DNA of 64,000 nt. Source: Pseudoalteromonas sp. N1230-9 (GTDB lineage: Bacteria; Pseudomonadota; Gammaproteobacteria; Enterobacterales; Alteromonadaceae). Made by a program: the position numbers and the translations under genes. Positions 1 through 64,000 of the stretch are shown in pieces. The DNA is taken from NCBI RefSeq assembly GCF_032716425.1, contig NZ_CP090419.1:2668001-2732000 (forward strand), written 5' to 3'. Below the pieces are notes generated by a model. That model was not told the DNA's origin. It saw only the letters and a program-made list of their open reading frames with translations, and did no database searches. Positions within the stretch are counted from its first letter, which is position 1. The number at the start of each line of letters is the position of its first letter.

Positions 1-755
1 TGTTTGAAGGTGATAATCGAGGGTTTTCCCTAAAACCTAGTGGCACTGAAAGTGTAACATCTCGTATTTGGCATAAGTTTCATCTCTCGCCTTTAGAAAA
101 TAAAGTACACACAAAAGAAACTGTTTCAGATCCATCAAAAGCTCCTTGGGAGAAAGCAAAAAGAGTATATAATGGTGAATTAGCGCCAAAAGGACGCACT
201 TTTCTTAAAAGCAGAGCTTTTCCCAATAAACACATTTATCAATATAGGATGGAAGGTCAATATGGTGGCGTTAATCATGCTATGCCAGGTTCTCCTGAGA
301 TACAAGAAGCTTTAGGTTTCTCCTATGTTCCTACCTTAAATGTTAAATACAAAATTGTTATAGATATTGACAGACAAAATAGTCACATGGACATTGTTAC
401 TTATATTACTGGCGATGGTTTCCCTAATTGTGAAGCGTTTATAGTCGGCCCTGGTGGGCAGGCAGTTTCACTGGGTGTACACGTTAGAAAAGGAGCAGCA
501 CCTGTGAGTTTATCTTTAAATGCTGACTATCCAATGATTGCAAGCGCAATACGATTACCCCTCAATAACAATGGTAGTTTTAAAGGAACTGTAGGTGATG
601 AGCTTTTTAGACAAACCAATAAACAACCAAAACTAAAGTTCCAAAAAATAACTGACTGGAATTACCGCTTTACCTCTATTCCTGCCAACAGTGGTCACTG
701 TATGTTACTCGAAAAAGCAAGTTTAAAATATTGTTTTGATGGCTTACTAAAATAA
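1..755 (+). CDS. Hypothetical protein, 5' end outside the window
   Basis: The reading frame is open from base 3 to the stop at 753-755, so the ATG at 249 is internal and about 250 C-terminal residues are present. I do not recognise the family. The start of the visible part reads FEGDNRGFS followed about 14 residues later by TSRIWHKF, a pattern that reminds me of C-terminal domains attached to large secreted or polymorphic-toxin proteins; this is a weak impression. The rest is mixed alpha/beta with two cysteines close to the end, no membrane segment and no repeats. It sits 10 bp upstream of a lipoprotein gene, so the two probably share a transcript. The DNA is visibly more AT-rich than the core genes further right, which together with the adjacent tRNA suggests horizontally acquired sequence. 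Confidence 0.7.
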   Translation, partial: FEGDNRGFSLKPSGTESVTSRIWHKFHLSPLENKVHTKETVSDPSKAPWEKAKRVYNGELAPKGRTFLKSRAFPNKHIYQYRMEGQYGGVNHAMPGSPEIQEALGFSYVPTLNVKYKIVIDIDRQNSHMDIVTYITGDGFPNCEAFIVGPGGQAVSLGVHVRKGAAPVSLSLNADYPMIASAIRLPLNNNGSFKGTVGDELFRQTNKQPKLKFQKITDWNYRFTSIPANSGHCMLLEKASLKYCFDGLLK

Positions 756-765
756 AGGCAACTCA

Positions 766-1293
766 ATGAAAAATTCCTTCAATACTCACTTTTTTAAAAT
801 ACTGCTAGTTGGTTTGATGATCACGTTTTTATCAGCCTGTACAGAGGTGAAAAAAAGAGAGCCTGCAATTTATCTAATACCAGATGGATACGTAGGCTCT
901 TTATATATTGTATTCAACGCACCAAATGGTAAACCTCCCAAATACGAGGGTAATTCAAGGGTGTATCATATTCCCTCATCAGGTGTGCTTGTAACACAAA
1001 TGGATGCCAATGAAGGTTGGAGTGAAAGCAGTGAAATTAAGTACTTCTCTGTGAGTCAATCAGGTAAACGAGCTCCCATAAGTACAGTTTCAGAGGGTAC
1101 CCCTGATAATACAAGAGCTTTATATTCTGGTGGCTTAGGTGAAGCAGGCCCCATTTTTGGTTGTACGGTGATCAATAAGAAGTTTACGATCGGCACGAAA
1201 TCACAGAGAACTGACTTAAATAAATTACTCACGATTTTTGAAGCCATCAAAGTTAAAAACATTGATAAAAAACTATTCGAAGATATGTGTTAG
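766..1293 (+). CDS. Lipoprotein, DUF6843-like
   Basis: A 175-residue protein with a lipoprotein signal: basic N-terminus, hydrophobic core and lipobox LSAC, giving a lipidated cysteine at about residue 25. The mature part begins with YLIPDGYVGSLYIVFNAP and then RVYHIPSSGVLVT, a pattern I associate with the DUF6843 family (function unknown; assignment from memory). The residue after the cysteine is Thr, so the default sorting would be to the outer membrane. AAGG lies 7 bases before the ATG. It follows the truncated upstream gene by 10 bp. A large partner with a small membrane lipoprotein behind it is a common effector-immunity arrangement, but nothing here proves that role. The dense ORF on the opposite strand is a shadow. 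Confidence 0.75.
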   Translation: MKNSFNTHFFKILLVGLMITFLSACTEVKKREPAIYLIPDGYVGSLYIVFNAPNGKPPKYEGNSRVYHIPSSGVLVTQMDANEGWSESSEIKYFSVSQSGKRAPISTVSEGTPDNTRALYSGGLGEAGPIFGCTVINKKFTIGTKSQRTDLNKLLTIFEAIKVKNIDKKLFEDMC

Positions 1294-1380
1294 GCTTATT
1301 TATTGCTATTTTTTCTGAGCTTTGATTTTACTCTAATGGCCTGCAAAGAGAGGCTACAGGAATGTAATCATTGATTTAAT

Positions 1381-1455
1381 TGGTAGCCCCTACAGGAATC
1401 GAACCTGTAACTGCCCCTTAGGAGGGGGCCGTTATATCCATTTAACTAAGAGGCC
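1381..1455 (-). tRNA. tRNA-Arg (anticodon CCU)
   Basis: Read on the minus strand the 75 bases fold into a full cloverleaf. Acceptor GGCCTCT pairs with AGGGGCT (two G-U pairs), D stem GTTA/TAAC, anticodon stem GCCCC/GGGGC with loop CTCCTAA (anticodon CCT, reading AGG), a short variable loop, and T arm ACAGG-TTCGATT-CCTGT. The discriminator base is A and the CCA is encoded at 1381-1383. AGG is a rare arginine codon, and genes for minor arginine tRNAs are frequent integration sites for islands; the tRNA 3' end points at the two unfamiliar genes at 1-1293. Confidence 0.95.
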
Positions 1456-1469
1456 ACTTAGCTAAGAAA

Positions 1470-1499
1470 ATTATAACGGGCTAACCCTTTTATAATCAA
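1470..1499 (-). promoter_or_regulatory. Sigma-70 promoter of tRNA-Arg
   Basis: On the minus strand TTGATT (1494-1499) and a perfect TATAAT (1470-1475) are separated by 18 bases. Transcription would start near 1463, about 8 bases before the tRNA 5' end. It lies between the last FlgO-like gene and the tRNA. Confidence 0.6.
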
Positions 1500-1519
1500 G
1501 CCTTTAGTTTTGGCTAATT

Positions 1520-2161
1520 TTATTTGATACTGGCGGTTTGAATTGATTCATTTTGCAGCACAAAATAAGGGATGACTTTTTGTGCGCTTGCAGTGACTTG
1601 TTTTGAATTTAAGTTTATCACTCTGGCATTCACTTCTACGCCGGTGTTACGGTAGATCAAGGTGCCCGACAGTACATGACTGGCAATTTGGCGCTCTGCT
1701 AGCTCTTCCACTTTACGTGTCATGACAAAATCGCCACGAGGAGTCACTTTAATCACATCCATCGCTTTAAAATCAACCACACCAAAGCCGAACTTTTGTA
1801 ACTGATACATCATCGATTCTGCAATCTGGTTACCAAGCTGAGAGCTTGTATCAAGGCTGGCATCTAATTCAACAAATGTGGTAATTGCGATACCAAGCTC
1901 AGCCTCTTGTTGCATTGTATCAACTAACTCTAACGCCATTTGCTCAACATAGTTAACTAGTGTTTTATGATGTTGATACGGCACGAATAGCCTATCGTTC
2001 GTATTGACTTGCTGCGCTTGGTTTTGTTGCTCTTGCAATAAAGCAGCATAATCTATTTGTGTTGTTGAAGTGTTCGCTTTTGGCTCTGGCTGTGGCTGCT
2101 GTGCAAGCATTTCACAACCTGTTAGGACTAAGCATAAAGCGATTGAAAAAAAACATTTCAT
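1520..2161 (-). CDS. FlgO-family lipoprotein (copy 1, last gene of the surface locus)
   Basis: A 213-residue lipoprotein: lipobox LTGC (Cys about residue 16), a Gln/Pro-rich linker, then a FlgO-type domain at about residues 70-200. Diagnostic stretches are SSQLGNQIAESMMYQLQKFG, VVDFK, VTPRGDFVMTR, and VLSGTL followed by VNARVIN. FlgO in Vibrio is an outer-membrane lipoprotein needed for flagellar stability and motility. No flagellar genes lie in this window, and this copy is third in a tandem of three related genes transcribed with a pilus locus. The start codon is 3 bp after the stop of the upstream FlgO-like gene, so translational coupling is likely. I infer a role in an outer-membrane collar or assembly scaffold; the family match is firm, the function is not. 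Confidence 0.85.
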   Translation of the reverse strand: MKCFFSIALCLVLTGCEMLAQQPQPEPKANTSTTQIDYAALLQEQQNQAQQVNTNDRLFVPYQHHKTLVNYVEQMALELVDTMQQEAELGIAITTFVELDASLDTSSQLGNQIAESMMYQLQKFGFGVVDFKAMDVIKVTPRGDFVMTRKVEELAERQIASHVLSGTLIYRNTGVEVNARVINLNSKQVTASAQKVIPYFVLQNESIQTASIK

Positions 2162-2164
2162 AAT

Positions 2165-2845
2165 TTACTCACTTGCCTGCTTTAGCATAATGCCGTCACT
2201 ACGGTTAGTACTGTCGAGTGCATCAACAACCGACTGTGGAATAAACCCTTGAGCAGAGCCAACTACCGCTTTACTGGTAATGCCAACAATACGCGCATTC
2301 ACAAGCACACCACCTTGGTGATTGACTAAAGTGCCTGCCAATACATAATTAAAGTTTTGCTGCTGACTTAATTCTAAGTAGTCTCGACTAAACACGAAGT
2401 CACCAGTGGGGGTAACACGCATATAATCTGTTGTTTTAAAGTCGATAACTGGCACGCCAAAGGTATGTAATTCGTGCATAAAGCTTTCGGCAATTTGATT
2501 ACCAAGTAATGAACCTGCATTGTAATCAGCGTCTAGGTATATAAAGCTAGACACCGCAAGTGGTGTTTTATCGTTAACGTATTGCAGGTTTTCAACCATA
2601 TCCTGCATGATGCCTCGAACATAGTGATTAATGTTCTTCCGTGTTGGCGCTGCAGTAAACGTACTGTCGTTCATTACCACTTGGTTGCTTTGAAATACGC
2701 TTGTGCTTGTTTGCGGGGCAGCAACTTCACGCTGTGCGCTAACAAGCTGAGGCTCATCACTGTATGTCTTTTCGTTATCCGCTGTCAGCATCGAAGAACA
2801 ACCAAAGCCTAAAGGAAGGCATAAACTTAAAAATAAACGTTTCAT
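2165..2845 (-). CDS. FlgO-family lipoprotein (copy 2)
   Basis: A 226-residue lipoprotein with lipobox GFGC. Its FlgO domain aligns along its whole length with copy 1: AGSLLGNQIAESFMHELHTF, VIDFK, VTPTGDFVFSRD, YVLAGTLVN and VNARIVG. Both copies have NQIAES, DFK, a VTP-x-GDF motif and a VNAR motif, so the genes arose by tandem duplication followed by strong divergence outside these motifs. A good ribosome binding site (GAGG) precedes the ATG. It is separated by 12 bp from copy 3 upstream and by 3 bp from copy 1 downstream. Likely an outer-membrane component acting with the other two; role in the pilus locus is inferred from context. Confidence 0.85.
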   Translation of the reverse strand: MKRLFLSLCLPLGFGCSSMLTADNEKTYSDEPQLVSAQREVAAPQTSTSVFQSNQVVMNDSTFTAAPTRKNINHYVRGIMQDMVENLQYVNDKTPLAVSSFIYLDADYNAGSLLGNQIAESFMHELHTFGVPVIDFKTTDYMRVTPTGDFVFSRDYLELSQQQNFNYVLAGTLVNHQGGVLVNARIVGITSKAVVGSAQGFIPQSVVDALDSTNRSDGIMLKQASE

Positions 2846-2857
2846 TGATAATTCCTC

Positions 2858-3451
2858 TTAATATTCACTACGGTATAGCTGACCATCACGCTGCTGCACT
2901 TTCTCATTTCCCCACATAACATTAATAGGAATTTCAGTACTAGCAGCCGACACTATTCGCTGATCTTTTGTATTAACTAGGCGCGCATTAACTATGTAGG
3001 CATGTTGTTGCCGTGTTAATGTGCCTGTGATGACAAAGTCAATATTCTGACGTTGACGTAACTTACTCACATCACGACTTAATATACTATCGGCCGTAGG
3101 CTGTAAATTTAAAGTGTTTTCTAAACGGTATTCAATGGTATGAAAACCCAGTTGTGTGAACTGGGTCATTAAACTCTCTTGAATTTGTTGGCTCAAGCCA
3201 TTGCCTTGATTGCTTGCCAAGCGAGTACCTAAGCCATCAGCCATATAAAAACTGGTTACAGCAATGCGAGCATTGCCTTTGTAAGAGCCTTGAATGCGGC
3301 TTAATTGACTGCTTAAATCTGCAACATATTGATTAACAGTGTAGGCTGCCATGCGAGCTTTAGGCGCATTGGTCGATACAACTGGTTTTGCCTCTTCTGT
3401 GAGACTACAACCAGTCAGTATAAAAAATATAAAACAATGTAAAAGTCGCAT
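2858..3451 (-). CDS. FlgO-family lipoprotein (copy 3)
   Basis: A 197-residue lipoprotein with lipobox LTGC. I start it at the ATG at 3451, which has GAGG nine bases upstream; a GTG three codons earlier would have that site directly on top of it. FlgO-type signatures are IAVTSFYMADGLG, QQIQESLMTQFTQLGFHTIE, ILSRDVSKLRQRQNIDFVIT, TLTRQ and VNARLVN. It is the most divergent of the three: NQIAES has become QQIQES and the DFK motif is missing. It follows the SPOR lipoprotein gene by 57 bp. As with the neighbours, outer-membrane location is well supported and the job is inferred. Confidence 0.85.
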   Translation of the reverse strand: MRLLHCFIFFILTGCSLTEEAKPVVSTNAPKARMAAYTVNQYVADLSSQLSRIQGSYKGNARIAVTSFYMADGLGTRLASNQGNGLSQQIQESLMTQFTQLGFHTIEYRLENTLNLQPTADSILSRDVSKLRQRQNIDFVITGTLTRQQHAYIVNARLVNTKDQRIVSAASTEIPINVMWGNEKVQQRDGQLYRSEY

Positions 3452-3508
3452 AATTGCCACCCTCTATGAACATAGCAATGTACTAGCAAGGATTATGCCT
3501 AATAATAT

Positions 3509-4108
3509 TTACATGCCTGAAAAGGGTTTATTGGTGTATTGAGTGACAAGGCAATTGACTTCTTTTTGCTTTAATAACTGGCAATCCTTTTCAGCCATTT
3601 GCTTCTCTTTATAAGCGCCTATTTTTAATCGATGATACACAACACTGTTAACCTCAACAGCCTCAACGTTAACCGCAAATTGACCTGTAAACATACTTGG
3701 GGCTTTACTTTTTAACTCTTCTAAACTTCGCGTTAATCGCGCTGTTTCTGTGACAGAGGCAACTTGTAATGCAAATAATGGCTGCTCAGTATAAGCATTG
3801 CTTTTAACATCAACAGGTTCAACAACTTGCTCACTAACGGGTGAGCTTTTAGCTTGGTTTTCTGTTTGCGTCTTGGCAAGATCATTTAGCTGGGTAATTA
3901 GTAGGTTTAGATCATTTTCAATTGCGATAAGGCGATCAATGCTAGGTTTAGCTTGTTGCCACTGCGCGGCACTTTCTTTTAGGCTATCGAGTTCTTGTTG
4001 AGTAATTTGCACACTATTTTGCGGTGTGGAAGAGTGTTCGCTATTTGTTGATTGACACGCAGATGCCAGTAAACAAAGTAAAACAACACTAAAATGACGC
4101 TTTAACAT
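3509..4108 (-). CDS. SPOR-domain lipoprotein
   Basis: A 199-residue lipoprotein (lipobox ASAC). The start is placed at the ATG at 4108 because AGGGA lies about ten bases upstream and a signal peptide follows at once; an in-frame ATG at 4156 inside the usher gene has no such support. Residues about 30-80 form an amphipathic helix with QWQQAKPSIDRLIAIENDL. Residues about 120-199 form a SPOR-like domain: LFALQVASVTE, YHRLKIGAYKE, AEKDCQLLKQKEVNC. SPOR domains bind peptidoglycan glycan strands lacking stem peptides. The same helix occurs in the lipoprotein at 9176-9763 and the same SPOR type at 9870-10427 and in the usher, so it is an integral part of the system. It follows the usher stop by 16 bp. 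Confidence 0.85.
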   Translation of the reverse strand: MLKRHFSVVLLCLLASACQSTNSEHSSTPQNSVQITQQELDSLKESAAQWQQAKPSIDRLIAIENDLNLLITQLNDLAKTQTENQAKSSPVSEQVVEPVDVKSNAYTEQPLFALQVASVTETARLTRSLEELKSKAPSMFTGQFAVNVEAVEVNSVVYHRLKIGAYKEKQMAEKDCQLLKQKEVNCLVTQYTNKPFSGM

Positions 4109-4124
4109 TATAATTTTCCCTAAA

Positions 4125-7118
4125 TTAATAACTAACCGTATATGGCTCAACATCACAGTTAAGCTTATAGCTCTTTAATACGCTGCAAACTTGTGTAAGT
4201 TCATCGCTTTGAGTTTCAGAAAACGCGGCTGAGAGAACAAACTCTTTATCACTTTTTTTGATATAAAAAGGATCTAAAATAGCGAGATCTGATAATGGTT
4301 TTTTCACAAGATAAAGATATGTTTTTAAGATAGCGAGTGATGAAAACTGCCCTAACTTAGCAATGTAGCCATCTTTTACTTGTTTAGGCTTTAATACTAG
4401 ATCAGCGCCAACAACAACTTCGCCACCAGCAGATAAGTTAAGGGTCACATGTTGGTTATCTTTTAATGATTTTTTGTCTTTATATTCATCATCTATCACT
4501 GCTTTATATTCGCCTGGGCGAAGGTCTGTAAACAAGTAATAGCCATCATACGCAGCTTGGGTTTGCGACACCTTTTTCCCTGTTTTATCAATGAGTGAGA
4601 TGTTCGCAAACGGTTGCACTTTCATATTTTCATCTTGCTCAACATACACAACCCCCTCAACTTCGCTGCTGTTGTTAAGCGCTATATCAATATATTCTAT
4701 AAATCCGGCTCTGGGAGTAACAGAGAAACCATCATTAGCAGCGATCAAAAATGGATCTGGAAAACTATCTGGATCAATAACAATATCGGTCGTTCTATTC
4801 GCAGGCATACTGGTTAGCAATGCAATGCCGTTTTCATCAGTGACTGCTTGACGATAATTTTGCACACCTTTGACTTTAACACCTGCAATACCATGCTCAC
4901 TTTCATCCTTGATTCCATTATTATTGGCATCTAAGTAAACGTGAGCCATCAGAGTACCTGAGCGTGCTAAACTTCGTTTGCTAGAAAAGATACCAGTGCC
5001 TTGGCTAGCATAACCTAGGCTAAAGCGGCTAAATAACCCTACTCGCCAACGATCTTCACTGTCGTAGTTAAGATTACTATTTAGGCTAAATCTATCAGAT
5101 TGCCAATTAAGTCCAATCTCCGCTGACTTTACATCATCAATAAGCGAGTTACGAAGTGTCAACTCACCTTGCAACTGTGATGTTAAACTACGATTAAATT
5201 GGGCCTCATATGACTGAATAGAGTGGTGAGGACTCATACTGTAATCCAGACTAAAACGGCTAAAAACTTGACCAAATCGACCTTGGAGTCGAACGTTACC
5301 CAATAAGGTAGAGTCATCGAGCCTGCTGTCTTTTTGCCAACTCAAGCGGTGATTAAAGGAAAAGCCTGAGTAAGCATAGTTCATGATATTCTCGAGCTTT
5401 AGGCTGTCGTATCGGCTATCAATGTCAGTGTAATAAGCGTTGTTTTGATAGTTGAGTCGACCGTATTGATTTTGAAAGACCTCTCCAGAGATATTAAATT
5501 CATAATTGCTTGATGAACTCATGCTTTGCTGGCTGCTTTGACGATTAATTAAACGCTCTCGTTCTGATGCACGAAACCTTAACGCTTGCTCGGCAATTTG
5601 ACCTCTTGCGGTAAACTCAAGCTCGCTTTCATCTTCATTGTTTTGCTCGTAATCTAGGTTAATTAACAGACGGTCAAAAAGGCTCACATTACTACCGATC
5701 GCTAGGTTTTGAGTGTCATCTTTATACTCACTTTTTAAACCCGCTATACCGCCATACACTGAGATATTATCTGTTAATGCTGTATCGTAACGGCCAGAAA
5801 ACAGCCAGCCTGGGTTTTCAACATAATAATTCGATTGGTTAAATAACTGGTGCCCTTGCTCCGTGATTGAGAATTCATAAAACGACTCTCCCGCAGACAA
5901 GCTAGTGCCATCAATCAAGTATTGTTCAGTCTTTCGCTCCACTTGACCTTGCGGTCCATAAAAAATGAGCTCAAAGTTATTGGCGCCATACAGCAAGTCT
6001 ACATTTTCAAATATATACCTACCGTCATTAAGACTAAGTAGCTGATTAATTAAAACACCATTTTGATACAGCTCTACATCCCAGCCGGGTTGGATATTAC
6101 CAATGATGTTAACCTGATTAGTATTAACAGGCTTAAATAGCGGTTTATTAGTTACTTTTGCACCGCGAGCATAATTGCTATTAAAACGGTTCCCTATTTG
6201 CGTTGCAAGTACATCACCAAACTCTATTCTGTTTGCTGCTAAAGGGCCAAGTAGCTCTGAATTTAAGTCTTCACGGCTAAATGTGAGTCTTGAATCAGTA
6301 AGTAAGTCACCATCACGACCCGCAAAATAGTATTCAGCATTTAAGTATGCAAGATCATTAGCACCAAGAATAGAGTATCCCGCAGAGCTTTGTTGATCAT
6401 CTGCTGTCATGCTAATTTGGATATCTGCCATAGGAGAAGACACAGCTTGGTATGGGCTTTCTTTCCACGGTAGTGTTGGCTCAGAGTAACGTGCTGTTTG
6501 GCTTAGCTCTCTTTTCTGCCGAGCTAAGCGTGCTTCTATGGGTAATCGTGCGTCAGAGTTTATGTAAAGTTCAAGTGTTGAGTAGTCTACAGCCATTGTT
6601 AAATCAAACACTTGCTCAAGTAATGTTGAAGCAACAAAAATATCTTGCTGATCAACGTGTAACTGTTCTTGGGCTATTGAAAATGTCCGACCTTTAACTG
6701 TTATGGTCATTTTAGTTGTATCAAGCACAAAGGTATTTTCTGGATTAATAAACCAGCCCTTCGCAATACCGGTATTTCCATTTACATCAATTACAAACTC
6801 TACGGTTTCAGAGAAGCTCAGCAAGTCGACCCATATTCCTTGCTGACTTTTAACAGCTAACACTTCTCCTAAGTAGGTATGCTTTAAGTAAGCTGAAAAA
6901 AACAACAACTCCCCAACAGGGATCCCTTCCCCATTCATTTTTTTATTGAGGTCTGGTGCTGTTGCCTGAGAATCAGCGCTTTCTCTTTCAGAAGCTTTTA
7001 ACTGTTGTAACTGCTGCTGCATTTTCTTTAATGAAGCAAATACAGCCTGATAATTTTTTTCAGCTGCGACAGGAGCGCCAGTGGCAAACATTAAAAGACA
7101 AAATAAGAGACGTTTCAT
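4125..7118 (-). CDS. Outer-membrane usher with C-terminal SPOR-like domain
   Basis: A 997-residue protein with a signal peptide (about 1-19). In order: a Gln-rich helix (about 25-50); an N-terminal periplasmic region; a divergent usher beta-barrel (about 230-715) with a plug-like segment reading GNIQPGWDVELYQNGVLIN and YGANNFELIFYGPQG; an SdrB-like module with the Ca-binding pattern DANNNGIKDESE (about 730-741); a carboxypeptidase-regulatory-like fold ending DLRPGEYKAVID; and a last module from about 917. That module begins YIAKLGQFSS and carries C978 and C988 in the same C-x9-C pattern as the three SPOR lipoproteins of the locus. Known ushers secrete chaperone-bound subunits and end in small periplasmic domains; a SPOR-like tail is unusual and would link the barrel to the cell wall. 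The start codon directly abuts the chaperone stop (TAAATG). The barrel resembles TcfC/alpha-type ushers more than PapC, judged by eye. Confidence 0.8.
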   Translation of the reverse strand: MKRLLFCLLMFATGAPVAAEKNYQAVFASLKKMQQQLQQLKASERESADSQATAPDLNKKMNGEGIPVGELLFFSAYLKHTYLGEVLAVKSQQGIWVDLLSFSETVEFVIDVNGNTGIAKGWFINPENTFVLDTTKMTITVKGRTFSIAQEQLHVDQQDIFVASTLLEQVFDLTMAVDYSTLELYINSDARLPIEARLARQKRELSQTARYSEPTLPWKESPYQAVSSPMADIQISMTADDQQSSAGYSILGANDLAYLNAEYYFAGRDGDLLTDSRLTFSREDLNSELLGPLAANRIEFGDVLATQIGNRFNSNYARGAKVTNKPLFKPVNTNQVNIIGNIQPGWDVELYQNGVLINQLLSLNDGRYIFENVDLLYGANNFELIFYGPQGQVERKTEQYLIDGTSLSAGESFYEFSITEQGHQLFNQSNYYVENPGWLFSGRYDTALTDNISVYGGIAGLKSEYKDDTQNLAIGSNVSLFDRLLINLDYEQNNEDESELEFTARGQIAEQALRFRASERERLINRQSSQQSMSSSSNYEFNISGEVFQNQYGRLNYQNNAYYTDIDSRYDSLKLENIMNYAYSGFSFNHRLSWQKDSRLDDSTLLGNVRLQGRFGQVFSRFSLDYSMSPHHSIQSYEAQFNRSLTSQLQGELTLRNSLIDDVKSAEIGLNWQSDRFSLNSNLNYDSEDRWRVGLFSRFSLGYASQGTGIFSSKRSLARSGTLMAHVYLDANNNGIKDESEHGIAGVKVKGVQNYRQAVTDENGIALLTSMPANRTTDIVIDPDSFPDPFLIAANDGFSVTPRAGFIEYIDIALNNSSEVEGVVYVEQDENMKVQPFANISLIDKTGKKVSQTQAAYDGYYLFTDLRPGEYKAVIDDEYKDKKSLKDNQHVTLNLSAGGEVVVGADLVLKPKQVKDGYIAKLGQFSSLAILKTYLYLVKKPLSDLAILDPFYIKKSDKEFVLSAAFSETQSDELTQVCSVLKSYKLNCDVEPYTVSY

Positions 7119-7946
7119 TTACTGCAAAGAATTAAAATGCTGAGACGTGAAGGTCGTCGTTTTAGTTGAAAAAACTTGCCCTTGATACTCTTTTAACCCC
7201 GAGTAAGTAATGCGTATTTGGCTATTTTCTTGTAGCTTCATATTATCAAATAAAGGCAGAGTTAAAGTAACGTTATCAAGCTCAGGATAAATACTGAAGT
7301 CATTTACCATGGCAATTTTTTGCTCTTCTTTACTTCCTGATAGAGTTTGAAAAACTTCAACTTTTCCGAATGAACTATAATCGCCAGAATGATTAAGACT
7401 AATGCCAAGTGATGGTTTAGCATCATTTGTTAAGTACTTTACTGAAGCAATATCAATCTCAGGTAGCGTAGTTCCCTGTCTTAAGAGCACAGGAATTGAG
7501 TAACTTAAAACCATGTCTAAACGAATACCAAAGCTTTTACTATTACTTTTATGTTCATTGGGTAGCGCTTTAAAGACCAAGTGAGAACGATATTCTTTAT
7601 CTGCCAGACCTTTAGCTCTGCGAAGAGCTATTTTCACAACCTGCCTCTCTCCCGGCGCTAATCTCACCTGAGAAGGACTCAAACGCATCATACTGGCCAG
7701 TGAATTAGGGTTAACCTGATCGTCGGTCAGCGTTATATAACCACCTTGCGGCTTCGCTATTTTCTCTTGCCACTCAAGGCGGTAAGTTTTGCTCTCATTA
7801 GAGTTATTTACCACAATAACTTTAGCGACTCGTTGCCTGTCATCAAATGCAATACGTGTTGGCGAGATCAATAAGTTTGCATATACAGCAGCACTATGAA
7901 AGGTTAGTAAAACAATAAAGCAGTATAGAAAGTATCTGTACTTCAT
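7119..7946 (-). CDS. Periplasmic pilus chaperone (PapD-like)
   Basis: A 275-residue protein with a signal peptide of about 23 residues. The mature start LLISPTRIAFDDRQRVAKV is the typical first strand of PapD-type chaperones, with the conserved Arg of the subunit-anchoring pair. The G1-region stretch PGERQVVKIALRRAKGL and the following EYRSHLVF also fit. Such chaperones complete the immunoglobulin fold of pilins by donating a strand and deliver them to the usher encoded immediately downstream with no gap. The long C-terminal second domain is present, so the protein is intact. It lies between a pilin gene (9 bp upstream) and the usher. The partner pilins are of the DUF4402 type, so this belongs to a non-classical chaperone-usher family. 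Confidence 0.88.
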   Translation of the reverse strand: MKYRYFLYCFIVLLTFHSAAVYANLLISPTRIAFDDRQRVAKVIVVNNSNESKTYRLEWQEKIAKPQGGYITLTDDQVNPNSLASMMRLSPSQVRLAPGERQVVKIALRRAKGLADKEYRSHLVFKALPNEHKSNSKSFGIRLDMVLSYSIPVLLRQGTTLPEIDIASVKYLTNDAKPSLGISLNHSGDYSSFGKVEVFQTLSGSKEEQKIAMVNDFSIYPELDNVTLTLPLFDNMKLQENSQIRITYSGLKEYQGQVFSTKTTTFTSQHFNSLQ

Positions 7947-7955
7947 AAAATTCCA

Positions 7956-8414
7956 TTAAAAGTCTACGGTTAATGAGACGGTTGCATCATAATAACCATC
8001 ATTATAGGTGCTACCATCACCACTTGTGCTTATCTGCCCACCCACCGTTAATACAGCACTGCCGTATGAGTCAGTGACCAAGGTAGGGTTATAAATCAAT
8101 CGATTGAGATAAAAGCGTTGGTTATTGTGTAAATTACTAAGTGGTTGGTTATTCACATTATCACTAATGGTAACTTGTATTCTTGCTCCATAGCCTTCAA
8201 ACAATAACTCGGCGGCGCGACCCTGTTTAACAACATAAATACTGTTGCTACTCGCGCTAGTATTGCTTGGCAAAACAGTGACAGAGCTAACACTTGAGTT
8301 GTCTGTAATAGCCAGTAGACCAAAGCTAAGTGGTTCAAGCTCAGTTATTGTTTGTTGTGCAACAGAGCCTGCGCTCAATAAAAGAGCACTTAATAGACAA
8401 AAATGCGTACGCAT
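7956..8414 (-). CDS. Minor pilin or tip subunit, DUF4402-like
   Basis: A 152-residue secreted protein with a signal peptide ending near SVAQQ. The N-terminal LEPLSFGLLAI matches the L-x-FG strand of DUF4402-type subunits, and the C-terminus YNDGYYDATVSLTVDF matches the dG-x-Y-x-g-x-x-x-V-x-V end of the same family. No cysteines, no membrane segment after the signal. It follows the larger pilin by 36 bp and precedes the chaperone by 9 bp. It is shorter than the 196-residue neighbour and closer in composition to a tip or terminating subunit, but which subunit caps the fibre cannot be told from sequence. Confidence 0.75.
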   Translation of the reverse strand: MRTHFCLLSALLLSAGSVAQQTITELEPLSFGLLAITDNSSVSSVTVLPSNTSASSNSIYVVKQGRAAELLFEGYGARIQVTISDNVNNQPLSNLHNNQRFYLNRLIYNPTLVTDSYGSAVLTVGGQISTSGDGSTYNDGYYDATVSLTVDF

Positions 8415-8450
8415 AAGTTATGCCTGCTAACACTTAGCAGGCACTCTATG

Positions 8451-9041
8451 TTAGTAATCTAATTGCAGTGTGAATGTACCGCTATAAGTACCATCAATAT
8501 AATCGAGAGCCGGAGTTGTGGCATCTGTTGTTAGTGTTCCACCCACATTGAATGTTGCCTCACCATTAGCATCTACTTGGATTGTTGTTGTGGCTGCAGA
8601 GTTAGGGTTTGCACCAGTTAATACATAATAAGTAGGCGAAGCTAACACAAAGCCTGCGGTGCCAGCTGGCGCTGAGTCAGGTGCGATGGCCGTCTCAGTT
8701 GGGTTTGTGATGTTTAAGGTTGCAAAAGGTGATACACCTGAAACACTGAATGACGCTGGTGTACCAGGTACTAGGATAGCAATTTCAGCTAAAGCTGCAT
8801 TTGTGCTGGCTGTCGTCGCAGATGTTGCAGGGTTAGCTGATAACACTAGCGTTGCTGTTTCTGTCGACGCTGTATCTGCTTTGGCGCGAATTGTACCAAA
8901 ATCTAGGTCGCTGTCTTTTTGCAATGTAAACGCGTTTTGTACCGTTACACCAGCTTGAAAAGTAGTTTGCTCAGCAACAACGTTAAACGTTAAAAGTGCT
9001 GATGAGGTCATTAGTGCTGCTATCTTTATTGAGTTTTTCAT
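8451..9041 (-). CDS. Major pilin, DUF4402 family
   Basis: A 196-residue secreted protein. AGGA lies 6 bases before the ATG at 9041, so I prefer it over an ATG two codons upstream. Signal peptide to about VVA-EQTTF, then LQKDSDLDFGTIRAKAD, the DUF4402 L-x-FG motif, and the family C-terminus YIDGTYSGTFTLQLDY. The sequence is very rich in Ala and Thr and free of cysteine, typical of a fibre subunit made in quantity. First gene of the pilin-chaperone-usher run; the 134 bp upstream are AT-rich and hold no ORF, with a possible promoter (TTGCCG, 17 bases, AATAAA on the minus strand), so it may be transcribed separately from the lipoprotein genes upstream. The 99-residue ORF on the plus strand here is a shadow. 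Confidence 0.85.
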   Translation of the reverse strand: MKNSIKIAALMTSSALLTFNVVAEQTTFQAGVTVQNAFTLQKDSDLDFGTIRAKADTASTETATLVLSANPATSATTASTNAALAEIAILVPGTPASFSVSGVSPFATLNITNPTETAIAPDSAPAGTAGFVLASPTYYVLTGANPNSAATTTIQVDANGEATFNVGGTLTTDATTPALDYIDGTYSGTFTLQLDY

Positions 9042-9175
9042 ATGCATTCCTAAGATATGATAAAAAGTTTCAACCTTTTATTCAGGTTAAATTAAGTATC
9101 GGCAAAATGCATTATTTTATTAGGAAAAAATGTACTTTTTTTATTGTTTTAAATAAAAAAGAGTAAAACGATAAA

Positions 9176-9763
9176 TTACAAATCAACGCCTTTAAATTCA
9201 GTAGTCTCACAATGGCTATAAATAAGTTCAAAAACTTGGCAGAGTTTGTTTGCCTCTTGCTCTGTTTGTAGCGGCCCAGCGACAAGGCTATAAAGTGTTT
9301 TAGAAGCTGATGATTGCGTACTCATTTTATAACTAAGCATATTATAAAGATTAGGATAACGATTTTTAAGTTGGCCTAATTGGGCTCTCACTCCCCGCTC
9401 AACTAAGTAACTGCCAATTTTCACACCATGAGTAGGTGATTCTGTGTTTGTGGTTTCATTCAAATTTTGATTTACCGTTGTAGACACTTGCTCAGTGCTA
9501 CCATAGCTAACAACTTTAGGATCGCTTTGCAGCTTTTTAGGCAGTTTATCAACGTCAACTTGTACAGCAAGTGCTTGTATTAGCATCAACAAATCAGCTT
9601 CAATGGTATTTAAATGATCTATTTGTTCTTTTTTAGTATCCCACTCAACTAAAAGTTGTTGAAGCTCCTCACGATTAATATCTGACTCTTCGTAAGAGTT
9701 TGGATCTGAGAAACTACACGCCTGTAGTAAAATAAAAAGTGTAAAGACAATAAACCGACTCAT
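9176..9763 (-). CDS. SPOR-like lipoprotein with N-terminal helix
   Basis: A 195-residue lipoprotein with lipobox LQAC. Residues about 30-70 include VEWDTKKEQIDHLNTIEADL, clearly related to QWQQAKPSIDRLIAIENDL in the lipoprotein at 3509-4108. A low-complexity linker follows, then a SPOR-like domain: HGVKIGSYLVERG, LYSLVAGPLQTEQEANKLC and CQVFELIYSHC, again C-x9-C. SPOR domains bind denuded glycan strands of peptidoglycan. The gene lies upstream of the pilin, on the other side of the usher from its paralogue, so the two lipoproteins bracket the secretion genes. An extended -10 promoter at 9813-9821 probably serves it. Confidence 0.82.
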   Translation of the reverse strand: MSRFIVFTLFILLQACSFSDPNSYEESDINREELQQLLVEWDTKKEQIDHLNTIEADLLMLIQALAVQVDVDKLPKKLQSDPKVVSYGSTEQVSTTVNQNLNETTNTESPTHGVKIGSYLVERGVRAQLGQLKNRYPNLYNMLSYKMSTQSSASKTLYSLVAGPLQTEQEANKLCQVFELIYSHCETTEFKGVDL

Positions 9764-9800
9764 TAAAAGCTCACCCTAAAAAACGACTCTACTTCCAAGC

Positions 9801-9824
9801 AAAAAAAGTGCCATTATAGCACTT
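9801..9824 (-). terminator. Terminator hairpin overlapping an extended -10 promoter
   Basis: On the minus strand AAGTGC-TATAATG-GCACTT runs into a stretch of T, a rho-independent terminator for the upstream lipoprotein gene (9870-10427). The loop region contains TGCTATAAT, a perfect extended -10 element, about 45 bases before the start of the next lipoprotein gene. No good -35 is visible, as usual for extended -10 promoters. Confidence 0.55.
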
Positions 9825-9869
9825 GTACCTGTCGAATTTCAGATAGAAAAACCATTCTTTGAATAAAAG

Positions 9870-10427
9870 CTAAAAGTTCACTCGGTTATCTGTATAGCTA
9901 CTTACCCAGCAATCAATCCCTTGGCGCTTAATAGCTTCACAGTCAGCTTTCGCGTTCTTCAAATATTTATAACCGCCAAATTTCAAACGGTAGTAGGTGT
10001 GCTGATCTATATCTGCAACTTCCATATTCAAAATTGGGGAGCCCTGAAAAATATGGGGGGCAAGTCTTTGCATTTTTCTAAGTGCAATCGCTAAGCTTTT
10101 TTCGCTATTAACTGACGCGAGTTGAAGGGCAAATAAGTAGTTATGCTGGGCGCTGATTGATCCTGAGCTCTGAACACCACTCGTCTTGACTGCTGATAAA
10201 TGTGTTGGGGGATCAATCGTAGCTGAACCGCTGGTGTGCATATTTGCTTTTAGAAAAAAAGGCGAATCAAATTGCTCACCAACAAAAGTAACCACCTTGA
10301 TAGAGGCACTCAATGCGGCTAATTTATTATTTTGAAGAGATACTAAAGAATCACTGCTGCAACCAGACACAAATAGTAATGCCAACAAACACATACTATG
10401 TTGCAAAGGCTTGATGCAATGTTTCAT
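9870..10427 (-). CDS. SPOR-domain lipoprotein, first gene of the surface locus
   Basis: About 185 residues with lipobox VSGC. Starts at 10457, 10433 and 10427 are all possible; I chose 10427 because a normal signal peptide begins there, but no clear ribosome binding site decides it. After a linker the C-terminal about 85 residues align end to end with the SPOR domain of the protein at 3509-4108: LFALQLASVNSEKSLAIALR, YYRLKFGGYKYLKNAKADCE and CEAIKRQGIDC, with the C-x9-C pair. This protein lacks the helix shared by the other two lipoproteins. It is followed by a terminator at 9801-9824, so it may be a separate transcript. Confidence 0.8.
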   Translation of the reverse strand: MKHCIKPLQHSMCLLALLFVSGCSSDSLVSLQNNKLAALSASIKVVTFVGEQFDSPFFLKANMHTSGSATIDPPTHLSAVKTSGVQSSGSISAQHNYLFALQLASVNSEKSLAIALRKMQRLAPHIFQGSPILNMEVADIDQHTYYRLKFGGYKYLKNAKADCEAIKRQGIDCWVSSYTDNRVNF

Positions 10428-10549
10428 AAACATGATTCTAAAATATACCATTGTCAATTTGCTTGTTCACAGGGCTGACTGCGCGCATGTGTTTTTCACC
10501 TTTAAGTGCACTAAAAGTTAAACTTAATTTAAAGAATCTCGCGTACTAT

Positions 10550-10595
10550 TTTTTGTTATATTTTTAGTACTGTACTTTATTAGCCATAACAAAAA
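10550..10595. repeat. Inverted repeat, possible operator
   Basis: Ten-base perfect arms (TTTTTGTTAT and ATAACAAAAA) separated by 26 bases that contain the palindrome AGTACTGTACT. It lies about 120 bp upstream of the first lipoprotein gene of the surface locus. No T-run follows either arm, so a protein-binding site is more likely than a terminator. Confidence 0.4.
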
Positions 10596-10809
10596 CTTAT
10601 TGCTTAAGTTTTCATATTAGATGACCTAAAGCAATAAAAATTAATTTCGTTAAAGGTATTTTTACAAAGTATAGCTTAATTTAGCTACCCTTGGCTGTTT
10701 GGTAAGTGCTTTACTTAACTTTCATATTAACAACACGTTAAGATAAAGATATATCAGAAAAGTCCCCAATTGAGTAATAATCAACAATTACATCTGTTAT
10801 GTAAATAAT

Positions 10810-10836
10810 AAAAAAGTGCCATATAGGCACTTTTTT
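10810..10836 (-). terminator. Rho-independent terminator of galU
   Basis: AAAAAAGTGCC-ATATA-GGCACTTTTTT, an 11-bp perfect stem ending in a T-run, 30 bp after the galU stop on the minus strand. The symmetry means it could stop transcription in both directions. Confidence 0.85.
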
Positions 10837-10865
10837 ATTAACTTTAATTACTTTATGGTAAACAG

Positions 10866-11747
10866 TTATTTAGCTAGCGACTTTATAAACTCAGTCAACT
10901 CGCCTTTAAATTCATCACGGCGTAAGGCAAATTCAACAATTGCTTTCAAATAACCAATTTTGCTGCCGCAATCATGGCTTTTGCCTTTCATTGAGTAAGC
11001 ATCCACAGTCTCTTTTTCCATAAGCATAGCAATGGCATCCGTTAACTGGATTTCATCGCCTGCCCCTGCAGGCGTTTTGGCAAGTAATGGCCAAATATTC
11101 TTGCTTAGCACGTAACGACCAACCACTGCTAAATTTGATGGAGCTTGGTCGACAGGCGGCTTTTCAACCATATTTCGAATTGCAGCACTTTCACCTTGCT
11201 TAATTTTTACATCACCTAAGTCAACAACACCAAATTTATCAACTTCATTATGCGGTACTGGCTCAACCATTATTTGGCTTTCACCGGTACTTTCAAAGCG
11301 ATTGATCATCTCAGCTAAGTTGTCTTTTTTAAGGTCACTCGCCACATCGTCAATAATGACATCAGGCAATATAACAACAAATGGCTCATCACCAATAATA
11401 GGCGCAGCACAGTTAATTGCGTGTCCTAACCCCTTCGCTTCCCCTTGACGTACTTGAATAATAGTAACGCCTTTTGGACAAATAGACTGTACCTCGGCAA
11501 GTAACTGACGTTTTACACGTTTTTCAAGGGTTGCCTCTAATTCAAAGCTGGTGTCAAAATGGTTCTCGATCGAGTTTTTACTCGAATGCGTAACAAGAAC
11601 AATTTCTGTAATCCCTGCTGAAATCGCTTCATTTACAACGTATTGAATTAAAGGACGGTCAACAATAGGCAACATTTCTTTCGGTATGGCTTTCGTTGCC
11701 GGTAACATGCGCGTACCAAGCCCAGCAACTGGGATCACTGCTTTCAT
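10866..11747 (-). CDS. galU: UTP-glucose-1-phosphate uridylyltransferase
   Basis: 293 residues, the normal GalU length. It makes UDP-glucose from UTP and glucose-1-phosphate in the cytoplasm, feeding lipopolysaccharide core, capsule and glycan synthesis. The nucleotidyltransferase signature is at the N-terminus: [20 protein letters not shown] followed by the sugar-phosphate site [22 protein letters not shown] (metal/nucleotide binding) and the loop [12 protein letters not shown] are also present. It is the last gene of a minus-strand run with thyA, 24 bp from thyA, and is followed by a strong terminator. Nothing unusual. Confidence 0.96.
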
Positions 11748-11771
11748 GATTTCTCCTTAAATTTATTATTC

Positions 11772-12623
11772 TTAAACTGAAAACGGATATTTAATCGCAT
11801 CATGACACTGATAGCCAACGACTTCAAAATCATCTTTTGTAACCCATGTTTCTATATCGTCCAGCGATTTTATATTTGGGTTAATCTTCAGTTCTGGCGA
11901 TGCAAAAGGCTCACGCTTAAGCTGTACATCACGCATCAACTCTAACTGGTTCTCATAGATGTGCGCATTGGCAATTTTATGATACGCCTTACCAGCTTTG
12001 TGACCGGTAATTTGCGCAACCAAAGCTAACAATACAAAGCATTGAATTTGATTGAAATTCAATCCAAGCGGCACATCACAGCTACGTTGGTATGAGGTTA
12101 AGTATAGAGTATCACCTAACAAAGAAAAGGTATGGGTATGCATACAAGGACGTAAACAACCAAGTTCAAACTCACCTGGGTTATAAAAGGTGATAATTTC
12201 ACCACGGTCGTCAATGCCTTTTGATAAATTATCGATGACCTTTTTAAGCTGATCAAGGTGGCTACCATCAGGGCGTTGCCAACTGCGGCCTTGAACACCG
12301 TAAACACGCCCCATGTCGTCTTCGCCACGACGATGTGGGTTATCAAGCCACGCTTTGTTTTCGTTCGCATTCGCGTTCCATGTCATACAGCCGATGTCAC
12401 GAAACTGCGCGGCACTGTCATAACCGCGTAAATAACCTAAAAGCTCAGCAATAGCAGCTTTATAAAAACTTTTACGCGTTGTGATAAGCGGAAACTTATT
12501 ATTTGCCACATCATATTCAAGGTCGGCATTAATTACGGTTAAACACTTAGTGCCTGTGCGCTTATTTTCTACCCACACACCTTCATCAACAATGCGTTGA
12601 CATAAATCTAAATACTGTTTCAT
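11772..12623 (-). CDS. thyA: Thymidylate synthase
   Basis: 283 residues. Converts dUMP to dTMP with methylenetetrahydrofolate. Key stretches: phosphate-binding [20 protein letters not shown], the active-site region [14 protein letters not shown] with the nucleophile at C160, and the dUMP-binding [17 protein letters not shown]. coli ThyA is 264 residues and has a PCH triplet at the active site; here it is RPCMHTH. From memory the same 283-residue variant occurs in Vibrio, so this is a lineage form, not damage. It lies 13 bp downstream of lgt, a pairing also found in E. coli (lgt-thyA), and is probably co-transcribed with it. Confidence 0.95.
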
Positions 12624-12636
12624 TGCTATGCTCTTG

Positions 12637-13440
12637 TTATGCTTTGCTAGAGACGCGTTGCTGCGGCTTTTTATAGGCCCATATTATCAAACCTAGACCA
12701 CCAATTACCATGGGAAGCGAGAGTATTTGGCCCATCGAAATCACACCAGCAAATAAACCTAAGTGGGCATCTGGCTCACGGAAATATTCAACAATGAACC
12801 TAAACGTGCCGTAACCCAATAAGAAAAGACCGGCAACACTGCCTGCTGGACGTGGCTTTTTAATAAACCACTGCAGGATTAAAAATAACACCAAGCCTTC
12901 TAAAAACGCTTCGTAAAGTTGTGACGGGTGACGCGGCTCTGGTCCACCTGTTGGGAATACAAATGCCCAAGGGACATCTGTTACACGACCCCAAAGCTCA
13001 CCATTTATAAAGTTACCAATGCGCCCTGCTAATAAGCCTAACGGCACCAGTGGCACTACAAAATCACCTACCTCGAACAGTGACTTTTTACGCGTCCATG
13101 CAAATATTGCTATTGCGCTGATAACACCAAGGGTTCCGCCATGAAAAGACATGCCCCCTTGATCGATTCTAAATAAATAAAGTGGATTTTCAATAAAGTA
13201 GCTAAACTGGTAAAACAATACATAACCTATTCGGCCACCAAGAATAACCCCTAACATCCCGTAAAAAAGTAAATCGCTAACCTGTTCTTTGGTCCACCCT
13301 GAGTTTGGTTTTGCAGCTTGACGATTAGCAAGCCACATCGCTAACGCAAAACCAATTAAGTACATTAAGCCGTACCAACGCACGCTGAGGGGTCCTACTG
13401 AAAAAATAACCGGATCAATATCTGGAAATTGAAGAGCCAT
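12637..13440 (-). CDS. lgt: Prolipoprotein diacylglyceryl transferase
   Basis: 267 residues, about seven membrane helices. Transfers diacylglycerol from phosphatidylglycerol to the lipobox cysteine of prolipoproteins at the inner membrane. The Lgt signature [17 protein letters not shown] is present, with [13 protein letters not shown] near the N-terminus and the conserved [12 protein letters not shown] and [11 protein letters not shown] stretches. Six lipoproteins encoded to the left are its clients. It lies 14 bp after the TSUP permease gene and 13 bp before thyA. Confidence 0.96.
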
Positions 13441-13454
13441 AAAAATAAAAACCT

Positions 13455-14264
13455 TTAACTAAACACCATTTTAAGTGCAATTATTACAAGTAATAACGCG
13501 AATACTTTTTTTATTGTTGTCACCGGCAAGTAATGAGTGGCTTTAGCGCCTATTGGCGCTATTAGCGACGAAGTAACTACGATGCCTAGTAACGCAGGCA
13601 GATATACAAATCCCGCAAAACCATCACTCAAAGAAGTTACCTGCCAACCTGCTGATACATAACCAACTGAGCCAAATAACGCAATGACAATACCACAAGC
13701 CGCAGCACAACCGATGGCCTTTTTTATATCTACAGAGAAATAATGCAGTAACGGCACAATTAATGCGCCACCACCAATACCGATTAAACCCGATAGCGCG
13801 CCCATTATGGCACATAAAAAACCAAGAATAGGACCCTGTGGTAAAGGTTTTTCACTTGCCGCTTTTTTTCGTGTTGATAGCACCATACGCAGTGCAATAA
13901 ACACAACACTTCCTGCAAACACAAAACGTAATAATTGCTCGGGAATTAAACTCGCTGCAAACCCACTGATAAGGGCACCAATGCCAACTCCTGTCATAAC
14001 CCAAGGCGCTATTTCCCAAGGGACGTTAGCATTGCGATGATGAGCAAACGCTGAAGAGGTTGATGTAAAAATAATAGAAGCAAGCGATGTCGCAATGGCA
14101 ATCACTAATACATGCTCAGAATCAGCTACATTAAAAGCCACAAGTAATGCGCTCAGCGCAGGCACAATAATTAAACCACCGCCGATACCAAGCAGTCCTG
14201 CTAAAAAGCCAACAACACTGCCTATAATTGCGCAGTAAGCCATCAAAAGTATTACATCATGCAT
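13455..14264 (-). CDS. TSUP (TauE/SafE) family permease
   Basis: 269 residues with about eight membrane helices in two related halves. Each half has the family repeat of glycine-rich motifs: [19 protein letters not shown] near residue 20 and [19 protein letters not shown] near residue 155. TSUP proteins export or import small sulfonates, sulfite or related anions; the substrate cannot be told from sequence. It is the first gene of the run with lgt and thyA. The MITE-like repeat at 14314-14578 lies directly upstream, so its promoter lies in or next to that repeat. Confidence 0.88.
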
Positions 14265-14313
14265 AAAACACTCATATATTCACTTTGTTATATACATATA
14301 TTAAACTAATATA

Positions 14314-14578
14314 TATACCCAAACCACCTCAAGATGCGAGTTTCAGTTGGAATTAAAAGCGATTTAGGCAAGGCATTGATTGCAAGTAATAGTGGTTCTA
14401 TTGTTAAAATCAATAACGCAGTATAAATCGCTTTTAAACCAACCCTTTGGGCATTTCACAGGCACTTACTCTCATCGTTGTTACTTCTTAAAAGGGACTG
14501 CCATTGTTGCAAAGTAACGCCTTGATATTAAGCACCTGTGAAACGCTGAATTCTACATCTTGAGGTGGCTTGGGTATA
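14314..14578. mobile_element. MITE-like element with 23-bp terminal inverted repeats
   Basis: The left end (14314-14336, TATACCCAAACCACCTCAAG and ATG) and the right end (14556-14578) are inverted copies matching at 22 of 23 positions. Inside are two more nested inverted pairs: AAAAGCGATTT with AAATCGCTTTT, and TTTCACAGGCACTTA with a near match TTAAGCACCTGTGAAA. The 265-bp unit has no ORF and fills the 338-bp gap between the TSUP permease and ptsP. I recall similar repeats between genes in Pseudoalteromonas; copy number is unknown here. A target duplication is not clear because the ends are themselves TATA. Confidence 0.7.
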
Positions 14579-14602
14579 GGTGCTTCACAGCACAATTTCC
14601 GA

Positions 14603-16879
14603 TCATGTATGCTCTTGGCTAGGTGTGTAAAATAACTCACCGAGTTGATGTTCAATCATAAAATTTCGGGTTAGACGTAATACGTGCTTGGCGGTAGGTT
14701 GAATAAGACACTGCTGAAGTAAGTGTTCCATATCACTGACTTTAAGACGCCGTAATACAAACTTAATTTTACTAATCGATGCATAGTTCATACTTAAACG
14801 ACGATAGCCCATTGCTATTAGTAATAAAGCGCCTTCGGGGTCTCCTCCAAGTTCACCACACAAACTAAATGGCAATTCATGGTTTTGACACTCTTGCGCT
14901 ACTTTAAGCAATACTCTGAGCACACTTGGATGATACGGGTTAAATAACTCTGCAACACGCGCATTTGAACGATCAACTGCGAGCATATATTGCGTTAAGT
15001 CGTTGCTGCCCACAGAGCAAAAATCGACTTTTTGCGACCACTCTTCAAGCATAAAGACGCTAGAGGGCACTTCTAACATCACGCCTATTTCTGGGCGCTC
15101 AATTGCTTGCTCTGGAAATTGCTCTTCAAGCTCAAAATAAGCCTGCTCTAAAAGCTTAAGTGACTCTTCAACCTCTTCTGTTCCGCTAATCATAGGCAAC
15201 ATTATTTTTAAATTACCCAAGCCTATATTCGCTTTAAGCATAGCTTTGAGTTGATCTAAAAAGAGCTCAGGGTGATCAAGCGTTACGCGAATACCACGCC
15301 AGCCTAAAAATGGGTTTTCTTCACTGATATTGAAGTAGTCTAGAACTTTATCGCCGCCAATATCTAACGTACGCATCACCACAGGATTGGGGTGATAACA
15401 TGTTAGCACCTCTCGATACCAATGTTCTTGATCTGATTGAGACGGGAATTGGCCTTTTTGCATAAACCAAGCTTCAGTTCGATATAAACCAACACCGTCA
15501 CACAAGCGTTTATTATCATGCTCGGTATTCATCTCAAGGCCCGCGTTTAAAAGCAAGCTGATATGTTCACCGTCTAAGGTAATGGCCTCAAGATCTTGCT
15601 CAGCTAAAAAGCGATCATTTAAAAGGGCTTCTTGGTATTTAAGCTGACTGTATTTATCGTGCAGCGATTGTGATGGAGAGATATATAAACGCCCTGCGTA
15701 AGCATCTAAAATCATAGGTTTTCCATCAAACTGCAATAATGGTAGATCTTCAATGCCCCAAATAGCGGGAATCCCCATTGCACGAGTCAAAATAGAGGCA
15801 TGACTATTTGCAGCCCCATTAACACTCACAACCCCTGCTAAATGCCCTTTTGGTACTTCGGCAAGCATAGCGGGTGTTAATGTACTGGCAATTAAAATCG
15901 TATCTTTAGGGTATGGTTTAGCTGCATATTCTGTATTGACTAGATGATGTAGCACACGCAAACCTATGTCTTTTACATCAATTGCCCGTTCTTTAATGTA
16001 AGGATCTTGCATAGCATTAAACTGTGCAACTAATTTTTCAATCACAATTTTCAACGCGCTTTTTGCGCTCCAGCCCTGTTGTAACTGGGCTTCAACATTC
16101 TGACCTAAACTTTTGGCATCAAGTAATTGTTGGTAAACATCAAAGACTGCTAACGCTTCTTTAGGAATTGAATCGCTTAACGTCATAGACAGCGTATTAA
16201 ATTCATTGCGAGTAGCAGCAACAGCTTGTGTGAAAAGTTTGCGTTGTGTGCTTACGTCCTCGTCTTTTTGTAACTCTATTGAAGTAAAGTCGAGCTTGGG
16301 TAAAACAACAAACGCTTGGCCTATAGCGATCCCTGGAGCGCTCGAAACCCCTTTTAATACGGAGGTTTGATGTGAAAACTCATCGAGCCTTAGCACTTCC
16401 TTAATTTCAGCATGAGCAAGTTGTGAGGCCAGTTGTGCAGACAAAGTAATTAAAAAGGACTCTTCATCTGGACTAAATACACGGGCAAGCTTTTGCTGTA
16501 CAACAATGACGCCCAGCACCTTTTTTTGATGCACTACAGGCACTGACAAGAAAGCATTGTAACCTTCTTCATTGACCTCTGGAGAGAGTTTAAAGCGGGG
16601 ATGAGACTTTGCAAAAGCGATATTTATAGGCTCTTCACGCTGAGCAACAAGGCCAACGAGCCCTTCTGTAAAACCGATACGAAACTTACCGACTGCATCA
16701 GGGTTAAGACCTTGCGTGGCCATTAATACAAAGTTGTCTTGGCTGTAATCGGCAAAATAAATTGAGCAGCACTGTGTTTGCATGGCTTCTTTTACCATTT
16801 TCACAAAACACGCCAGCGCACTGTCTAAGTCCGCTTGTTGCGACACAGCCTCAGCAATGGATCTGAGCGTGGCTAACAT
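14603..16879 (-). CDS. ptsP: Phosphoenolpyruvate phosphotransferase PtsP (EI-Ntr)
   Basis: 758 residues. First enzyme of the nitrogen-related phosphotransferase system: it passes phosphate from PEP to NPr. An N-terminal GAF domain (about 1-150; it includes TEGLVGLVAQREEPINI) is followed by EI domains: the phosphohistidine region NGAANSHASILTRAMGIPA with H at about 360, the PEP-binding LYRTEAWFM and MRTLDIGGDK, and the EI signature region FCSVGSNDLTQYMLAVDR. The GAF domain distinguishes it from PtsI. It is 33 bp downstream of rppH; the rppH-ptsP pair is conserved in many gammaproteobacteria. Confidence 0.95.
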   Translation of the reverse strand: MLATLRSIAEAVSQQADLDSALACFVKMVKEAMQTQCCSIYFADYSQDNFVLMATQGLNPDAVGKFRIGFTEGLVGLVAQREEPINIAFAKSHPRFKLSPEVNEEGYNAFLSVPVVHQKKVLGVIVVQQKLARVFSPDEESFLITLSAQLASQLAHAEIKEVLRLDEFSHQTSVLKGVSSAPGIAIGQAFVVLPKLDFTSIELQKDEDVSTQRKLFTQAVAATRNEFNTLSMTLSDSIPKEALAVFDVYQQLLDAKSLGQNVEAQLQQGWSAKSALKIVIEKLVAQFNAMQDPYIKERAIDVKDIGLRVLHHLVNTEYAAKPYPKDTILIASTLTPAMLAEVPKGHLAGVVSVNGAANSHASILTRAMGIPAIWGIEDLPLLQFDGKPMILDAYAGRLYISPSQSLHDKYSQLKYQEALLNDRFLAEQDLEAITLDGEHISLLLNAGLEMNTEHDNKRLCDGVGLYRTEAWFMQKGQFPSQSDQEHWYREVLTCYHPNPVVMRTLDIGGDKVLDYFNISEENPFLGWRGIRVTLDHPELFLDQLKAMLKANIGLGNLKIMLPMISGTEEVEESLKLLEQAYFELEEQFPEQAIERPEIGVMLEVPSSVFMLEEWSQKVDFCSVGSNDLTQYMLAVDRSNARVAELFNPYHPSVLRVLLKVAQECQNHELPFSLCGELGGDPEGALLLIAMGYRRLSMNYASISKIKFVLRRLKVSDMEHLLQQCLIQPTAKHVLRLTRNFMIEHQLGELFYTPSQEHT

Positions 16880-16912
16880 GATGCTGCTCCTTGTATTTAA
16901 ATAAAGTGACCT

Positions 16913-17431
16913 TTATCGTCTCTGTCGCCAATTCTCTTTATGTTGTTCTCGTTTATTAAATGGCATCGCTAATGGTGCAAACTCTTTCATTACACGGCGA
17001 TAAACATCGCGCTTAAATGATACAACTTGTCGCACAGGATACCAATAACTCACCCAACGCCAATCATCAAACTCAGGATGATGTGTTTTAAGCAAGTCTA
17101 CATCTTCATCTTTGCAACGTAGTTTAAGTAAAAACCATTTTTGCTTTTGTCCAATACACACAGGACTTGAGTCTCTGCGAATTAATCGTTTGGGTAATTT
17201 ATAACGTAACCAATGTTTTGAACTTGCAACGATTTCAACATCTTCAGGAAGCAAGCCTACTTCTTCGTGTAATTCTCTGTACATGGTTTGCTCGGCCGTT
17301 TCACCGTCGTCCACACCACCTTGGGGAAATTGCCAAGAGTGCTGACCGTAGCGACGAGCCCAAAATACTTGTCCCTGATTATTGCAAATCACAATTCCGA
17401 CATTGGCACGAAAACCTTCGGCATCAATCAC
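16913..17431 (-). CDS. rppH: RNA pyrophosphohydrolase
   Basis: 172 residues. Removes pyrophosphate from the 5' end of mRNAs and so triggers RNase E decay. Nudix box: [14 protein letters not shown] followed by RELHEEVGL, the full G-x5-E-x7-REUXEE pattern. The start is a GTG at 17431: GAGG lies seven bases before it, and the protein then begins [14 protein letters not shown], aligning with the known E. coli start. C-terminal [13 protein letters not shown] is basic. The long non-coding stretch upstream holds a DnaA-box cluster. Confidence 0.95.
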
Positions 17432-17972
17432 CTTAGTGCCTCATTTGTAAGTCGATTTTTATTGATTGTTCCACATAACCTGCGATACAGCAAACACTAT
17501 TACATCTAACATCCTGCAAGATATAAAATAATGTTTTTAACAAATCCACATAATCAATACCTTACAATTCTATTCTTGTAAAAATAGGTCTTTTACACAA
17601 AATAGCTATTTACAACAGTATTTCAACCAGCTTACCCACAGCTTGTGCATAACTTTTATAAAACATGGCTATTTTGCAAACAAATCCACAATCCTGCATT
17701 TTAAATTGCAGTTTCTCCACAGAAACTGTGGATAAACGTGTTTATATATCTGTATTTATACAGACAACTTTTTCGTTTCTTAATCCCATATGAGACTCAA
17801 AGAAACTAAAAATTATAAATTTCAATAAGTTAAAAGTTAACAAGCGTTTTTATTAGTGCTTATTCTTAGTTCAACCCAACCATGAGCAAAAAACACCCAA
17901 ACACAAAGATATCCACTAAGACGCGTATTTGCTATCATGATATGGTTAATTAGACAATCAAATAAACGCCTT
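17432..17972. other. Non-coding region between divergent rppH and mutH
   Basis: About 540 bp with no supported ORF. It is strongly AT-rich and carries several DnaA-box-like nonamers (see the entry at 17632-17735) besides the divergent promoters expected for rppH and mutH. A near-symmetric site TCCACAG-AAA-CTGTGGA lies at 17715-17731. Confidence 0.6.
17632..17735. promoter_or_regulatory. Cluster of DnaA-box-like sites
   Basis: Nonamers compared with TTATCCACA: TTACCCACA at 17632-17640 (8/9), TTATGCACA on the minus strand at 17644-17652 (fits the relaxed TTATNCACA), AAATCCACA at 17682-17690 (7/9), TTCTCCACA at 17713-17721 (8/9) and a perfect TTATCCACA on the minus strand at 17727-17735. Further 7/9 matches lie outside at 17467-17475 and 17542-17550. 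Pairs face each other at 17632/17644 and 17713/17727. Neither chromosomal origin marker (dnaA, mnmG, rctB) is near, so a DnaA-titrating or regulatory role is more likely than an origin. Confidence 0.5.
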
Positions 17973-18644
17973 ATGCGACCAATAAAACCCGCTTCTATAA
18001 ACGAATTAATGCAACGTGTTGATGCTATTGCTGGCCTCACCCTAGGGCAGCTAGCCGAGCAATATCAGTTCAAAACTCCTGACGATTTACTACGTGAAAA
18101 AGGCTGGACCGGTCAACTAATCGAATATGTACTTGGCGCAACGGCGGGCTCTAAACCAACACCTGATTTTGAAGATTTAGGCATTGAGCTTAAAACTCTG
18201 CCAATCTCATTTAAAGGAAAGCCGCTCGAAACAACCTTTGTTTCTGTAACACCGCTACTGAATGTAACAGGCATGATTTGGCAGCAAAGTACGGTACGTA
18301 AAAAGCTCAATCATGTTTTATGGCTACCTATTTTAGGCGAGCGCGAAATACTGCCTTTTCACCGTACTATCGGCAGTGGCTTTTTATGGCAGCCAAGCGC
18401 AGAGCAAGATGCTCTTTTACAGCGTGATTGGGAAGAACAAATGGAGCTAATCGCCCTTGGTCGTGTGGATGAAATTTCAGGTCATTTGGGCGATGTTATG
18501 CAAATACGGCCAAAAGCTGCTAATAGCAAAGCGCTTACAGATGCAATTGGCCCAAATGGCCAGATAATACAAACCTTACCCCGTGGTTTTTACTTAAAAA
18601 CCAGCTTTACCGGCGAGATCCTAAAACAGCAATTTCAGCTATAA
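17973..18644 (+). CDS. mutH: DNA mismatch repair endonuclease MutH
   Basis: About 223 residues. Cuts the unmethylated strand at hemimethylated GATC sites after activation by MutS-MutL. The catalytic D-x6-E-x-K triad is in DFEDLGIELKTLPI, and GWTGQLIEYVLGATAGSKP, RPKAANSKALTDAIG and LPRGFYLK are typical. The start is uncertain: the ATG at 17937 would add a basic, hydrophobic 12-residue extension unlike known MutH, so I chose 17973; neither has a clear ribosome binding site. MutH implies Dam methylation in this organism. It is followed by a bidirectional terminator shared with eno. Confidence 0.93.
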   Translation: MRPIKPASINELMQRVDAIAGLTLGQLAEQYQFKTPDDLLREKGWTGQLIEYVLGATAGSKPTPDFEDLGIELKTLPISFKGKPLETTFVSVTPLLNVTGMIWQQSTVRKKLNHVLWLPILGEREILPFHRTIGSGFLWQPSAEQDALLQRDWEEQMELIALGRVDEISGHLGDVMQIRPKAANSKALTDAIGPNGQIIQTLPRGFYLKTSFTGEILKQQFQL

Positions 18645-18669
18645 AAAAACCTCCCGAAGGAGGTTTTTA
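18644..18669. terminator. Bidirectional terminator between mutH and eno
   Basis: AAACCTCC-CGAA-GGAGGTTT with A-rich 5' and T-rich 3' flanks, a stable tetraloop hairpin directly after the mutH stop and 24 bp from the eno stop. It can serve both convergent genes. Confidence 0.9.
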
Positions 18670-18692
18670 AAGTCTTAATGAGCTAAGCCAGA

Positions 18693-20033
<1,341 letters not shown>

Positions 20034-20063
20034 TTATTCCTGCTGGCTTTTTAAAACAAATAA

Positions 20064-20082
20064 GCCGTGCATATAGCACGGC
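20064..20082 (-). terminator. Hairpin between pyrG and eno, probable pyrG terminator
   Basis: GCCGTGC-ATATA-GCACGGC, a perfect 7-bp stem 10 bp after the pyrG stop; on the minus strand it is followed by TTATTTGTTTT. The T-run is interrupted, so it may only partly stop transcription into eno. Confidence 0.55.
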
Positions 20083-20091
20083 CTATTTAAA

Positions 20092-21741
<1,650 letters not shown>

Positions 21742-21872
21742 TCAGGAATTAAAAGGAATAATATAGAATCAAGACGGGGCGATATTATAGCAAAGGGACT
21801 GCTATCAATCCAGATAAAATTAGCAAATTAGTGCACAAAAAACGAGCGCGGGAAAAACCACTTCGAAGCATG

Positions 21873-22673
21873 TTACTTCGTAGGCAGTTTAATTGCTTCC
21901 CACGCCTCATCCATTTGCTCTAGTGTTGCTGTTTCTAGGCTTTGCCCTCGCGTACTTAAATAAGCCTCAACTTTTTCAAAACGTGATGTAAACTTTCTAT
22001 TGGCATTTCGAAGCAATTGCTCAGGATCGCGTTTTAGATGACGGGCAACATTGACCGTTGCAAATAATAAATCACCTAACTCTTCTGCGCTGTGCTCAGA
22101 ATATGGGTCCTGTTCAAGGGCTTCTTTAACTTCATCAATTTCTTCAGCAACTTTATCTAACGCACCATGATAACTTGGCCAATCAAACCCTAAGCTCGCC
22201 ACGCGTTGTTGAATTTTTTTTGCTTTAGAAAGCCCAGGCATAGCATCTGGAATATCTTGCCAAAGACTCATTTGCGGTGAAGCTGTTTTTTCTGCTCGCT
22301 CCTGAGCTTTAATGGCCTGCCACTGCGTCGAAAGTTCAGCGTCGGTCAGCTCACTTTGCTCTGCAAAGACATGTGGATGACGACGGACTAATTTCTCATT
22401 AAGCGTATTTGCCACATCGGCAAAATCAAATAAGCCCTGCTCTTTAGCAAGTTGCGCATAAAAAATGACTTGAAACAGTAAATCACCAAGCTCACTTTTA
22501 AGCTCGCTAAGCTCACCTTTTTCAATGCAGTCTGCAACTTCGTAAGCTTCTTCAAGGGTGTGCGGCACTATTGATTTAAAGTCTTGTTTTAAATCCCACG
22601 GGCACCCAGATTCTGGGTCCCGTAGTTTTTCCATTATCGCTAATGACTGCTCAATAATCTGTTTATTTGACAT
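21873..22673 (-). CDS. mazG: Nucleoside triphosphate pyrophosphohydrolase MazG
   Basis: 266 residues with two MazG folds in tandem. Hydrolyses NTPs and dNTPs, and in E. coli lowers ppGpp effects. First copy: CPWDLKQDF, TLEEAYEVADCIEKG, ELKSELGDLLFQVIFYA with the E-x2-E-x12-E-x2-D metal site; second copy: VAEEIDEVKEAL and SAEELGDLLFATVNVARHLK. Its start codon overlaps the relA stop by one base, so the two are translationally coupled; the relA-mazG pair has a clear functional link to (p)ppGpp. Confidence 0.96.
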   Translation of the reverse strand: MSNKQIIEQSLAIMEKLRDPESGCPWDLKQDFKSIVPHTLEEAYEVADCIEKGELSELKSELGDLLFQVIFYAQLAKEQGLFDFADVANTLNEKLVRRHPHVFAEQSELTDAELSTQWQAIKAQERAEKTASPQMSLWQDIPDAMPGLSKAKKIQQRVASLGFDWPSYHGALDKVAEEIDEVKEALEQDPYSEHSAEELGDLLFATVNVARHLKRDPEQLLRNANRKFTSRFEKVEAYLSTRGQSLETATLEQMDEAWEAIKLPTK

Positions 22674-24832
22674 TATGCGTGTCCACGCTTTGCATCATGC
22701 ACACCTTCAATTTGATGTAATTTAGACAATAAGCGGTTTGTGCTCGATAAGTCGTGCACTTCAACTTGCATTGAGAATAACGCTAATTGCTTATCTTCAA
22801 CGGTGTTGACATTCATATTGAGCACATTCACTTTTTCATTCGCAAGCACAGAACTAATGTCTCTTATAAGTCCTGATCTATCGGTTGCTTCAACTTTAAT
22901 CGTCAACGCATATGAGCCGTTAACATCATCAGACCAACTCACAGAAATCACTCGCTCTGGGTGTTTCTCTTTTAGTTTATTAAATGAATCACAGTCTTCA
23001 CGGTGTACGGCAATACCACGGCCTTGAGTAATGTAACCGATGATTTCATCACCAGGTACTGGTCGGCAGCACTTAGCAACGTGACTCATTAAGCTACCGA
23101 CGCCATCCACCACAATGCCGTTTTTATCACCATTAACACTTTTTGGCTTTTTGAGTTTTATTTGTGGCTCATCGTCATCACGATCACTGATAAAGTTGAG
23201 AAGTTGATTAAGACGCACATCCCCAGCGCCAACGGCCACCATTAAGTCATCTAGGCCACGCAAATTAAAACGCTCAATTGCAGGGGTTAAATCTTTTGTT
23301 GTCAGCTCCAGTTTTTGCAGCTCAGTTTCAAGAATTTCTTTACCTGCACTTAAATTTTTATCGCGATCAAGCTGTTTAAACCAATGATGTATTTTTGAGC
23401 GAGCGCGTGACGACTTAATATAACCTAGGGATGGATTTAACCAGTCTCGACTTGGATTAGCTTGTTTTTGCGTTAAAATTTCAACTTGATCGCCGGTGCT
23501 AAGCTGATGGGTAAACGGCACTATTTTGCCGAAAATTTTAGCACCTATACAGCGATGTCCCACATTTGAATGAATGTAGTAAGCAAAATCAAGCGGTGTT
23601 GCACCCAGTGGTAAATCGAAAATGTCACCTTTTGGCGTGAACACATAAACACGGTCTTCAACTACTTGGTTTTTAAGCTCTTCAGCTAAGTCACTACCAT
23701 CAACAACCTCTTCTTGCCATTGTAGTAATTTACGTAACCAACTAATTTTTTGCTCGTAGCCCGAACCACGTCCAGGCAATGCACCTTCTTTATACATCCA
23801 ATGCGCAGCCACACCCAACTCGGCATCTTGATGCATTTCGCTTGTGCGAATTTGAATTTCAACAGTTTTGCCTTCAGGGCCAAATACCACGGTATGAATT
23901 GACTGATAGCCATTTTGTTTTGGCGTTGCAATATAATCGTCAAATTCTTTATTTAAATGGCGCCAATTAGTATGCACGATACCTAATGCTGCGTAACAAT
24001 CCTGTAGCCGCTCTACCACAATCCGCATGGCACGAATATCAAACAACTGATCAAACTCGTAGTTCTTTTGCGCCATTTTTTTGTAAATACTGTAGATATG
24101 TTTAGGTCGACCATATACTTCACCTTCAATACCCGCTTCAGCCAAGCGTGATTTTACTAAAGCAACCATGTTTTCCATGTAAGCTTCACGAGCAAGGCGC
24201 TTATCATCAAGCTGTTTTGCGATGTTTTTATAGGTGTCTGGGTGCAGGTAACGGAACGAAAGATCTTCAAGCTCCCATTTAAGCTGACCAATTCCTAAGC
24301 GGTTAGCAAGAGGCGCAAAGATATCGCGTGTTTCCTTAGCGGCAATGACACGCTCTTCTTCACTGGCGTCTTTTACATCACGTAAGTGGCATACTTGTTC
24401 CGCTAACTTAATTACCACGGCACGCACATCTTCAACCATGGCTAACAACATACGGCGGATATTGTCGATTTGCACAGTGCCCTTGCCTTGGTGAGCCAAG
24501 GTACTGATCGTCGCCATTTGGCTTACGCCTGTAAGTAATAACGCAACGTGATTACCTAGCTTTTCTGTGACTGTCTCAATCGAAATTTTTTCAGCTAAGA
24601 AGTAAGGCGTTAAAAATGCCGTAGCCAATGAGTCCGCATCTAAATTCAGTTCAGCTAAAATCTCCACCATTTCAATGGCGGTATTCTGACGTTTCGTATC
24701 GTCACAATGTAGGCACAGCTCATGAGCCTGTTCTAATAAGGTAGTTTTGTCTTCTGTTAGCGCTAACAGCTCGATACGGCTGGCAAAATCACTCTGCTTT
24801 GTAAGCTGATGTGATTGTCTAGTAGCTACCAT
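22673..24832 (-). CDS. relA: GTP pyrophosphokinase RelA
   Basis: 719 residues. Ribosome-associated (p)ppGpp synthetase for the stringent response. The N-terminal hydrolase-like domain lacks the HD metal site (the helix reads LLTGVSQMATIST), so it is RelA and not SpoT. The synthetase domain has FDIRAMRIVVERLQDCYAAL and YQSIHTVVFGPEGKTVEIQI. A TGS domain follows (YVFTPKGDIFDLPLGATPLD), then a Zn-finger-type region with HVAKCCRPVPGDEIIGYITQ and a C-terminal ACT/RRM domain. It lies between rlmD (8 bp upstream) and mazG (1-bp overlap). Confidence 0.97.
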   Translation of the reverse strand: MVATRQSHQLTKQSDFASRIELLALTEDKTTLLEQAHELCLHCDDTKRQNTAIEMVEILAELNLDADSLATAFLTPYFLAEKISIETVTEKLGNHVALLLTGVSQMATISTLAHQGKGTVQIDNIRRMLLAMVEDVRAVVIKLAEQVCHLRDVKDASEEERVIAAKETRDIFAPLANRLGIGQLKWELEDLSFRYLHPDTYKNIAKQLDDKRLAREAYMENMVALVKSRLAEAGIEGEVYGRPKHIYSIYKKMAQKNYEFDQLFDIRAMRIVVERLQDCYAALGIVHTNWRHLNKEFDDYIATPKQNGYQSIHTVVFGPEGKTVEIQIRTSEMHQDAELGVAAHWMYKEGALPGRGSGYEQKISWLRKLLQWQEEVVDGSDLAEELKNQVVEDRVYVFTPKGDIFDLPLGATPLDFAYYIHSNVGHRCIGAKIFGKIVPFTHQLSTGDQVEILTQKQANPSRDWLNPSLGYIKSSRARSKIHHWFKQLDRDKNLSAGKEILETELQKLELTTKDLTPAIERFNLRGLDDLMVAVGAGDVRLNQLLNFISDRDDDEPQIKLKKPKSVNGDKNGIVVDGVGSLMSHVAKCCRPVPGDEIIGYITQGRGIAVHREDCDSFNKLKEKHPERVISVSWSDDVNGSYALTIKVEATDRSGLIRDISSVLANEKVNVLNMNVNTVEDKQLALFSMQVEVHDLSSTNRLLSKLHQIEGVHDAKRGHA

Positions 24833-24840
24833 AGTGCGCT

Positions 24841-26166
24841 TTACCTCCTATGAAATAACGCCATTGTTTCGATATGCCCCGTATGTGGAAACATATTCAT
24901 AAGCCCAATTTTTTTAATGCTAAAGCCTGCTTGTAACATAATTGCACTGTCACGGGCTAAAGTAACAGGATCACAAGAGACATATAAAATCGTTTTAAAC
25001 TGAGTAAGCGGTAATTGCTCTAAAATAGCCATCGCACCTGTGCGTGATGGGTCAAGTACTAACACATCAAGTTCAGCACTAAACCAAGCAGCAGATTGCA
25101 TCGATTGAGTTAAATCAAAGCAGTAAAAATCAGTATTCGATAATGAGTTAGTGTGCGCATTTTGTTTCGCTAATGCAACCGCAGAATCTACTCCTTCGAC
25201 ACCAATAACGTGTTTTGCATACTTTGCAAGCAGTAATGAAAAATTACCGATTCCACAAAACAAATCCAACACTTGTTCATGACCTTGCAAATCTAACCAC
25301 TCTTTTGCTTGATTAAGCATAGCTTGATTCACTTGTGGATTAACTTGAATAAAGTTTTCAAGGCCAAATTCAAAGGTTAAATCATATTTAGGTATAGTGT
25401 AGTACGGCACCGGATAGTGTGACTGATCAATCTGCCCACTTTCTGATTGCCAAACAATTAACCATTGTTGTTCTTGGCAAGCTTGAGCAACTAATGACTT
25501 AAGCTCTTCACTTATTGGTTTTGTATGTCGGATAACCACAAAAGCAGCATTATCAGCCTCACACAATTGTAAGTGAGTTATACTTTGTAAGCCTTTGTGC
25601 GTATTGATAAGTAAATCAAATAGGGTAAATAAATCACTAAATGTGCTAGTTAACACATCACATTGATTAATACTCACCAGTTGCTTCGAGCCTTGTGCAC
25701 GATAACCTACACGCATTTTTTTAGCTGCTTTATCATGCATTACAGCAATGCGAGCCGAACGCCTGTAATGCTGCATATCACTGGTCAGTGGCTTTTCCCA
25801 GTTTAAGCTAGTGACCTTAGCAAACTTCGCAAACAGCTGACTCACAGCAGCTTGCTTCTCAACTAATTGTTGAGAAGCATCTAAGTGCTGTAACTGACAT
25901 CCCCCACACACCTGATAATGTTCACAAAATGGTTTAACTCGATATTCAGATGCATGAAGCACTTTTTTACAATCTGCGCTGGCAAAACGAGCTTTGTCTT
26001 CAACAAGTTGCGCTTTAACCTCTTCACTTGGCAGCGCACCATTTACAAAACACACTTTATTATTATGTTTTGCAACCCCACGCCCTTGATGATCCATTGC
26101 TGTAACCGATAACGTGATCATTTTTTGTGAAACGGATTTCTTCTTGGCTTTGAAAATCTGTGCCAT
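24841..26166 (-). CDS. rlmD: 23S rRNA (uracil1939-C5) methyltransferase RlmD
   Basis: 441 residues. Methylates U1939 of 23S rRNA with S-adenosylmethionine. N-terminal TRAM domain (about 15-70), then the Fe-S cysteines in FCEHYQVCGGCQLQHL. SAM-binding VLDLFCGIGNFSLLLA, the DPSRTGA motif and the catalytic YVSCDPVTLARD are all present, as is the QVNPQVNQAM stretch. The neighbourhood rlmD-relA-mazG is conserved in gammaproteobacteria, with barA divergent upstream, exactly as in E. coli (barA/rlmD/relA). Confidence 0.96.
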   Translation of the reverse strand: MAQIFKAKKKSVSQKMITLSVTAMDHQGRGVAKHNNKVCFVNGALPSEEVKAQLVEDKARFASADCKKVLHASEYRVKPFCEHYQVCGGCQLQHLDASQQLVEKQAAVSQLFAKFAKVTSLNWEKPLTSDMQHYRRSARIAVMHDKAAKKMRVGYRAQGSKQLVSINQCDVLTSTFSDLFTLFDLLINTHKGLQSITHLQLCEADNAAFVVIRHTKPISEELKSLVAQACQEQQWLIVWQSESGQIDQSHYPVPYYTIPKYDLTFEFGLENFIQVNPQVNQAMLNQAKEWLDLQGHEQVLDLFCGIGNFSLLLAKYAKHVIGVEGVDSAVALAKQNAHTNSLSNTDFYCFDLTQSMQSAAWFSAELDVLVLDPSRTGAMAILEQLPLTQFKTILYVSCDPVTLARDSAIMLQAGFSIKKIGLMNMFPHTGHIETMALFHRR

Positions 26167-26246
26167 CGGACAACACCTTAATTATTGATAAAGCGGGAGT
26201 AAGTATATACTCTTAAACAACGATAATAATGACAACAACCTATTTT

Positions 26247-29015
26247 ATGACTAAATTTGGCTTACGTGATTCAGTCTTAACCCTAACCTTGATACCGACT
26301 GTAATCATAGGCTTGTTGCTGGGCGGTTATTTTACAATAAATCGTTACATTGAGCTCGATGAAATTTTATATCAACAAGGTGTAACAATTATCGAGCCAC
26401 TTGCCATTGCCGTAGAGCAACCTCTGCTAAAGCGTAATAAAACTTTACTTACACGCTTGGTAAGTCATACCCATAACAAACACGCACCTGCTATACAGTC
26501 GATCGCCATATTTGATGAAAATAACGAACTGGTTATTTTTAGTAAGTATCAAAATGAATTTAAAGATATCGATACAAACAACTCGGCAGCACTTGAGGGT
26601 ATCAATGTCAAAAGCTCTAAGCATTATTTAACCTTCTCAACGGCTATTATTAATCATAGTCGCCAAGATATGATTTGGAATCATCATAGTTACCAAGCAT
26701 CACTTGGCACTGTCGTCATTATGCTTAACAAGCAGCAAGCAATTATCGGCCAGCAACGCGCACTACTTGTAAGTGGAATTGTTATTATTTTAGCCTTGGT
26801 ACTTGCCACAATTTTAGCATTTAGGCTAACTCGCATGTTTGTTCAGCCTCTTAATAAGTTAGTACTCGCTACCGATAAGTTGATTGAAGGTAAAGTTGAT
26901 ACCGGCCTCGACAAGAAAATGTTTGGCGAATTTGAACTACTTCGAGAAGGGCTCAATACTATTTCGCACACCATGGTGATGCAACGAGACGAAATGCAAA
27001 AGCATATTGACCAAGCAACCTCTGATTACCGCGAAACCCTTGAACAATATGAAACACAAAATATTCAGTTAAGTATTGCTAAAAAAGACGCACAAGATGC
27101 TAACCGTGTTAAGTCTGACTTTTTAGCAAAAATGAGTCATGAACTCAGAACCCCTCTAAATGGGGTAATTGGCTTTACTCGCCAGTTATACAAAACACCG
27201 CTAAATAAGCATCAAAAAGATTACTTAGATACCATAGAGCTTTCTGCAAATAGCTTAATGACGATTATCAGTGATATTTTAGATTTCTCTAAGTTAGAAG
27301 CGGGTGCGATGGAGTTGGAATCAATGCAATTTCAACTTCGCGATACAATTAATGAGGTGCTGACCTTACTAGCGCCTAGTGCCCATGAAAAGCAGCTAGA
27401 GTTATCAATATTTATCCATCCGCATGTGCCTGATAACCTCACCGGCGACCCAACACGCTTTAAACAAGTTTTGATTAACCTTTTAAGCAACGCTATAAAA
27501 TTCACCGAAAAAGGTTCTATAAAAGTGGATGTTGGTCATCGTTTATTAGATGAAGAACGCGCATCTATCTTGGTATCAGTCACCGATACAGGGGTGGGCA
27601 TTCCAATGGATAAACAAGACGCCCTATTCACCCCATTTGGCCAAGCTGATTCAAGTATTACGCGTAAGTTTGGCGGCACAGGCCTTGGTTTAATTATTAC
27701 TAAACACATTGTTGAAGCCATGAATGGTCGAATAACCTTAAACTCAGCACCTGGGAATGGCACCTGTTTTACATTTAATGCTGTATTTAGAACACCAAGC
27801 AATTCGATTACCAGTGATTTACCAACACAGTCATTGATCAATAAGCGTATTCTTTATTTAGAACCTCACGAGCATACTCACCAAGCAACATTATCATTGT
27901 TAAATGAATGGCAAACACAGGTCACGCCTTGTACCGATGAAGAAACTTTTCTCAATGAAATCAACAAGGACTTTAGCTACGACATTTGTATCATCGGCCA
28001 CACAGCAACGATTGACGATATGCAGCAACTTAAGAGTTATGTAAAGGCTGTACGCCCTGTAACCGACTACTTATACATTATGCTCAATACTGTATCTCAC
28101 AATATGCGTGAGGCTTTTGTTGGTAGCGGTGCTGACGCCTGTTTAAGTAAGCCGCTTAATCACCGTAAGCTATGTGAAGTGCTTGCTGCACCTTACCGGC
28201 TTGATCACCCTGTGCATAATATCGAACAAGGTGATGAAAAGTTATTGCCGCTAAAAGTACTGGTTGTTGACGATAACGACGCTAACTTAAAACTTATTTG
28301 TACCCTGCTTGAAGAGCAAATAGAACTTATAGATACAGCACATAACGGTTCGCAAGCTTATAGCTTGAGTAAAAGCCATAAGTACGACTTAATATTTATG
28401 GACATCCAAATGCCTATTATGGATGGTATTACAGCATGCAAACTTATTCGTGAATCTTCACTCAATGAAGATACCCCAATCATTGCTGTCACAGCGCATG
28501 CTTTGAGCGGTGAAAAAGAGCAACTTCTCAAAGATGGCTTTAAAGGTTATTTAACTAAGCCAATTGATGAAGACATGTTAAAACAAATAATCAGCGATCA
28601 CAGTCCGCAGTCGCCTATTAATAGAGAACGGAGCAAAGCAGTTACAGCTCAATCGGAGCCTCCTTTTGAAAGTATACGCCTAGATTGGCAGCTCGCGCTA
28701 CAACGTGCAGGTGGCAAAGAAGAGCTCGCACTTGAAATGCTTAATATGCTGCTACTCAGTGTGCCGGAAACTCTGCGTCTTCTTAATGAAGCAATTGAAA
28801 AAGAAGACTGTGAACATGTACTTAGCATTGTTCATAAGTTCCATGGTGCATGCTGCTACACCGGTGTACCTAAGCTAAAATCACTTGCCGAAACACTAGA
28901 AACCTCACTTAAAAGTGATTGTGACCTAAATTACATTGAGCCTGAGTTATTTGAGTTGATTGATGAGCTAAATAACTTGTTAAATGATGCAGGAATGACG
29001 GTTCAGCAAGGATAA
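26247..29015 (+). CDS. barA: Hybrid sensor histidine kinase BarA
   Basis: About 922 residues. Tripartite sensor of the BarA-UvrY/GacA system that drives csr small RNAs and the switch in carbon metabolism, motility and biofilm. I start at ATG 26247, where MTKFGLRDSVLTLTLIPTV aligns with the E. coli start; an ATG at 26229 is also open and neither has a good ribosome binding site. In order: membrane helix, periplasmic sensor, second helix near residue 180, HAMP, HisKA with the phospho-His in MSHELRTPLNGVIGF (about 298), HATPase (NLLSNAIKFTEKG, FGGTGLGLIITKHI), a degenerate receiver, a true receiver with VLVVDDNDANLKLI and DLIFMDIQMPIMDG, and HPt with IVHKFHGACCYTGV. Divergent from rlmD. Confidence 0.95.
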   Translation: MTKFGLRDSVLTLTLIPTVIIGLLLGGYFTINRYIELDEILYQQGVTIIEPLAIAVEQPLLKRNKTLLTRLVSHTHNKHAPAIQSIAIFDENNELVIFSKYQNEFKDIDTNNSAALEGINVKSSKHYLTFSTAIINHSRQDMIWNHHSYQASLGTVVIMLNKQQAIIGQQRALLVSGIVIILALVLATILAFRLTRMFVQPLNKLVLATDKLIEGKVDTGLDKKMFGEFELLREGLNTISHTMVMQRDEMQKHIDQATSDYRETLEQYETQNIQLSIAKKDAQDANRVKSDFLAKMSHELRTPLNGVIGFTRQLYKTPLNKHQKDYLDTIELSANSLMTIISDILDFSKLEAGAMELESMQFQLRDTINEVLTLLAPSAHEKQLELSIFIHPHVPDNLTGDPTRFKQVLINLLSNAIKFTEKGSIKVDVGHRLLDEERASILVSVTDTGVGIPMDKQDALFTPFGQADSSITRKFGGTGLGLIITKHIVEAMNGRITLNSAPGNGTCFTFNAVFRTPSNSITSDLPTQSLINKRILYLEPHEHTHQATLSLLNEWQTQVTPCTDEETFLNEINKDFSYDICIIGHTATIDDMQQLKSYVKAVRPVTDYLYIMLNTVSHNMREAFVGSGADACLSKPLNHRKLCEVLAAPYRLDHPVHNIEQGDEKLLPLKVLVVDDNDANLKLICTLLEEQIELIDTAHNGSQAYSLSKSHKYDLIFMDIQMPIMDGITACKLIRESSLNEDTPIIAVTAHALSGEKEQLLKDGFKGYLTKPIDEDMLKQIISDHSPQSPINRERSKAVTAQSEPPFESIRLDWQLALQRAGGKEELALEMLNMLLLSVPETLRLLNEAIEKEDCEHVLSIVHKFHGACCYTGVPKLKSLAETLETSLKSDCDLNYIEPELFELIDELNNLLNDAGMTVQQG

Positions 29016-29063
29016 CAGCATGCGGCTGTATGCTCTAAATGTGAATTTTATAAGGAACCTGTT

Positions 29064-29390
29064 GTGTATTTTGTTTTACTGATCGTCTTTAGTGCGATTT
29101 CGCTCGCTTGGTTTTTTCATCTTTATACTAAGCTAAGCAAAGTCGCTAATAATTACGTAAAGACTAACTACACACAGCAATGGCAAGACTATAACAATAA
29201 AGCAAGGTTAACGAAGGAGAAACCAAACTCCATTATTTTTCATTCAATTAGAAAGGGAGAGCTATCGACATTGGGTGACGAAGTATTGCAGAACTATAAG
29301 AAAAAGCACCAGTATTTAACCACCCTGCTATGTCTTTCTCCCTTGTTATCATCAGTGCTTGCACAGTTGATCATTTATTTGCTCAAATAA
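29064..29390 (+). CDS. Small membrane protein, UspB-like topology
   Basis: 108 residues starting at GTG 29064, with AAGGAA six bases before it. One membrane helix at each end (about 3-20 and 85-106) and a charged middle, RKGELSTLGDEVLQNYKKKH. Length, topology and the charged stretch before the last helix resemble UspB, a stress-related inner-membrane protein of E. coli, but similarity by eye is low. It follows barA by 48 bp and ends at a strong terminator, so it is probably co-transcribed with the kinase gene. Function unknown. Confidence 0.75.
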   Translation: MYFVLLIVFSAISLAWFFHLYTKLSKVANNYVKTNYTQQWQDYNNKARLTKEKPNSIIFHSIRKGELSTLGDEVLQNYKKKHQYLTTLLCLSPLLSSVLAQLIIYLLK

Positions 29391-29424
29391 AAACGCGGAG
29401 CAGTTTTAACATGCTCCGCGTTTT
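29390..29424. terminator. Bidirectional terminator between the UspB-like gene and pdxJ
   Basis: AAAACGCGGAGCA and TGCTCCGCGTTTT form a perfect 13-bp stem around a 9-base loop, overlapping the stop of the plus-strand gene and 24 bp past the pdxJ stop. Usable in both directions. Confidence 0.92.
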
Positions 29425-29447
29425 AAAACTCAGTGACTAAAGCTCAA

Positions 29448-30179
29448 TTATAAACGCGCCTCAATCATTAAACGCTTCATATCGCTCACTGCTTTTTCTA
29501 AACCATCAATTGCTGCACGAGCAATAATTGCATGACCAATGTTCAACTCGTAGATTTCTGGCATTGCTGCAATCGGTTTTACGTTGTGGTAATGAAGGCC
29601 ATGACCCGCATTGACGATTAAGCCAAGGCTGTCGGCATATTGTACGCCACTACGAATGCGCTCAAGCTCTGTGTGAAGCGCTTGGTCATTTTCTGCATCA
29701 GCATAAGCACCGGTATGAATTTCAACATAAGGCGCATTACAGGCTTTTGCAGCATCAAGTTGCGCGTTGTCGGCATCAATGAATAACGACACCTTAATAC
29801 CCGCTGCTGTTAGTTTTTCTGTCGCTGTTTTTACTTTTTCAAAGTTAGCCACTACGTCAAGGCCGCCTTCGGTAGTAAGCTCTTCACGCTTTTCCGGCAC
29901 CAAACACACATAAGCTGGTTTCACTTCAAGGGCAATATCAATCATTTCATCAGTTACGGCAATTTCAAGGTTCATACGTGTTTGAATCGTTTTTGCCATT
30001 ACATACACGTCACGATCTTGAATATGACGACGGTCTTCACGTAAATGAATGGTAATGCCATCTGCACCTGCATGTTCAGCAACCGCGGCCGCATGGGCTG
30101 GATCTGGGTAGCTTGTGCCACGCGCTTGACGTAAAGTGGCAATATGATCAACGTTTACACCAAGAAGAATATCTTTCAT
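29448..30179 (-). CDS. pdxJ: Pyridoxine 5'-phosphate synthase
   Basis: 243 residues, a TIM barrel. Condenses 1-deoxyxylulose-5-phosphate with 3-amino-2-oxopropyl phosphate in vitamin B6 synthesis. Typical start [20 protein letters not shown], then the catalytic-loop [20 protein letters not shown]-like [18 protein letters not shown], and the phosphate-binding [10 protein letters not shown] and [10 protein letters not shown]. It is the last gene of the rnc-era-recO-pdxJ run, as in E. coli, 43 bp after recO. Confidence 0.97.
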
Positions 30180-30222
30180 TTTTTTACCTGTTTAAAACAA
30201 CGATTCATGGCTGAGTTTCAGC

Positions 30223-30909
30223 CTATTTAATAAATAACTCACGGCTTTTTAATGGCTTTTTGCCAAGTAAAGGCTTAAGTAGATATCGGCTTAATTGCTT
30301 TGCCATATATAACACATCTGGCGCGCTAAAGTCATGGGCAGCAATAGCATTTAATTGCTTTCCAGAAAAGCCACTGTGGGGGTCGTCATGCAACAAAAAG
30401 CCGTATTCAGCAAAATACTGGTAATTTGCTGCATCGTTAATTTCATCCCCTTGCGCATCCACACTGAAATCAACGCCATAACCAAGCATTTCAAGTAACT
30501 GAAACTCGTATGAGCGCAGCACAGCTTGTAGGTTTTTAGTTGTCGATAACTCGTCTAAATGCTGCTTATAAAGATGATAAACACTTTCCATCGGCTCATT
30601 GATTGGTACGATACGATTAGTTAATTCGTTCAAATAGAAACCGCAATAGAGCTCGGTGCCAGTCAGCATAGTTTGGCCGTCATGGGGTTCAAAGTGATTA
30701 ATGTATTTTAAATCTGATTTGCCGCTGTACTTAACCAGCAGTGATTGGAAGGGTTGCAGTTGTGCTTTATGTTTAGTGGCCAAGCGGCCACTAATACGAG
30801 CCAGCATTCTGAGCTGACCAACGCCTTCTACCAGCATATCTAGCATGACTTGCGAGTCACTAAAAGGACGTCGATGCAGCAAGTATGCTGTGTAGAATTC
30901 GCTATCCAT
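30223..30909 (-). CDS. recO: DNA repair protein RecO
   Basis: 228 residues. RecO loads RecA onto SSB-coated gapped DNA with RecF/RecR. An N-terminal OB fold (FYTAYLLHRRPFSDSQVMLD, RLATKHKAQLQPFQ) is followed by an all-helical C-terminal domain (LYCGFYLNELTNRIVP, YEFQLLEMLGYGVDF). The zinc-binding cysteines found in many Gram-positive RecO proteins are absent, as usual in gammaproteobacteria. 17 bp after era and 43 bp before pdxJ in the conserved operon. Confidence 0.95.
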   Translation of the reverse strand: MDSEFYTAYLLHRRPFSDSQVMLDMLVEGVGQLRMLARISGRLATKHKAQLQPFQSLLVKYSGKSDLKYINHFEPHDGQTMLTGTELYCGFYLNELTNRIVPINEPMESVYHLYKQHLDELSTTKNLQAVLRSYEFQLLEMLGYGVDFSVDAQGDEINDAANYQYFAEYGFLLHDDPHSGFSGKQLNAIAAHDFSAPDVLYMAKQLSRYLLKPLLGKKPLKSRELFIK

Positions 30910-30925
30910 GGCGTGTAGACTTTAC

Positions 30926-31858
30926 TTAATCTTCACCATAGCCAAGGCTACGTAGTGCACGCTCATCGTCAGCCCAGCCTGATTTCACTTTTACCCAAAG
31001 CTCTAAGAACACTTTATTATCAAGCATGTCTTCAAGGTCCTTACGAGCTTCACGGCCAATCACTTTAAGCTTTTCGCCTTTATTGCCAATGACCATGCGC
31101 TTTTGCGTTTCACGCTCAACGAGGATCAGACCATTAATTTGCCAAACACCGTTTTCTTGCCATTTAAATTGCTCGATTTCAACAGTCACTGAATATGGAA
31201 GCTCATCACCCATAAAACGCATCAGCTTTTCACGGATCACTTCTGCCGCCATAAAGCGCATTGAACGGTCTGTGACATAGTCTTCAGGGAAATAAAATTC
31301 ACAAAGCGGTAAGCGCTTTTTCACTTCATCTTTGATGAGTTCAATATTTTTTCCCTGCTTTGCAGAGACAGGCATGATACCAACGAAGTCAAATTTACCG
31401 CCCAAAAACTGCATATGCGGCAGTACTAAATCACGATCTTTTACTTGGTCAATTTTATTCATAACCAATAACACCGGGCGACCGCTTTGACGTACTTTAT
31501 TAAGTACCATCTCATCGTCATCATTCCAGTGTGTACCTTCAACCACGAAAATGATCAGCTCCACATCACCAATTGAGCTTGATGCTGCACGATTCATTAA
31601 ACGGTTAATGGCACGTTTTTCGTCAACGTGTAAGCCTGGCGTATCTACATACACGGCTTGGTATTTGCCTTCTGTATGAATACCCATAATACGATGACGT
31701 GTGGTTTGTGGTTTACGCGAGGTAATACTCACCTTTTGCTCAACAATGTAGTTAAGTAAAGTTGATTTACCCACATTTGGACGGCCAACAATGGCAATCA
31801 TCCCGCAGTGCGTATCAAGCTCTGCAGGCTCTTTGCTAATTAAATCATCAAGATTCAT
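30926..31858 (-). CDS. era: GTPase Era
   Basis: 310 residues. Binds the 3' end of 16S rRNA and acts in 30S assembly. G1 [16 protein letters not shown]2/G3 with TRHRIMGI and VDTPGLH, G4 NKID, G5 VSAKQG, then a C-terminal KH domain with [20 protein letters not shown]. It has about eight more N-terminal residues than E. coli Era. Its start overlaps the rnc stop by 11 bp, so translation is coupled, as in other gammaproteobacteria. Confidence 0.97.
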
Positions 31859-32525
31859 TTTTAAGTATCTTTAAGGCTTTTTCAGCAGCTTTTTGCTCCG
31901 CTTTACGACGCGAGCTACCTACTGAGATAATGCTATCCATCCCTTCAACAATACATTCAACCGTGAATGTTTGATTGTGCGCTTGACCTTTTGTATCAAT
32001 AACAGTGTAGCCTGGTAACGATAACTTGCGCGCTTGTAAGTATTCTTGAAGTAATGTCTTTGGATCTTTCTGATTTAACCCCGGTGAAATTGCATCAAGT
32101 CGCGATTCATACCAGCTTAAAATCAACTCACCACATTGTTCAATGTTTGAATCAAGGAACACGGCACCAATAATGGCCTCGACTGCGTCGGCTAAAGTCG
32201 ACTCACGGCGAAAACCACCGCTTTTAAGCTCACCAGGGCCCAAACGCAAGTAATCACCTAAGCCAAACTCAAGGCCAAATTCAGCCAGTGTTTGACCACG
32301 CACTAAGGTTGAGCGCATGCGACTTAAGTCACCTTCTCGCGCTTTAGGGAATTTGCTGTAAAGCGCATTCGCAATCACAAAGCTCAATATAGAATCACCT
32401 AAAAACTCTAAGCGTTCGTTATGTTGACCTTTGTGGCTACGGTGCGTCATTGCCTGTTCAAGCAAGGCTTGATCAGTGAATGTATAACCTATTTTTTTGT
32501 ATAACTCTGTTACGTTTTTTTTCAT
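31848..32525 (-). CDS. rnc: Ribonuclease III
   Basis: 225 residues. Double-strand-specific endonuclease for rRNA processing and antisense regulation. The signature [17 protein letters not shown] (metal-binding Glu and Asp), the second acidic cluster [13 protein letters not shown], and the C-terminal dsRNA-binding domain ([33 protein letters not shown]) are all present. Overlaps era by 11 bp; 2 bp from the lepB stop. Confidence 0.97.
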
Positions 32526-32527
32526 CG

Positions 32528-33463
32528 TTACTGAATATTACCTAGGCGTTCAAAACGAACACCAGTTGGAACCCAGCTTGGTAAGAAGTCATCTGGGCCA
32601 TTTTCAAATTCAAAACTCATCCATATAAAGACGGCTTTACCTACCAGGTTTTCTTTTGGCACAAAGCCCCAAAAGCGACTGTCTTGGCTGTTATCACGAT
32701 TATCACCCATCATAAAGTAATGATCAGCAGGAACAACCCACTCATCTGAGCGTGTACCTGGTTGTTGATAATAACGGCCTTTCATTTCAAGCGCTTCTGG
32801 GTTAATCAAGATGTTATGATTCACTGTGCCTAGATTTTCATCTAAGCGAACTAAATTCATAGACCCTTGCTTGAATTCGTCACTATTGAGAATTTCCATA
32901 TCAATTTTATTGTATTCATTACACAACAACTCACCTTGCTGCGTTGCTCCATCCTCACACTTAGGTTGGATATAAAGGTGCTTATTGCGATAAACTATTT
33001 TATCCCCAGGTAAACCAACAGCGCGTTTAATATAATCAACACGTTCATCCAAAGGATATTTAAATACAACTATATCACCACGCTCTGGCTCATCAACATC
33101 AACGAGTTGAGTGCGCCATACTGGATCTTTAATACCATATGAGTACTTCTGAACCAATATAAAGTCACCAACCAATAGCGTTGGCATCATCGAACCTGAT
33201 GGTATCTGAAACGGCTCAAAAATAAATGAACGAAAAATTGTAATTGCGGCGATCATCGGGAAGATTGATTTTGCCGTTTCAGTAATACTTGGTTCTGGCG
33301 CAATTAATGCGGCAGTTTCTTCGTCTAGCTTACCGCCCGACGCATTTTGAGCAAGGGCGATGCGTTGTTGACGCTTTGGTGCAAACATAAAATGGTCAAT
33401 TAACCAGATTAGCCCTGAGCCAAGCGTTAACAACACTAAAAAAATCGAAAAATAACCCGCCAT
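32528..33463 (-). CDS. lepB: Signal peptidase I
   Basis: 311 residues. Cleaves signal peptides on the outer face of the inner membrane. One N-terminal membrane helix (about 4-25) and a second near residue 70 ([20 protein letters not shown]), then the catalytic Ser in [18 protein letters not shown] and the Lys in [13 protein letters not shown]; the C-terminal [20 protein letters not shown] is the box E signature. Lies between lepA (25 bp) and rnc (2 bp), the usual lepA-lepB-rnc order. Confidence 0.97.
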
Positions 33464-33488
33464 GCATTAATTCCTTTATTAACTTCTA

Positions 33489-35276
33489 TTATTTACCAAC
33501 TTTAAGGATAGCTAAGAACGCATCTTGCGGCACTTCGACGTTACCTAGTTGCTTCATTCGCTTTTTACCTTCTTTTTGCTTCTGTAGAAGCTTTTTCTTA
33601 CGGCTTACGTCACCACCGTAACACTTTGCAATTACGTTTTTACGTAACTGTTTAACAGTCGTACGCGCAATAACATGCTGACCAATTGCCGCTTGAATTG
33701 CAATATCAAACTGTTGACGTGGAATCAGATCTTTCAGTGCCTCAGCTAATAGGCGACCACGTGATTGTGCGATATCACGGTGTACGATTATGGCTAATGC
33801 ATCGACACGTTCACCATTAATTAGTACGTCCACACGTACCATGTCTGACGCTTGGAAGTGCTTAAAGTTATAATCAAGTGACGCAAAACCACGGCTTGTT
33901 GATTTTAACTTATCGAAGAAGTCCATGACTACTTCAGCCATTGGTAATTCGTACGTTACCGCCACTTGCTTACCATGGTAGTTCATTTTAGTTTGTACGC
34001 CGCGCTTTTCAACACAAAGCGTAATTACGTTACCTAAAAATTCTTGTGGAACTAATATGTTAGCTTCAACAATTGGCTCACGGATCTCAAGAATATTATT
34101 TACCGGAGGAAGATCCGATGGGTTATCAATCTGCTTAACGCCGTCTTTAGTTTCTACTTCGTAGATTACCGTAGGTGCCGTGGTAATAAGATCAATATCG
34201 TATTCACGTTCAAGGCGCTCTTGGATGATTTCCATGTGTAGCATACCTAAGAAGCCACAACGGAAACCAAAACCTAACGCTGTTGAGTTCTCTGGTTCAA
34301 AGAACAACGACGCATCGTTCAAGCTCAGTTTATCAAGCGCATCACGGAATGATTCATAGTCATCAGATGAAATTGGGAACATACCCGCATAAACCTGTGG
34401 TTTAATACGCTGGAAGCCTGGTAAGCGCTCTGGAGCAGAATTACGTTGTAAAGTAATGGTATCACCTACTGGTGCACCGTGGATTTCTTTAATACCCGCA
34501 ATTACAAAGCCTACTTCACCGGTTTTTAAGATGCCCGTGTTAGTTTGCTTTGGTGTGAAAATACCCACTTTATCAGCAATGTGAACTTGGTCATTCGACA
34601 TGATCTTAATTTTATCGCCTGCGCGCAGCTCACCGTGCTTAATACGTACTAATGATACAACGCCTTGGTATGGGTCAAACCATGAATCGATAATTAATGC
34701 TTGTAGAGGCTTGTCTTTGTCACCTTCTGGTGGCGGAATATCTTTAACGATAACCTCTAACACTTCTTCAATACCAATACCAGTTTTCGCACTACATTGC
34801 ACAGCATCTAGGGCATCGATACCAATGATGTCTTCGATTTCTTCAGCAACGCGAAGTGGATCAGCTTGCGGTAAGTCGATTTTGTTTAGAACTGGAATAA
34901 CTTCTAAGTCCATTTCGATTGCTGTGTAACAGTTAGCTAAGGTTTGTGCTTCTACACCTTGACCCGCATCAACAACTAAAAGTGCACCTTCACAGGCTGC
35001 AAGTGAACGCGATACTTCGTATGTGAAATCAACGTGTCCTGGCGTGTCGATAAAGTTTAACTGGTATGTTTCGCCATCTTTCGCTTTATAATTTAGCGTT
35101 ACACTTTGCGCTTTGATGGTAATACCACGCTCACGCTCAATGTCCATTGAGTCTAACACCTGCTGCTGCATTTCACGGTCTGTTAAACCACCACAAACTT
35201 GGATAAGACGGTCAGAGAGAGTCGATTTACCATGGTCAATATGGGCGATGATCGAAAAATTACGGATATGCTTCAT
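33489..35276 (-). CDS. lepA: Elongation factor 4 (LepA)
   Basis: 595 residues. Ribosomal GTPase of the EF-G family that acts in initiation and back-translocation. G motifs [42 protein letters not shown] and CSAKTG. The LepA-specific C-terminus ([59 protein letters not shown]) is complete. First gene of the lepA-lepB-rnc-era-recO-pdxJ run, 70 bp after rseC. Confidence 0.98.
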
Positions 35277-35346
35277 AAACTGGATTCTAAACTTCTATAT
35301 AAAATGGACTAAGTGTATAAAGCGACAATTTTACATTTAATTGGCT

Positions 35347-35796
35347 TTAATCACCATCTATTTGAGTGAAAGGAATAGTAATTGGGTGAATTTTTATTAC
35401 TTTTATATCATGTTTTAGGCTCTTAACCCTTGATTTAGCTATTGCATAGCCAATTAAGCCCCCCAACAAGGCCGCTAAAATTTGCCACCCTTCAGCAAGC
35501 GAAAATACTGCAAAAGCAGCTAAAGCGAACCCTAAACTAAGTAATAGTGGCAACATATACACAGCCATTGCATGTTTTACTAAATGACTATCATCCAATG
35601 CTAAGGTCACTTTTTGCCCTACTTTTAGCTCATTATCGAATGTATATGGGAATGTTTTTTTAGCGGTACCAAATAACTTGGCAAAGACTTGTGAGCCACA
35701 ACGGCCATTGCACCCTGCACAGGCTTGTTTTTGCTCTGCTTCTAAATTTGCTGTCGTGCCTTTTACAGACACGACAGTGAGTGTTTGTTCAATCAT
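35347..35796 (-). CDS. rseC: Sigma-E regulator RseC
   Basis: 149 residues, inner-membrane protein with two helices (about 78-118). Positive modulator of the sigma-E system and, in some bacteria, linked to SoxR reduction. The N-terminal cysteine cluster ACAGCNGRCGSQVFAKLFG is typical and probably binds an Fe-S centre. Fourth gene of rpoE-rseA-rseB-rseC, 3 bp after rseB. Confidence 0.93.
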   Translation of the reverse strand: MIEQTLTVVSVKGTTANLEAEQKQACAGCNGRCGSQVFAKLFGTAKKTFPYTFDNELKVGQKVTLALDDSHLVKHAMAVYMLPLLLSLGFALAAFAVFSLAEGWQILAALLGGLIGYAIAKSRVKSLKHDIKVIKIHPITIPFTQIDGD

Positions 35797-35799
35797 GGT

Positions 35800-36756
35800 T
35801 TAAAGAGGTCGCGCTACCGACTCTGCAATGGCTTTGGCTGTCATAGCGGGAATATTACCAACAACTGACACATCAAAGCTACCACTGTTATGAACATAAA
35901 CTGTAGTAGCACCCGATGAAAGCGCACCACTGGGGCGTTTACCTGGTAATGGTCTTTGAACAAATACAGAGACTTCAACAAAGCCATCTGAATACAAGTA
36001 ATAATCTGTTAGCTCATTGTTTAAATCAAGCTTATGGCGATCAGATTTTAACAGTTTAAATCCATCAGGTAACCAGCCTATCTTCCAATTATTAACCGCC
36101 GTACCTGTGCTTTCATTGTCAATTTCACTCACTGGTAAGGGAGTTGGAAAGTCACGGTTTTGCATCTCAAGCAATAAGGGAGCTGGCTGCTCCGTCACAC
36201 TGATATGAGTAAGCTGTAATTGTTCCAACATTTCGCCTTTGTGGTTAACGTAAGCAGATTTAAGTAATAATGATGACTCAGTATCAAGCCAAATCCAGTA
36301 ATTAAACTTAAATTCGTCCTTTGATTCTATTCGAACCAATTGCGCTGAACGCCCAGCTATACGGCCTTTTCCGCCAAGAACGAAATCATAATGAGCACTT
36401 AAACGCTCAATATCTTTAAACAAAACCTCTGGAATAGGTCCTGCAATTGAGTCAGTTTTGACAGAGTAAGGCTCTGAGTGGGGCTCAAAATAAGTAACTT
36501 GATCGTTCACACGAGCCATCTCAAGACCAGCACCATTCAATAAACTTAAATGCTCAAGCTCAATATCACCTTGTTTTGCGTGTAACCAGCGATAAGGCTC
36601 CATTGCTTGACCTTTAACGACCACAAAGGATGCATCAAAGTTACGGGTATGAACGGCTTTAGCCATATCTAATAATAATGCTTTGGCGGGGTTTTCGTCG
36701 CTGGCAAAAGCGGATGCACTTATTACCAGCGATAAAATAAAAGTAATAACTTTCAT
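35800..36756 (-). CDS. rseB: Sigma-E regulatory protein RseB
   Basis: 318 residues with a cleavable signal peptide (about 1-18, ASAFASDE). Periplasmic protein that binds RseA and shields it from DegS; it senses lipopolysaccharide and mislocalised lipoproteins. The N-terminal MucB/RseB domain holds FDASFVVVKGQAMEPYRWLH and LDTESSLLLKSAYVN; the C-terminal domain holds NWKIGWLPDGFKLLKSDRH and YSDGFVEVSVFV. Five bp after rseA and 3 bp before rseC. Confidence 0.95.
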   Translation of the reverse strand: MKVITFILSLVISASAFASDENPAKALLLDMAKAVHTRNFDASFVVVKGQAMEPYRWLHAKQGDIELEHLSLLNGAGLEMARVNDQVTYFEPHSEPYSVKTDSIAGPIPEVLFKDIERLSAHYDFVLGGKGRIAGRSAQLVRIESKDEFKFNYWIWLDTESSLLLKSAYVNHKGEMLEQLQLTHISVTEQPAPLLLEMQNRDFPTPLPVSEIDNESTGTAVNNWKIGWLPDGFKLLKSDRHKLDLNNELTDYYLYSDGFVEVSVFVQRPLPGKRPSGALSSGATTVYVHNSGSFDVSVVGNIPAMTAKAIAESVARPL

Positions 36757-36760
36757 TAAA

Positions 36761-37387
36761 TTAGTGATTTTCCTCTTCGGCTTTGGCCTCAGTTTGCGAC
36801 TTTTCTAATGAATAAGCAACACGTGCTTGTCTATGGTGCTCTAGAACAAGTGCACCAATTCGCTGCTGCTGTAACTCACGCAAACCTTGCTGTGCATTTT
36901 CAAGCGCTGGCTGTTCAGATGAGTAGCTCACCGGTGATGCCACGCCAGTCAATGGGGTTGTTTGTAGCAATGGAATGTCACTTTCAGGTGACTCACTGTT
37001 TTGCGGCAATGTTTGTACGCCCACTATCGCGAACATTGCAACGCTTGCTGCGATAGCAACTTGTGCAAATGGACGGCGCCAGTTAAATGCGACAACATTG
37101 TCAGTACCTGTTGCTGCCACGATTTCTTCGCTTTTTGGTGCATTTGTTTTATTCGCGAAATCGGCATAGACAGGTTCGTGTTCAAGTGCATCTGCAACGG
37201 CGTCGGCAATATCAAAGTTAAAAGCGCTGTTATTTGCCTCAGCACGCATTGCATCACCGATCATCGCATAACGACCAAATGTCGCGACATCGTCTTTTGT
37301 TATCGCTTCATCGGTTAGTTGCTGTTCGCCGTCAAGTAACGCGGATAGCTGCTCGTTATCCAACTTGTTAACGTCTGCTTTTGTCAT
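36761..37387 (-). CDS. rseA: Anti-sigma-E factor RseA
   Basis: About 208 residues. Single-pass inner-membrane protein that holds sigma-E inactive and is cut by DegS and RseP in envelope stress. I choose ATG 37387, one base after the rpoE stop, with GGTGAG seven bases before it; a GTG four codons upstream would overlap that site. N-terminal cytoplasmic domain DNEQLSALLDGEQQLTDEAI, membrane helix at about residues 105-122 (VAIAASVAMFAIVGVQTLP), and a Gln-rich periplasmic part. DegS/RseP cut regions are not conserved enough to place. Confidence 0.93.
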   Translation of the reverse strand: MTKADVNKLDNEQLSALLDGEQQLTDEAITKDDVATFGRYAMIGDAMRAEANNSAFNFDIADAVADALEHEPVYADFANKTNAPKSEEIVAATGTDNVVAFNWRRPFAQVAIAASVAMFAIVGVQTLPQNSESPESDIPLLQTTPLTGVASPVSYSSEQPALENAQQGLRELQQQRIGALVLEHHRQARVAYSLEKSQTEAKAEEENH

Positions 37388-37388
37388 A

Positions 37389-38012
37389 CTAAGACTCACC
37401 TATTAATGGATTTAATTTATTATCAATCGCTTCGCGGGCACGGAATATACGTGAACGTACAGTTCCCACGGGGCAATCCATAACCACGGCTATTTCTTCA
37501 TAGCTCATCCCTTCTATCTCTCGAAGGGTAATCGCAGTTTTCAGATCTTCAGGCAAACTATCAATTGTATTAAAAATTACAGCACGTACTTCGTCACTGA
37601 GTAACAGATTCTCTGGCGATGCGTTAGAACGCATTGCATCTGCACTGTCATAAAACTCAGCTTCTTCTGCATCAACATCGTTCGCTGGGGGCTTTCGGCC
37701 CTGAGCAACTAAGTAATTTTTAGCACAATTTACGGCGATACGGTATAACCAAGTATAAAAGGCGCTGTCCCCTCTAAAGTTAGGTAACGCACGATAAGCT
37801 TTAATAAAAGCTTCTTGAGCGACATCAGCAACATCACCTTGATTCGACACATAACGTGAGATCAAGCCTGCGATTTTATTCTGATATTTTCTAACTAATA
37901 GGTTGAAGGCGTTTTTATCTCCTTGCTGGACCCTTTTAACTAGCGCTAAATCCAAATCCTGCTCGCTCATTCGAGCCGGTACTCCTCTGTTTGATTCTTG
38001 CTTGCTATTCAT
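37389..38012 (-). CDS. rpoE: RNA polymerase sigma-E factor
   Basis: 207 residues. ECF sigma factor for envelope stress. Region 2 includes FNLLVRKYQNKIAGLISRYV and GDVADVAQEAFIKAYRALPN plus the promoter-melting FYTWLYRIAVNCAKN; region 4 includes LREIEGMSYEEIAVVMDCPV and GTVRSRIFRAREAI. A 15-residue N-terminal extension (MNSKQESNRGVPARM) precedes the usual start SEQDLDLALVKRVQQGD, so the true start may be at the internal Met. Divergent from nadB, as in E. coli, and first gene of the rse operon. Confidence 0.96.
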   Translation of the reverse strand: MNSKQESNRGVPARMSEQDLDLALVKRVQQGDKNAFNLLVRKYQNKIAGLISRYVSNQGDVADVAQEAFIKAYRALPNFRGDSAFYTWLYRIAVNCAKNYLVAQGRKPPANDVDAEEAEFYDSADAMRSNASPENLLLSDEVRAVIFNTIDSLPEDLKTAITLREIEGMSYEEIAVVMDCPVGTVRSRIFRAREAIDNKLNPLIGES

Positions 38013-38354
38013 ATACTCGCCATTGTTTACACAAACTCTGACTGCACGATGAATATAAAAGTTCAGTTTAAAATGTTTTTTTTATAAGATAGCATGCAAA
38101 TATATTGAGTTATACCGTTCTTATTTGCGTAAAACTTCAAAAATAGCTTTAAAATCAACAGCTATTCTACATTTGTGCAAAACAGTTGATAGTACACTGT
38201 TTATATGACAAAAAATCTAATAAGATTGGTATAACATTTAAAATAACTAATAGTGCTACAGCAAATATGGTACATATACATATATCATATCAAAATATTT
38301 TTGCTCAAACTTTTGCACTATCAGCTGAGCATTGTAACCGCTAAGACCACAGAC
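38013..38354. other. Intergenic region between rpoE and nadB
   Basis: 342 bp between divergent genes, AT-rich. It holds the sigma-E-type promoter for rpoE (38037-38065). No RNA gene or other feature stands out. The plus-strand frame from 38253 to 38354 is open but lacks a plausible start and is not part of nadB as judged by homology. Confidence 0.5.
38037..38065 (-). promoter_or_regulatory. Sigma-E autoregulatory promoter of rpoE
   Basis: On the minus strand TGAACTT (38059-38065) and TCAGA (38037-38041) are 17 bases apart, close to the sigma-E consensus (GGAACTT ... TCxxA). The transcript would begin about 18 bases before the rpoE start and includes a plausible ribosome binding site. E. coli rpoE is also driven by sigma-E. 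Confidence 0.55.
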
Positions 38355-39977
38355 ATGAACCAAAATAAACATCACATTACTGATGTCGCTATCATTGGCA
38401 GCGGCGCCGCAGGCCTTTCCCTTGCCTTATCACTCGCTAATCACTGTAAAGTAACCGTATTAAGTAAAGGGGCACTTACAGAAGGCTCTACATTGTATGC
38501 ACAAGGCGGTATTGCGGCGGTTTTTGATAAGAAAAATGACAGCATTGAATCTCATGTTGAGGATACACTTGATGCAGGTGGTGGCCTGTGTGACCGTGAT
38601 GCGGTTCACTACACTGCAAGCAATGCTAAAAAGTGTTTAAAGTGGCTTATTGAGCAAGGTGTGCCTTTTGACATGGAATTTGACTCAAAGGGCAAAGAAC
38701 GTTTTCACCTAACACGTGAAGGCGGCCATAGTCATCGCCGCATTCTGCACGCTGCTGATGCAACGGGTCGTGCTGTACAAACAACACTTATCAGCCAAGT
38801 ACAAGCACACCCTAACATCACGTTATTAGAAAACTACAATGCGATTGATTTGATCAGCGATAAAAGCCTTGGCAAAAAAGGAAAGCATATCCATGGCTTA
38901 TATGTCTGGAATTGTGAAGATAAAAAAGTAGAAACGATTGCTGCTAAGTTCGTCGCGCTTGCAACTGGCGGTGCAAGCAAGGTGTACTTATATACCTCTA
39001 ACCCAGATGTATCGAGTGGTGATGGTATTGCGATGGCGTGGCGCTCTGGTTGTCGAGTGGCGAATATGGAATTTAACCAATTCCACCCGACGAGTTTATA
39101 TCACCCAGAGCTGCAAAACTTTTTGATCACAGAAGCAATGCGCGGTGAAGGTGCGTATTTAAAACGCCCTGATGGCACACGCTTTATGAAAGATTTTGAC
39201 GAGCGCGAAGAGCTTGCGCCTCGTGATATTGTCGCTCGCGCTATCGACTTTGAAATGAAACGCCTTGGTGCAAACTGTGTCTATTTAGATATCAGCCACA
39301 AAGATAAAGATTTTATTATTGAGCACTTCCCAACTATCTACGCAAAGTGCTTAAGTGTTGGCCTTGATATAACGAAAGAAGCGATTCCAGTCGTCCCTGC
39401 CGCGCATTATACGTGCGGTGGTGTCATGACTGACTTTAATGGTCGAACAGATCTCGATAATTTATATGCCGTGGGTGAAGTCGCTTATACAGGTCTTCAC
39501 GGTGCAAACCGAATGGCGAGTAACTCATTACTTGAGTGTATTGTGTTTGCCCATGCTGCGGCAAAAGACATTTTAAGCAAAATTGACACCTCACCTGCGC
39601 CAGAACCATTACCTTTATGGGATGAAAGTCGTGTCACTAACTCAGATGAAGAAATCGTTATAACCCACAACTGGCATGAGCTAAGGTTATTTATGTGGGA
39701 TTACGTGGGCATTGTGCGCTCAACCAAGCGCTTAGAACGCGCACTGCATCGCGTTGAATTACTGCAGCAAGAAATCCATGATTACTATGCAAACTTTAGG
39801 GTTACAAATAACTTACTAGAACTTCGTAACTTGGTACAAGTTGCGGAGCTGATTATTCGTAGTGCCCTTGAGCGTAAAGAAAGCCGCGGGCTTCATTATA
39901 CAATCGACTACCCAAATCAAACTGAAAACCCCACACCGACTATATTAACACCTAAGCTGGTTGCTGCACTGCAATAA
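38355..39977 (+). CDS. nadB: L-aspartate oxidase
   Basis: 540 residues. FAD enzyme that oxidises L-aspartate to iminoaspartate, first step of NAD synthesis. The frame is open from 38253, but the FAD-binding start [20 protein letters not shown] begins at the ATG at 38355, giving the usual NadB length. Further signatures: [20 protein letters not shown], the active-site [34 protein letters not shown], and [20 protein letters not shown] with [13 protein letters not shown]. NadB belongs to the SdhA/FrdA superfamily. Its 3' end overlaps the convergent ygfX gene by 26 bp. Divergent from rpoE as in E. coli. Confidence 0.96.
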
Positions 39978-40359
39978 CCGCTCGTCGCAAACGAGAAAAA
40001 CTTAGCTCATCAACACTGGCTGACGAGATAATCAGCCAGTGTGATTGATAAAAGCCAATTAATCTTATAACTACATGATTTGCAAATACATAGCTCTTGG
40101 GACTTATTTTACCTTGCAGTTGTAATTGTTCATTAAAAAAACCTAACTGCGATTGCTGCAAAATAATAACTCCCTCACTGGGCTGTGCTTGTTTTACTTT
40201 TTTAAAACAAACAACACCAATCACAAGGCAAGCAAAACAGGCTAAAAGCTCTGATAAGATATGACTATAAGAAAAGTATAATAATAGGGCTAGAAAACAA
40301 AAGAAGACCACAAAAGGTTTGTGGTCTGGGAAGTTATTTTTGACGGTAAACCTATACAC
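39952..40359 (-). CDS. ygfX: YgfX (CptA) family membrane protein
   Basis: 135 residues. Two membrane helices near the N-terminus (about 16-55) and a soluble C-terminal half. Position immediately after sdhE (8-bp overlap), two-helix topology and size fit YgfX, the membrane protein paired with SdhE; in E. coli it has been reported to affect MreB and FtsZ and is linked to SdhE-dependent flavinylation of succinate dehydrogenase. Sequence similarity by eye is modest, so the name rests mainly on position. Its 3' end lies inside nadB, an uncommon convergent overlap. Confidence 0.8.
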
Positions 40360-40603
40360 GAACTCGGTCTAAAATAAGCGTCACCATGCTCTTGAGCTCT
40401 GCATCTTTACATTCTTCGTGACCCATAAACCATGCAAATAAATCAGGATCATCGCACTCAAGTAGGCGTTGAAATACAGCTTGCTGCTCTGTAGATAGTG
40501 AGTCAAACGCTTGTTCAACGAATGGCATGAATAAAACATCAAGTTCGAGCATACCACGGCGGCACGCCCAACGAATGCGTTCTTTACTGTGAATTTCAGT
40601 CAT
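40352..40603 (-). CDS. sdhE: FAD assembly factor SdhE
   Basis: 83 residues from ATG 40603, which has GAGG six bases upstream; a Met 12 codons earlier has no such support. SdhE attaches FAD covalently to SdhA and FrdA. The conserved RGMLELD (with RIRWACRRG before it) and the helical end FAWFMGHEECKDAELKSMV match the family. It overlaps ygfX by 8 bp. nadB, encoded downstream and convergent, is a relative of SdhA; ygfZ, divergent, concerns Fe-S repair. Confidence 0.94.
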   Translation of the reverse strand: MTEIHSKERIRWACRRGMLELDVLFMPFVEQAFDSLSTEQQAVFQRLLECDDPDLFAWFMGHEECKDAELKSMVTLILDRVRV

Positions 40604-40723
40604 TTTAAACCTCGTACTTATTTGTCTGCAGTTTAACAAATTGCAATCGAATAAACAGCTATTTAAATTGCCACCCTAACTAAGTTATCATTAGGGTTCA
40701 CTTATATCGTAAAGAAGGTTTTT

Positions 40724-41635
40724 ATGTCGACTGTTTACGCATGCCCATTATCTCATACGCTTATTAGCCTTTCAGGTAAAGATAAGCTGTCATACCTTCA
40801 CGGGCAAGTTACTCAAGATATCAATAAGCTAAGTAACGATAACTTCTTATGGGCAGGACACTGTAATGCCAAAGGTAAACTTTGGGGTGTGTTCAAGCTA
40901 TTTACATACCAAGATAGCTACTACCTAGTTGGCTCTAAACCTGAGGTAGCACAATCTTTGGTCGAATTAAAAAAGTATGCTGTATTCTCTCAAGTTGAGA
41001 TTGAGCAATCTGATAAGCCGCTTATTGGCTTAACTGGTGAAGATCTTACCTCAACCCTCGCGTTGTTGAATATCCATTTTAATGATACTCAGACTGCTGT
41101 TGATTTTGCAGGAGGCAAAGCGCTAAAGCTTGCAGAAAACCGCGTATTATTGATGGTAAATAATGACTTTAGCTTACCTGACGATATCACCGCACTTGAT
41201 AATGACAACATGTGGCAAGAAGCAGCAATCACTGCCGCTGAACCCTCTTTAAATGAAGATGCTATTGGCGAATATGTACCGCAAATGGTTAATTTACAGG
41301 CTATAGGCGGTATTAGCTTCAGAAAAGGCTGTTATACAGGGCAAGAAACCGTCGCCCGTATGAAGTATCTCGGAAAAAATAAACGCGCCATGTATATCGT
41401 CGCAGGTAAAGCCGATGGTTTACTCGATGAACTAGAGCTTGAAACACAAATGGGCGAAAACTGGCGCCGTGCAGGCAAGCTTATCAGCCAATGTTATAAT
41501 CAACAAACGCACACTCTTGTGGGCCTTGTAGTCTTACCAAATGACAATGAAACAGGCCACGTATTACGTGCAAAACACCTCCCTCAGGTTGAGCTATCAA
41601 TTCAAGCTCTACCTTACTCTCTCGAAGATGAATAA
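40724..41635 (+). CDS. ygfZ: YgfZ, folate-binding Fe-S cluster maintenance protein
   Basis: 303 residues. Glycine-cleavage T-protein-like fold that binds folate and supports Fe-S enzymes such as MiaB. The signature K-G-C-Y-T-G-Q-E is in GGISFRKGCYTGQETVARM, with the essential cysteine. SYLHGQVTQDINKLSNDNFL is the usual N-terminal motif. Divergent from sdhE with 120 bp between them, the same relation as in E. coli. AAGGT/AAGAAGG precedes the start. Confidence 0.95.
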   Translation: MSTVYACPLSHTLISLSGKDKLSYLHGQVTQDINKLSNDNFLWAGHCNAKGKLWGVFKLFTYQDSYYLVGSKPEVAQSLVELKKYAVFSQVEIEQSDKPLIGLTGEDLTSTLALLNIHFNDTQTAVDFAGGKALKLAENRVLLMVNNDFSLPDDITALDNDNMWQEAAITAAEPSLNEDAIGEYVPQMVNLQAIGGISFRKGCYTGQETVARMKYLGKNKRAMYIVAGKADGLLDELELETQMGENWRRAGKLISQCYNQQTHTLVGLVVLPNDNETGHVLRAKHLPQVELSIQALPYSLEDE

Positions 41636-41647
41636 ATAGGAATGACT

Positions 41648-42133
41648 ATGATCGTAGCAGCAAACAAAGTGGTAAAAATGCATTATTCAGTATTGGATAA
41701 TAACAAAAATACCATCGACAATTCTTTCGATGGTGAACCACTGGTGTTTATCGTGGGCACAGGATTTTTAATCCCTGGTCTTGAAAACGCGCTACTCGGT
41801 AAAGAAGCCGGTGATACATTCAGTGTGACTGTAGAGCCAGAACAAGGCTATGGTGAGCGTCACGACGACCTAATGCAAGCAGTGCCGAAGTCGATGTTCG
41901 AAGGCATGGAAATTGAAGTAGGTATGCAATTTAGAGCAACAACTGATGCAGGCGATCAATCAGTCATGATCATTGAAATCCAAGATGAAGACGTGATTGT
42001 CGATGGTAATCATCCTCTTTCAGGTATTACGCTTCACTTTGATGTTGAAGTACTCGAAGTACGCGATGCCACAGAAGAGGAGCTTGCACACGGTCATGTG
42101 CATGGCGAAGGTGGTTGTGGTCACAGCCACTAA
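41648..42133 (+). CDS. FKBP-type peptidyl-prolyl isomerase, SlyD-like
   Basis: 161 residues from ATG 41648, which AGGA precedes by six bases; the ATG at 41642 touches that site. FKBP fold with an inserted flap domain: KVVKMHYSVLDNNKNTIDNS, FIVGTGFLIPGLENALLGKE and VEPEQGYGERHDDLMQAVPK. The C-terminal tail HGHVHGEGGCGHSH is a short His/Cys-rich metal-binding tail, shorter than that of E. coli SlyD, pointing to a SlyD-like isomerase that can bind nickel or other metals. It may be co-transcribed with ygfZ (12-bp gap). A terminator follows. Confidence 0.9.
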   Translation: MIVAANKVVKMHYSVLDNNKNTIDNSFDGEPLVFIVGTGFLIPGLENALLGKEAGDTFSVTVEPEQGYGERHDDLMQAVPKSMFEGMEIEVGMQFRATTDAGDQSVMIIEIQDEDVIVDGNHPLSGITLHFDVEVLEVRDATEEELAHGHVHGEGGCGHSH

Positions 42134-42143
42134 ACCTGACTAT

Positions 42144-42170
42144 AAAAAAAGCGCCATTGGCGCTTTTTTT
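42144..42170. terminator. Bidirectional terminator after the FKBP gene
   Basis: AAAAAAAGCGCC-ATT-GGCGCTTTTTTT, a perfect 12-bp stem with long A and T runs, 11 bp after the stop and 16 bp past the stop of the convergent gene. Confidence 0.92.
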
Positions 42171-42185
42171 ATATCTGCTGTGTGC

Positions 42186-42656
42186 TTATTCGACTACTTC
42201 TTCTGTATCCACAGAAGCGTCTGTCACAGGTTCTGCAACATGTTCTTTAAGCGCAGCCAGTAAACCTTCTTGGTCGTTGGTTCCTAAACGGTAGTGTGTA
42301 CCATCTTTCATTGCCAGTTCGACTGCACTGAACCCTGAAACACTATAAACCCACCCATCATGCGTAATGCGCAGACCTACACCATGCCGAAATGAGTTAC
42401 TTACCGCTCGAACAGACTCAATCTCATCAAAGCTAACGGTTTTACCAAACACACCTGGCCCAAATGCCCAACTTACCGTTTTATCACTTACTTTTATTGT
42501 TAAGCCATGGAACAAAAAGCCCACCAGCACTAGAATTGCGCTAAACACCATAAGAGGTATATCGGCGCCAATTAAATTCCAAGCTAAGGCAATAAAAGCG
42601 CCTATCCAGCCTAAAACAATAAAGATAAATAGTGCATATTGCTTATGTTGATACAT
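42186..42656 (-). CDS. Membrane protein with PH-like C-terminal domain
   Basis: 156 residues. Two membrane helices (about 8-27 and 33-52), then a soluble part with beta-strand periodicity (LTIKVSDKTVSWAFGPGVFG, FDEIESVRAV, GLRITHDGWVYSVSG, VELAMKDGTHYRLGT) that looks like the small PH-like domain found in bacterial membrane proteins, and an acidic tail ending EEVVE. I cannot name the family firmly. 15 bp after the DUF481 gene, so probably in one transcript with it. Confidence 0.7.
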   Translation of the reverse strand: MYQHKQYALFIFIVLGWIGAFIALAWNLIGADIPLMVFSAILVLVGFLFHGLTIKVSDKTVSWAFGPGVFGKTVSFDEIESVRAVSNSFRHGVGLRITHDGWVYSVSGFSAVELAMKDGTHYRLGTNDQEGLLAALKEHVAEPVTDASVDTEEVVE

Positions 42657-42670
42657 AAAGAATTCTCTAA

Positions 42671-43513
42671 TTAAAAGCTATAAACAAAGGTTGCACTGAG
42701 CTCTGAATCATACTTAAGCTTGTCTTCCTCTGGTTTTGAGTTATAACGGTACATATAGGTAAATTTAAGCGATACATCACCCATGATTTTGCTGATCAGC
42801 GAGGTTTCTGATTTTAGTCGCGAGTTTAACCCAGACATAGATTGCTCATAACTTACATCTTGGTTAAAACGTGTGCGTGCAGATACCGTGCGCTCCCACT
42901 GCAGAGCTAAGCGCAATAAGTAGCCGGTTTTAGTTTCATCCTCTTCGGTTGCCATATCTTCATCGGCAACTGAGCGGTAAAGGCCGGGCCCAACATCTAT
43001 ATCAACCTTGTTCTTGCTACCTTGGTATATGCGATTACCATAACCTGTAGCCACAGTGCTTTTAAACTCTAAGCCACTAAACTCATCTTCTTCATAATCA
43101 GCATAAATAAAGAAAGATTCATTTTTAACGTTTAGCTTGTAGTTACCCTGCCCTGATATAAAGATTCGATCAGCTGAAACTTCATCATCACCAGTTTCGT
43201 CATTACGGTCTCGTTTATATAGGGTGTCTATTTTGAATTGGTTACGCCATTTTTCAAAATCCTGATACAGGTTACCTTTATATTTAAAGCTGGTTGAATG
43301 TGTATTACCACTACTAATCATAAAGCCAAATTCCATATCCCCATAAAGCATCTCGCCCTTATGGATTTTATGGATTTCTTCTTCAGATAGCTGACCATAC
43401 TCATGAAAATCTTCAAATGGATCAACAGCGGCAACCTGCCAGCTAGTCAGCATAAAAGCGACTAAAAGCACACGTTTTAGTGTATAAAAGCAACTCGGGA
43501 TTAAATCAAACAT
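42671..43513 (-). CDS. DUF481 (YdiY-like) outer-membrane protein
   Basis: 280 residues with a signal peptide (about 1-29, SWQVAAVDP). The mature part is an even-stranded beta-barrel by alternation: FGFMISSGNTHSTSFKYKGN, FFIYADYEEDEFSG, RLALQWERTVSARTRFNQDV, and a terminal SATFVYSF ending in Phe. This is the salt-induced outer membrane protein family DUF481; no transport function is established. A Met 16 codons in could be an alternative start. Follows the YciU-type gene by 11 bp. Confidence 0.85.
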   Translation of the reverse strand: MFDLIPSCFYTLKRVLLVAFMLTSWQVAAVDPFEDFHEYGQLSEEEIHKIHKGEMLYGDMEFGFMISSGNTHSTSFKYKGNLYQDFEKWRNQFKIDTLYKRDRNDETGDDEVSADRIFISGQGNYKLNVKNESFFIYADYEEDEFSGLEFKSTVATGYGNRIYQGSKNKVDIDVGPGLYRSVADEDMATEEDETKTGYLLRLALQWERTVSARTRFNQDVSYEQSMSGLNSRLKSETSLISKIMGDVSLKFTYMYRYNSKPEEDKLKYDSELSATFVYSF

Positions 43514-43524
43514 CGGCGGAAAAT

Positions 43525-43845
43525 TTATTCGCTATCTTTCCAAAGAATATGACAAAAAGGCGCATCTTTATCTCGGCTAATTAAAATTTTGGCAAACAGA
43601 ATATCTTGATTATCAAACTCAAGTCCTACTAAGACTTGCACAAACAGCTCAGGTTCAATCTCTAATGCAACAAAATCTTGCCATTGATTATCCGGTTCAC
43701 CTTCTTCAATAAAACCGAGCTCTTCGCGGTGTTCATTAAAGTCAGCAATATCTTGCTCGCTTAAGTTGTCAGGTGCTAATTCTAAAAATATATCATACGC
43801 CTGATGTGTTACTTCTTCTTCACTGTATAAGCGTGGACCAGCCAT
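43525..43845 (-). CDS. YciU/HI1450-type dsDNA-mimic protein
   Basis: 106 residues from ATG 43845 (GAGGG 8 bases upstream; a TTG two codons earlier is disfavoured). Very acidic: AYDIFLELAPDNLSEQDIAD and FNEHREELGFIEEGEPDNQW, then CHILWKDSE at the end, which matches the YciU family ending CHIIWR. HI1450, the family member with a structure, mimics double-stranded DNA with its acidic surface and binds HU. Upstream of DUF481 by 11 bp. Regulation not visible. Confidence 0.88.
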   Translation of the reverse strand: MAGPRLYSEEEVTHQAYDIFLELAPDNLSEQDIADFNEHREELGFIEEGEPDNQWQDFVALEIEPELFVQVLVGLEFDNQDILFAKILISRDKDAPFCHILWKDSE

Positions 43846-43905
43846 GACCAAAACCCTCTGATATTTGAATTAAGCTATGATAACAAACCTCTTTTGAGTT
43901 TTACC

Positions 43906-43937
43906 AAAAAAAAAGCCAGGTTACCCTGACTTTTTTA
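43906..43937 (-). terminator. Terminator downstream of the RND pump operon
   Basis: On the minus strand AAAAAAGTCAGG-GTAA-CCTGGCTTTTTTTTT, with one mismatch in the stem, 15 bp after the pump stop. The T-run is long. It may also slow antisense entry from the other side. Confidence 0.8.
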
Positions 43938-43951
43938 TTTTTCGCTGAAGG

Positions 43952-46900
43952 CTATGAAGATGCTTGCCCTTTTATTTTTTCACGCATCCCCTGCACAAGG
44001 GTATAAAATAATGGCACCAACAATGTACCAAATATCGTAGCAGCTAACATACCGAACAGCACAGTTACACCCAGTGATATTCGACTTCCAGCGCCTGCAC
44101 CGCTTGCAAATACTAAAGGTAATACGCCAAGCACAAACGAGAGGGCTGTCATTAGCACCGCTCTAAAACGCATTTTCGCCGCATTTAATGCTGCTTCGAG
44201 AATTCCTTTACCCGCTGAGCGTTCTTCCATAGCAAACTCAACGATCAGAATAGCAGTTTTAGTTGATAGGCCAATTAACAACACAAGGCCCACTTGTGCA
44301 TAGATATTGTTTTCCATACCAATTACATATAACGCAAGCATTGCACCAAATAACGCCAGTGGTACGGCCGCAATGACCGAAAATGGAATCGTCCAACTTT
44401 CATATTGTGCGACTAAGAATAAATAAACAAAAACAACCGCTAAACCAAATAGAATCGGTGCAACATTACCTGCTTCTATTTCTTGTTTAGATTGCCCAGC
44501 CCATTCATAAACATAACCCGTGGGCAGCTGCTCAGCTAATTCTTGCATGACTTTTATCGCATCACCACTTGAGTAACCCGCTGCGGGCTGCCCGCTAATA
44601 CTCGCACTGCGGTATAAATTAAAGTGCGTTAAGCTGGTTGGGCCAAGGATTGGCTCAAGCTTAGCAAGCGTGGTAAGCGGCACCATTGCACCTTCATCAT
44701 TACGCACATAGTAATATTGTAAGTCGGCAGGGTTTTGACGAAAACGACTCTCCGCCTGCATGATCACTCTGTATGTGCGACTAAATTGATTAAAGTCATT
44801 AATATACAATGATCCTAATTGTGCCTGTAAAGTTAAGAAAATATCACTAAGTGCCACCCCTTGGGCCTTGGCCTTATTGCGGTCAATCTCTAAAAAGTAT
44901 TGCGGCACATTTGCTCTAAATGTGCTGTAAACATTAGAAAGCTCTGGACGCTGATTTGCCTCATAAATAAGTCCATTTAATACCTGAGCAAGCTCAGCGG
45001 GCTCACGCCCTTCACTATCTTGCAACCTAAACTCAAAACCTGCACTGGTACCTAACCCTGGGATTGATGGTGGATTAAATGCCATAATCTGCGCATCTGG
45101 CATCGCCCAAAACTGCCCCATTAAACGTGTTAGTACCGCACGCAAACCAAGTTCAGAGCTAGTTCGCTCCTCCCAGTCTTTTAACACCACAATCCCTAAT
45201 GCATTATTTGAACCTGCACCACCTAGTAACGAAAACCCAGACACGGCTATAAAATCAGTCGCTGCGGGTTCATTTTTTACAATATCCCCTAATTTATGCA
45301 TCACCTCTTGAGTACGATTACTTGCTGCTGCGTCTGGCAACTGCACATCAACGAACAAAAAGCCTTGATCTTCTGCTGGTACAAAGCCTGTAGGAACCGT
45401 TTTTACAAGCCACCCTGCGGCAGCAAAAATCACCACAGCGAAAAGTGCCATTCGCGCAGAACGCTTTAAGATAAAATTAATTACTTTGCTATATCCGCTG
45501 GTTGAGCGTGTGATCACATTTTCGAAAGGAGCCAACCATTTTATTGGTTTCATGGCTTTTTCATTTAATAGCAAAGCACACAGCGCAGGACTTAAAGTAA
45601 GTGCATTAACAGATGAAATAAGTACAGCGAATGAAATCGTTACGGAGAATTGTTTATAAAGCTCTCCGGTGATCCCTGGCATAAATCCAACAGGCACAAA
45701 TACCGCTAATAACACGAGGGTGGTTGCAACAATGGGGCCTGATACCTGCTCCATTGCTTTGGTAACGGCTTCTTTTATAGGTAGTTTTTCTTCTTTTAGG
45801 ATCCGCTCAACATTTTCGATAACGATAATAGCATCATCAACCACAATCCCGATTGCCAGCACCAAACCAAAAAGCGTAATTAGGTTGATGGAATAACCCA
45901 TCATCATCATAAATGCGAAGGTACCCACCAAAGACACCGGAATCGCAACGGTAGGAATCAGTGTTGCGCGCCAATTTTGTAAAAACAAAAACACCACTAA
46001 AATAACCAAACCAACGGCTTGTACAAGTGTTATTACCACTTCTTCAATTGAACGGTTAATAAATTCAGTTGTATCATAGGGAATTGAGTACTCAATACCA
46101 TCAGGTAACTGCTTTGCTAGCTCCTCCATACGCGCTTTAACATCGGTAGCAACTTGTGTCGCATTCGCCTCAGTTAGCTGATAAATAACAATAAACGCAG
46201 TATCTTGCTGGTTTAATTTGGCGGTCGTACTGTAGCTCGCGGCTCCCATTTCAATGCGCGCGATATCATTTAAACGCACAAAATTACCATCTTTATTTGC
46301 GCGAATAATAGTTTGACCAAACTCTTCTGGTGTCTTTAAACGCCCCTTCGCCTGAATTGAGTATTCAAATTGCTGGCTAGGCCCTGTTGGTGCCGCACCC
46401 AACTTACCGGCCGCCACTATGGTGTTTTGCTCTTGTAACGCAGCTTGTACTTCCGCCACCGTTAACTCTAAAGAAGCCATTCTATCGGGACGCAGCCATA
46501 ATCGCATCGAGTACGTCTGCTCCCCCATAACCTCTGCTGAGGCCACACCATTGATACGCCCTAAAGGCTCAGTTAAATAATTTGTCGCGTAGTTACTTAG
46601 AAAAATAGCATCAATATTATCTTTGCTTGAATAAAGGTTAATACCTAAAAGCATTGAGCTTGATTTTTTCTTAACCGACACCCCTTGACGCTTCACTTCT
46701 TCAGGCAAACCTGACTCAGCCAGTGCGACACGATTTTGCACATTAACCTGTGCTATGTCCGTATCAGTGCCGACTTTAAAGTAAACGGTTATATTCGCAG
46801 TACCGTTATTAGATGAAGTTGACTCGATATACATCATATCTTCAACCCCATTGACCTGTTCTTCAATAGGTCTAATAACGGACTCTTCGACTATTTGCGC

Positions 46901-47062
46901 ACTCGCACCAGGATAACTGGCTGTAATTTGTACTTGTGGCGGGGTGATTTGCGGGTACATATTAACCGGCAATAAAGCCATCGATATTAAGCCCGCAATC
47001 GTAATAACAATAGATATAACCAGTGCAAACTTAGGGCGAGATATAAATGTTTTGCTAATCAT
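43952..47062 (-). CDS. RND efflux pump inner-membrane subunit (HAE1/AcrB family)
   Basis: 1036 residues, twelve membrane helices with two large periplasmic loops after helices 1 and 7. N-terminus ISRPKFALVISIVITIAGLI, VNMYPQITPPQVQITASYPG and the fourth-helix proton relay LAIGIVVDDAIIVIENVERI (adjacent Asp-Asp) identify the hydrophobe/amphiphile efflux type. Exports drugs or other amphiphiles with the adaptor encoded 10 bp upstream. No outer-membrane channel gene is next to it, so it probably uses a TolC encoded elsewhere. Substrates cannot be predicted. Confidence 0.95.
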   Translation of the reverse strand: MISKTFISRPKFALVISIVITIAGLISMALLPVNMYPQITPPQVQITASYPGASAQIVEESVIRPIEEQVNGVEDMMYIESTSSNNGTANITVYFKVGTDTDIAQVNVQNRVALAESGLPEEVKRQGVSVKKKSSSMLLGINLYSSKDNIDAIFLSNYATNYLTEPLGRINGVASAEVMGEQTYSMRLWLRPDRMASLELTVAEVQAALQEQNTIVAAGKLGAAPTGPSQQFEYSIQAKGRLKTPEEFGQTIIRANKDGNFVRLNDIARIEMGAASYSTTAKLNQQDTAFIVIYQLTEANATQVATDVKARMEELAKQLPDGIEYSIPYDTTEFINRSIEEVVITLVQAVGLVILVVFLFLQNWRATLIPTVAIPVSLVGTFAFMMMMGYSINLITLFGLVLAIGIVVDDAIIVIENVERILKEEKLPIKEAVTKAMEQVSGPIVATTLVLLAVFVPVGFMPGITGELYKQFSVTISFAVLISSVNALTLSPALCALLLNEKAMKPIKWLAPFENVITRSTSGYSKVINFILKRSARMALFAVVIFAAAGWLVKTVPTGFVPAEDQGFLFVDVQLPDAAASNRTQEVMHKLGDIVKNEPAATDFIAVSGFSLLGGAGSNNALGIVVLKDWEERTSSELGLRAVLTRLMGQFWAMPDAQIMAFNPPSIPGLGTSAGFEFRLQDSEGREPAELAQVLNGLIYEANQRPELSNVYSTFRANVPQYFLEIDRNKAKAQGVALSDIFLTLQAQLGSLYINDFNQFSRTYRVIMQAESRFRQNPADLQYYYVRNDEGAMVPLTTLAKLEPILGPTSLTHFNLYRSASISGQPAAGYSSGDAIKVMQELAEQLPTGYVYEWAGQSKQEIEAGNVAPILFGLAVVFVYLFLVAQYESWTIPFSVIAAVPLALFGAMLALYVIGMENNIYAQVGLVLLIGLSTKTAILIVEFAMEERSAGKGILEAALNAAKMRFRAVLMTALSFVLGVLPLVFASGAGAGSRISLGVTVLFGMLAATIFGTLLVPLFYTLVQGMREKIKGQASS

Positions 47063-47071
47063 CTCATACTC

Positions 47072-48274
47072 CTAAGAGTTTGCTTTATTAGAAATAGTGC
47101 CTGTTGTGGCATCTACTTTCTTTTCCACAGCCTTAACTTCTGCACCTTGCCGTACTTTTTGCAGGCCTTCAATAACCACCTTTTCCCCAGCTTCAAGACC
47201 TGATTCAACCACCCACATGGCATTGATACGGCGGCCAAGTTCAACAATACGCATGGCGACTTTATTATCATCACCAACAACCAGTACAAATTTACCCTGT
47301 TGATTTTCTTGCACGGCGACTTGTGGGATCAGTGCAAGTTCTTTTTTATTGGTACTCTCTACGATTAAAGTGACAAATAACCCTGGCATCACAATACCAT
47401 CGGGATTATCAAACGAGGCTCTAAGTTCAACCGTACCAGTATTACGGTTAATTTTAGTATCAGCAAAATCTAATACACCCTTTGCAGGAAAGGTCGAATT
47501 ATTCGGTAAGCGTAGTGTTAAATCTATTGGTACATCTCGCGGGTCGCGACCTGACGGTGTCTGGTGCTGTTGACGATAACTAATGTAATCTGCCTCTTCT
47601 ACCTGAAAACTCACATAGATAGGGTTAACATCTGTCAGCTCTGCAAGTTCATTTGATGATGGCCCAACAATATTGCCAACATCATAATTTACTTTACCAA
47701 TGCGCCCACTGAATGGCGCTTTAATTTCGGTATAGCTTAAATTTAACTTCGCTTTCTCAAGCTCTGCTTCTGCCGCTTTAACCGCCGCAGTTGCTTGCTC
47801 AAAATTGGTCGTTAATTTGTCGAGGTCAGATTGAGAAATAAACCCTTGTGACGCAACATCTTTGCCGCGCTTTAAATCTCGCTCAGCTGCACTGGCCGCT
47901 GCGATACGGCTTTTTAAATCAGCTTCAACTTCAGTGACCGTTGAACGATACTCTGAAGGGTCAATACGAAGTAATAACTGATCTTTTTCAACAGACGAAC
48001 CTTCGTCAAAGTGACGCTCAATAAGCTCACCTTCAACTCGCGCTCTAATTTTAACCTCTTGAAATGCCTCTGTTCGTGCTACAAATTCGCGGTAGTTACC
48101 GACCTCTTGTGTATTCACATTGTATACAGAGACAGCAGGGGGTGGTGTTGCTTGCTGCTGAGACTTGTCATCTGAACAACCTGTAAGTACGACACTTAAT
48201 GCCAATGCATATACTGTTGTTGTTATAGATTCAGTTGATAGCTTTTGCATGCGTTGTGTATTGCGCATCAGCAT
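47072..48274 (-). CDS. RND efflux periplasmic adaptor (membrane fusion protein), lipoprotein
   Basis: About 400 residues from ATG 48274, chosen because AAGGAG is seven bases upstream; an earlier frame start lacks it. Signal peptide with lipobox VLTGC, then the MFP pattern: VSVYNVNTQEVGNYREFVAR, lipoyl halves KIRARVEGELIERHFDEGSS and APFSGRIGKVNYDVGNIVG, an alpha-hairpin between them (SRIAAASAAERDLKRGKDVA), beta-barrel and membrane-proximal domain. Partner of the pump downstream. Upstream gap of 268 bp to the divergent crotonase gene holds no visible ORF. Confidence 0.92.
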   Translation of the reverse strand: MLMRNTQRMQKLSTESITTTVYALALSVVLTGCSDDKSQQQATPPPAVSVYNVNTQEVGNYREFVARTEAFQEVKIRARVEGELIERHFDEGSSVEKDQLLLRIDPSEYRSTVTEVEADLKSRIAAASAAERDLKRGKDVASQGFISQSDLDKLTTNFEQATAAVKAAEAELEKAKLNLSYTEIKAPFSGRIGKVNYDVGNIVGPSSNELAELTDVNPIYVSFQVEEADYISYRQQHQTPSGRDPRDVPIDLTLRLPNNSTFPAKGVLDFADTKINRNTGTVELRASFDNPDGIVMPGLFVTLIVESTNKKELALIPQVAVQENQQGKFVLVVGDDNKVAMRIVELGRRINAMWVVESGLEAGEKVVIEGLQKVRQGAEVKAVEKKVDATTGTISNKANS

Positions 48275-48542
48275 ATTTTTACTCCTTGTAGCGCGACTTA
48301 AAGCTAAGTCTAGTCGTGTCATGGGATTTTGCGAAAATTTGAAGCAGTATCTTATTAATCGCAAAACCGAACTAGCTGTAAACCAGCATCTTTGTTTTAA
48401 AAATATACATCAATTTGTAACCAAATATATGACGAAGTTACTCTTTTTTAATAAATCACCTAATTCTTTGTCACACATCAGCATTTCTTTACATACATGT
48501 GATTAGTTCGTAAGCTCTAGCAAACAGGTCAGAGGAGTTACC

Positions 48543-49334
48543 ATGATAAAACTAGAAATCAAACAACAGGTCGCTTGGGTTAGCCTTGCCCGTGCCGAGA
48601 AACAAAATGCACTCAGTTTTGCTATGTTTGTGGAGCTTTCAAACGTGATCAAAAAAATTAAAAACGATCGCAGTTTGCGTGCTGTGGTGATCTCTGGCGA
48701 AGGCGAGCACTTTTGCTCTGGGCTTGATGTTGCTGCGGTGATGAAAAAGCCGAGTAATATCATCAAACTATTATTCAAGTGGTTACCAGGAAACCAAAAC
48801 CTCGCGCAAAAAGTGGTGTTAGGTTGGCAAGACTTAAGTATTCCGGTGATAGCTAAAATTACCGGGCATTGCTTTGGCGGCGGTATGCAAATCGCGCTCG
48901 GGGCTGATTACCGTATTGTCGATAAAAACGCAAAGTTAGCAATTATGGAGGCTCGCTGGGGTTTGTGTCCTGATATGGGGGCTAACGTTGTACTTGCAGG
49001 CTTAATGAAGCGTGACCAGGCACTTTGGCTTGCAAGCCATGCAGGGCCTGTTTCGGCTGAAGACGCTAAAGAATATGGCTTGGTTACGCAACTGACTGAT
49101 GATGTCGATAAACAAACCGATGCTGTACTTGAAACATTGATGGCCCGCTCACCCGATACACTCGCTGCAATTAAACGCATTACTCAGCAAAGCTATCGCT
49201 CACAGCAACGTAAAATTCTTGCTAAAGAAACCTGGAGCCAAATTCGCTTACTAATGAATCCGAATACCAAAAAGGCGATTGCGAAAGCCAAAGGCGCTGA
49301 AGATGTTCAATTTAATAATGCTAAATCATGGTAA
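48543..49334 (+). CDS. Crotonase/enoyl-CoA hydratase family protein
   Basis: 263 residues. Oxyanion-hole stretches RAVVISGEGEHFCSGLDVAA and TGHCFGGGMQIALGADYRIV, with the acid/base region LAIMEARWGLCPDMG. The second catalytic glutamate of canonical hydratase is replaced (CPD), so activity on enoyl-CoA is not certain; other crotonase reactions are possible. It follows an AGAGGAG-like ribosome binding site and stands alone, 70 bp before lrgA. No other beta-oxidation genes are near. Confidence 0.88.
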   Translation: MIKLEIKQQVAWVSLARAEKQNALSFAMFVELSNVIKKIKNDRSLRAVVISGEGEHFCSGLDVAAVMKKPSNIIKLLFKWLPGNQNLAQKVVLGWQDLSIPVIAKITGHCFGGGMQIALGADYRIVDKNAKLAIMEARWGLCPDMGANVVLAGLMKRDQALWLASHAGPVSAEDAKEYGLVTQLTDDVDKQTDAVLETLMARSPDTLAAIKRITQQSYRSQQRKILAKETWSQIRLLMNPNTKKAIAKAKGAEDVQFNNAKSW

Positions 49335-49403
49335 GCTAAAGTCGCATAGTACAGCTGACAAGGGTATGATGTAGTTGTACTTTATTCGCAATTATCCTGA
49401 CTC

Positions 49404-49757
49404 ATGAAATACCTAATCAGTAGCGCCATTATTCTTGCTTGTTTAGCCGTTGCTAAGTATTTAACGGCTTTGTTTGAAAGCAGTTTTCCAGCTCCATTAC
49501 TCGGTATGGTCTTGTTACTCGTATTACTTTTAACAGGTATAGTAAAAGAGCACCATTTAAAGCCGACAGCCAGCCCTTTACTCAATTATATGCCATTGTT
49601 TTTTATTCCTGCGGGAGTCGGGATTATTGAACACTTAGGTTTAATCGCTGAGCACTGGCCTTTATTACTGACTATCTTTATTGTTGTGCCACTGACAAGC
49701 GTTGTATTGATTGGCTCTGCTATCGCTTACTTTAAGGGGCGTGAAAATGACAGCTAG
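49404..49757 (+). CDS. CidA/LrgA family holin-like protein
   Basis: 117 residues with three to four membrane helices: the family pattern FPAPLLGMVLLLVLLLTGIV, then SPLLNYMPLFFIPAGVGIIE and LLLTIFIVVPLTSVVLIGSA. Members act with LrgB in control of murein hydrolase activity or, in some bacteria, transport small acids such as pyruvate. Overlaps the following lrgB-like gene by 11 bp, so the pair works together. No regulator (LytSR) is next to it. Confidence 0.9.
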   Translation: MKYLISSAIILACLAVAKYLTALFESSFPAPLLGMVLLLVLLLTGIVKEHHLKPTASPLLNYMPLFFIPAGVGIIEHLGLIAEHWPLLLTIFIVVPLTSVVLIGSAIAYFKGRENDS

Positions 49758-50454
49758 CTTTTGGTGGTTAAGCGTTCCATTAGTTATTGCTCTTTTCCTA
49801 GCGCTGCGTTTTTTAAACGCTAAAACACACCATGCTATTGCAAAAGCACTTACCAACCCAGTTTGTTGGGCAATTGTGCTAATTGCAGCGTGTTTAATGA
49901 TACTCAAACTCCCCTACGCTCCATTCGCTGAGCACACTAAAGTGCTAAGTTGGTTACTTGAACCGGCGATTGTAGCTTTAGCTCTACCGCTTTATCAGCA
50001 GTTTATACATGTTAAAAAGAATCTACTATTAATTCTGATAAGTTGCAGTTTAGGGGTAATCAATGCCACGCTGGTTGCATCGATTATTTGCACTTTGTTT
50101 TCCGCGCCCGCAGAACTTAGTGCATCCTTGGCTAGTTTGTCAGTAACCACACCTATCACTTTACTGGTTACCGATGCACTTGGCGGTATTCCTTCTTTAG
50201 CAGCGGCTATGGTGATTTTTATTGGTGTACTTGGGGCAATTTTCGGTAATTTAATTTTCTCGCTAATAAATATACATAATGCACAAGCTAAAGGTGTCGC
50301 AATTGGCACTGCTTGTCATGCTATTGGCACTGCTTCTCTTATAACAGAGCAACCGAAGGCAGGCGCTTTTGCATCTGTAGCTATGGCATTGAGTGCGCTA
50401 TTAAGCGCTTTAATCGTCCCCTTACTCTACCCCGCCATTCAACATCTGATATAG
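49747..50454 (+). CDS. LrgB family membrane protein
   Basis: About 235 residues from ATG 49747 (AGGGG seven bases upstream, inside the lrgA-like gene). About seven membrane helices. Typical stretches: LSWLLEPAIVALALPLYQQF, SVTTPITLLVTDALGGIPSL and GTACHAIGTASLITEQPKAG. Partner of the LrgA-like protein in a membrane complex; E. coli YohK and the Staphylococcus LrgB are relatives. Confidence 0.92.
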   Translation: MTASFWWLSVPLVIALFLALRFLNAKTHHAIAKALTNPVCWAIVLIAACLMILKLPYAPFAEHTKVLSWLLEPAIVALALPLYQQFIHVKKNLLLILISCSLGVINATLVASIICTLFSAPAELSASLASLSVTTPITLLVTDALGGIPSLAAAMVIFIGVLGAIFGNLIFSLINIHNAQAKGVAIGTACHAIGTASLITEQPKAGAFASVAMALSALLSALIVPLLYPAIQHLI

Positions 50455-50488
50455 TAATAACCAGCAGTAAACCTTGTTAGGAAAAGCC

Positions 50489-51328
50489 ATGATTGACGCA
50501 GAATTACAACAAGTGGAAAAATACTATAACCTGATCACCGAATATTTAGTGACATACAGCATGCAAATAGTGGGTGCGATCTTAATTTTGGTATTTGGCT
50601 TGTGGATTTCACAAAAAGTATCAAATATGGTGGCAGCCTTAATGCAGCGCCATAATATAGATATCACCCTCACAAACTTTATCAGCAATGTTATAAAAGT
50701 CTTGCTGATCATCATGTTCCTCATTATTGCGCTGGGTAAAATAGGCATCAGTGTTACTCCTTTTGTGGCTGCTATAGGTGCCGCCTCATTAGGTGCGGGT
50801 TTAGCACTGCAAGGCATGCTTTCAAATTATGGTGCAGGGCTTGCGATTATTGCAACGCGGCCTTTTGTGGTAGGTGATACAATTGAAGTAAAAGGGGTGA
50901 GCGGGCAAGTTAAAACAATTGAGCTCGGCTACACTATTTTGATTAACGAAGAAAAAGTCGAAATCACCATTCCTAACAAACATATTGTTGGCGAAATTCT
51001 GCATAACTCGTTTAGCTATTCACTCGTAAAAGGCGAAATTGATATAGCTTATGATGCAAATGCTGACTTGGCTATTGAGCTGATCGAGACCGTTTTAAAC
51101 GATCATGAGCTGGTTGCCGATACACCACACTCACAAGTCGGTATTGAGCGCTTTGCCGAAAGCGGTGTCACCTTGAGCTATCGTTTTTGGGTGCCAACCA
51201 CCAAAATTATTGAGACCAAATTAGCGATAAATCGTAATGTATTTAAGGCAATCCAAGGGGCGGATATCGAAATACCTTTCCCACAACGGATTGTTACTCT
51301 CAATCAAACTAATGATAAAGGCGCTTAA
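50489..51328 (+). CDS. Small-conductance mechanosensitive channel (MscS)
   Basis: About 279 residues from ATG 50489, with AGGA six bases before it; an upstream TTG five codons earlier is not supported. Three membrane helices, then the MscS pore helix: GIGVTPFV-like ISVTPFVAAIGAASLGAGLA followed by LQGMLSNYGAGLAIIATRPF and GDTIEVKGVSGQVKTIELGY. The C-terminal beta and alpha/beta domains follow. Opens on osmotic downshock. It overlaps its own terminator. Confidence 0.94.
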   Translation: MIDAELQQVEKYYNLITEYLVTYSMQIVGAILILVFGLWISQKVSNMVAALMQRHNIDITLTNFISNVIKVLLIIMFLIIALGKIGISVTPFVAAIGAASLGAGLALQGMLSNYGAGLAIIATRPFVVGDTIEVKGVSGQVKTIELGYTILINEEKVEITIPNKHIVGEILHNSFSYSLVKGEIDIAYDANADLAIELIETVLNDHELVADTPHSQVGIERFAESGVTLSYRFWVPTTKIIETKLAINRNVFKAIQGADIEIPFPQRIVTLNQTNDKGA

Positions 51329-51340
51329 GGCGCCTTTTTT
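51317..51340 (+). terminator. Terminator of the MscS gene
   Basis: AAAGGCGC-TTAAG-GCGCCTTT, an 8-bp stem ending in a T-run; the stop codon lies in the loop. Confidence 0.85.
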
Positions 51341-51391
51341 GCAGCTTGTCGACAGAGATTGTGTTTGTTCAAAAGATTGTAGTACAATTTA

Positions 51392-51413
51392 AATGATAAC
51401 AATTACTATCATC
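51392..51413. promoter_or_regulatory. Fur-box-like palindrome
   Basis: TGATAACAATTACTATCAT lies 26 bp before the start of the PepSY gene. It is an A/T-rich inverted repeat (TGATA/TATCA) close to the Fur consensus GATAATGATAATCATTATC. An iron-regulated promoter fits the PepSY role. Confidence 0.6.
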
Positions 51414-51437
51414 AATTAACGTCGGGCTATTTTTACC

Positions 51438-52580
51438 ATGAGTAAACGTCTTTGGTTCCAACTGCATGGTTGGTTTTCGCTCCCAGTATGGGTGCTATTT
51501 TGCTTTATCTGTGTCACAGGCACTGTATCTGTAATAAGCCATGAACTTACTTGGCTTACTAACAGTGAAGCACGTGCAAACAACCCAAATGATTTACCAG
51601 CACTAGGTGTTGATCAAGTTATTAATAGCGTAGAAAAAGCTTACCCAACCGCCGATGTAATGAGTGTACTCACTTATGAGCCTTACCTTGTTAATGCTGT
51701 TATTTTCACAGATACCGACAAACCTTACGCTGTGGCTTACGTCAATCAATACACAGGCGAAGTACAAGCGGTTAATGACACTATCTCATTCATCGAATTT
51801 ATGCGTACCCTACACGGCTGGCTATTCTTTCCTTGGCAAGAAGGCTACAGCATAGGTTACTACTTAGTCAGCGCCATGGCGTTTGTCATTTTAGGTGCAC
51901 TAGTAACAGGCTTAGTGATTTATAAAAACTTTTGGCGTGCATTCAGTCAACCTAAGCTGCGTTTTAATCAAGGTAAAAAAACCTTTCTTAAAGATTTACA
52001 TACCCTAAGTGGTGTGTGGTCAATTTGGTTTATGGCAGTAATGGCACTCACAGGCCTGTGGTATTTAGTACAAGCCATCATGTGGCATAACGAAATAGAC
52101 ATAGAAGAGCACGCGCCGCTAGTGGCGGTTTCAACTTTACCTGCGGACAAACAAACACCGCCTACCGATTTAAAAGCGGCACTGGCTATTACCAAAGAGA
52201 AATACCCAGATTTCAAACCTAGCTATGTGATGCTACCAGAGCATAACCGCGGTATGTTTAATATTATGGGCAGTGGCGATACTATCTTCTACGATAACTA
52301 CGCTTACTCAACCTCAGTCAATCCTTGGACGGGTGAAATTGCAGCAAGTAAAAGTCCTGAAACAATGTCGGGGCTTCAAACCCTTTCGCATATTACTGAT
52401 CCACTTCATTACGGTAATATTGGCGGCCTATGGACAAAGACTATTTGGTTTATCTTTGGTTTGATTTTAAGTGGTATGTCAATCACTGGTTTTATGATGT
52501 ATGCCGCTAAATTAGTTAATAATAAACCTGTAAAAGCGCGCCAAGCTGCGCCAGTAAATAACGTTCAGGAGGCAAACTAA
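51438..52580 (+). CDS. PepSY-domain inner-membrane protein (PiuB-like)
   Basis: 380 residues with four membrane helices (about 11-33, 144-166, 190-214 and 340-362) and two periplasmic PepSY-type regions. Typical stretches: LHGWFSLPVWVLFCFICVTG, FMRTLHGWLFFPWQEGYSIG and LHTLSGVWSIWFMAVMALTG with repeated histidines, as in PiuB-like proteins that often act as ferric-siderophore reductases. Helices 1 and 3 have the conserved HG/H-x-x-x-G histidines. The upstream Fur box supports an iron role. The next gene overlaps by one base. Confidence 0.88.
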   Translation: MSKRLWFQLHGWFSLPVWVLFCFICVTGTVSVISHELTWLTNSEARANNPNDLPALGVDQVINSVEKAYPTADVMSVLTYEPYLVNAVIFTDTDKPYAVAYVNQYTGEVQAVNDTISFIEFMRTLHGWLFFPWQEGYSIGYYLVSAMAFVILGALVTGLVIYKNFWRAFSQPKLRFNQGKKTFLKDLHTLSGVWSIWFMAVMALTGLWYLVQAIMWHNEIDIEEHAPLVAVSTLPADKQTPPTDLKAALAITKEKYPDFKPSYVMLPEHNRGMFNIMGSGDTIFYDNYAYSTSVNPWTGEIAASKSPETMSGLQTLSHITDPLHYGNIGGLWTKTIWFIFGLILSGMSITGFMMYAAKLVNNKPVKARQAAPVNNVQEAN

Positions 52581-53050
52581 TGGCTCGTTTACAAGCGACT
52601 TGGTGGCAACGTAAAAAGTATATTTTACATACTGTGGTACTGGCTTTGCCTGTGTGGTTTATTTATCAATCACTGAACCCTCAGTTTCCTGCTCTTTGGC
52701 AAGAGCAACAAGCGGGCGAATTTAAAATCGCGCCAATGCCACTGAATGAAGATGCCCCGTACTCACACCACAATGAGTATGTTAAAGATTTCTTTATCGC
52801 CTTTAATCAAGGTGACATAAGCAATGTTCGTCAGGCGTATTTAAATATTGGCCAAGCGCCTCTACCACTAACGGAGTTTACTAAAGATGAAGAAGGCATA
52901 ATGCATGGCACCAGCCACGGTCAGCATGCCCACGCGATAGCTCCTAAAACCATCTCAGCAGATGATAAACTATGGATCACCATCCAAACTTGGCAAGGCA
53001 AACTGCATACCCTCAAATGGGATATTCCCAGCCAGTTTATTACTCAATAA
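52580..53050 (+). CDS. Small membrane protein paired with PepSY protein
   Basis: 156 residues. One N-terminal membrane helix (about 14-30; the first residues WWQRKKY are basic), then a periplasmic domain without cysteine but with a His-rich loop GTSHGQHAHAIAP. I do not recognise the family. The start overlaps the stop of the PepSY gene (ATGG at 52580), so it is part of the same operon and probably shares iron control. It may be an accessory subunit of a siderophore or heme reductase. Confidence 0.75.
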   Translation: MARLQATWWQRKKYILHTVVLALPVWFIYQSLNPQFPALWQEQQAGEFKIAPMPLNEDAPYSHHNEYVKDFFIAFNQGDISNVRQAYLNIGQAPLPLTEFTKDEEGIMHGTSHGQHAHAIAPKTISADDKLWITIQTWQGKLHTLKWDIPSQFITQ

Positions 53051-53056
53051 TATCTG

Positions 53057-53083
53057 AAAGGCCACTCACCGAGTGGCTTTTTT
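53057..53083 (+). terminator. Terminator after the iron-regulated pair
   Basis: GCCACTC-ACC-GAGTGGC followed by six T, six bases after the stop codon of the preceding gene. Confidence 0.9.
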
Positions 53084-53205
53084 GTATCTCTGAAAAAACC
53101 TTTATCTCCTCCAAAATAATTAAAAGTAAAATTTTTGTTAATTATTTTCATTAAACACCTTTACAAAAGTAATAATATAATAAAGTATTATAAATAGTTT
53201 TCATT

Positions 53206-53230
53206 AACATCAATGCATTCAATTGATGTT
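53206..53230. promoter_or_regulatory. Inverted repeat upstream of the arabinanase gene
   Basis: AACATCAAT-GCATTCA-ATTGATGTT: nine-base perfect arms, 66 bp before the start codon. No T-run follows, so it is more likely an operator or a leader stem than a terminator. The gap between the terminator and the GH43 gene (about 210 bp) otherwise holds no feature. Confidence 0.45.
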
Positions 53231-53295
53231 GGTCAGAACTCATCCAAGGAGCTAAACACACAAGGAAAGCTCAATAACAATGATTTGGAGACACA

Positions 53296-54708
53296 ATGAT
53301 ACTTTCAAGAAAAGCGCTTGCAGCGCTCAGCTTTGCAACAACACTCATACTTCCCTGTGCCTACGCGATTGATAATGGCGTATACACGATTAAATCAAAG
53401 TACAGCGCTAAGTTTGTAGAAGTAGCTAGCGCGCAAACCAATGATGGTGCAAATGTCAGCCAGTGGGCTGACACAAATCACGACACGCAGCGCTGGTTAA
53501 TTACCAACATAGGTGGTAGCAACTATTCGGTTATTAACTTAAACAGTGGTAAAGCCCTCGAAGTGTTTGATTTTTCAACGGCCGATGGCGGTAATGTGGT
53601 GCAGTATGAATATGCAAACATTGCTAGCCAACACTGGCAAATTAATGACGAAGGCAGCGGTTATGTTAGCTTTATTAACTTAAACAGTGGTAAGGCTCTC
53701 GACTTATATGGATTCGATGGTAACGATGGCGCGAACATTAGTCAGTGGAGCTACAACGGCAGCGATGCGCAGCAATGGCAACTCACCAAACTTGCCAATG
53801 TTGAATCCACTCCCTTTGATCCATCGACCACCAATGGTGCTGCTGATCATTGGCCACTCACTGGCAATTTAGTTACCCACGATCCAACTATTGGCTACGA
53901 GAATGGCACTTGGTGGATATTTCAAACAGGCCCAGGTATTTACGGTAAATATTCAAGCAATGGCGTGGATTGGAATGATGCGCTGCCAATTTTTTCAAAT
54001 GGTTTAAGTTGGTGGAGTAACTATGTGCCTGATCATGACGGAATTGATGTCTGGGCGCCTGAATTAAAAAGCTACAATGGCCGCAGCTGGCTTTATTATT
54101 CGATTTCGACCTTTGGTTCACGTGTCAGTGCTATTGGCCTTACCTCAGCAAACAGTGTTGCCACAGGTAATTGGCGTGATGATGGCTTAGTGATTAACAC
54201 CACCAATAGCAATAATTACAACGCCATTGACCCAGATCTTGTGGTAGCAAAAGATGGTGCACCTTGGCTTGCATTTGGCTCATGGAATTCGGGTATTAAA
54301 CTAACGCGTATTAACCCAATGACAATGAAACCATTTGGTCAAATCTACTCATTAGCAAGTCGCTCAGGTGGTATTGAAGCGCCGACCATAGTGTATCGCC
54401 AAGGCTACTACTATTTGTTTGTTTCAATTGGCAAATGCTGTGATGGCACAAATAGCACATACCGTATTGCTTACGGGCGCTCTACCGACATTCGAGGTCC
54501 GTATCTAGATAAAAATGGCACCGACATGTTAGCCAGCGGCGGTAGCATTCTTGATGCGGGTAATAGCCAATGGGTAGGGCCTGGTGGACAAGATATTTTA
54601 AATACCGATGTAATTGTTCGTCATGCTTATGATGCAGGTGATAATGGCACACCCAAATTGCTCATCAGCACCCTTAATTGGGATGCGAATGGCTGGCCTA
54701 AATACTAG
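53296..54708 (+). CDS. Secreted GH43 endo-arabinanase with N-terminal ricin-type (CBM13) domain
   Basis: 470 residues with a signal peptide (about 1-24). Residues about 25-165 form a beta-trefoil with three QxW repeats: DTQRWLI, SQHWQI and AQQWQL. A five-bladed GH43 domain follows: VTHDPTIGYENGTWWIF (base, about D196), YNAIDPDLV (about D312), and IEAPTIVYRQGYYYLFVSIG (acid, about E361), with KCCDGTNSTYRI. This matches alpha-1,5-arabinan endohydrolases, so it should cut plant or algal arabinan outside the cell. GGAGA precedes the start. It stands alone: no arabinose genes or transporters flank it. Confidence 0.9.
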   Translation: MILSRKALAALSFATTLILPCAYAIDNGVYTIKSKYSAKFVEVASAQTNDGANVSQWADTNHDTQRWLITNIGGSNYSVINLNSGKALEVFDFSTADGGNVVQYEYANIASQHWQINDEGSGYVSFINLNSGKALDLYGFDGNDGANISQWSYNGSDAQQWQLTKLANVESTPFDPSTTNGAADHWPLTGNLVTHDPTIGYENGTWWIFQTGPGIYGKYSSNGVDWNDALPIFSNGLSWWSNYVPDHDGIDVWAPELKSYNGRSWLYYSISTFGSRVSAIGLTSANSVATGNWRDDGLVINTTNSNNYNAIDPDLVVAKDGAPWLAFGSWNSGIKLTRINPMTMKPFGQIYSLASRSGGIEAPTIVYRQGYYYLFVSIGKCCDGTNSTYRIAYGRSTDIRGPYLDKNGTDMLASGGSILDAGNSQWVGPGGQDILNTDVIVRHAYDAGDNGTPKLLISTLNWDANGWPKY

Positions 54709-54740
54709 TTCTCCCCACTAAGCGCGTGCAAACGCGCTTT

Positions 54741-55490
54741 TTAAAATCGTTCTAAAATACTGCGAATAAACTCAGAATTTAATATCTGTGTCACCACGCC
54801 ACCGCACCACACATACGCACGATGCAAAGGGTAGCCTTTTAAAATCCAACGTTTACGCACATGATTAAAGTCATGCAAATAATCAGCCTTCGCCTGTGGT
54901 AATGAGTCACCTGCCAGTTTTTGCCACGCTTTATAAACCCCACTCATATCAGCACCACGCATAAAACGCTGTAACCAACGCGGAAAGCGTGAAAAACGAA
55001 TCGCCGACTGAAAATCAATAATATAAGGCTTACCCTCTTTTGAACAAATCACATTACCCAGATTACGTAAATCAAGGTGTACCACGCCACGACGGTGCAT
55101 TTTCGCTACCATACGTTCGAAGTCTTTGAAAAAACGAGCTGGCAAATGTGCTTGCTGTTGGGCAAGCTGCTTAAGTGGTGTGCCCTCAATAAAGTCATAA
55201 GCAATAGCAATTGGCGATAAACGGCAAAAATTATCTACTACTCCGTCTACATCTTGCAGGCGTGCGAGTCCCTTGTACTCTTGATTAATAAAAAGCGGCG
55301 CAATGGTTTTTCTTACCCACCAAGGACTATGCTGAAAGTCTTTGATAATGAAATCAAACTGCGAGTCTTTGTAACGATAAACTATGGCATTAGCGAACCG
55401 ACCGGTATGAACAATAGACAAGCTTTCATGGCTAAATTGATGAGTAGGGAATTGAGCCTGAAGCTGCGCGAGCAAAGATGATTCGAACAT
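54741..55490 (-). CDS. Small protein-kinase-like phosphotransferase
   Basis: 249 residues. Kinase fold: ATP-lysine region FDFIIKDFQHSPWWVRK, hinge IAYDFIEGTPLKQLAQ, catalytic loop KMHRRGVVHLDLRNLGNV (HxDxxxxN) and metal-binding DFQSA in YIIDFQSAIRF. The layout resembles the RIO/lipopolysaccharide-kinase group (such as KdkA/WaaP relatives), so phosphorylation of a lipid or sugar target is as likely as of protein. The substrate is unknown. Stands alone on the minus strand after the arabinanase gene. Confidence 0.82.
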   Translation of the reverse strand: MFESSLLAQLQAQFPTHQFSHESLSIVHTGRFANAIVYRYKDSQFDFIIKDFQHSPWWVRKTIAPLFINQEYKGLARLQDVDGVVDNFCRLSPIAIAYDFIEGTPLKQLAQQQAHLPARFFKDFERMVAKMHRRGVVHLDLRNLGNVICSKEGKPYIIDFQSAIRFSRFPRWLQRFMRGADMSGVYKAWQKLAGDSLPQAKADYLHDFNHVRKRWILKGYPLHRAYVWCGGVVTQILNSEFIRSILERF

Positions 55491-55577
55491 AGCAACCTGT
55501 CACTTGTTAAAATTAAATGCCTAGGCAACTATATTATCAAAATGCGTCAGCGGCGACAATGTACCGCTTAGAGAAAT

Positions 55578-56042
55578 TTATGCTTTTAAATTATGAATTG
55601 CTCTAAACAACAAGCTAGCAAGTTGATTTTGCTCTAGTTCAGAGAAGCCAGCGAGCGCTTTTCGATATATCTCATTAACTGCGGGTAAAATTTCAGGGTA
55701 AAGCTGTTGGCCTTTCTCTGTAAGACATAAAAGAGTTGAACGCCTATCTTCAACTGACTGTTTTTTAGCGACCAACCCTTTATCTTCTAGGCGAGTGATT
55801 AAACGACTCATGGCCCCACGGTCGTACACCATGTGCTCACATAGCTCAGCTAAAGTGTTTACTTTACCTCGTGCAAGTAATACCACCACAATATATTGAG
55901 CTGATGTTAGCTCTTTATCTTCAAGAGCGTTATCAAGATGCGTAACTAAGTTGGAGCGTAAATAAGACACTAAACGCCCTAAGTCTTGGACTGGGTCTAA
56001 ATCTTCAGCGCGGCACTGTCCAATTGATGCAGATTCTTTCAT
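55578..56042 (-). CDS. MarR-family transcriptional regulator
   Basis: 154 residues. Winged-helix pattern: LTSAQYIVVVLLARGKVNTL, ELCEHMVYDRGAMSRLITRL and EDKGLVAKKQSVEDRRSTLL, with the usual wing motif DRRSTLLCLT. N- and C-terminal helices form the dimer. The target is not known; the divergent membrane protein gene at 56154 is the nearest candidate (111 bp between them). Ligand unknown. Confidence 0.9.
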   Translation of the reverse strand: MKESASIGQCRAEDLDPVQDLGRLVSYLRSNLVTHLDNALEDKELTSAQYIVVVLLARGKVNTLAELCEHMVYDRGAMSRLITRLEDKGLVAKKQSVEDRRSTLLCLTEKGQQLYPEILPAVNEIYRKALAGFSELEQNQLASLLFRAIHNLKA

Positions 56043-56153
56043 ATTTCCTCAACAAAGATTAATAGCTATTCATTGACAGTTAATACCTAAAATAATTCAA
56101 TCTTAGTCATAATTGGTGTAGCGTGAGTCAGGTATTTAAACTTCGGGGGTAGT

Positions 56154-57302
56154 ATGCTTAGTAAACAGCACATTATAAAGTATTTAGGTCTTTTTGTACT
56201 CTTGTTACTGTGCTGGTTAGAGCAGTTCCAACATTATATAATGAGTTTTATCGATAGCGCTTTAGTGCAGTCAACCGTGGTGTATGCCTCGTCTCGTACA
56301 GTTAACGCCGCTATTTCGTTATTACAATCTGCCGAAGTGGGCATTGGTATTGCGAGTATTCAGCCAGCACAACTACTTGATCCTGTTAATGATCTGGCTG
56401 AGTACATGTCAGATGCTATGCGCCTTGCAATAGGTTCACTATTTTTACAGCGAATTTTATACACGATCTCATCTGGTGTGATTTTTAATAGCGTATTTAC
56501 TATTTCAGTCATTGCTTACCTTTTTTGTGAATGGCGCAATATCTATCCAAATCTCCGCCACAAACTTCTGGCAAGCCTTATTTTAATTCGCTTTCTCGTT
56601 CCCGCTATCGTCTTAAGCACAGGACTTATCAGCCAAGTTTTTTTAGATGAACAAATTAACTCACAAAGCCAACTGGTCAGTGAAAAAGTTGATACTGTCA
56701 GCGCTAATGCTACACAAACTTCTGCATTATCAGCACAACTCAAAGCTAAAGTTGATAGTCAAAAGCAAGCCGTGTTCGATAAACTCGATGTCTTGAATCA
56801 ACAACAGATAACAAACCACCAGCAAGCGACTGAGTTAAAACTGCAACTGGCAGAACTGGATTCCCAGATTGACACTATTCAGTCAACACGCAGCCTTTCT
56901 GAGCGTTTAACGTTTACTGAACTTGAACAAGCTAAGCCGCTGCTCGCCAAAAAACAGCAAATAACAACTAAGCTACACGCTTTATCCGCTCAACAAGGGA
57001 CACTTAATCAAGAAAAAGATGCGCTAAACCACCAACTCGTGGAAATAAATGAGCAACTCAACACAAATGATGCGAGTAAAGTGAGTAAAATTATCGACAC
57101 CGTTACCACAGGGATAGGAAATATGGTTGCAGCCGTTGAAGATCTTTTTATCGACTTTCTTAACCTATTATCATTACTCATTCTCAAGTTATTGTTAATG
57201 CCACTCATCTTTTTGTATTTATTCAATAAAGCGTTTAAAGCAATTTGGCATCGCCATTTCATTGATGTATTAATTGAAACAAAAAATCGCGCTATTAATT
57301 GA
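56154..57302 (+). CDS. Coiled-coil membrane protein of unknown function
   Basis: 382 residues. Predicted membrane helices at about 8-25, 88-130, 142-162 and 325-355, and a long coiled coil at about 165-310 (for example LSAQLKAKVDSQKQAVFDKL and QGTLNQEKDALNHQLVEINE). I do not recognise it. The periplasmic or cytoplasmic side of the coil cannot be told. Divergent from a MarR regulator. The next gene overlaps its end by four bases in frame terms, but its real start is later. Confidence 0.75.
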   Translation: MLSKQHIIKYLGLFVLLLLCWLEQFQHYIMSFIDSALVQSTVVYASSRTVNAAISLLQSAEVGIGIASIQPAQLLDPVNDLAEYMSDAMRLAIGSLFLQRILYTISSGVIFNSVFTISVIAYLFCEWRNIYPNLRHKLLASLILIRFLVPAIVLSTGLISQVFLDEQINSQSQLVSEKVDTVSANATQTSALSAQLKAKVDSQKQAVFDKLDVLNQQQITNHQQATELKLQLAELDSQIDTIQSTRSLSERLTFTELEQAKPLLAKKQQITTKLHALSAQQGTLNQEKDALNHQLVEINEQLNTNDASKVSKIIDTVTTGIGNMVAAVEDLFIDFLNLLSLLILKLLLMPLIFLYLFNKAFKAIWHRHFIDVLIETKNRAIN

Positions 57303-57349
57303 TTGTTTTTCGAGCTATGTTGATACTCACAATTATAAAGGAGCTAACA

Positions 57350-58240
57350 ATGAGTAACCAACATAGTCGTCACATTCCTCAAGAAGCATTTGATTGGTAC
57401 GATGAATACGCCCATGGCTTGATAGACCGCCGTACCTTTATGAAAAAACTAGGCGGCCTAGTTGCACTAGGTTATTCAATGGCTGTTCTCAGTAGTGCCT
57501 TGTTGCCAAACTATGCATTAGCTGAACAAGTCTCCTTTAATGATCCTGATATCAAAGCCAGTTATAAAACCTTCAATTCATTCAAAGGTCACGGTGAAGG
57601 TAAAGGCTATTTAGTTGAGCCCGCCAACTTATCTGACAAGCATCCTATCGTATTAGTGATCCATGAGAATAGAGGTTTAAACCCTTACATTAAAGATGTT
57701 GCACGCCGCCTTGCTAAAGCGGGTTTTATTGCCTTTGCCCCAGATGCATTGCACCCACTTGGCGGTTATCCAGGTAATGACGATGAAGGGCGTGCTATGC
57801 AGCGCTCAATGGACAGAGAAAAAATCCAACAAGATTTCGTGGCCGCCGCGAAGTACTTAAAAGAACATCCAAACAGTAATGGCAAACTAGGTGCGGTAGG
57901 CTTTTGCTTTGGCGGTTATATGGTTAACTACCTCGCTGCTGTTGAGAGCAAACTCATTAATGCTGGTGTCCCCTATTACGGCACCCCTGCTGTTAAAGAG
58001 CTTAGAGAAAACATAAAAGCACCATTACTTGTCCACTTAGCTGAATTCGATAAACGCGTGAATGATACTTGGCCAGAATATGAAAGTGACTTAAAAGCCC
58101 ACCAAGTACCTTATACTATGCACATGTACGAAAAAGCGAATCATGGTTTTCATAATGACTCCACATCGCGTTACGATGAAAAACAAGCTGAGCTTTCATG
58201 GCAACGTACACTTGCATTCTTTAACGAGCAATTGATTTAA
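57350..58240 (+). CDS. Tat-exported dienelactone-hydrolase-family protein
   Basis: About 296 residues from ATG 57350, preceded by AAGGAG. Twin-arginine signal DRRTFMKKLGGLVALGYSMA. The alpha/beta-hydrolase core has the nucleophile motif GAVGFCFGGYMVNYL (Cys, as in dienelactone hydrolase), the Asp in LAEFDKRVNDTWPEY and the His in KANHGFHNDSTSRYD. Cytoplasmic members open chlorinated lactones; exported ones of marine bacteria have unknown substrates. It may be co-transcribed with the coiled-coil gene upstream (47 bp). Confidence 0.88.
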   Translation: MSNQHSRHIPQEAFDWYDEYAHGLIDRRTFMKKLGGLVALGYSMAVLSSALLPNYALAEQVSFNDPDIKASYKTFNSFKGHGEGKGYLVEPANLSDKHPIVLVIHENRGLNPYIKDVARRLAKAGFIAFAPDALHPLGGYPGNDDEGRAMQRSMDREKIQQDFVAAAKYLKEHPNSNGKLGAVGFCFGGYMVNYLAAVESKLINAGVPYYGTPAVKELRENIKAPLLVHLAEFDKRVNDTWPEYESDLKAHQVPYTMHMYEKANHGFHNDSTSRYDEKQAELSWQRTLAFFNEQLI

Positions 58241-58289
58241 TCGAGGCAATTTCATACACTCTCGGAAAAATTTGTAGGCTAGTAAAAAG

Positions 58290-58505
58290 ATGGAATCGCA
58301 AATCAGTTACCGCTTTGACTCACAGCAAACCGCTAATCGGTTTTTAAACAAGCTTAAACACTGGTCAGTGGCTAAAGTCACCGCAAGTCTCTGCCAAGGT
58401 GGTTTCGGTGTAAAAATACGCTACGAAGTCGATAATAGCGGCTTTGACTACACCCTTGCTGAGCTTGATGATTTAGCGATGCAGCATGAAGGCGAAGAAA
58501 TCTAG
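58290..58505 (+). CDS. Small conserved-looking protein of unknown function
   Basis: 71 residues, no signal or membrane segment. It reads like a small alpha/beta fold (QISYRFDSQQTANRFLNKLK; GGFGVKIRYEVDNSGFDYTL). Spacing of 49 bp from the preceding gene and a terminator close behind support a real gene. Not recognised. Confidence 0.6.
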   Translation: MESQISYRFDSQQTANRFLNKLKHWSVAKVTASLCQGGFGVKIRYEVDNSGFDYTLAELDDLAMQHEGEEI

Positions 58506-58516
58506 TTATCAAGTAG

Positions 58517-58546
58517 AAAAACGGCTAACCAAGGTTAGCCGTTTCG
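58517..58546. terminator. Bidirectional terminator between the small gene and the porin gene
   Basis: AAACGGCTAACC and GGTTAGCCGTTT form a 12-bp inverted repeat with two bases between arms, so the true loop includes the innermost pairs. It lies 12 bp after one stop and 16 bp past the other. Confidence 0.85.
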
Positions 58547-58561
58547 TTACTAAAGCTTTAC

Positions 58562-59269
58562 TTATAAATCAAAGCTACGCGAGATAGACGCAACAATGCG
58601 CTCGTCTGCGGTATCCCAATCAAGGCTGGTATTTTCACCGGCAAGCTCAAAGTCAAAACCAGCAAAGCTTGTTTGATAAGCTATACGATAGTGGTTATAT
58701 GACTTATCACTGCCATCCCATGTGTACTTATCACCATCAAGTGAATTTGAAATATCAAAGCTTGCACGGATTGCGTGATTTGGTGCAATTTCAAAGGTAT
58801 GCGCAAGCATAGAAATTACATGCCCTGCGCCAGAACCAAAGTAATCCCAGCTATACCAAAAGTTAAGCTCAGTTTGTCCTAAGCTACTGGCATAACCAAA
58901 TTTAGTATAAACCTCAGGGTAGTTACCATCGCTTGAATGACCTTCACCATGATATGAATAGTAGGCAATACCATAATCAACGCTCAATGCTTGATTAATC
59001 TGCGCGTAGTTACCAAAATACGCATCCCATTCGATATCTGTCCCCTCACCAAAATCCACATTTGAGGCCCACGTCCCCACATACATACCCGAGTCTGCAA
59101 ACGCATAGTCTAGACTACCTTGAATAGCAGGATCATTTTGCGTTTGGCTCACGCCATTAAAAGTGTAATCTGATGCTAGTGTCACTGTAGTTGATAAATC
59201 AGCCATCGCTGATGTCGATAATAATGCCAATGGCAACGCTGTTGCGAGTAGTGTTTGTCTTGTTGTCAT
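58562..59269 (-). CDS. TorF-family putative porin
   Basis: 235 residues with a signal peptide (about 1-22, SAMADLS). The mature protein is an outer-membrane beta-barrel: TVTLASDYTFNGVSQTQNDP is the typical TorF start, and alternation of aromatic and small residues continues to the end, which is SRSFDL. The last gene of the betaine operon, 12 bp after the transporter, so it may be the outer-membrane pore for choline or betaine; that is inference from position. Confidence 0.85.
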   Translation of the reverse strand: MTTRQTLLATALPLALLSTSAMADLSTTVTLASDYTFNGVSQTQNDPAIQGSLDYAFADSGMYVGTWASNVDFGEGTDIEWDAYFGNYAQINQALSVDYGIAYYSYHGEGHSSDGNYPEVYTKFGYASSLGQTELNFWYSWDYFGSGAGHVISMLAHTFEIAPNHAIRASFDISNSLDGDKYTWDGSDKSYNHYRIAYQTSFAGFDFELAGENTSLDWDTADERIVASISRSFDL

Positions 59270-59281
59270 GTTGATTTCCCC

Positions 59282-60499
59282 TTAGCTAACTGTTTCTATT
59301 TTTGTGTAATCTAATTTGTTGTCTTTTGGTGAACCCTCGATATTTTTCACCGTTTTTAACTTGCTGTAGCCAATAAACACAGCGCAGCCAAAAAATAACG
59401 CAATCACTAACGCACCAACCCATTGGATTTGTAAAAAGTCGAACTTAAACAACAGGGTCAACAATGAAAGCGCCACCACATTTAAGGCAATATAATTAAA
59501 CTTACCAAAACGTTTCACCGTTAAGTTTAGGTTATCTGTGTATAAACGGATCAAAGAATCAAGTGAGTTGATCACAAATACCACACCGACAAACACCATA
59601 GCGATGTTTTTCAGGCCTGCTGTAGCAATACCCGCTTCATGATATTGATATAAAACGCTAAACCAAATTGCGATTGGAATAGATGGGAAAATCAGCATGG
59701 CTGCCAGAACTTGGTAAGTCTTTAGGCCACCCACAAAACGCGAGGTAAATTGACCAATCATGATACTCCAAGCAAACCACCAAAATAGATAAAAGGCATG
59801 GTAATCATTCAGCGGTAATACAAATTCATCAATATTACCAAAATAACCACCAATCAACGCAAGGTTATCAACAAACGCTGATGTTTGTGCATCTGAGCCA
59901 GCAAAGGCACCAAACCACATAAAGGCAATTAAGGCGATAAACAACCAAGTAGTAGAAATACTTAAAAAGCGTACATACTTAATGTCAGTGCTCGAATACA
60001 CAGCAAAGCAAATTGCTGCAAACACCATTAAGTAAAATGTCGGAATAATTGACTCACCATCACCAAGCGACGGTAAATACCAAGGTAAATTCGACAGCAG
60101 TAAAAATGCAGTAAATGCGCATGTACCAATAATAACGATGTTATTAATTAGTTTTACCCAAGCAATTTCGAAGAACTTTACTTTGGGTTCTATTACACAG
60201 AAATAAAAGCACGTAAGGAAATAAAATCCCCAGATCAAGAAGCCCCAAAAACCAAACTCAATGGCTAATGGATTGGCAAACGCATACTCTGGGCTTGCTT
60301 TTATGTCTGCATAACCTGCAAACTCTGTCAGTGGAAACATAATCAAGCCAACATCTAGGCCCGATGTAAATAAAATTGCAATGAACGTAAACGTTCTAAC
60401 TGGTGTGACGCCAACACACCTTACCGTACCCCATTTAAATAAAATAACCGCAATTGCTAACAGGGTAAAAATGATGCCAGCACTAAGCCAAAAGGTCAT
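59282..60499 (-). CDS. Short BCCT-type choline/betaine transporter
   Basis: 405 residues, about ten membrane helices. Divergent BCCT (betaine/choline/carnitine) pattern: VRTFTFIAILFTSGLDVGLI near residue 35 aligns with the family stretch before GMGIG, and FYLFWWFAWSIMIGQFTSRF with GGLKTYQVL matches the helix-8 tryptophan motif. Known BCCT proteins are 500 residues or more; this one is short and has GLDVG instead of GMGIG, so substrate and coupling ion are uncertain. Context with betA and betB argues for choline. The start is preceded by a run of seven G. Confidence 0.8.
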   Translation of the reverse strand: MTFWLSAGIIFTLLAIAVILFKWGTVRCVGVTPVRTFTFIAILFTSGLDVGLIMFPLTEFAGYADIKASPEYAFANPLAIEFGFWGFLIWGFYFLTCFYFCVIEPKVKFFEIAWVKLINNIVIIGTCAFTAFLLLSNLPWYLPSLGDGESIIPTFYLMVFAAICFAVYSSTDIKYVRFLSISTTWLFIALIAFMWFGAFAGSDAQTSAFVDNLALIGGYFGNIDEFVLPLNDYHAFYLFWWFAWSIMIGQFTSRFVGGLKTYQVLAAMLIFPSIPIAIWFSVLYQYHEAGIATAGLKNIAMVFVGVVFVINSLDSLIRLYTDNLNLTVKRFGKFNYIALNVVALSLLTLLFKFDFLQIQWVGALVIALFFGCAVFIGYSKLKTVKNIEGSPKDNKLDYTKIETVS

Positions 60500-60562
60500 A
60501 GTTACCCCCCCAAAATAAGTAATAATACTTCATTGTTTCTCCAGTTTTATTCCTCGCATTAA

Positions 60563-60587
60563 CGCATCACAAACAACTCGTGATGCG
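60563..60587 (-). other. Hairpin between betA and the transporter gene
   Basis: CGCATCAC-AAACAACTC-GTGATGCG, a perfect 8-bp stem in the 129-bp gap. A second hairpin with CCCACAG and CTGCGGG lies at 60601-60620. No T-run follows either, so they may slow transcription, protect the upstream mRNA or mark a processing site. Confidence 0.45.
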
Positions 60588-60628
60588 CGCCACTGCAAGC
60601 CCCACAGCCGAAACTGCGGGTGGCCTTA

Positions 60629-62299
60629 TTAGATCTCCGAACTACGCTGCGTTGATTGCCATTGTTTTTCCATAGCAACATCTGCAGTTGATGCCGATAA
60701 CACAGGCTTACCTAAAATGTGGTCAGCCGCTTTTTCTGCCACCATAATGGTTGGCGCATTTAAATTACCGTTTGGAACGGTTGGGAAGATAGATGAATCC
60801 ACAACCCGTAAACCTTCGATACCGTGTACTTGAGTTTGCGAGTTAACCACGGCCATCTCGTCTTCACCCATCTTGCACGAACAGGACGGATGGTAAGCAC
60901 TCTCAACCGCTTGACGAACAAAAGCATCGATTTGTGCATCGCTTTGAACATCTTTACCTGGTTGAATTTCACCATCGCGATACTCATCAAACGCACTTTG
61001 TTCGATAATCTCACGAGTTAGACGTACGCAAGCTCTAAAGCCTTCAATGTCATCTTGATGCTGTAAGTAGTTAAATTGGATCTTTGGTGCGACCTGTGGA
61101 TCCGCCGACTTAATCGTTACTGCACCACGGCTTTTTGGTTTGTTATGCCCAACATGCACTTGGAAACCATGCCCATCGAAGGCACTTTTACCGTCATAAC
61201 GAATTGCAGCTGGTAAAAAGTGATACTGAATATCTGGCCATTCAACGCCCGGTTTTGAGCGAATGAATGCACATGATTCAAAGTGATTCGTTGCCCCTAA
61301 ACCTGAGCGGTTTAATAACCAACGCGCACCTATGAGCCCTTTTGAAACAAGACCTAATTTGCCGTTTAAAGTAATTGGTTGCTTACACTTATATTGGAAG
61401 TAAAACTCCAAGTGATCTTGTAAGTTTTGGCCAACACCTGGTAAGTGATGTTTAACCTCAACACCCGCTTCACTCAGGATGTCTTTATCACCAATACCTG
61501 ATAATTGCAGAATATGCGGTGAGCCAATTGGGCCCGCACTTAAAATAACGTCTTTTGCTGCAAATGCTTGCTGCTTAGAGCCAGATACTGAAAACTCAAC
61601 ACCAACGGCTTTTTTGCCTTCTAACAATACTTTTTCAGCTAAAGCACCAGTGACTAGCGTTAAGTTTTTACGTGACTTAACTGGGTCTAAATACTCACGG
61701 CTGGCAGAGCTTCTTACGCCATCTTTAACTGTCATATGCATTGGCCCAAAGCCTTCTTGCTGGGCTGCATTGTAGTCATCAGTCTGCGCATAACCTGCTT
61801 GCTGGCCCGCTTTGATAAAGGCTTTATAAAGCGGGTTAGCCATTTCATTACCGTTATTAACCCCTAATGGGCCATTTTCGCCACGGTAACTGTTACCACC
61901 TAAGTAGAATGATTCAGCACGTTTAAAATACGGTAAGCAAGCTTGGTAATCCCAGCCCTTAGCACCGTGTTGCTGCCACTCATCAAAATCTTTGGCATGG
62001 CCACGAACATACACCATGCCGTTAATCGATGACGAGCCACCTAACACCTTACCTCGTGGGCAGTGCATCTGGCGGTTATCTAAATACGGCTCTGGCTCAG
62101 TATGAAATTGCCATGCATATTTGTCGGTATTCATTGGGATTGATAGCGCGGTAGGCATCTTTATAAAAATGCTTTTATCGCTACCACCCGTTTCAAGTAG
62201 TAACACCTTATTAGAAGGGTCTGCTGATAGTCGGTTTGCCAACACGCAGCCTGCTGAGCCAGCACCGACTATGATGTAATCATAGTTCTGTGTACTCAT
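60629..62299 (-). CDS. betA: Choline dehydrogenase
   Basis: 556 residues. FAD-dependent GMC oxidoreductase that turns choline into betaine aldehyde. N-terminal [23 protein letters not shown] signatures [20 protein letters not shown] and [20 protein letters not shown], and the active-site [19 protein letters not shown] near the C-terminus. Its ATG overlaps the betB stop (TAATG), so they are coupled. A 129-bp gap with hairpins separates it from the transporter gene. Confidence 0.97.
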
Positions 62300-63762
62300 T
62301 AAAATGGACTCTCTATATTGCTCATACCCACATAAATCGATTTAGTTTGGGTATAGTGATCCAAGGTTTCGATACCATTTTCACGGCCGATACCTGATTG
62401 CTTATAACCGCCTACTGGCATTTCTGCAGGTGAATTACCATAGCTGTTTATCCAACAAATACCGGCTTGTAATTGGTGGATCACGCGGTGTGCGCGCTGA
62501 ATATCTTTAGTGAACACACCTGCGGCTAAGCCTAGGTGGGTATCGTTTGCACGCTGAATAACGTCATCTTCATCATCAAACACCAACACGCTCATTACTG
62601 GGCCAAAGATCTCTTCTTTCACTATGGTCATGTCGTCTTTACAGTCGACAAAAACAGTCGGTTCAACAAAGTAGCCACTAGGTGCTGATGCAGGTGACAG
62701 AGCCTTACCGCCGGTTAATAAGGTTGCACCTTCTTGAATACCTTTATCGATATAGCCAAGTACAAGCTCTTGGTGCTTTTTAGAGATAAGCGCCCCTAAA
62801 TTCACCTCAGGATCCATTGGATCGCCAGCAATAATATTTTGCTCAGTGCGTGTTTTCAGCTCATCAATAAACTGCTGATAAACATTTTTGTGCACATAAA
62901 TGCGCGTACAGTTAGTGCAGATTTCGCCTTGCGTATAAAAATTACCTAGCATTGCCGCACTAACAGCTTGTGATACATCAGCATCATCAAAAACTAATAA
63001 CGGTGACTTACCGCCAAGCTCCATGGTCACATCTTTCAGTGAACCAGCAGCACTTGCCATTACTTTTTTGCCTGTGCCCACTTCACCAGTGAACGACACT
63101 TTTTCAATATTTGGGTTTGCTGTTAACCATTGCCCTACTTCAGCAGCACCTTGCACAACGTTGAATACGCCAGCAGGTACACCCGCTTCGATGAAAATCT
63201 CTGCAAGTTTAATTGCACCAAGTGGTGTTTCTTCAGAAGGTTTGAAAATAACCGCATTACCCGCAGCCAGTGCAGGGCCTGATTTCCAACACGCAATTTG
63301 CAGTGGGTAGTTCCATGCACCAATACCGGCACAAATACCTAAAGGCTCTTTACGTGTGTAGTAAAAATCATTGCCAACCATTTGCTGCTGACCCACTTGC
63401 GCAGGAGCAAGACCAGCAAAATATTCGATAACATCAGCACCTGTTTCAACATCGACACACTCAGCTTCTTGCCAAGGCTTACCCGTATCAAGTACTTCTA
63501 CTTTTGCCAGTTCATCGTTACGTTCGCGTAAGATTGCCACGGCTTTTAATAAAATACGGCTACGCTCAATTGGCGTCATTGCAGACCATGCTGCAAACCC
63601 TTGTTTTGCGCTTTCGATTGCCGCGTTTTGAATAAACTCATCAGCGATTTCAACGTGATAAATCACTTCATCCGTTGCAGGATTCTTAACTGCAAAGGTA
63701 TCGCCAGTTTGATTCTTTAGAAAATGGCCATTAATAAAATTTTCGTAAACAGGTGTGGTCAT
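62299..63762 (-). CDS. betB: Betaine aldehyde dehydrogenase
   Basis: About 487 residues. Oxidises betaine aldehyde to glycine betaine. ALDH signatures: [38 protein letters not shown], the glutamate [19 protein letters not shown], and the catalytic Cys in [17 protein letters not shown] choose ATG 63762 because GGAG is six bases upstream; an ATG four codons earlier overlaps the betI stop. Together with betA this gives the osmoprotectant pathway. Confidence 0.97.
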
Positions 63763-63763
63763 T

Positions 63764-64000
63764 TTAGGCTCCATACTGTTTTATCAGTGAACGAATGTAG
63801 TCTTTAGCTAATTGCTCACAATGTTCGAATTGATCTTGGTCTGACTTACTTAATACGGCTCTTAGCCATAAACCATCGATCATGGCTGCACTTAACTCAG
63901 CAGCTAAGTTGGCATCGCTATCGCTCATTAACTGTTTGAATGAACTTAATAAGTTACTAAATAAACGTTTACTATTTACGTTTTGTAAGCGATGCAACTG
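63764..64000 (-). CDS. betI: Transcriptional repressor BetI, C-terminal part
   Basis: The frame is open to the window edge, so the N-terminal helix-turn-helix lies outside. The C-terminal [15 protein letters not shown] and [17 protein letters not shown] match the ligand-binding end of the TetR-type BetI, which represses bet genes until choline is present. The stop TAA is 1 bp before the betB ribosome start region. Incomplete because of the window, not damaged. Confidence 0.88.

Follow-up and report, generated by a model that had tools for sequence, protein, structure and literature searches.

A chaperone-usher pilus locus of Pseudoalteromonas with SPOR lipoproteins and a predicted SPOR-like usher domain, in front of probably flagellar FlgO genes

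In the textbook view, a chaperone, an usher and pilins suffice to make a chaperone-usher pilus, which has no fixed tie to the cell wall. The locus described here lies in a stretch of 64,000 nucleotides from Pseudoalteromonas sp. N1230-9 (the window; contig NZ_CP090419.1), and it raises the question of what the genes for SPOR lipoproteins and FlgO lipoproteins are doing beside those of such a pilus. Between window positions 1520 and 10427 we confirmed ten ORFs, all on the minus strand, encoding two DUF4402 pilins, a PapD-type chaperone, an usher, three SPOR lipoproteins and three FlgO lipoproteins. In the order of transcription they are separated by 106, 128, 36, 9, 0, 16, 48, 12 and 3 bp, so that the closely spaced, one-strand layout of the original prediction holds by ORF positions, Pfam matches and gaps of at most 128 bp. 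The C-terminal SPOR matches that it had proposed for the lipoproteins hold as well, all three lying above the curated cut-off of Pfam PF05036. In the following list, the two promoter-like sites were scored against the sigma-54 -24/-12 consensus.

9870..10427, minus strand: SPOR lipoprotein 1 (Pfam SPOR PF05036, E 5.4e-9; lipobox in the sequence)
9798..9813, minus strand: sigma-54-like -24/-12 site before SPOR lipoprotein 2 (11/11 consensus positions)
9176..9763, minus strand: SPOR lipoprotein 2, leader of the pilus operon (Pfam SPOR PF05036, E 2.2e-6)
8451..9047, minus strand: pilin A (DUF4402; Pfam, E 2.3e-10)
8421..8443, no strand assigned: 10-bp stem-loop between pilin A and pilin B (from the sequence)
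7956..8414, minus strand: pilin B (DUF4402; Pfam, E 3.6e-6)
7119..7946, minus strand: PapD-type chaperone (Pfam PapD_N, E 1.1e-8)
4125..7118, minus strand: usher, 997 aa (FimD/PapC fold)
4125..4379, minus strand: predicted SPOR-like C-terminal domain of the usher, residues ~914-997 (fold and profile comparison)
3509..4108, minus strand: SPOR lipoprotein 3 (Pfam SPOR PF05036, E 1.4e-6)
3485..3500, minus strand: sigma-54-like site before the FlgO triplet (9/11 consensus positions)
2858..3460, minus strand: FlgO lipoprotein, first of the triplet, most likely flagellar (Pfam FlgO PF17680, E 3.5e-36)
2165..2845, minus strand: FlgO lipoprotein, second of the triplet, most likely flagellar (Pfam FlgO PF17680, E 1.4e-43)
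1520..2161, minus strand: FlgO lipoprotein, third of the triplet, most likely flagellar (Pfam FlgO PF17680, E 8.3e-41)

With an usher of FimD/PapC fold and a PapD-type chaperone in one cluster, and pilin genes identified through matches to the DUF4402 profile, this is a chaperone-usher system in the broad sense. The usher carries SdrD_B/CarboxypepD-type domains after the barrel, and of its Pfam matches only SdrD_B lies above the cut-off, with CarboxypepD_reg just under it. At E <= 1, neither Pfam nor NCBIfam yields an usher family for it, and no NCBIfam model exceeds its own cut-off. On its sequence, the usher is not placed in any classical usher clade, since it has no match to the Pfam usher profile. 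With the usher profile, searches of solved structures by sequence returned weak antibody matches and nothing else, and with the chaperone no match at all; tblastn against plasmids returned seven records, each with less than 60% identity.

To describe the neighbourhood we used 78 named usher loci, the best 78 of 471 relatives, with up to 8 kb examined on each side; several HMMs of this analysis were built iteratively and are not curated. Four of 29 usher-positive genomes (G147, G156, G231 and G289) were dropped, as they matched only in the SdrD_B-like part, leaving 25. A chaperone gene, by our own profile, is present at 77 of the 78 loci. A SPOR gene likewise occurs at 77 and a FlgO gene at 50, the latter up- or downstream of the usher and on the same or the opposite strand; at 28 loci no FlgO gene was found within the examined stretch, although for one of them, a contig of 5.8 kb (L053), this absence says little. 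With these frequencies, the neighbourhood is not due to chance. The co-occurrence near the usher that had been predicted is found for SPOR and, in part, for FlgO. The loci span many genera and, together with the usher itself, support a conserved pilus system equipped with SPOR proteins of its own.

Indeed, the link between SPOR domains and the pilus extends to the usher, which by structural modelling carries a SPOR-like domain at its C-terminus. The first Foldseek matches of this tail are SPOR domains, as are ranks 2-6 in VIA, each with a modest score, and the fold matches include the wall enzymes RlpA and CwlC. A profile-profile comparison of the tail with the lipoprotein SPOR domains gave 97.1%. 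Pfam SPOR matches 21 of 70 usher tails at E <= 0.05, the window's own tail not being among these, and it detected the C-terminal SPOR domain in seven distant ushers that our tail profile had missed. The window's tail does not retain the glycan-contact residues, which have mostly been lost from the usher tails as a group. The original prediction named the usher tail only among its proposed checks and made no mention of a SPOR fold, and our literature search found no published description of a SPOR-tailed usher.

The SPOR domains of the lipoproteins span about 9903-10133 (lipoprotein 1), 9233-9433 (lipoprotein 2) and 3542-3778 (lipoprotein 3), and a narrow lipobox pattern matched 113 of 153 SPOR proteins, with putative start codons. 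Lipoproteins 1 and 3 retain the glycan-contact Gln, Arg and Lys; in our alignment, their Gln and Arg correspond to Q270 and R309 of RlpA (PMC6895207). These residues are absent from lipoprotein 2 of the window, and type 2 lipoproteins have mostly lost them. Judged by these residues, lipoproteins 1 and 3 most likely bind denuded glycan, and the absence of the residues from lipoprotein 2 and the usher tail suggests that it is these lipoproteins that hold the wall. For the tail, which has none of the known contact residues, docking onto the SPOR lipoproteins is most likely, or else a hold on the wall of another kind.

The same loss of residues could mean that the usher tail has decayed and has no function, the SPOR lipoproteins serving the envelope or division in general and being encoded beside the pilus genes without belonging to the pilus system. 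Loci without pilus genes bear on this alternative. We inspected 20 such loci of Pseudoalteromonas, which were picked around FlgO matches, so that the presence of FlgO in them is by choice and its place is not. SPOR genes persist in 12 of the 20; the gene proximal to thyA/galU is full length in all 12, and in one group it has a pN/pS of 0.04-0.06. However, the other eight have no SPOR gene left, the second copy is shortened in five of the ten loci with two, and a SPOR gene accompanies the usher almost without exception. Both tail Cys residues are invariant across all 70 sequences, and short usher paralogs retain precisely the tail and the SPOR neighbour. We therefore consider this explanation unlikely. 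At one and the same site, some Pseudoalteromonas species have the pilus module and others lack it, which amounts to a natural experiment.

Quite unlikely, in our judgement, is an effect of the SPOR parts on the wall, by which they would recruit or hold off hydrolases or clear a path instead of anchoring the usher. The matches of the tail to RlpA and CwlC would agree with such a role, but by Pfam none of the three lipoproteins has a catalytic domain, and pilus subunits pass the periplasm singly, for which a hole in the wall is unnecessary.

The FlgO lipoproteins had been predicted to make up a pilus collar in the outer membrane, which would join SPOR proteins, FlgO and usher in one machine. The varied but frequent presence of FlgO at usher loci is in its favour. 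Of the full-length ushers in the gene-order set, moreover, 18 end in a SPOR domain and six do not, and FlgO adjoins 12 of the former and none of the latter (Fisher p 0.014, with kinship ignored). Against it, FlgO follows the flagellar protein FlgT. FlgO and FlgT occur together in 167 of 295 genomes and only one of the two in nine; FlgO without FlgT was found in five, all of them weak matches. Among Pseudoalteromonas without the pilus usher, 41 of 42 have FlgO, and the sole exception also lacks FlgT. In the 20 usher-less genomes that we inspected, FlgO is a triplet (once four) in the same place beside thyA. Pilus-linked FlgO forms no separate class in a tree of 164 rows drawn from a subset of loci (every second of L084-L158 and every third of L160-L178), and flagellin was found in 34 of 34 chosen genomes.

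All three triplet members match PF17680, the second having the solved-structure relatives 9yds and 9yfg (E 4e-35), and they are the only FlgO matches in the window's genome. An flgT gene (Pfam) and an flgP-like gene (Pfam LPP20) lie about 6.5 kb from the triplet with no FlgO between them, and FlgO was found between FlgT and FlgP in none of the 28 loci, from Pseudoalteromonas and others, that show both. An eLife 2019 survey gives P. haloplanktis PSHAa0755 as FlgO, and PSHAa0761 and 0762 as FlgT and FlgP (PMC6375700). We also rejected the idea that the triplet supplements a flagellar flgO elsewhere, the genome having only these three copies and none at flgT-flgP. Because FlgO tracks FlgT, persists without pilus genes, takes the place of the flgO absent from flgT-flgP and is preceded by a sigma-54-like site of its own, the triplet is most likely the H-ring FlgO of the flagellum, and we rejected it as a part of the pilus: the collar is improbable. 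The adjacency of FlgO to SPOR-tailed ushers is recurrent and only partly explained.

Where a SPOR gene leads the pilus operon, a sigma-54-like site is found in about half of the cases, and many Pseudoalteromonas have one such promoter for the pilus operon and one for the FlgO triplet. In the window, the site at 9798..9813 overlaps a terminator-like hairpin (9806-9824). These sites, together with the recurrence of FlgO beside SPOR-tailed ushers, make co-regulation of pilus and flagellum plausible.

We propose a chaperone-usher pilus with built-in cell-wall targeting, in front of flagellar FlgO genes, a reading to which we give a probability of roughly 60%. The chaperone would bring the two pilins to the usher, like in other chaperone-usher systems, and the usher tail would dock onto the SPOR lipoproteins or grip the wall by another route. 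Lipoproteins 1 and 3, bound to denuded glycan, would keep the usher at sites denuded by amidases, namely the septum and the young pole, and the pilus may be made in the flagellar programme through the sigma-54-like promoters. Placement at division sites would fit the behaviour of SPOR domains. The SPOR-like fold at the end of the usher and the SPOR lipoproteins beside it suggest that these marine bacteria fix the pilus at certain places of the wall. A fuller version, with the usher placed by septal denuded glycan, daughters born with pili at the new pole, expression in the sigma-54 flagellar programme and some FlgO rings shared, is a long shot.

A SPOR-like usher accompanied by SPOR lipoprotein genes at nearly all loci makes the placement of an outer-membrane secretion gate by the state of peptidoglycan directly testable. 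Our literature searches found nothing joining chaperone-usher systems with FlgO and SPOR or with DUF4402, and nothing on DUF4402; judged by title, or by title and the start of the abstract, the matches listed for a SPOR domain with usher, pilus or fimbria were unrelated work, and none of those listed for Pseudoalteromonas usher or pili concerned this system. Like Fim and Pap pili, the system has a PapD-type chaperone, an usher of FimD/PapC fold and pilin genes in one cluster, but its pilins are of the DUF4402 type, its usher has no Pfam usher match and bears an extra SPOR-like C-terminus, and SPOR lipoprotein genes belong to the cluster; this family of SPOR-tailed ushers contrasts with the textbook pilus. 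With FtsN, DamX, DedD and RlpA it shares the SPOR profile or fold, whereas here SPOR is tied to a pilus cluster, a Cys-x(7-12)-Cys motif is shared, and the usher tail and lipoprotein 2 lack the glycan-contact residues. The triplet resembles the H-ring FlgO of Vibrio-type sodium-driven flagella in consisting of PF17680 lipoproteins that co-occur with FlgT, and differs in being three tandem paralogs that lie away from flgT-flgP and adjoin pilus genes.

The locus of Pseudoalteromonas sp. N1230-9 reads as follows, in the order of transcription, with a plus-strand neighbour last:

9870-10427, minus strand, SPOR lipoprotein 1
9176-9763, minus strand, SPOR lipoprotein 2
minus strand, pilin A and pilin B (DUF4402), separated at 8421-8443 by a stem-loop with a 10-bp stem
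minus strand, PapD-type chaperone, then the usher (997 aa)
3509-4108, minus strand, SPOR lipoprotein 3
1520-3460, minus strand, three FlgO lipoprotein genes
766-1293, plus strand, DUF6843 lipoprotein gene, convergent with the FlgO triplet

Stem-loops are common 3' of major pilin genes. A nucleotidyl transferase gene (named galU here), thyA, lgt and a TauE/TSUP permease gene lie 5' of the locus. The genome measures 4.63 Mb in two contigs, and its usher is 99-100% identical to those of Pseudoalteromonas arabiensis JCM 17292 and Pseudoalteromonas sp. CO133X.

We recorded usher matches in 29 of the 295 genomes of the order; four were dropped, the match being confined to the SdrD_B-like part, and the loci of all 25 remaining genomes were fetched. 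In the close family (window-type ushers), each of the 11 full-length loci (the window and L034-L043) has a SPOR tail, a SPOR gene, a chaperone and pilins, with a weak tail match in L041 (E 1e-3) and L042 (E 3e-4), and the usher is in pieces in genomes G355 (C2:1068848-1072873) and G332 (C3:65705-68556). The best 80 of 471 relatives in named species genomes gave 78 distinct loci, whose fetched stretches hold a SPOR gene in 77, a chaperone in 77 and a pilin in 76; the sole locus without a SPOR gene, L143, is an 8.3 kb contig. These loci come from Pseudoalteromonas (32), Shewanella, Paraglaciecola, Psychromonas, Marinomonas, Bowmanella, Rheinheimera, Vibrio and one alphaproteobacterial MAG.

Long ushers of a second, distant group (L047, L051, L052, L076-L079) also have a C-terminal SPOR domain. 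The Pfam E-values are 2.3e-10 to 7.5e-8 in five of them, and the other two, at 0.011 and 0.037, miss the cut-off; a locally built SPOR profile found no SPOR gene in their fetched stretches. Genes for lipoprotein-like proteins 390-420 aa long, none matching Pfam above a cut-off, adjoin such ushers and FlgO in L052 (6089-7309), L077 (12043-13215), L078 (5975-7156) and L079 (5053-6315). Six ushers (L045, L048, L049, L050, L053, L080) gave no SPOR match at the C-terminus. Two short usher-like paralogs of 774 and 800 aa (L044 8688-11630 and L046 7564-10708, the latter in a genome that also carries the close-family locus L037) lack the N-terminal domain and the SdrD_B/CarboxypepD-type domains and retain the SPOR tail and a neighbouring SPOR lipoprotein gene. 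No chaperone or pilin gene was found near them, and they seem to be ushers turned to another use.

In PMC6895207, the contacts that the SPOR domain of RlpA makes with denuded glycan include Q270, R309 and R311, and FtsN Q251 and R285 are given as equivalents of Q270 and R309. By our own alignment to these residues, the lipoproteins 3' of the usher carry Gln in 60/65, Arg in 53/65 and Lys or Arg in 59/65, and Gln, Arg and Lys are all present in 8/8 copies of SPOR lipoprotein 1. The pilin-adjacent lipoprotein has Gln in 23 and Arg in 13 of 49, and Gln occupies its contact position in 4 of 70 usher tails and in none of nine other downstream SPOR proteins. Of the window's own lipoproteins, 1 and 3 carry the full set of three residues and 2 carries none. 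We infer that the usher tail would dock on the SPOR lipoproteins. In E. coli, the residue after the lipobox Cys (Asp or not) bears on membrane destination; among the 121 SPOR proteins whose lipobox was recognised, none has Asp there, which by this rule points to the outer membrane.

The original prediction of a pilus machine with its own anchor and collar is supported as to the SPOR lipoproteins of the cluster, to which the SPOR-like tail of the usher is added here, and loses its FlgO part, which is most likely flagellar, given co-occurrence with FlgT and retention without this usher. Across the order FlgO occurs in 172 genomes, FlgT in 171 and both in 167; the five FlgO-only genomes have weak matches (E 5.8e-8 or worse), and the four FlgT-only genomes have one weak and three strong. 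Within Pseudoalteromonas, 107/108 genomes have FlgO and 66/108 the close usher (counted at E < 1e-130), so that FlgO is kept in 41 of the 42 without it; the single genome lacking FlgO, G372, lacks FlgT too, the latter being present in 27 of 28 checked. We fetched 20 of these 42 genomes around their FlgO, and in all 20 a triplet (once four genes) adjoins thyA, with no usher, chaperone or pilin at the locus. Elsewhere in the family, flgO adjoins flgT and a flgP-like gene in at least five viewed genomes, and at least ten have a triplet, which in G254 neighbours thyA and lgt, pilus genes being absent, and in G052 adjoins flgT. In the window's genome flgT and a flgP-like gene are about 6.5 kb away; among 28 loci with both in view, FlgO never lies between FlgT and FlgP. 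An eLife survey (PMC6375700) already lists a P. haloplanktis FlgO a few genes from FlgT and FlgP. Scoring against the sigma-54 consensus (11 positions; sites counted at nine or more), we found sigma-54-like sites before the first FlgO in 35/50 pilus-linked and 17/20 pilus-less loci, most scoring just 9, before FlgT in 23/33 and before FlgP in 21/28, the background being 2.2% of random 140-bp stretches and 0/116 flanking housekeeping genes. The middle FlgO has a pN/pS of 0.05-0.10 (four pilus-less loci). When the pilus-linked label is mapped on a tree of 164 FlgO proteins, 34 changes are needed, at least 15 of them on starred branches, against a shuffled mean of 50, so pilus-linked FlgO is clustered, yet not a separate class.

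FlgO is nevertheless a recurrent neighbour, near the usher in 50/78 named loci: the 32 Pseudoalteromonas loci, and no others, have it downstream on the same strand, while it is upstream on the same strand in 8, and on the opposite strand downstream in 8 and upstream in 2. In the order set it adjoins 12/18 full-length ushers with a C-terminal SPOR and 0/6 without (p 0.014, kinship uncorrected). All 25 usher-positive genomes carry FlgT, versus 58% of the order. One candidate reason is shared control. The SPOR gene preceding the pilins has a sigma-54-like site in 26/47 loci (19/30 in Pseudoalteromonas, 7/17 elsewhere), scoring at least 10 in 21/47, with -24 and -12 kept and the spacer and flanks variable. 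Control genes gave 10/79 (usher), 5/77 (chaperone), 4/58 (downstream SPOR) and 0/8 (SPOR 1), and the first pilin 0/74 within 110 bp. The other candidate reason is an insertion hot spot.

SPOR genes remain between FlgO and thyA in 12 of the 20 pilus-less loci (one or two genes; L160-L166, L169, L171, L172, L175, L178) and are absent from eight. By best match, the leftovers are lipoproteins 1 and 2 in five loci, 1 and 3 in five and a single gene in two; as the pairs differ, repeated loss of the pilus genes is probable. The gene proximal to thyA/galU is full length in 12/12, and 5 of the 10 two-gene loci have a shortened second copy. In three close species (L164, L165, L169) the first gene has a pN/pS of 0.04-0.06, strong purifying selection, and so functions without this pilus; values are 0.33-0.48 in the other group and 0.13-0.39 in pilus-bearing relatives.

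Among the open-licence papers searched, we found no description of a system with such an usher. With SPOR both on the usher and in the gene cluster, it is a genuine and widely distributed form of the chaperone-usher pathway.
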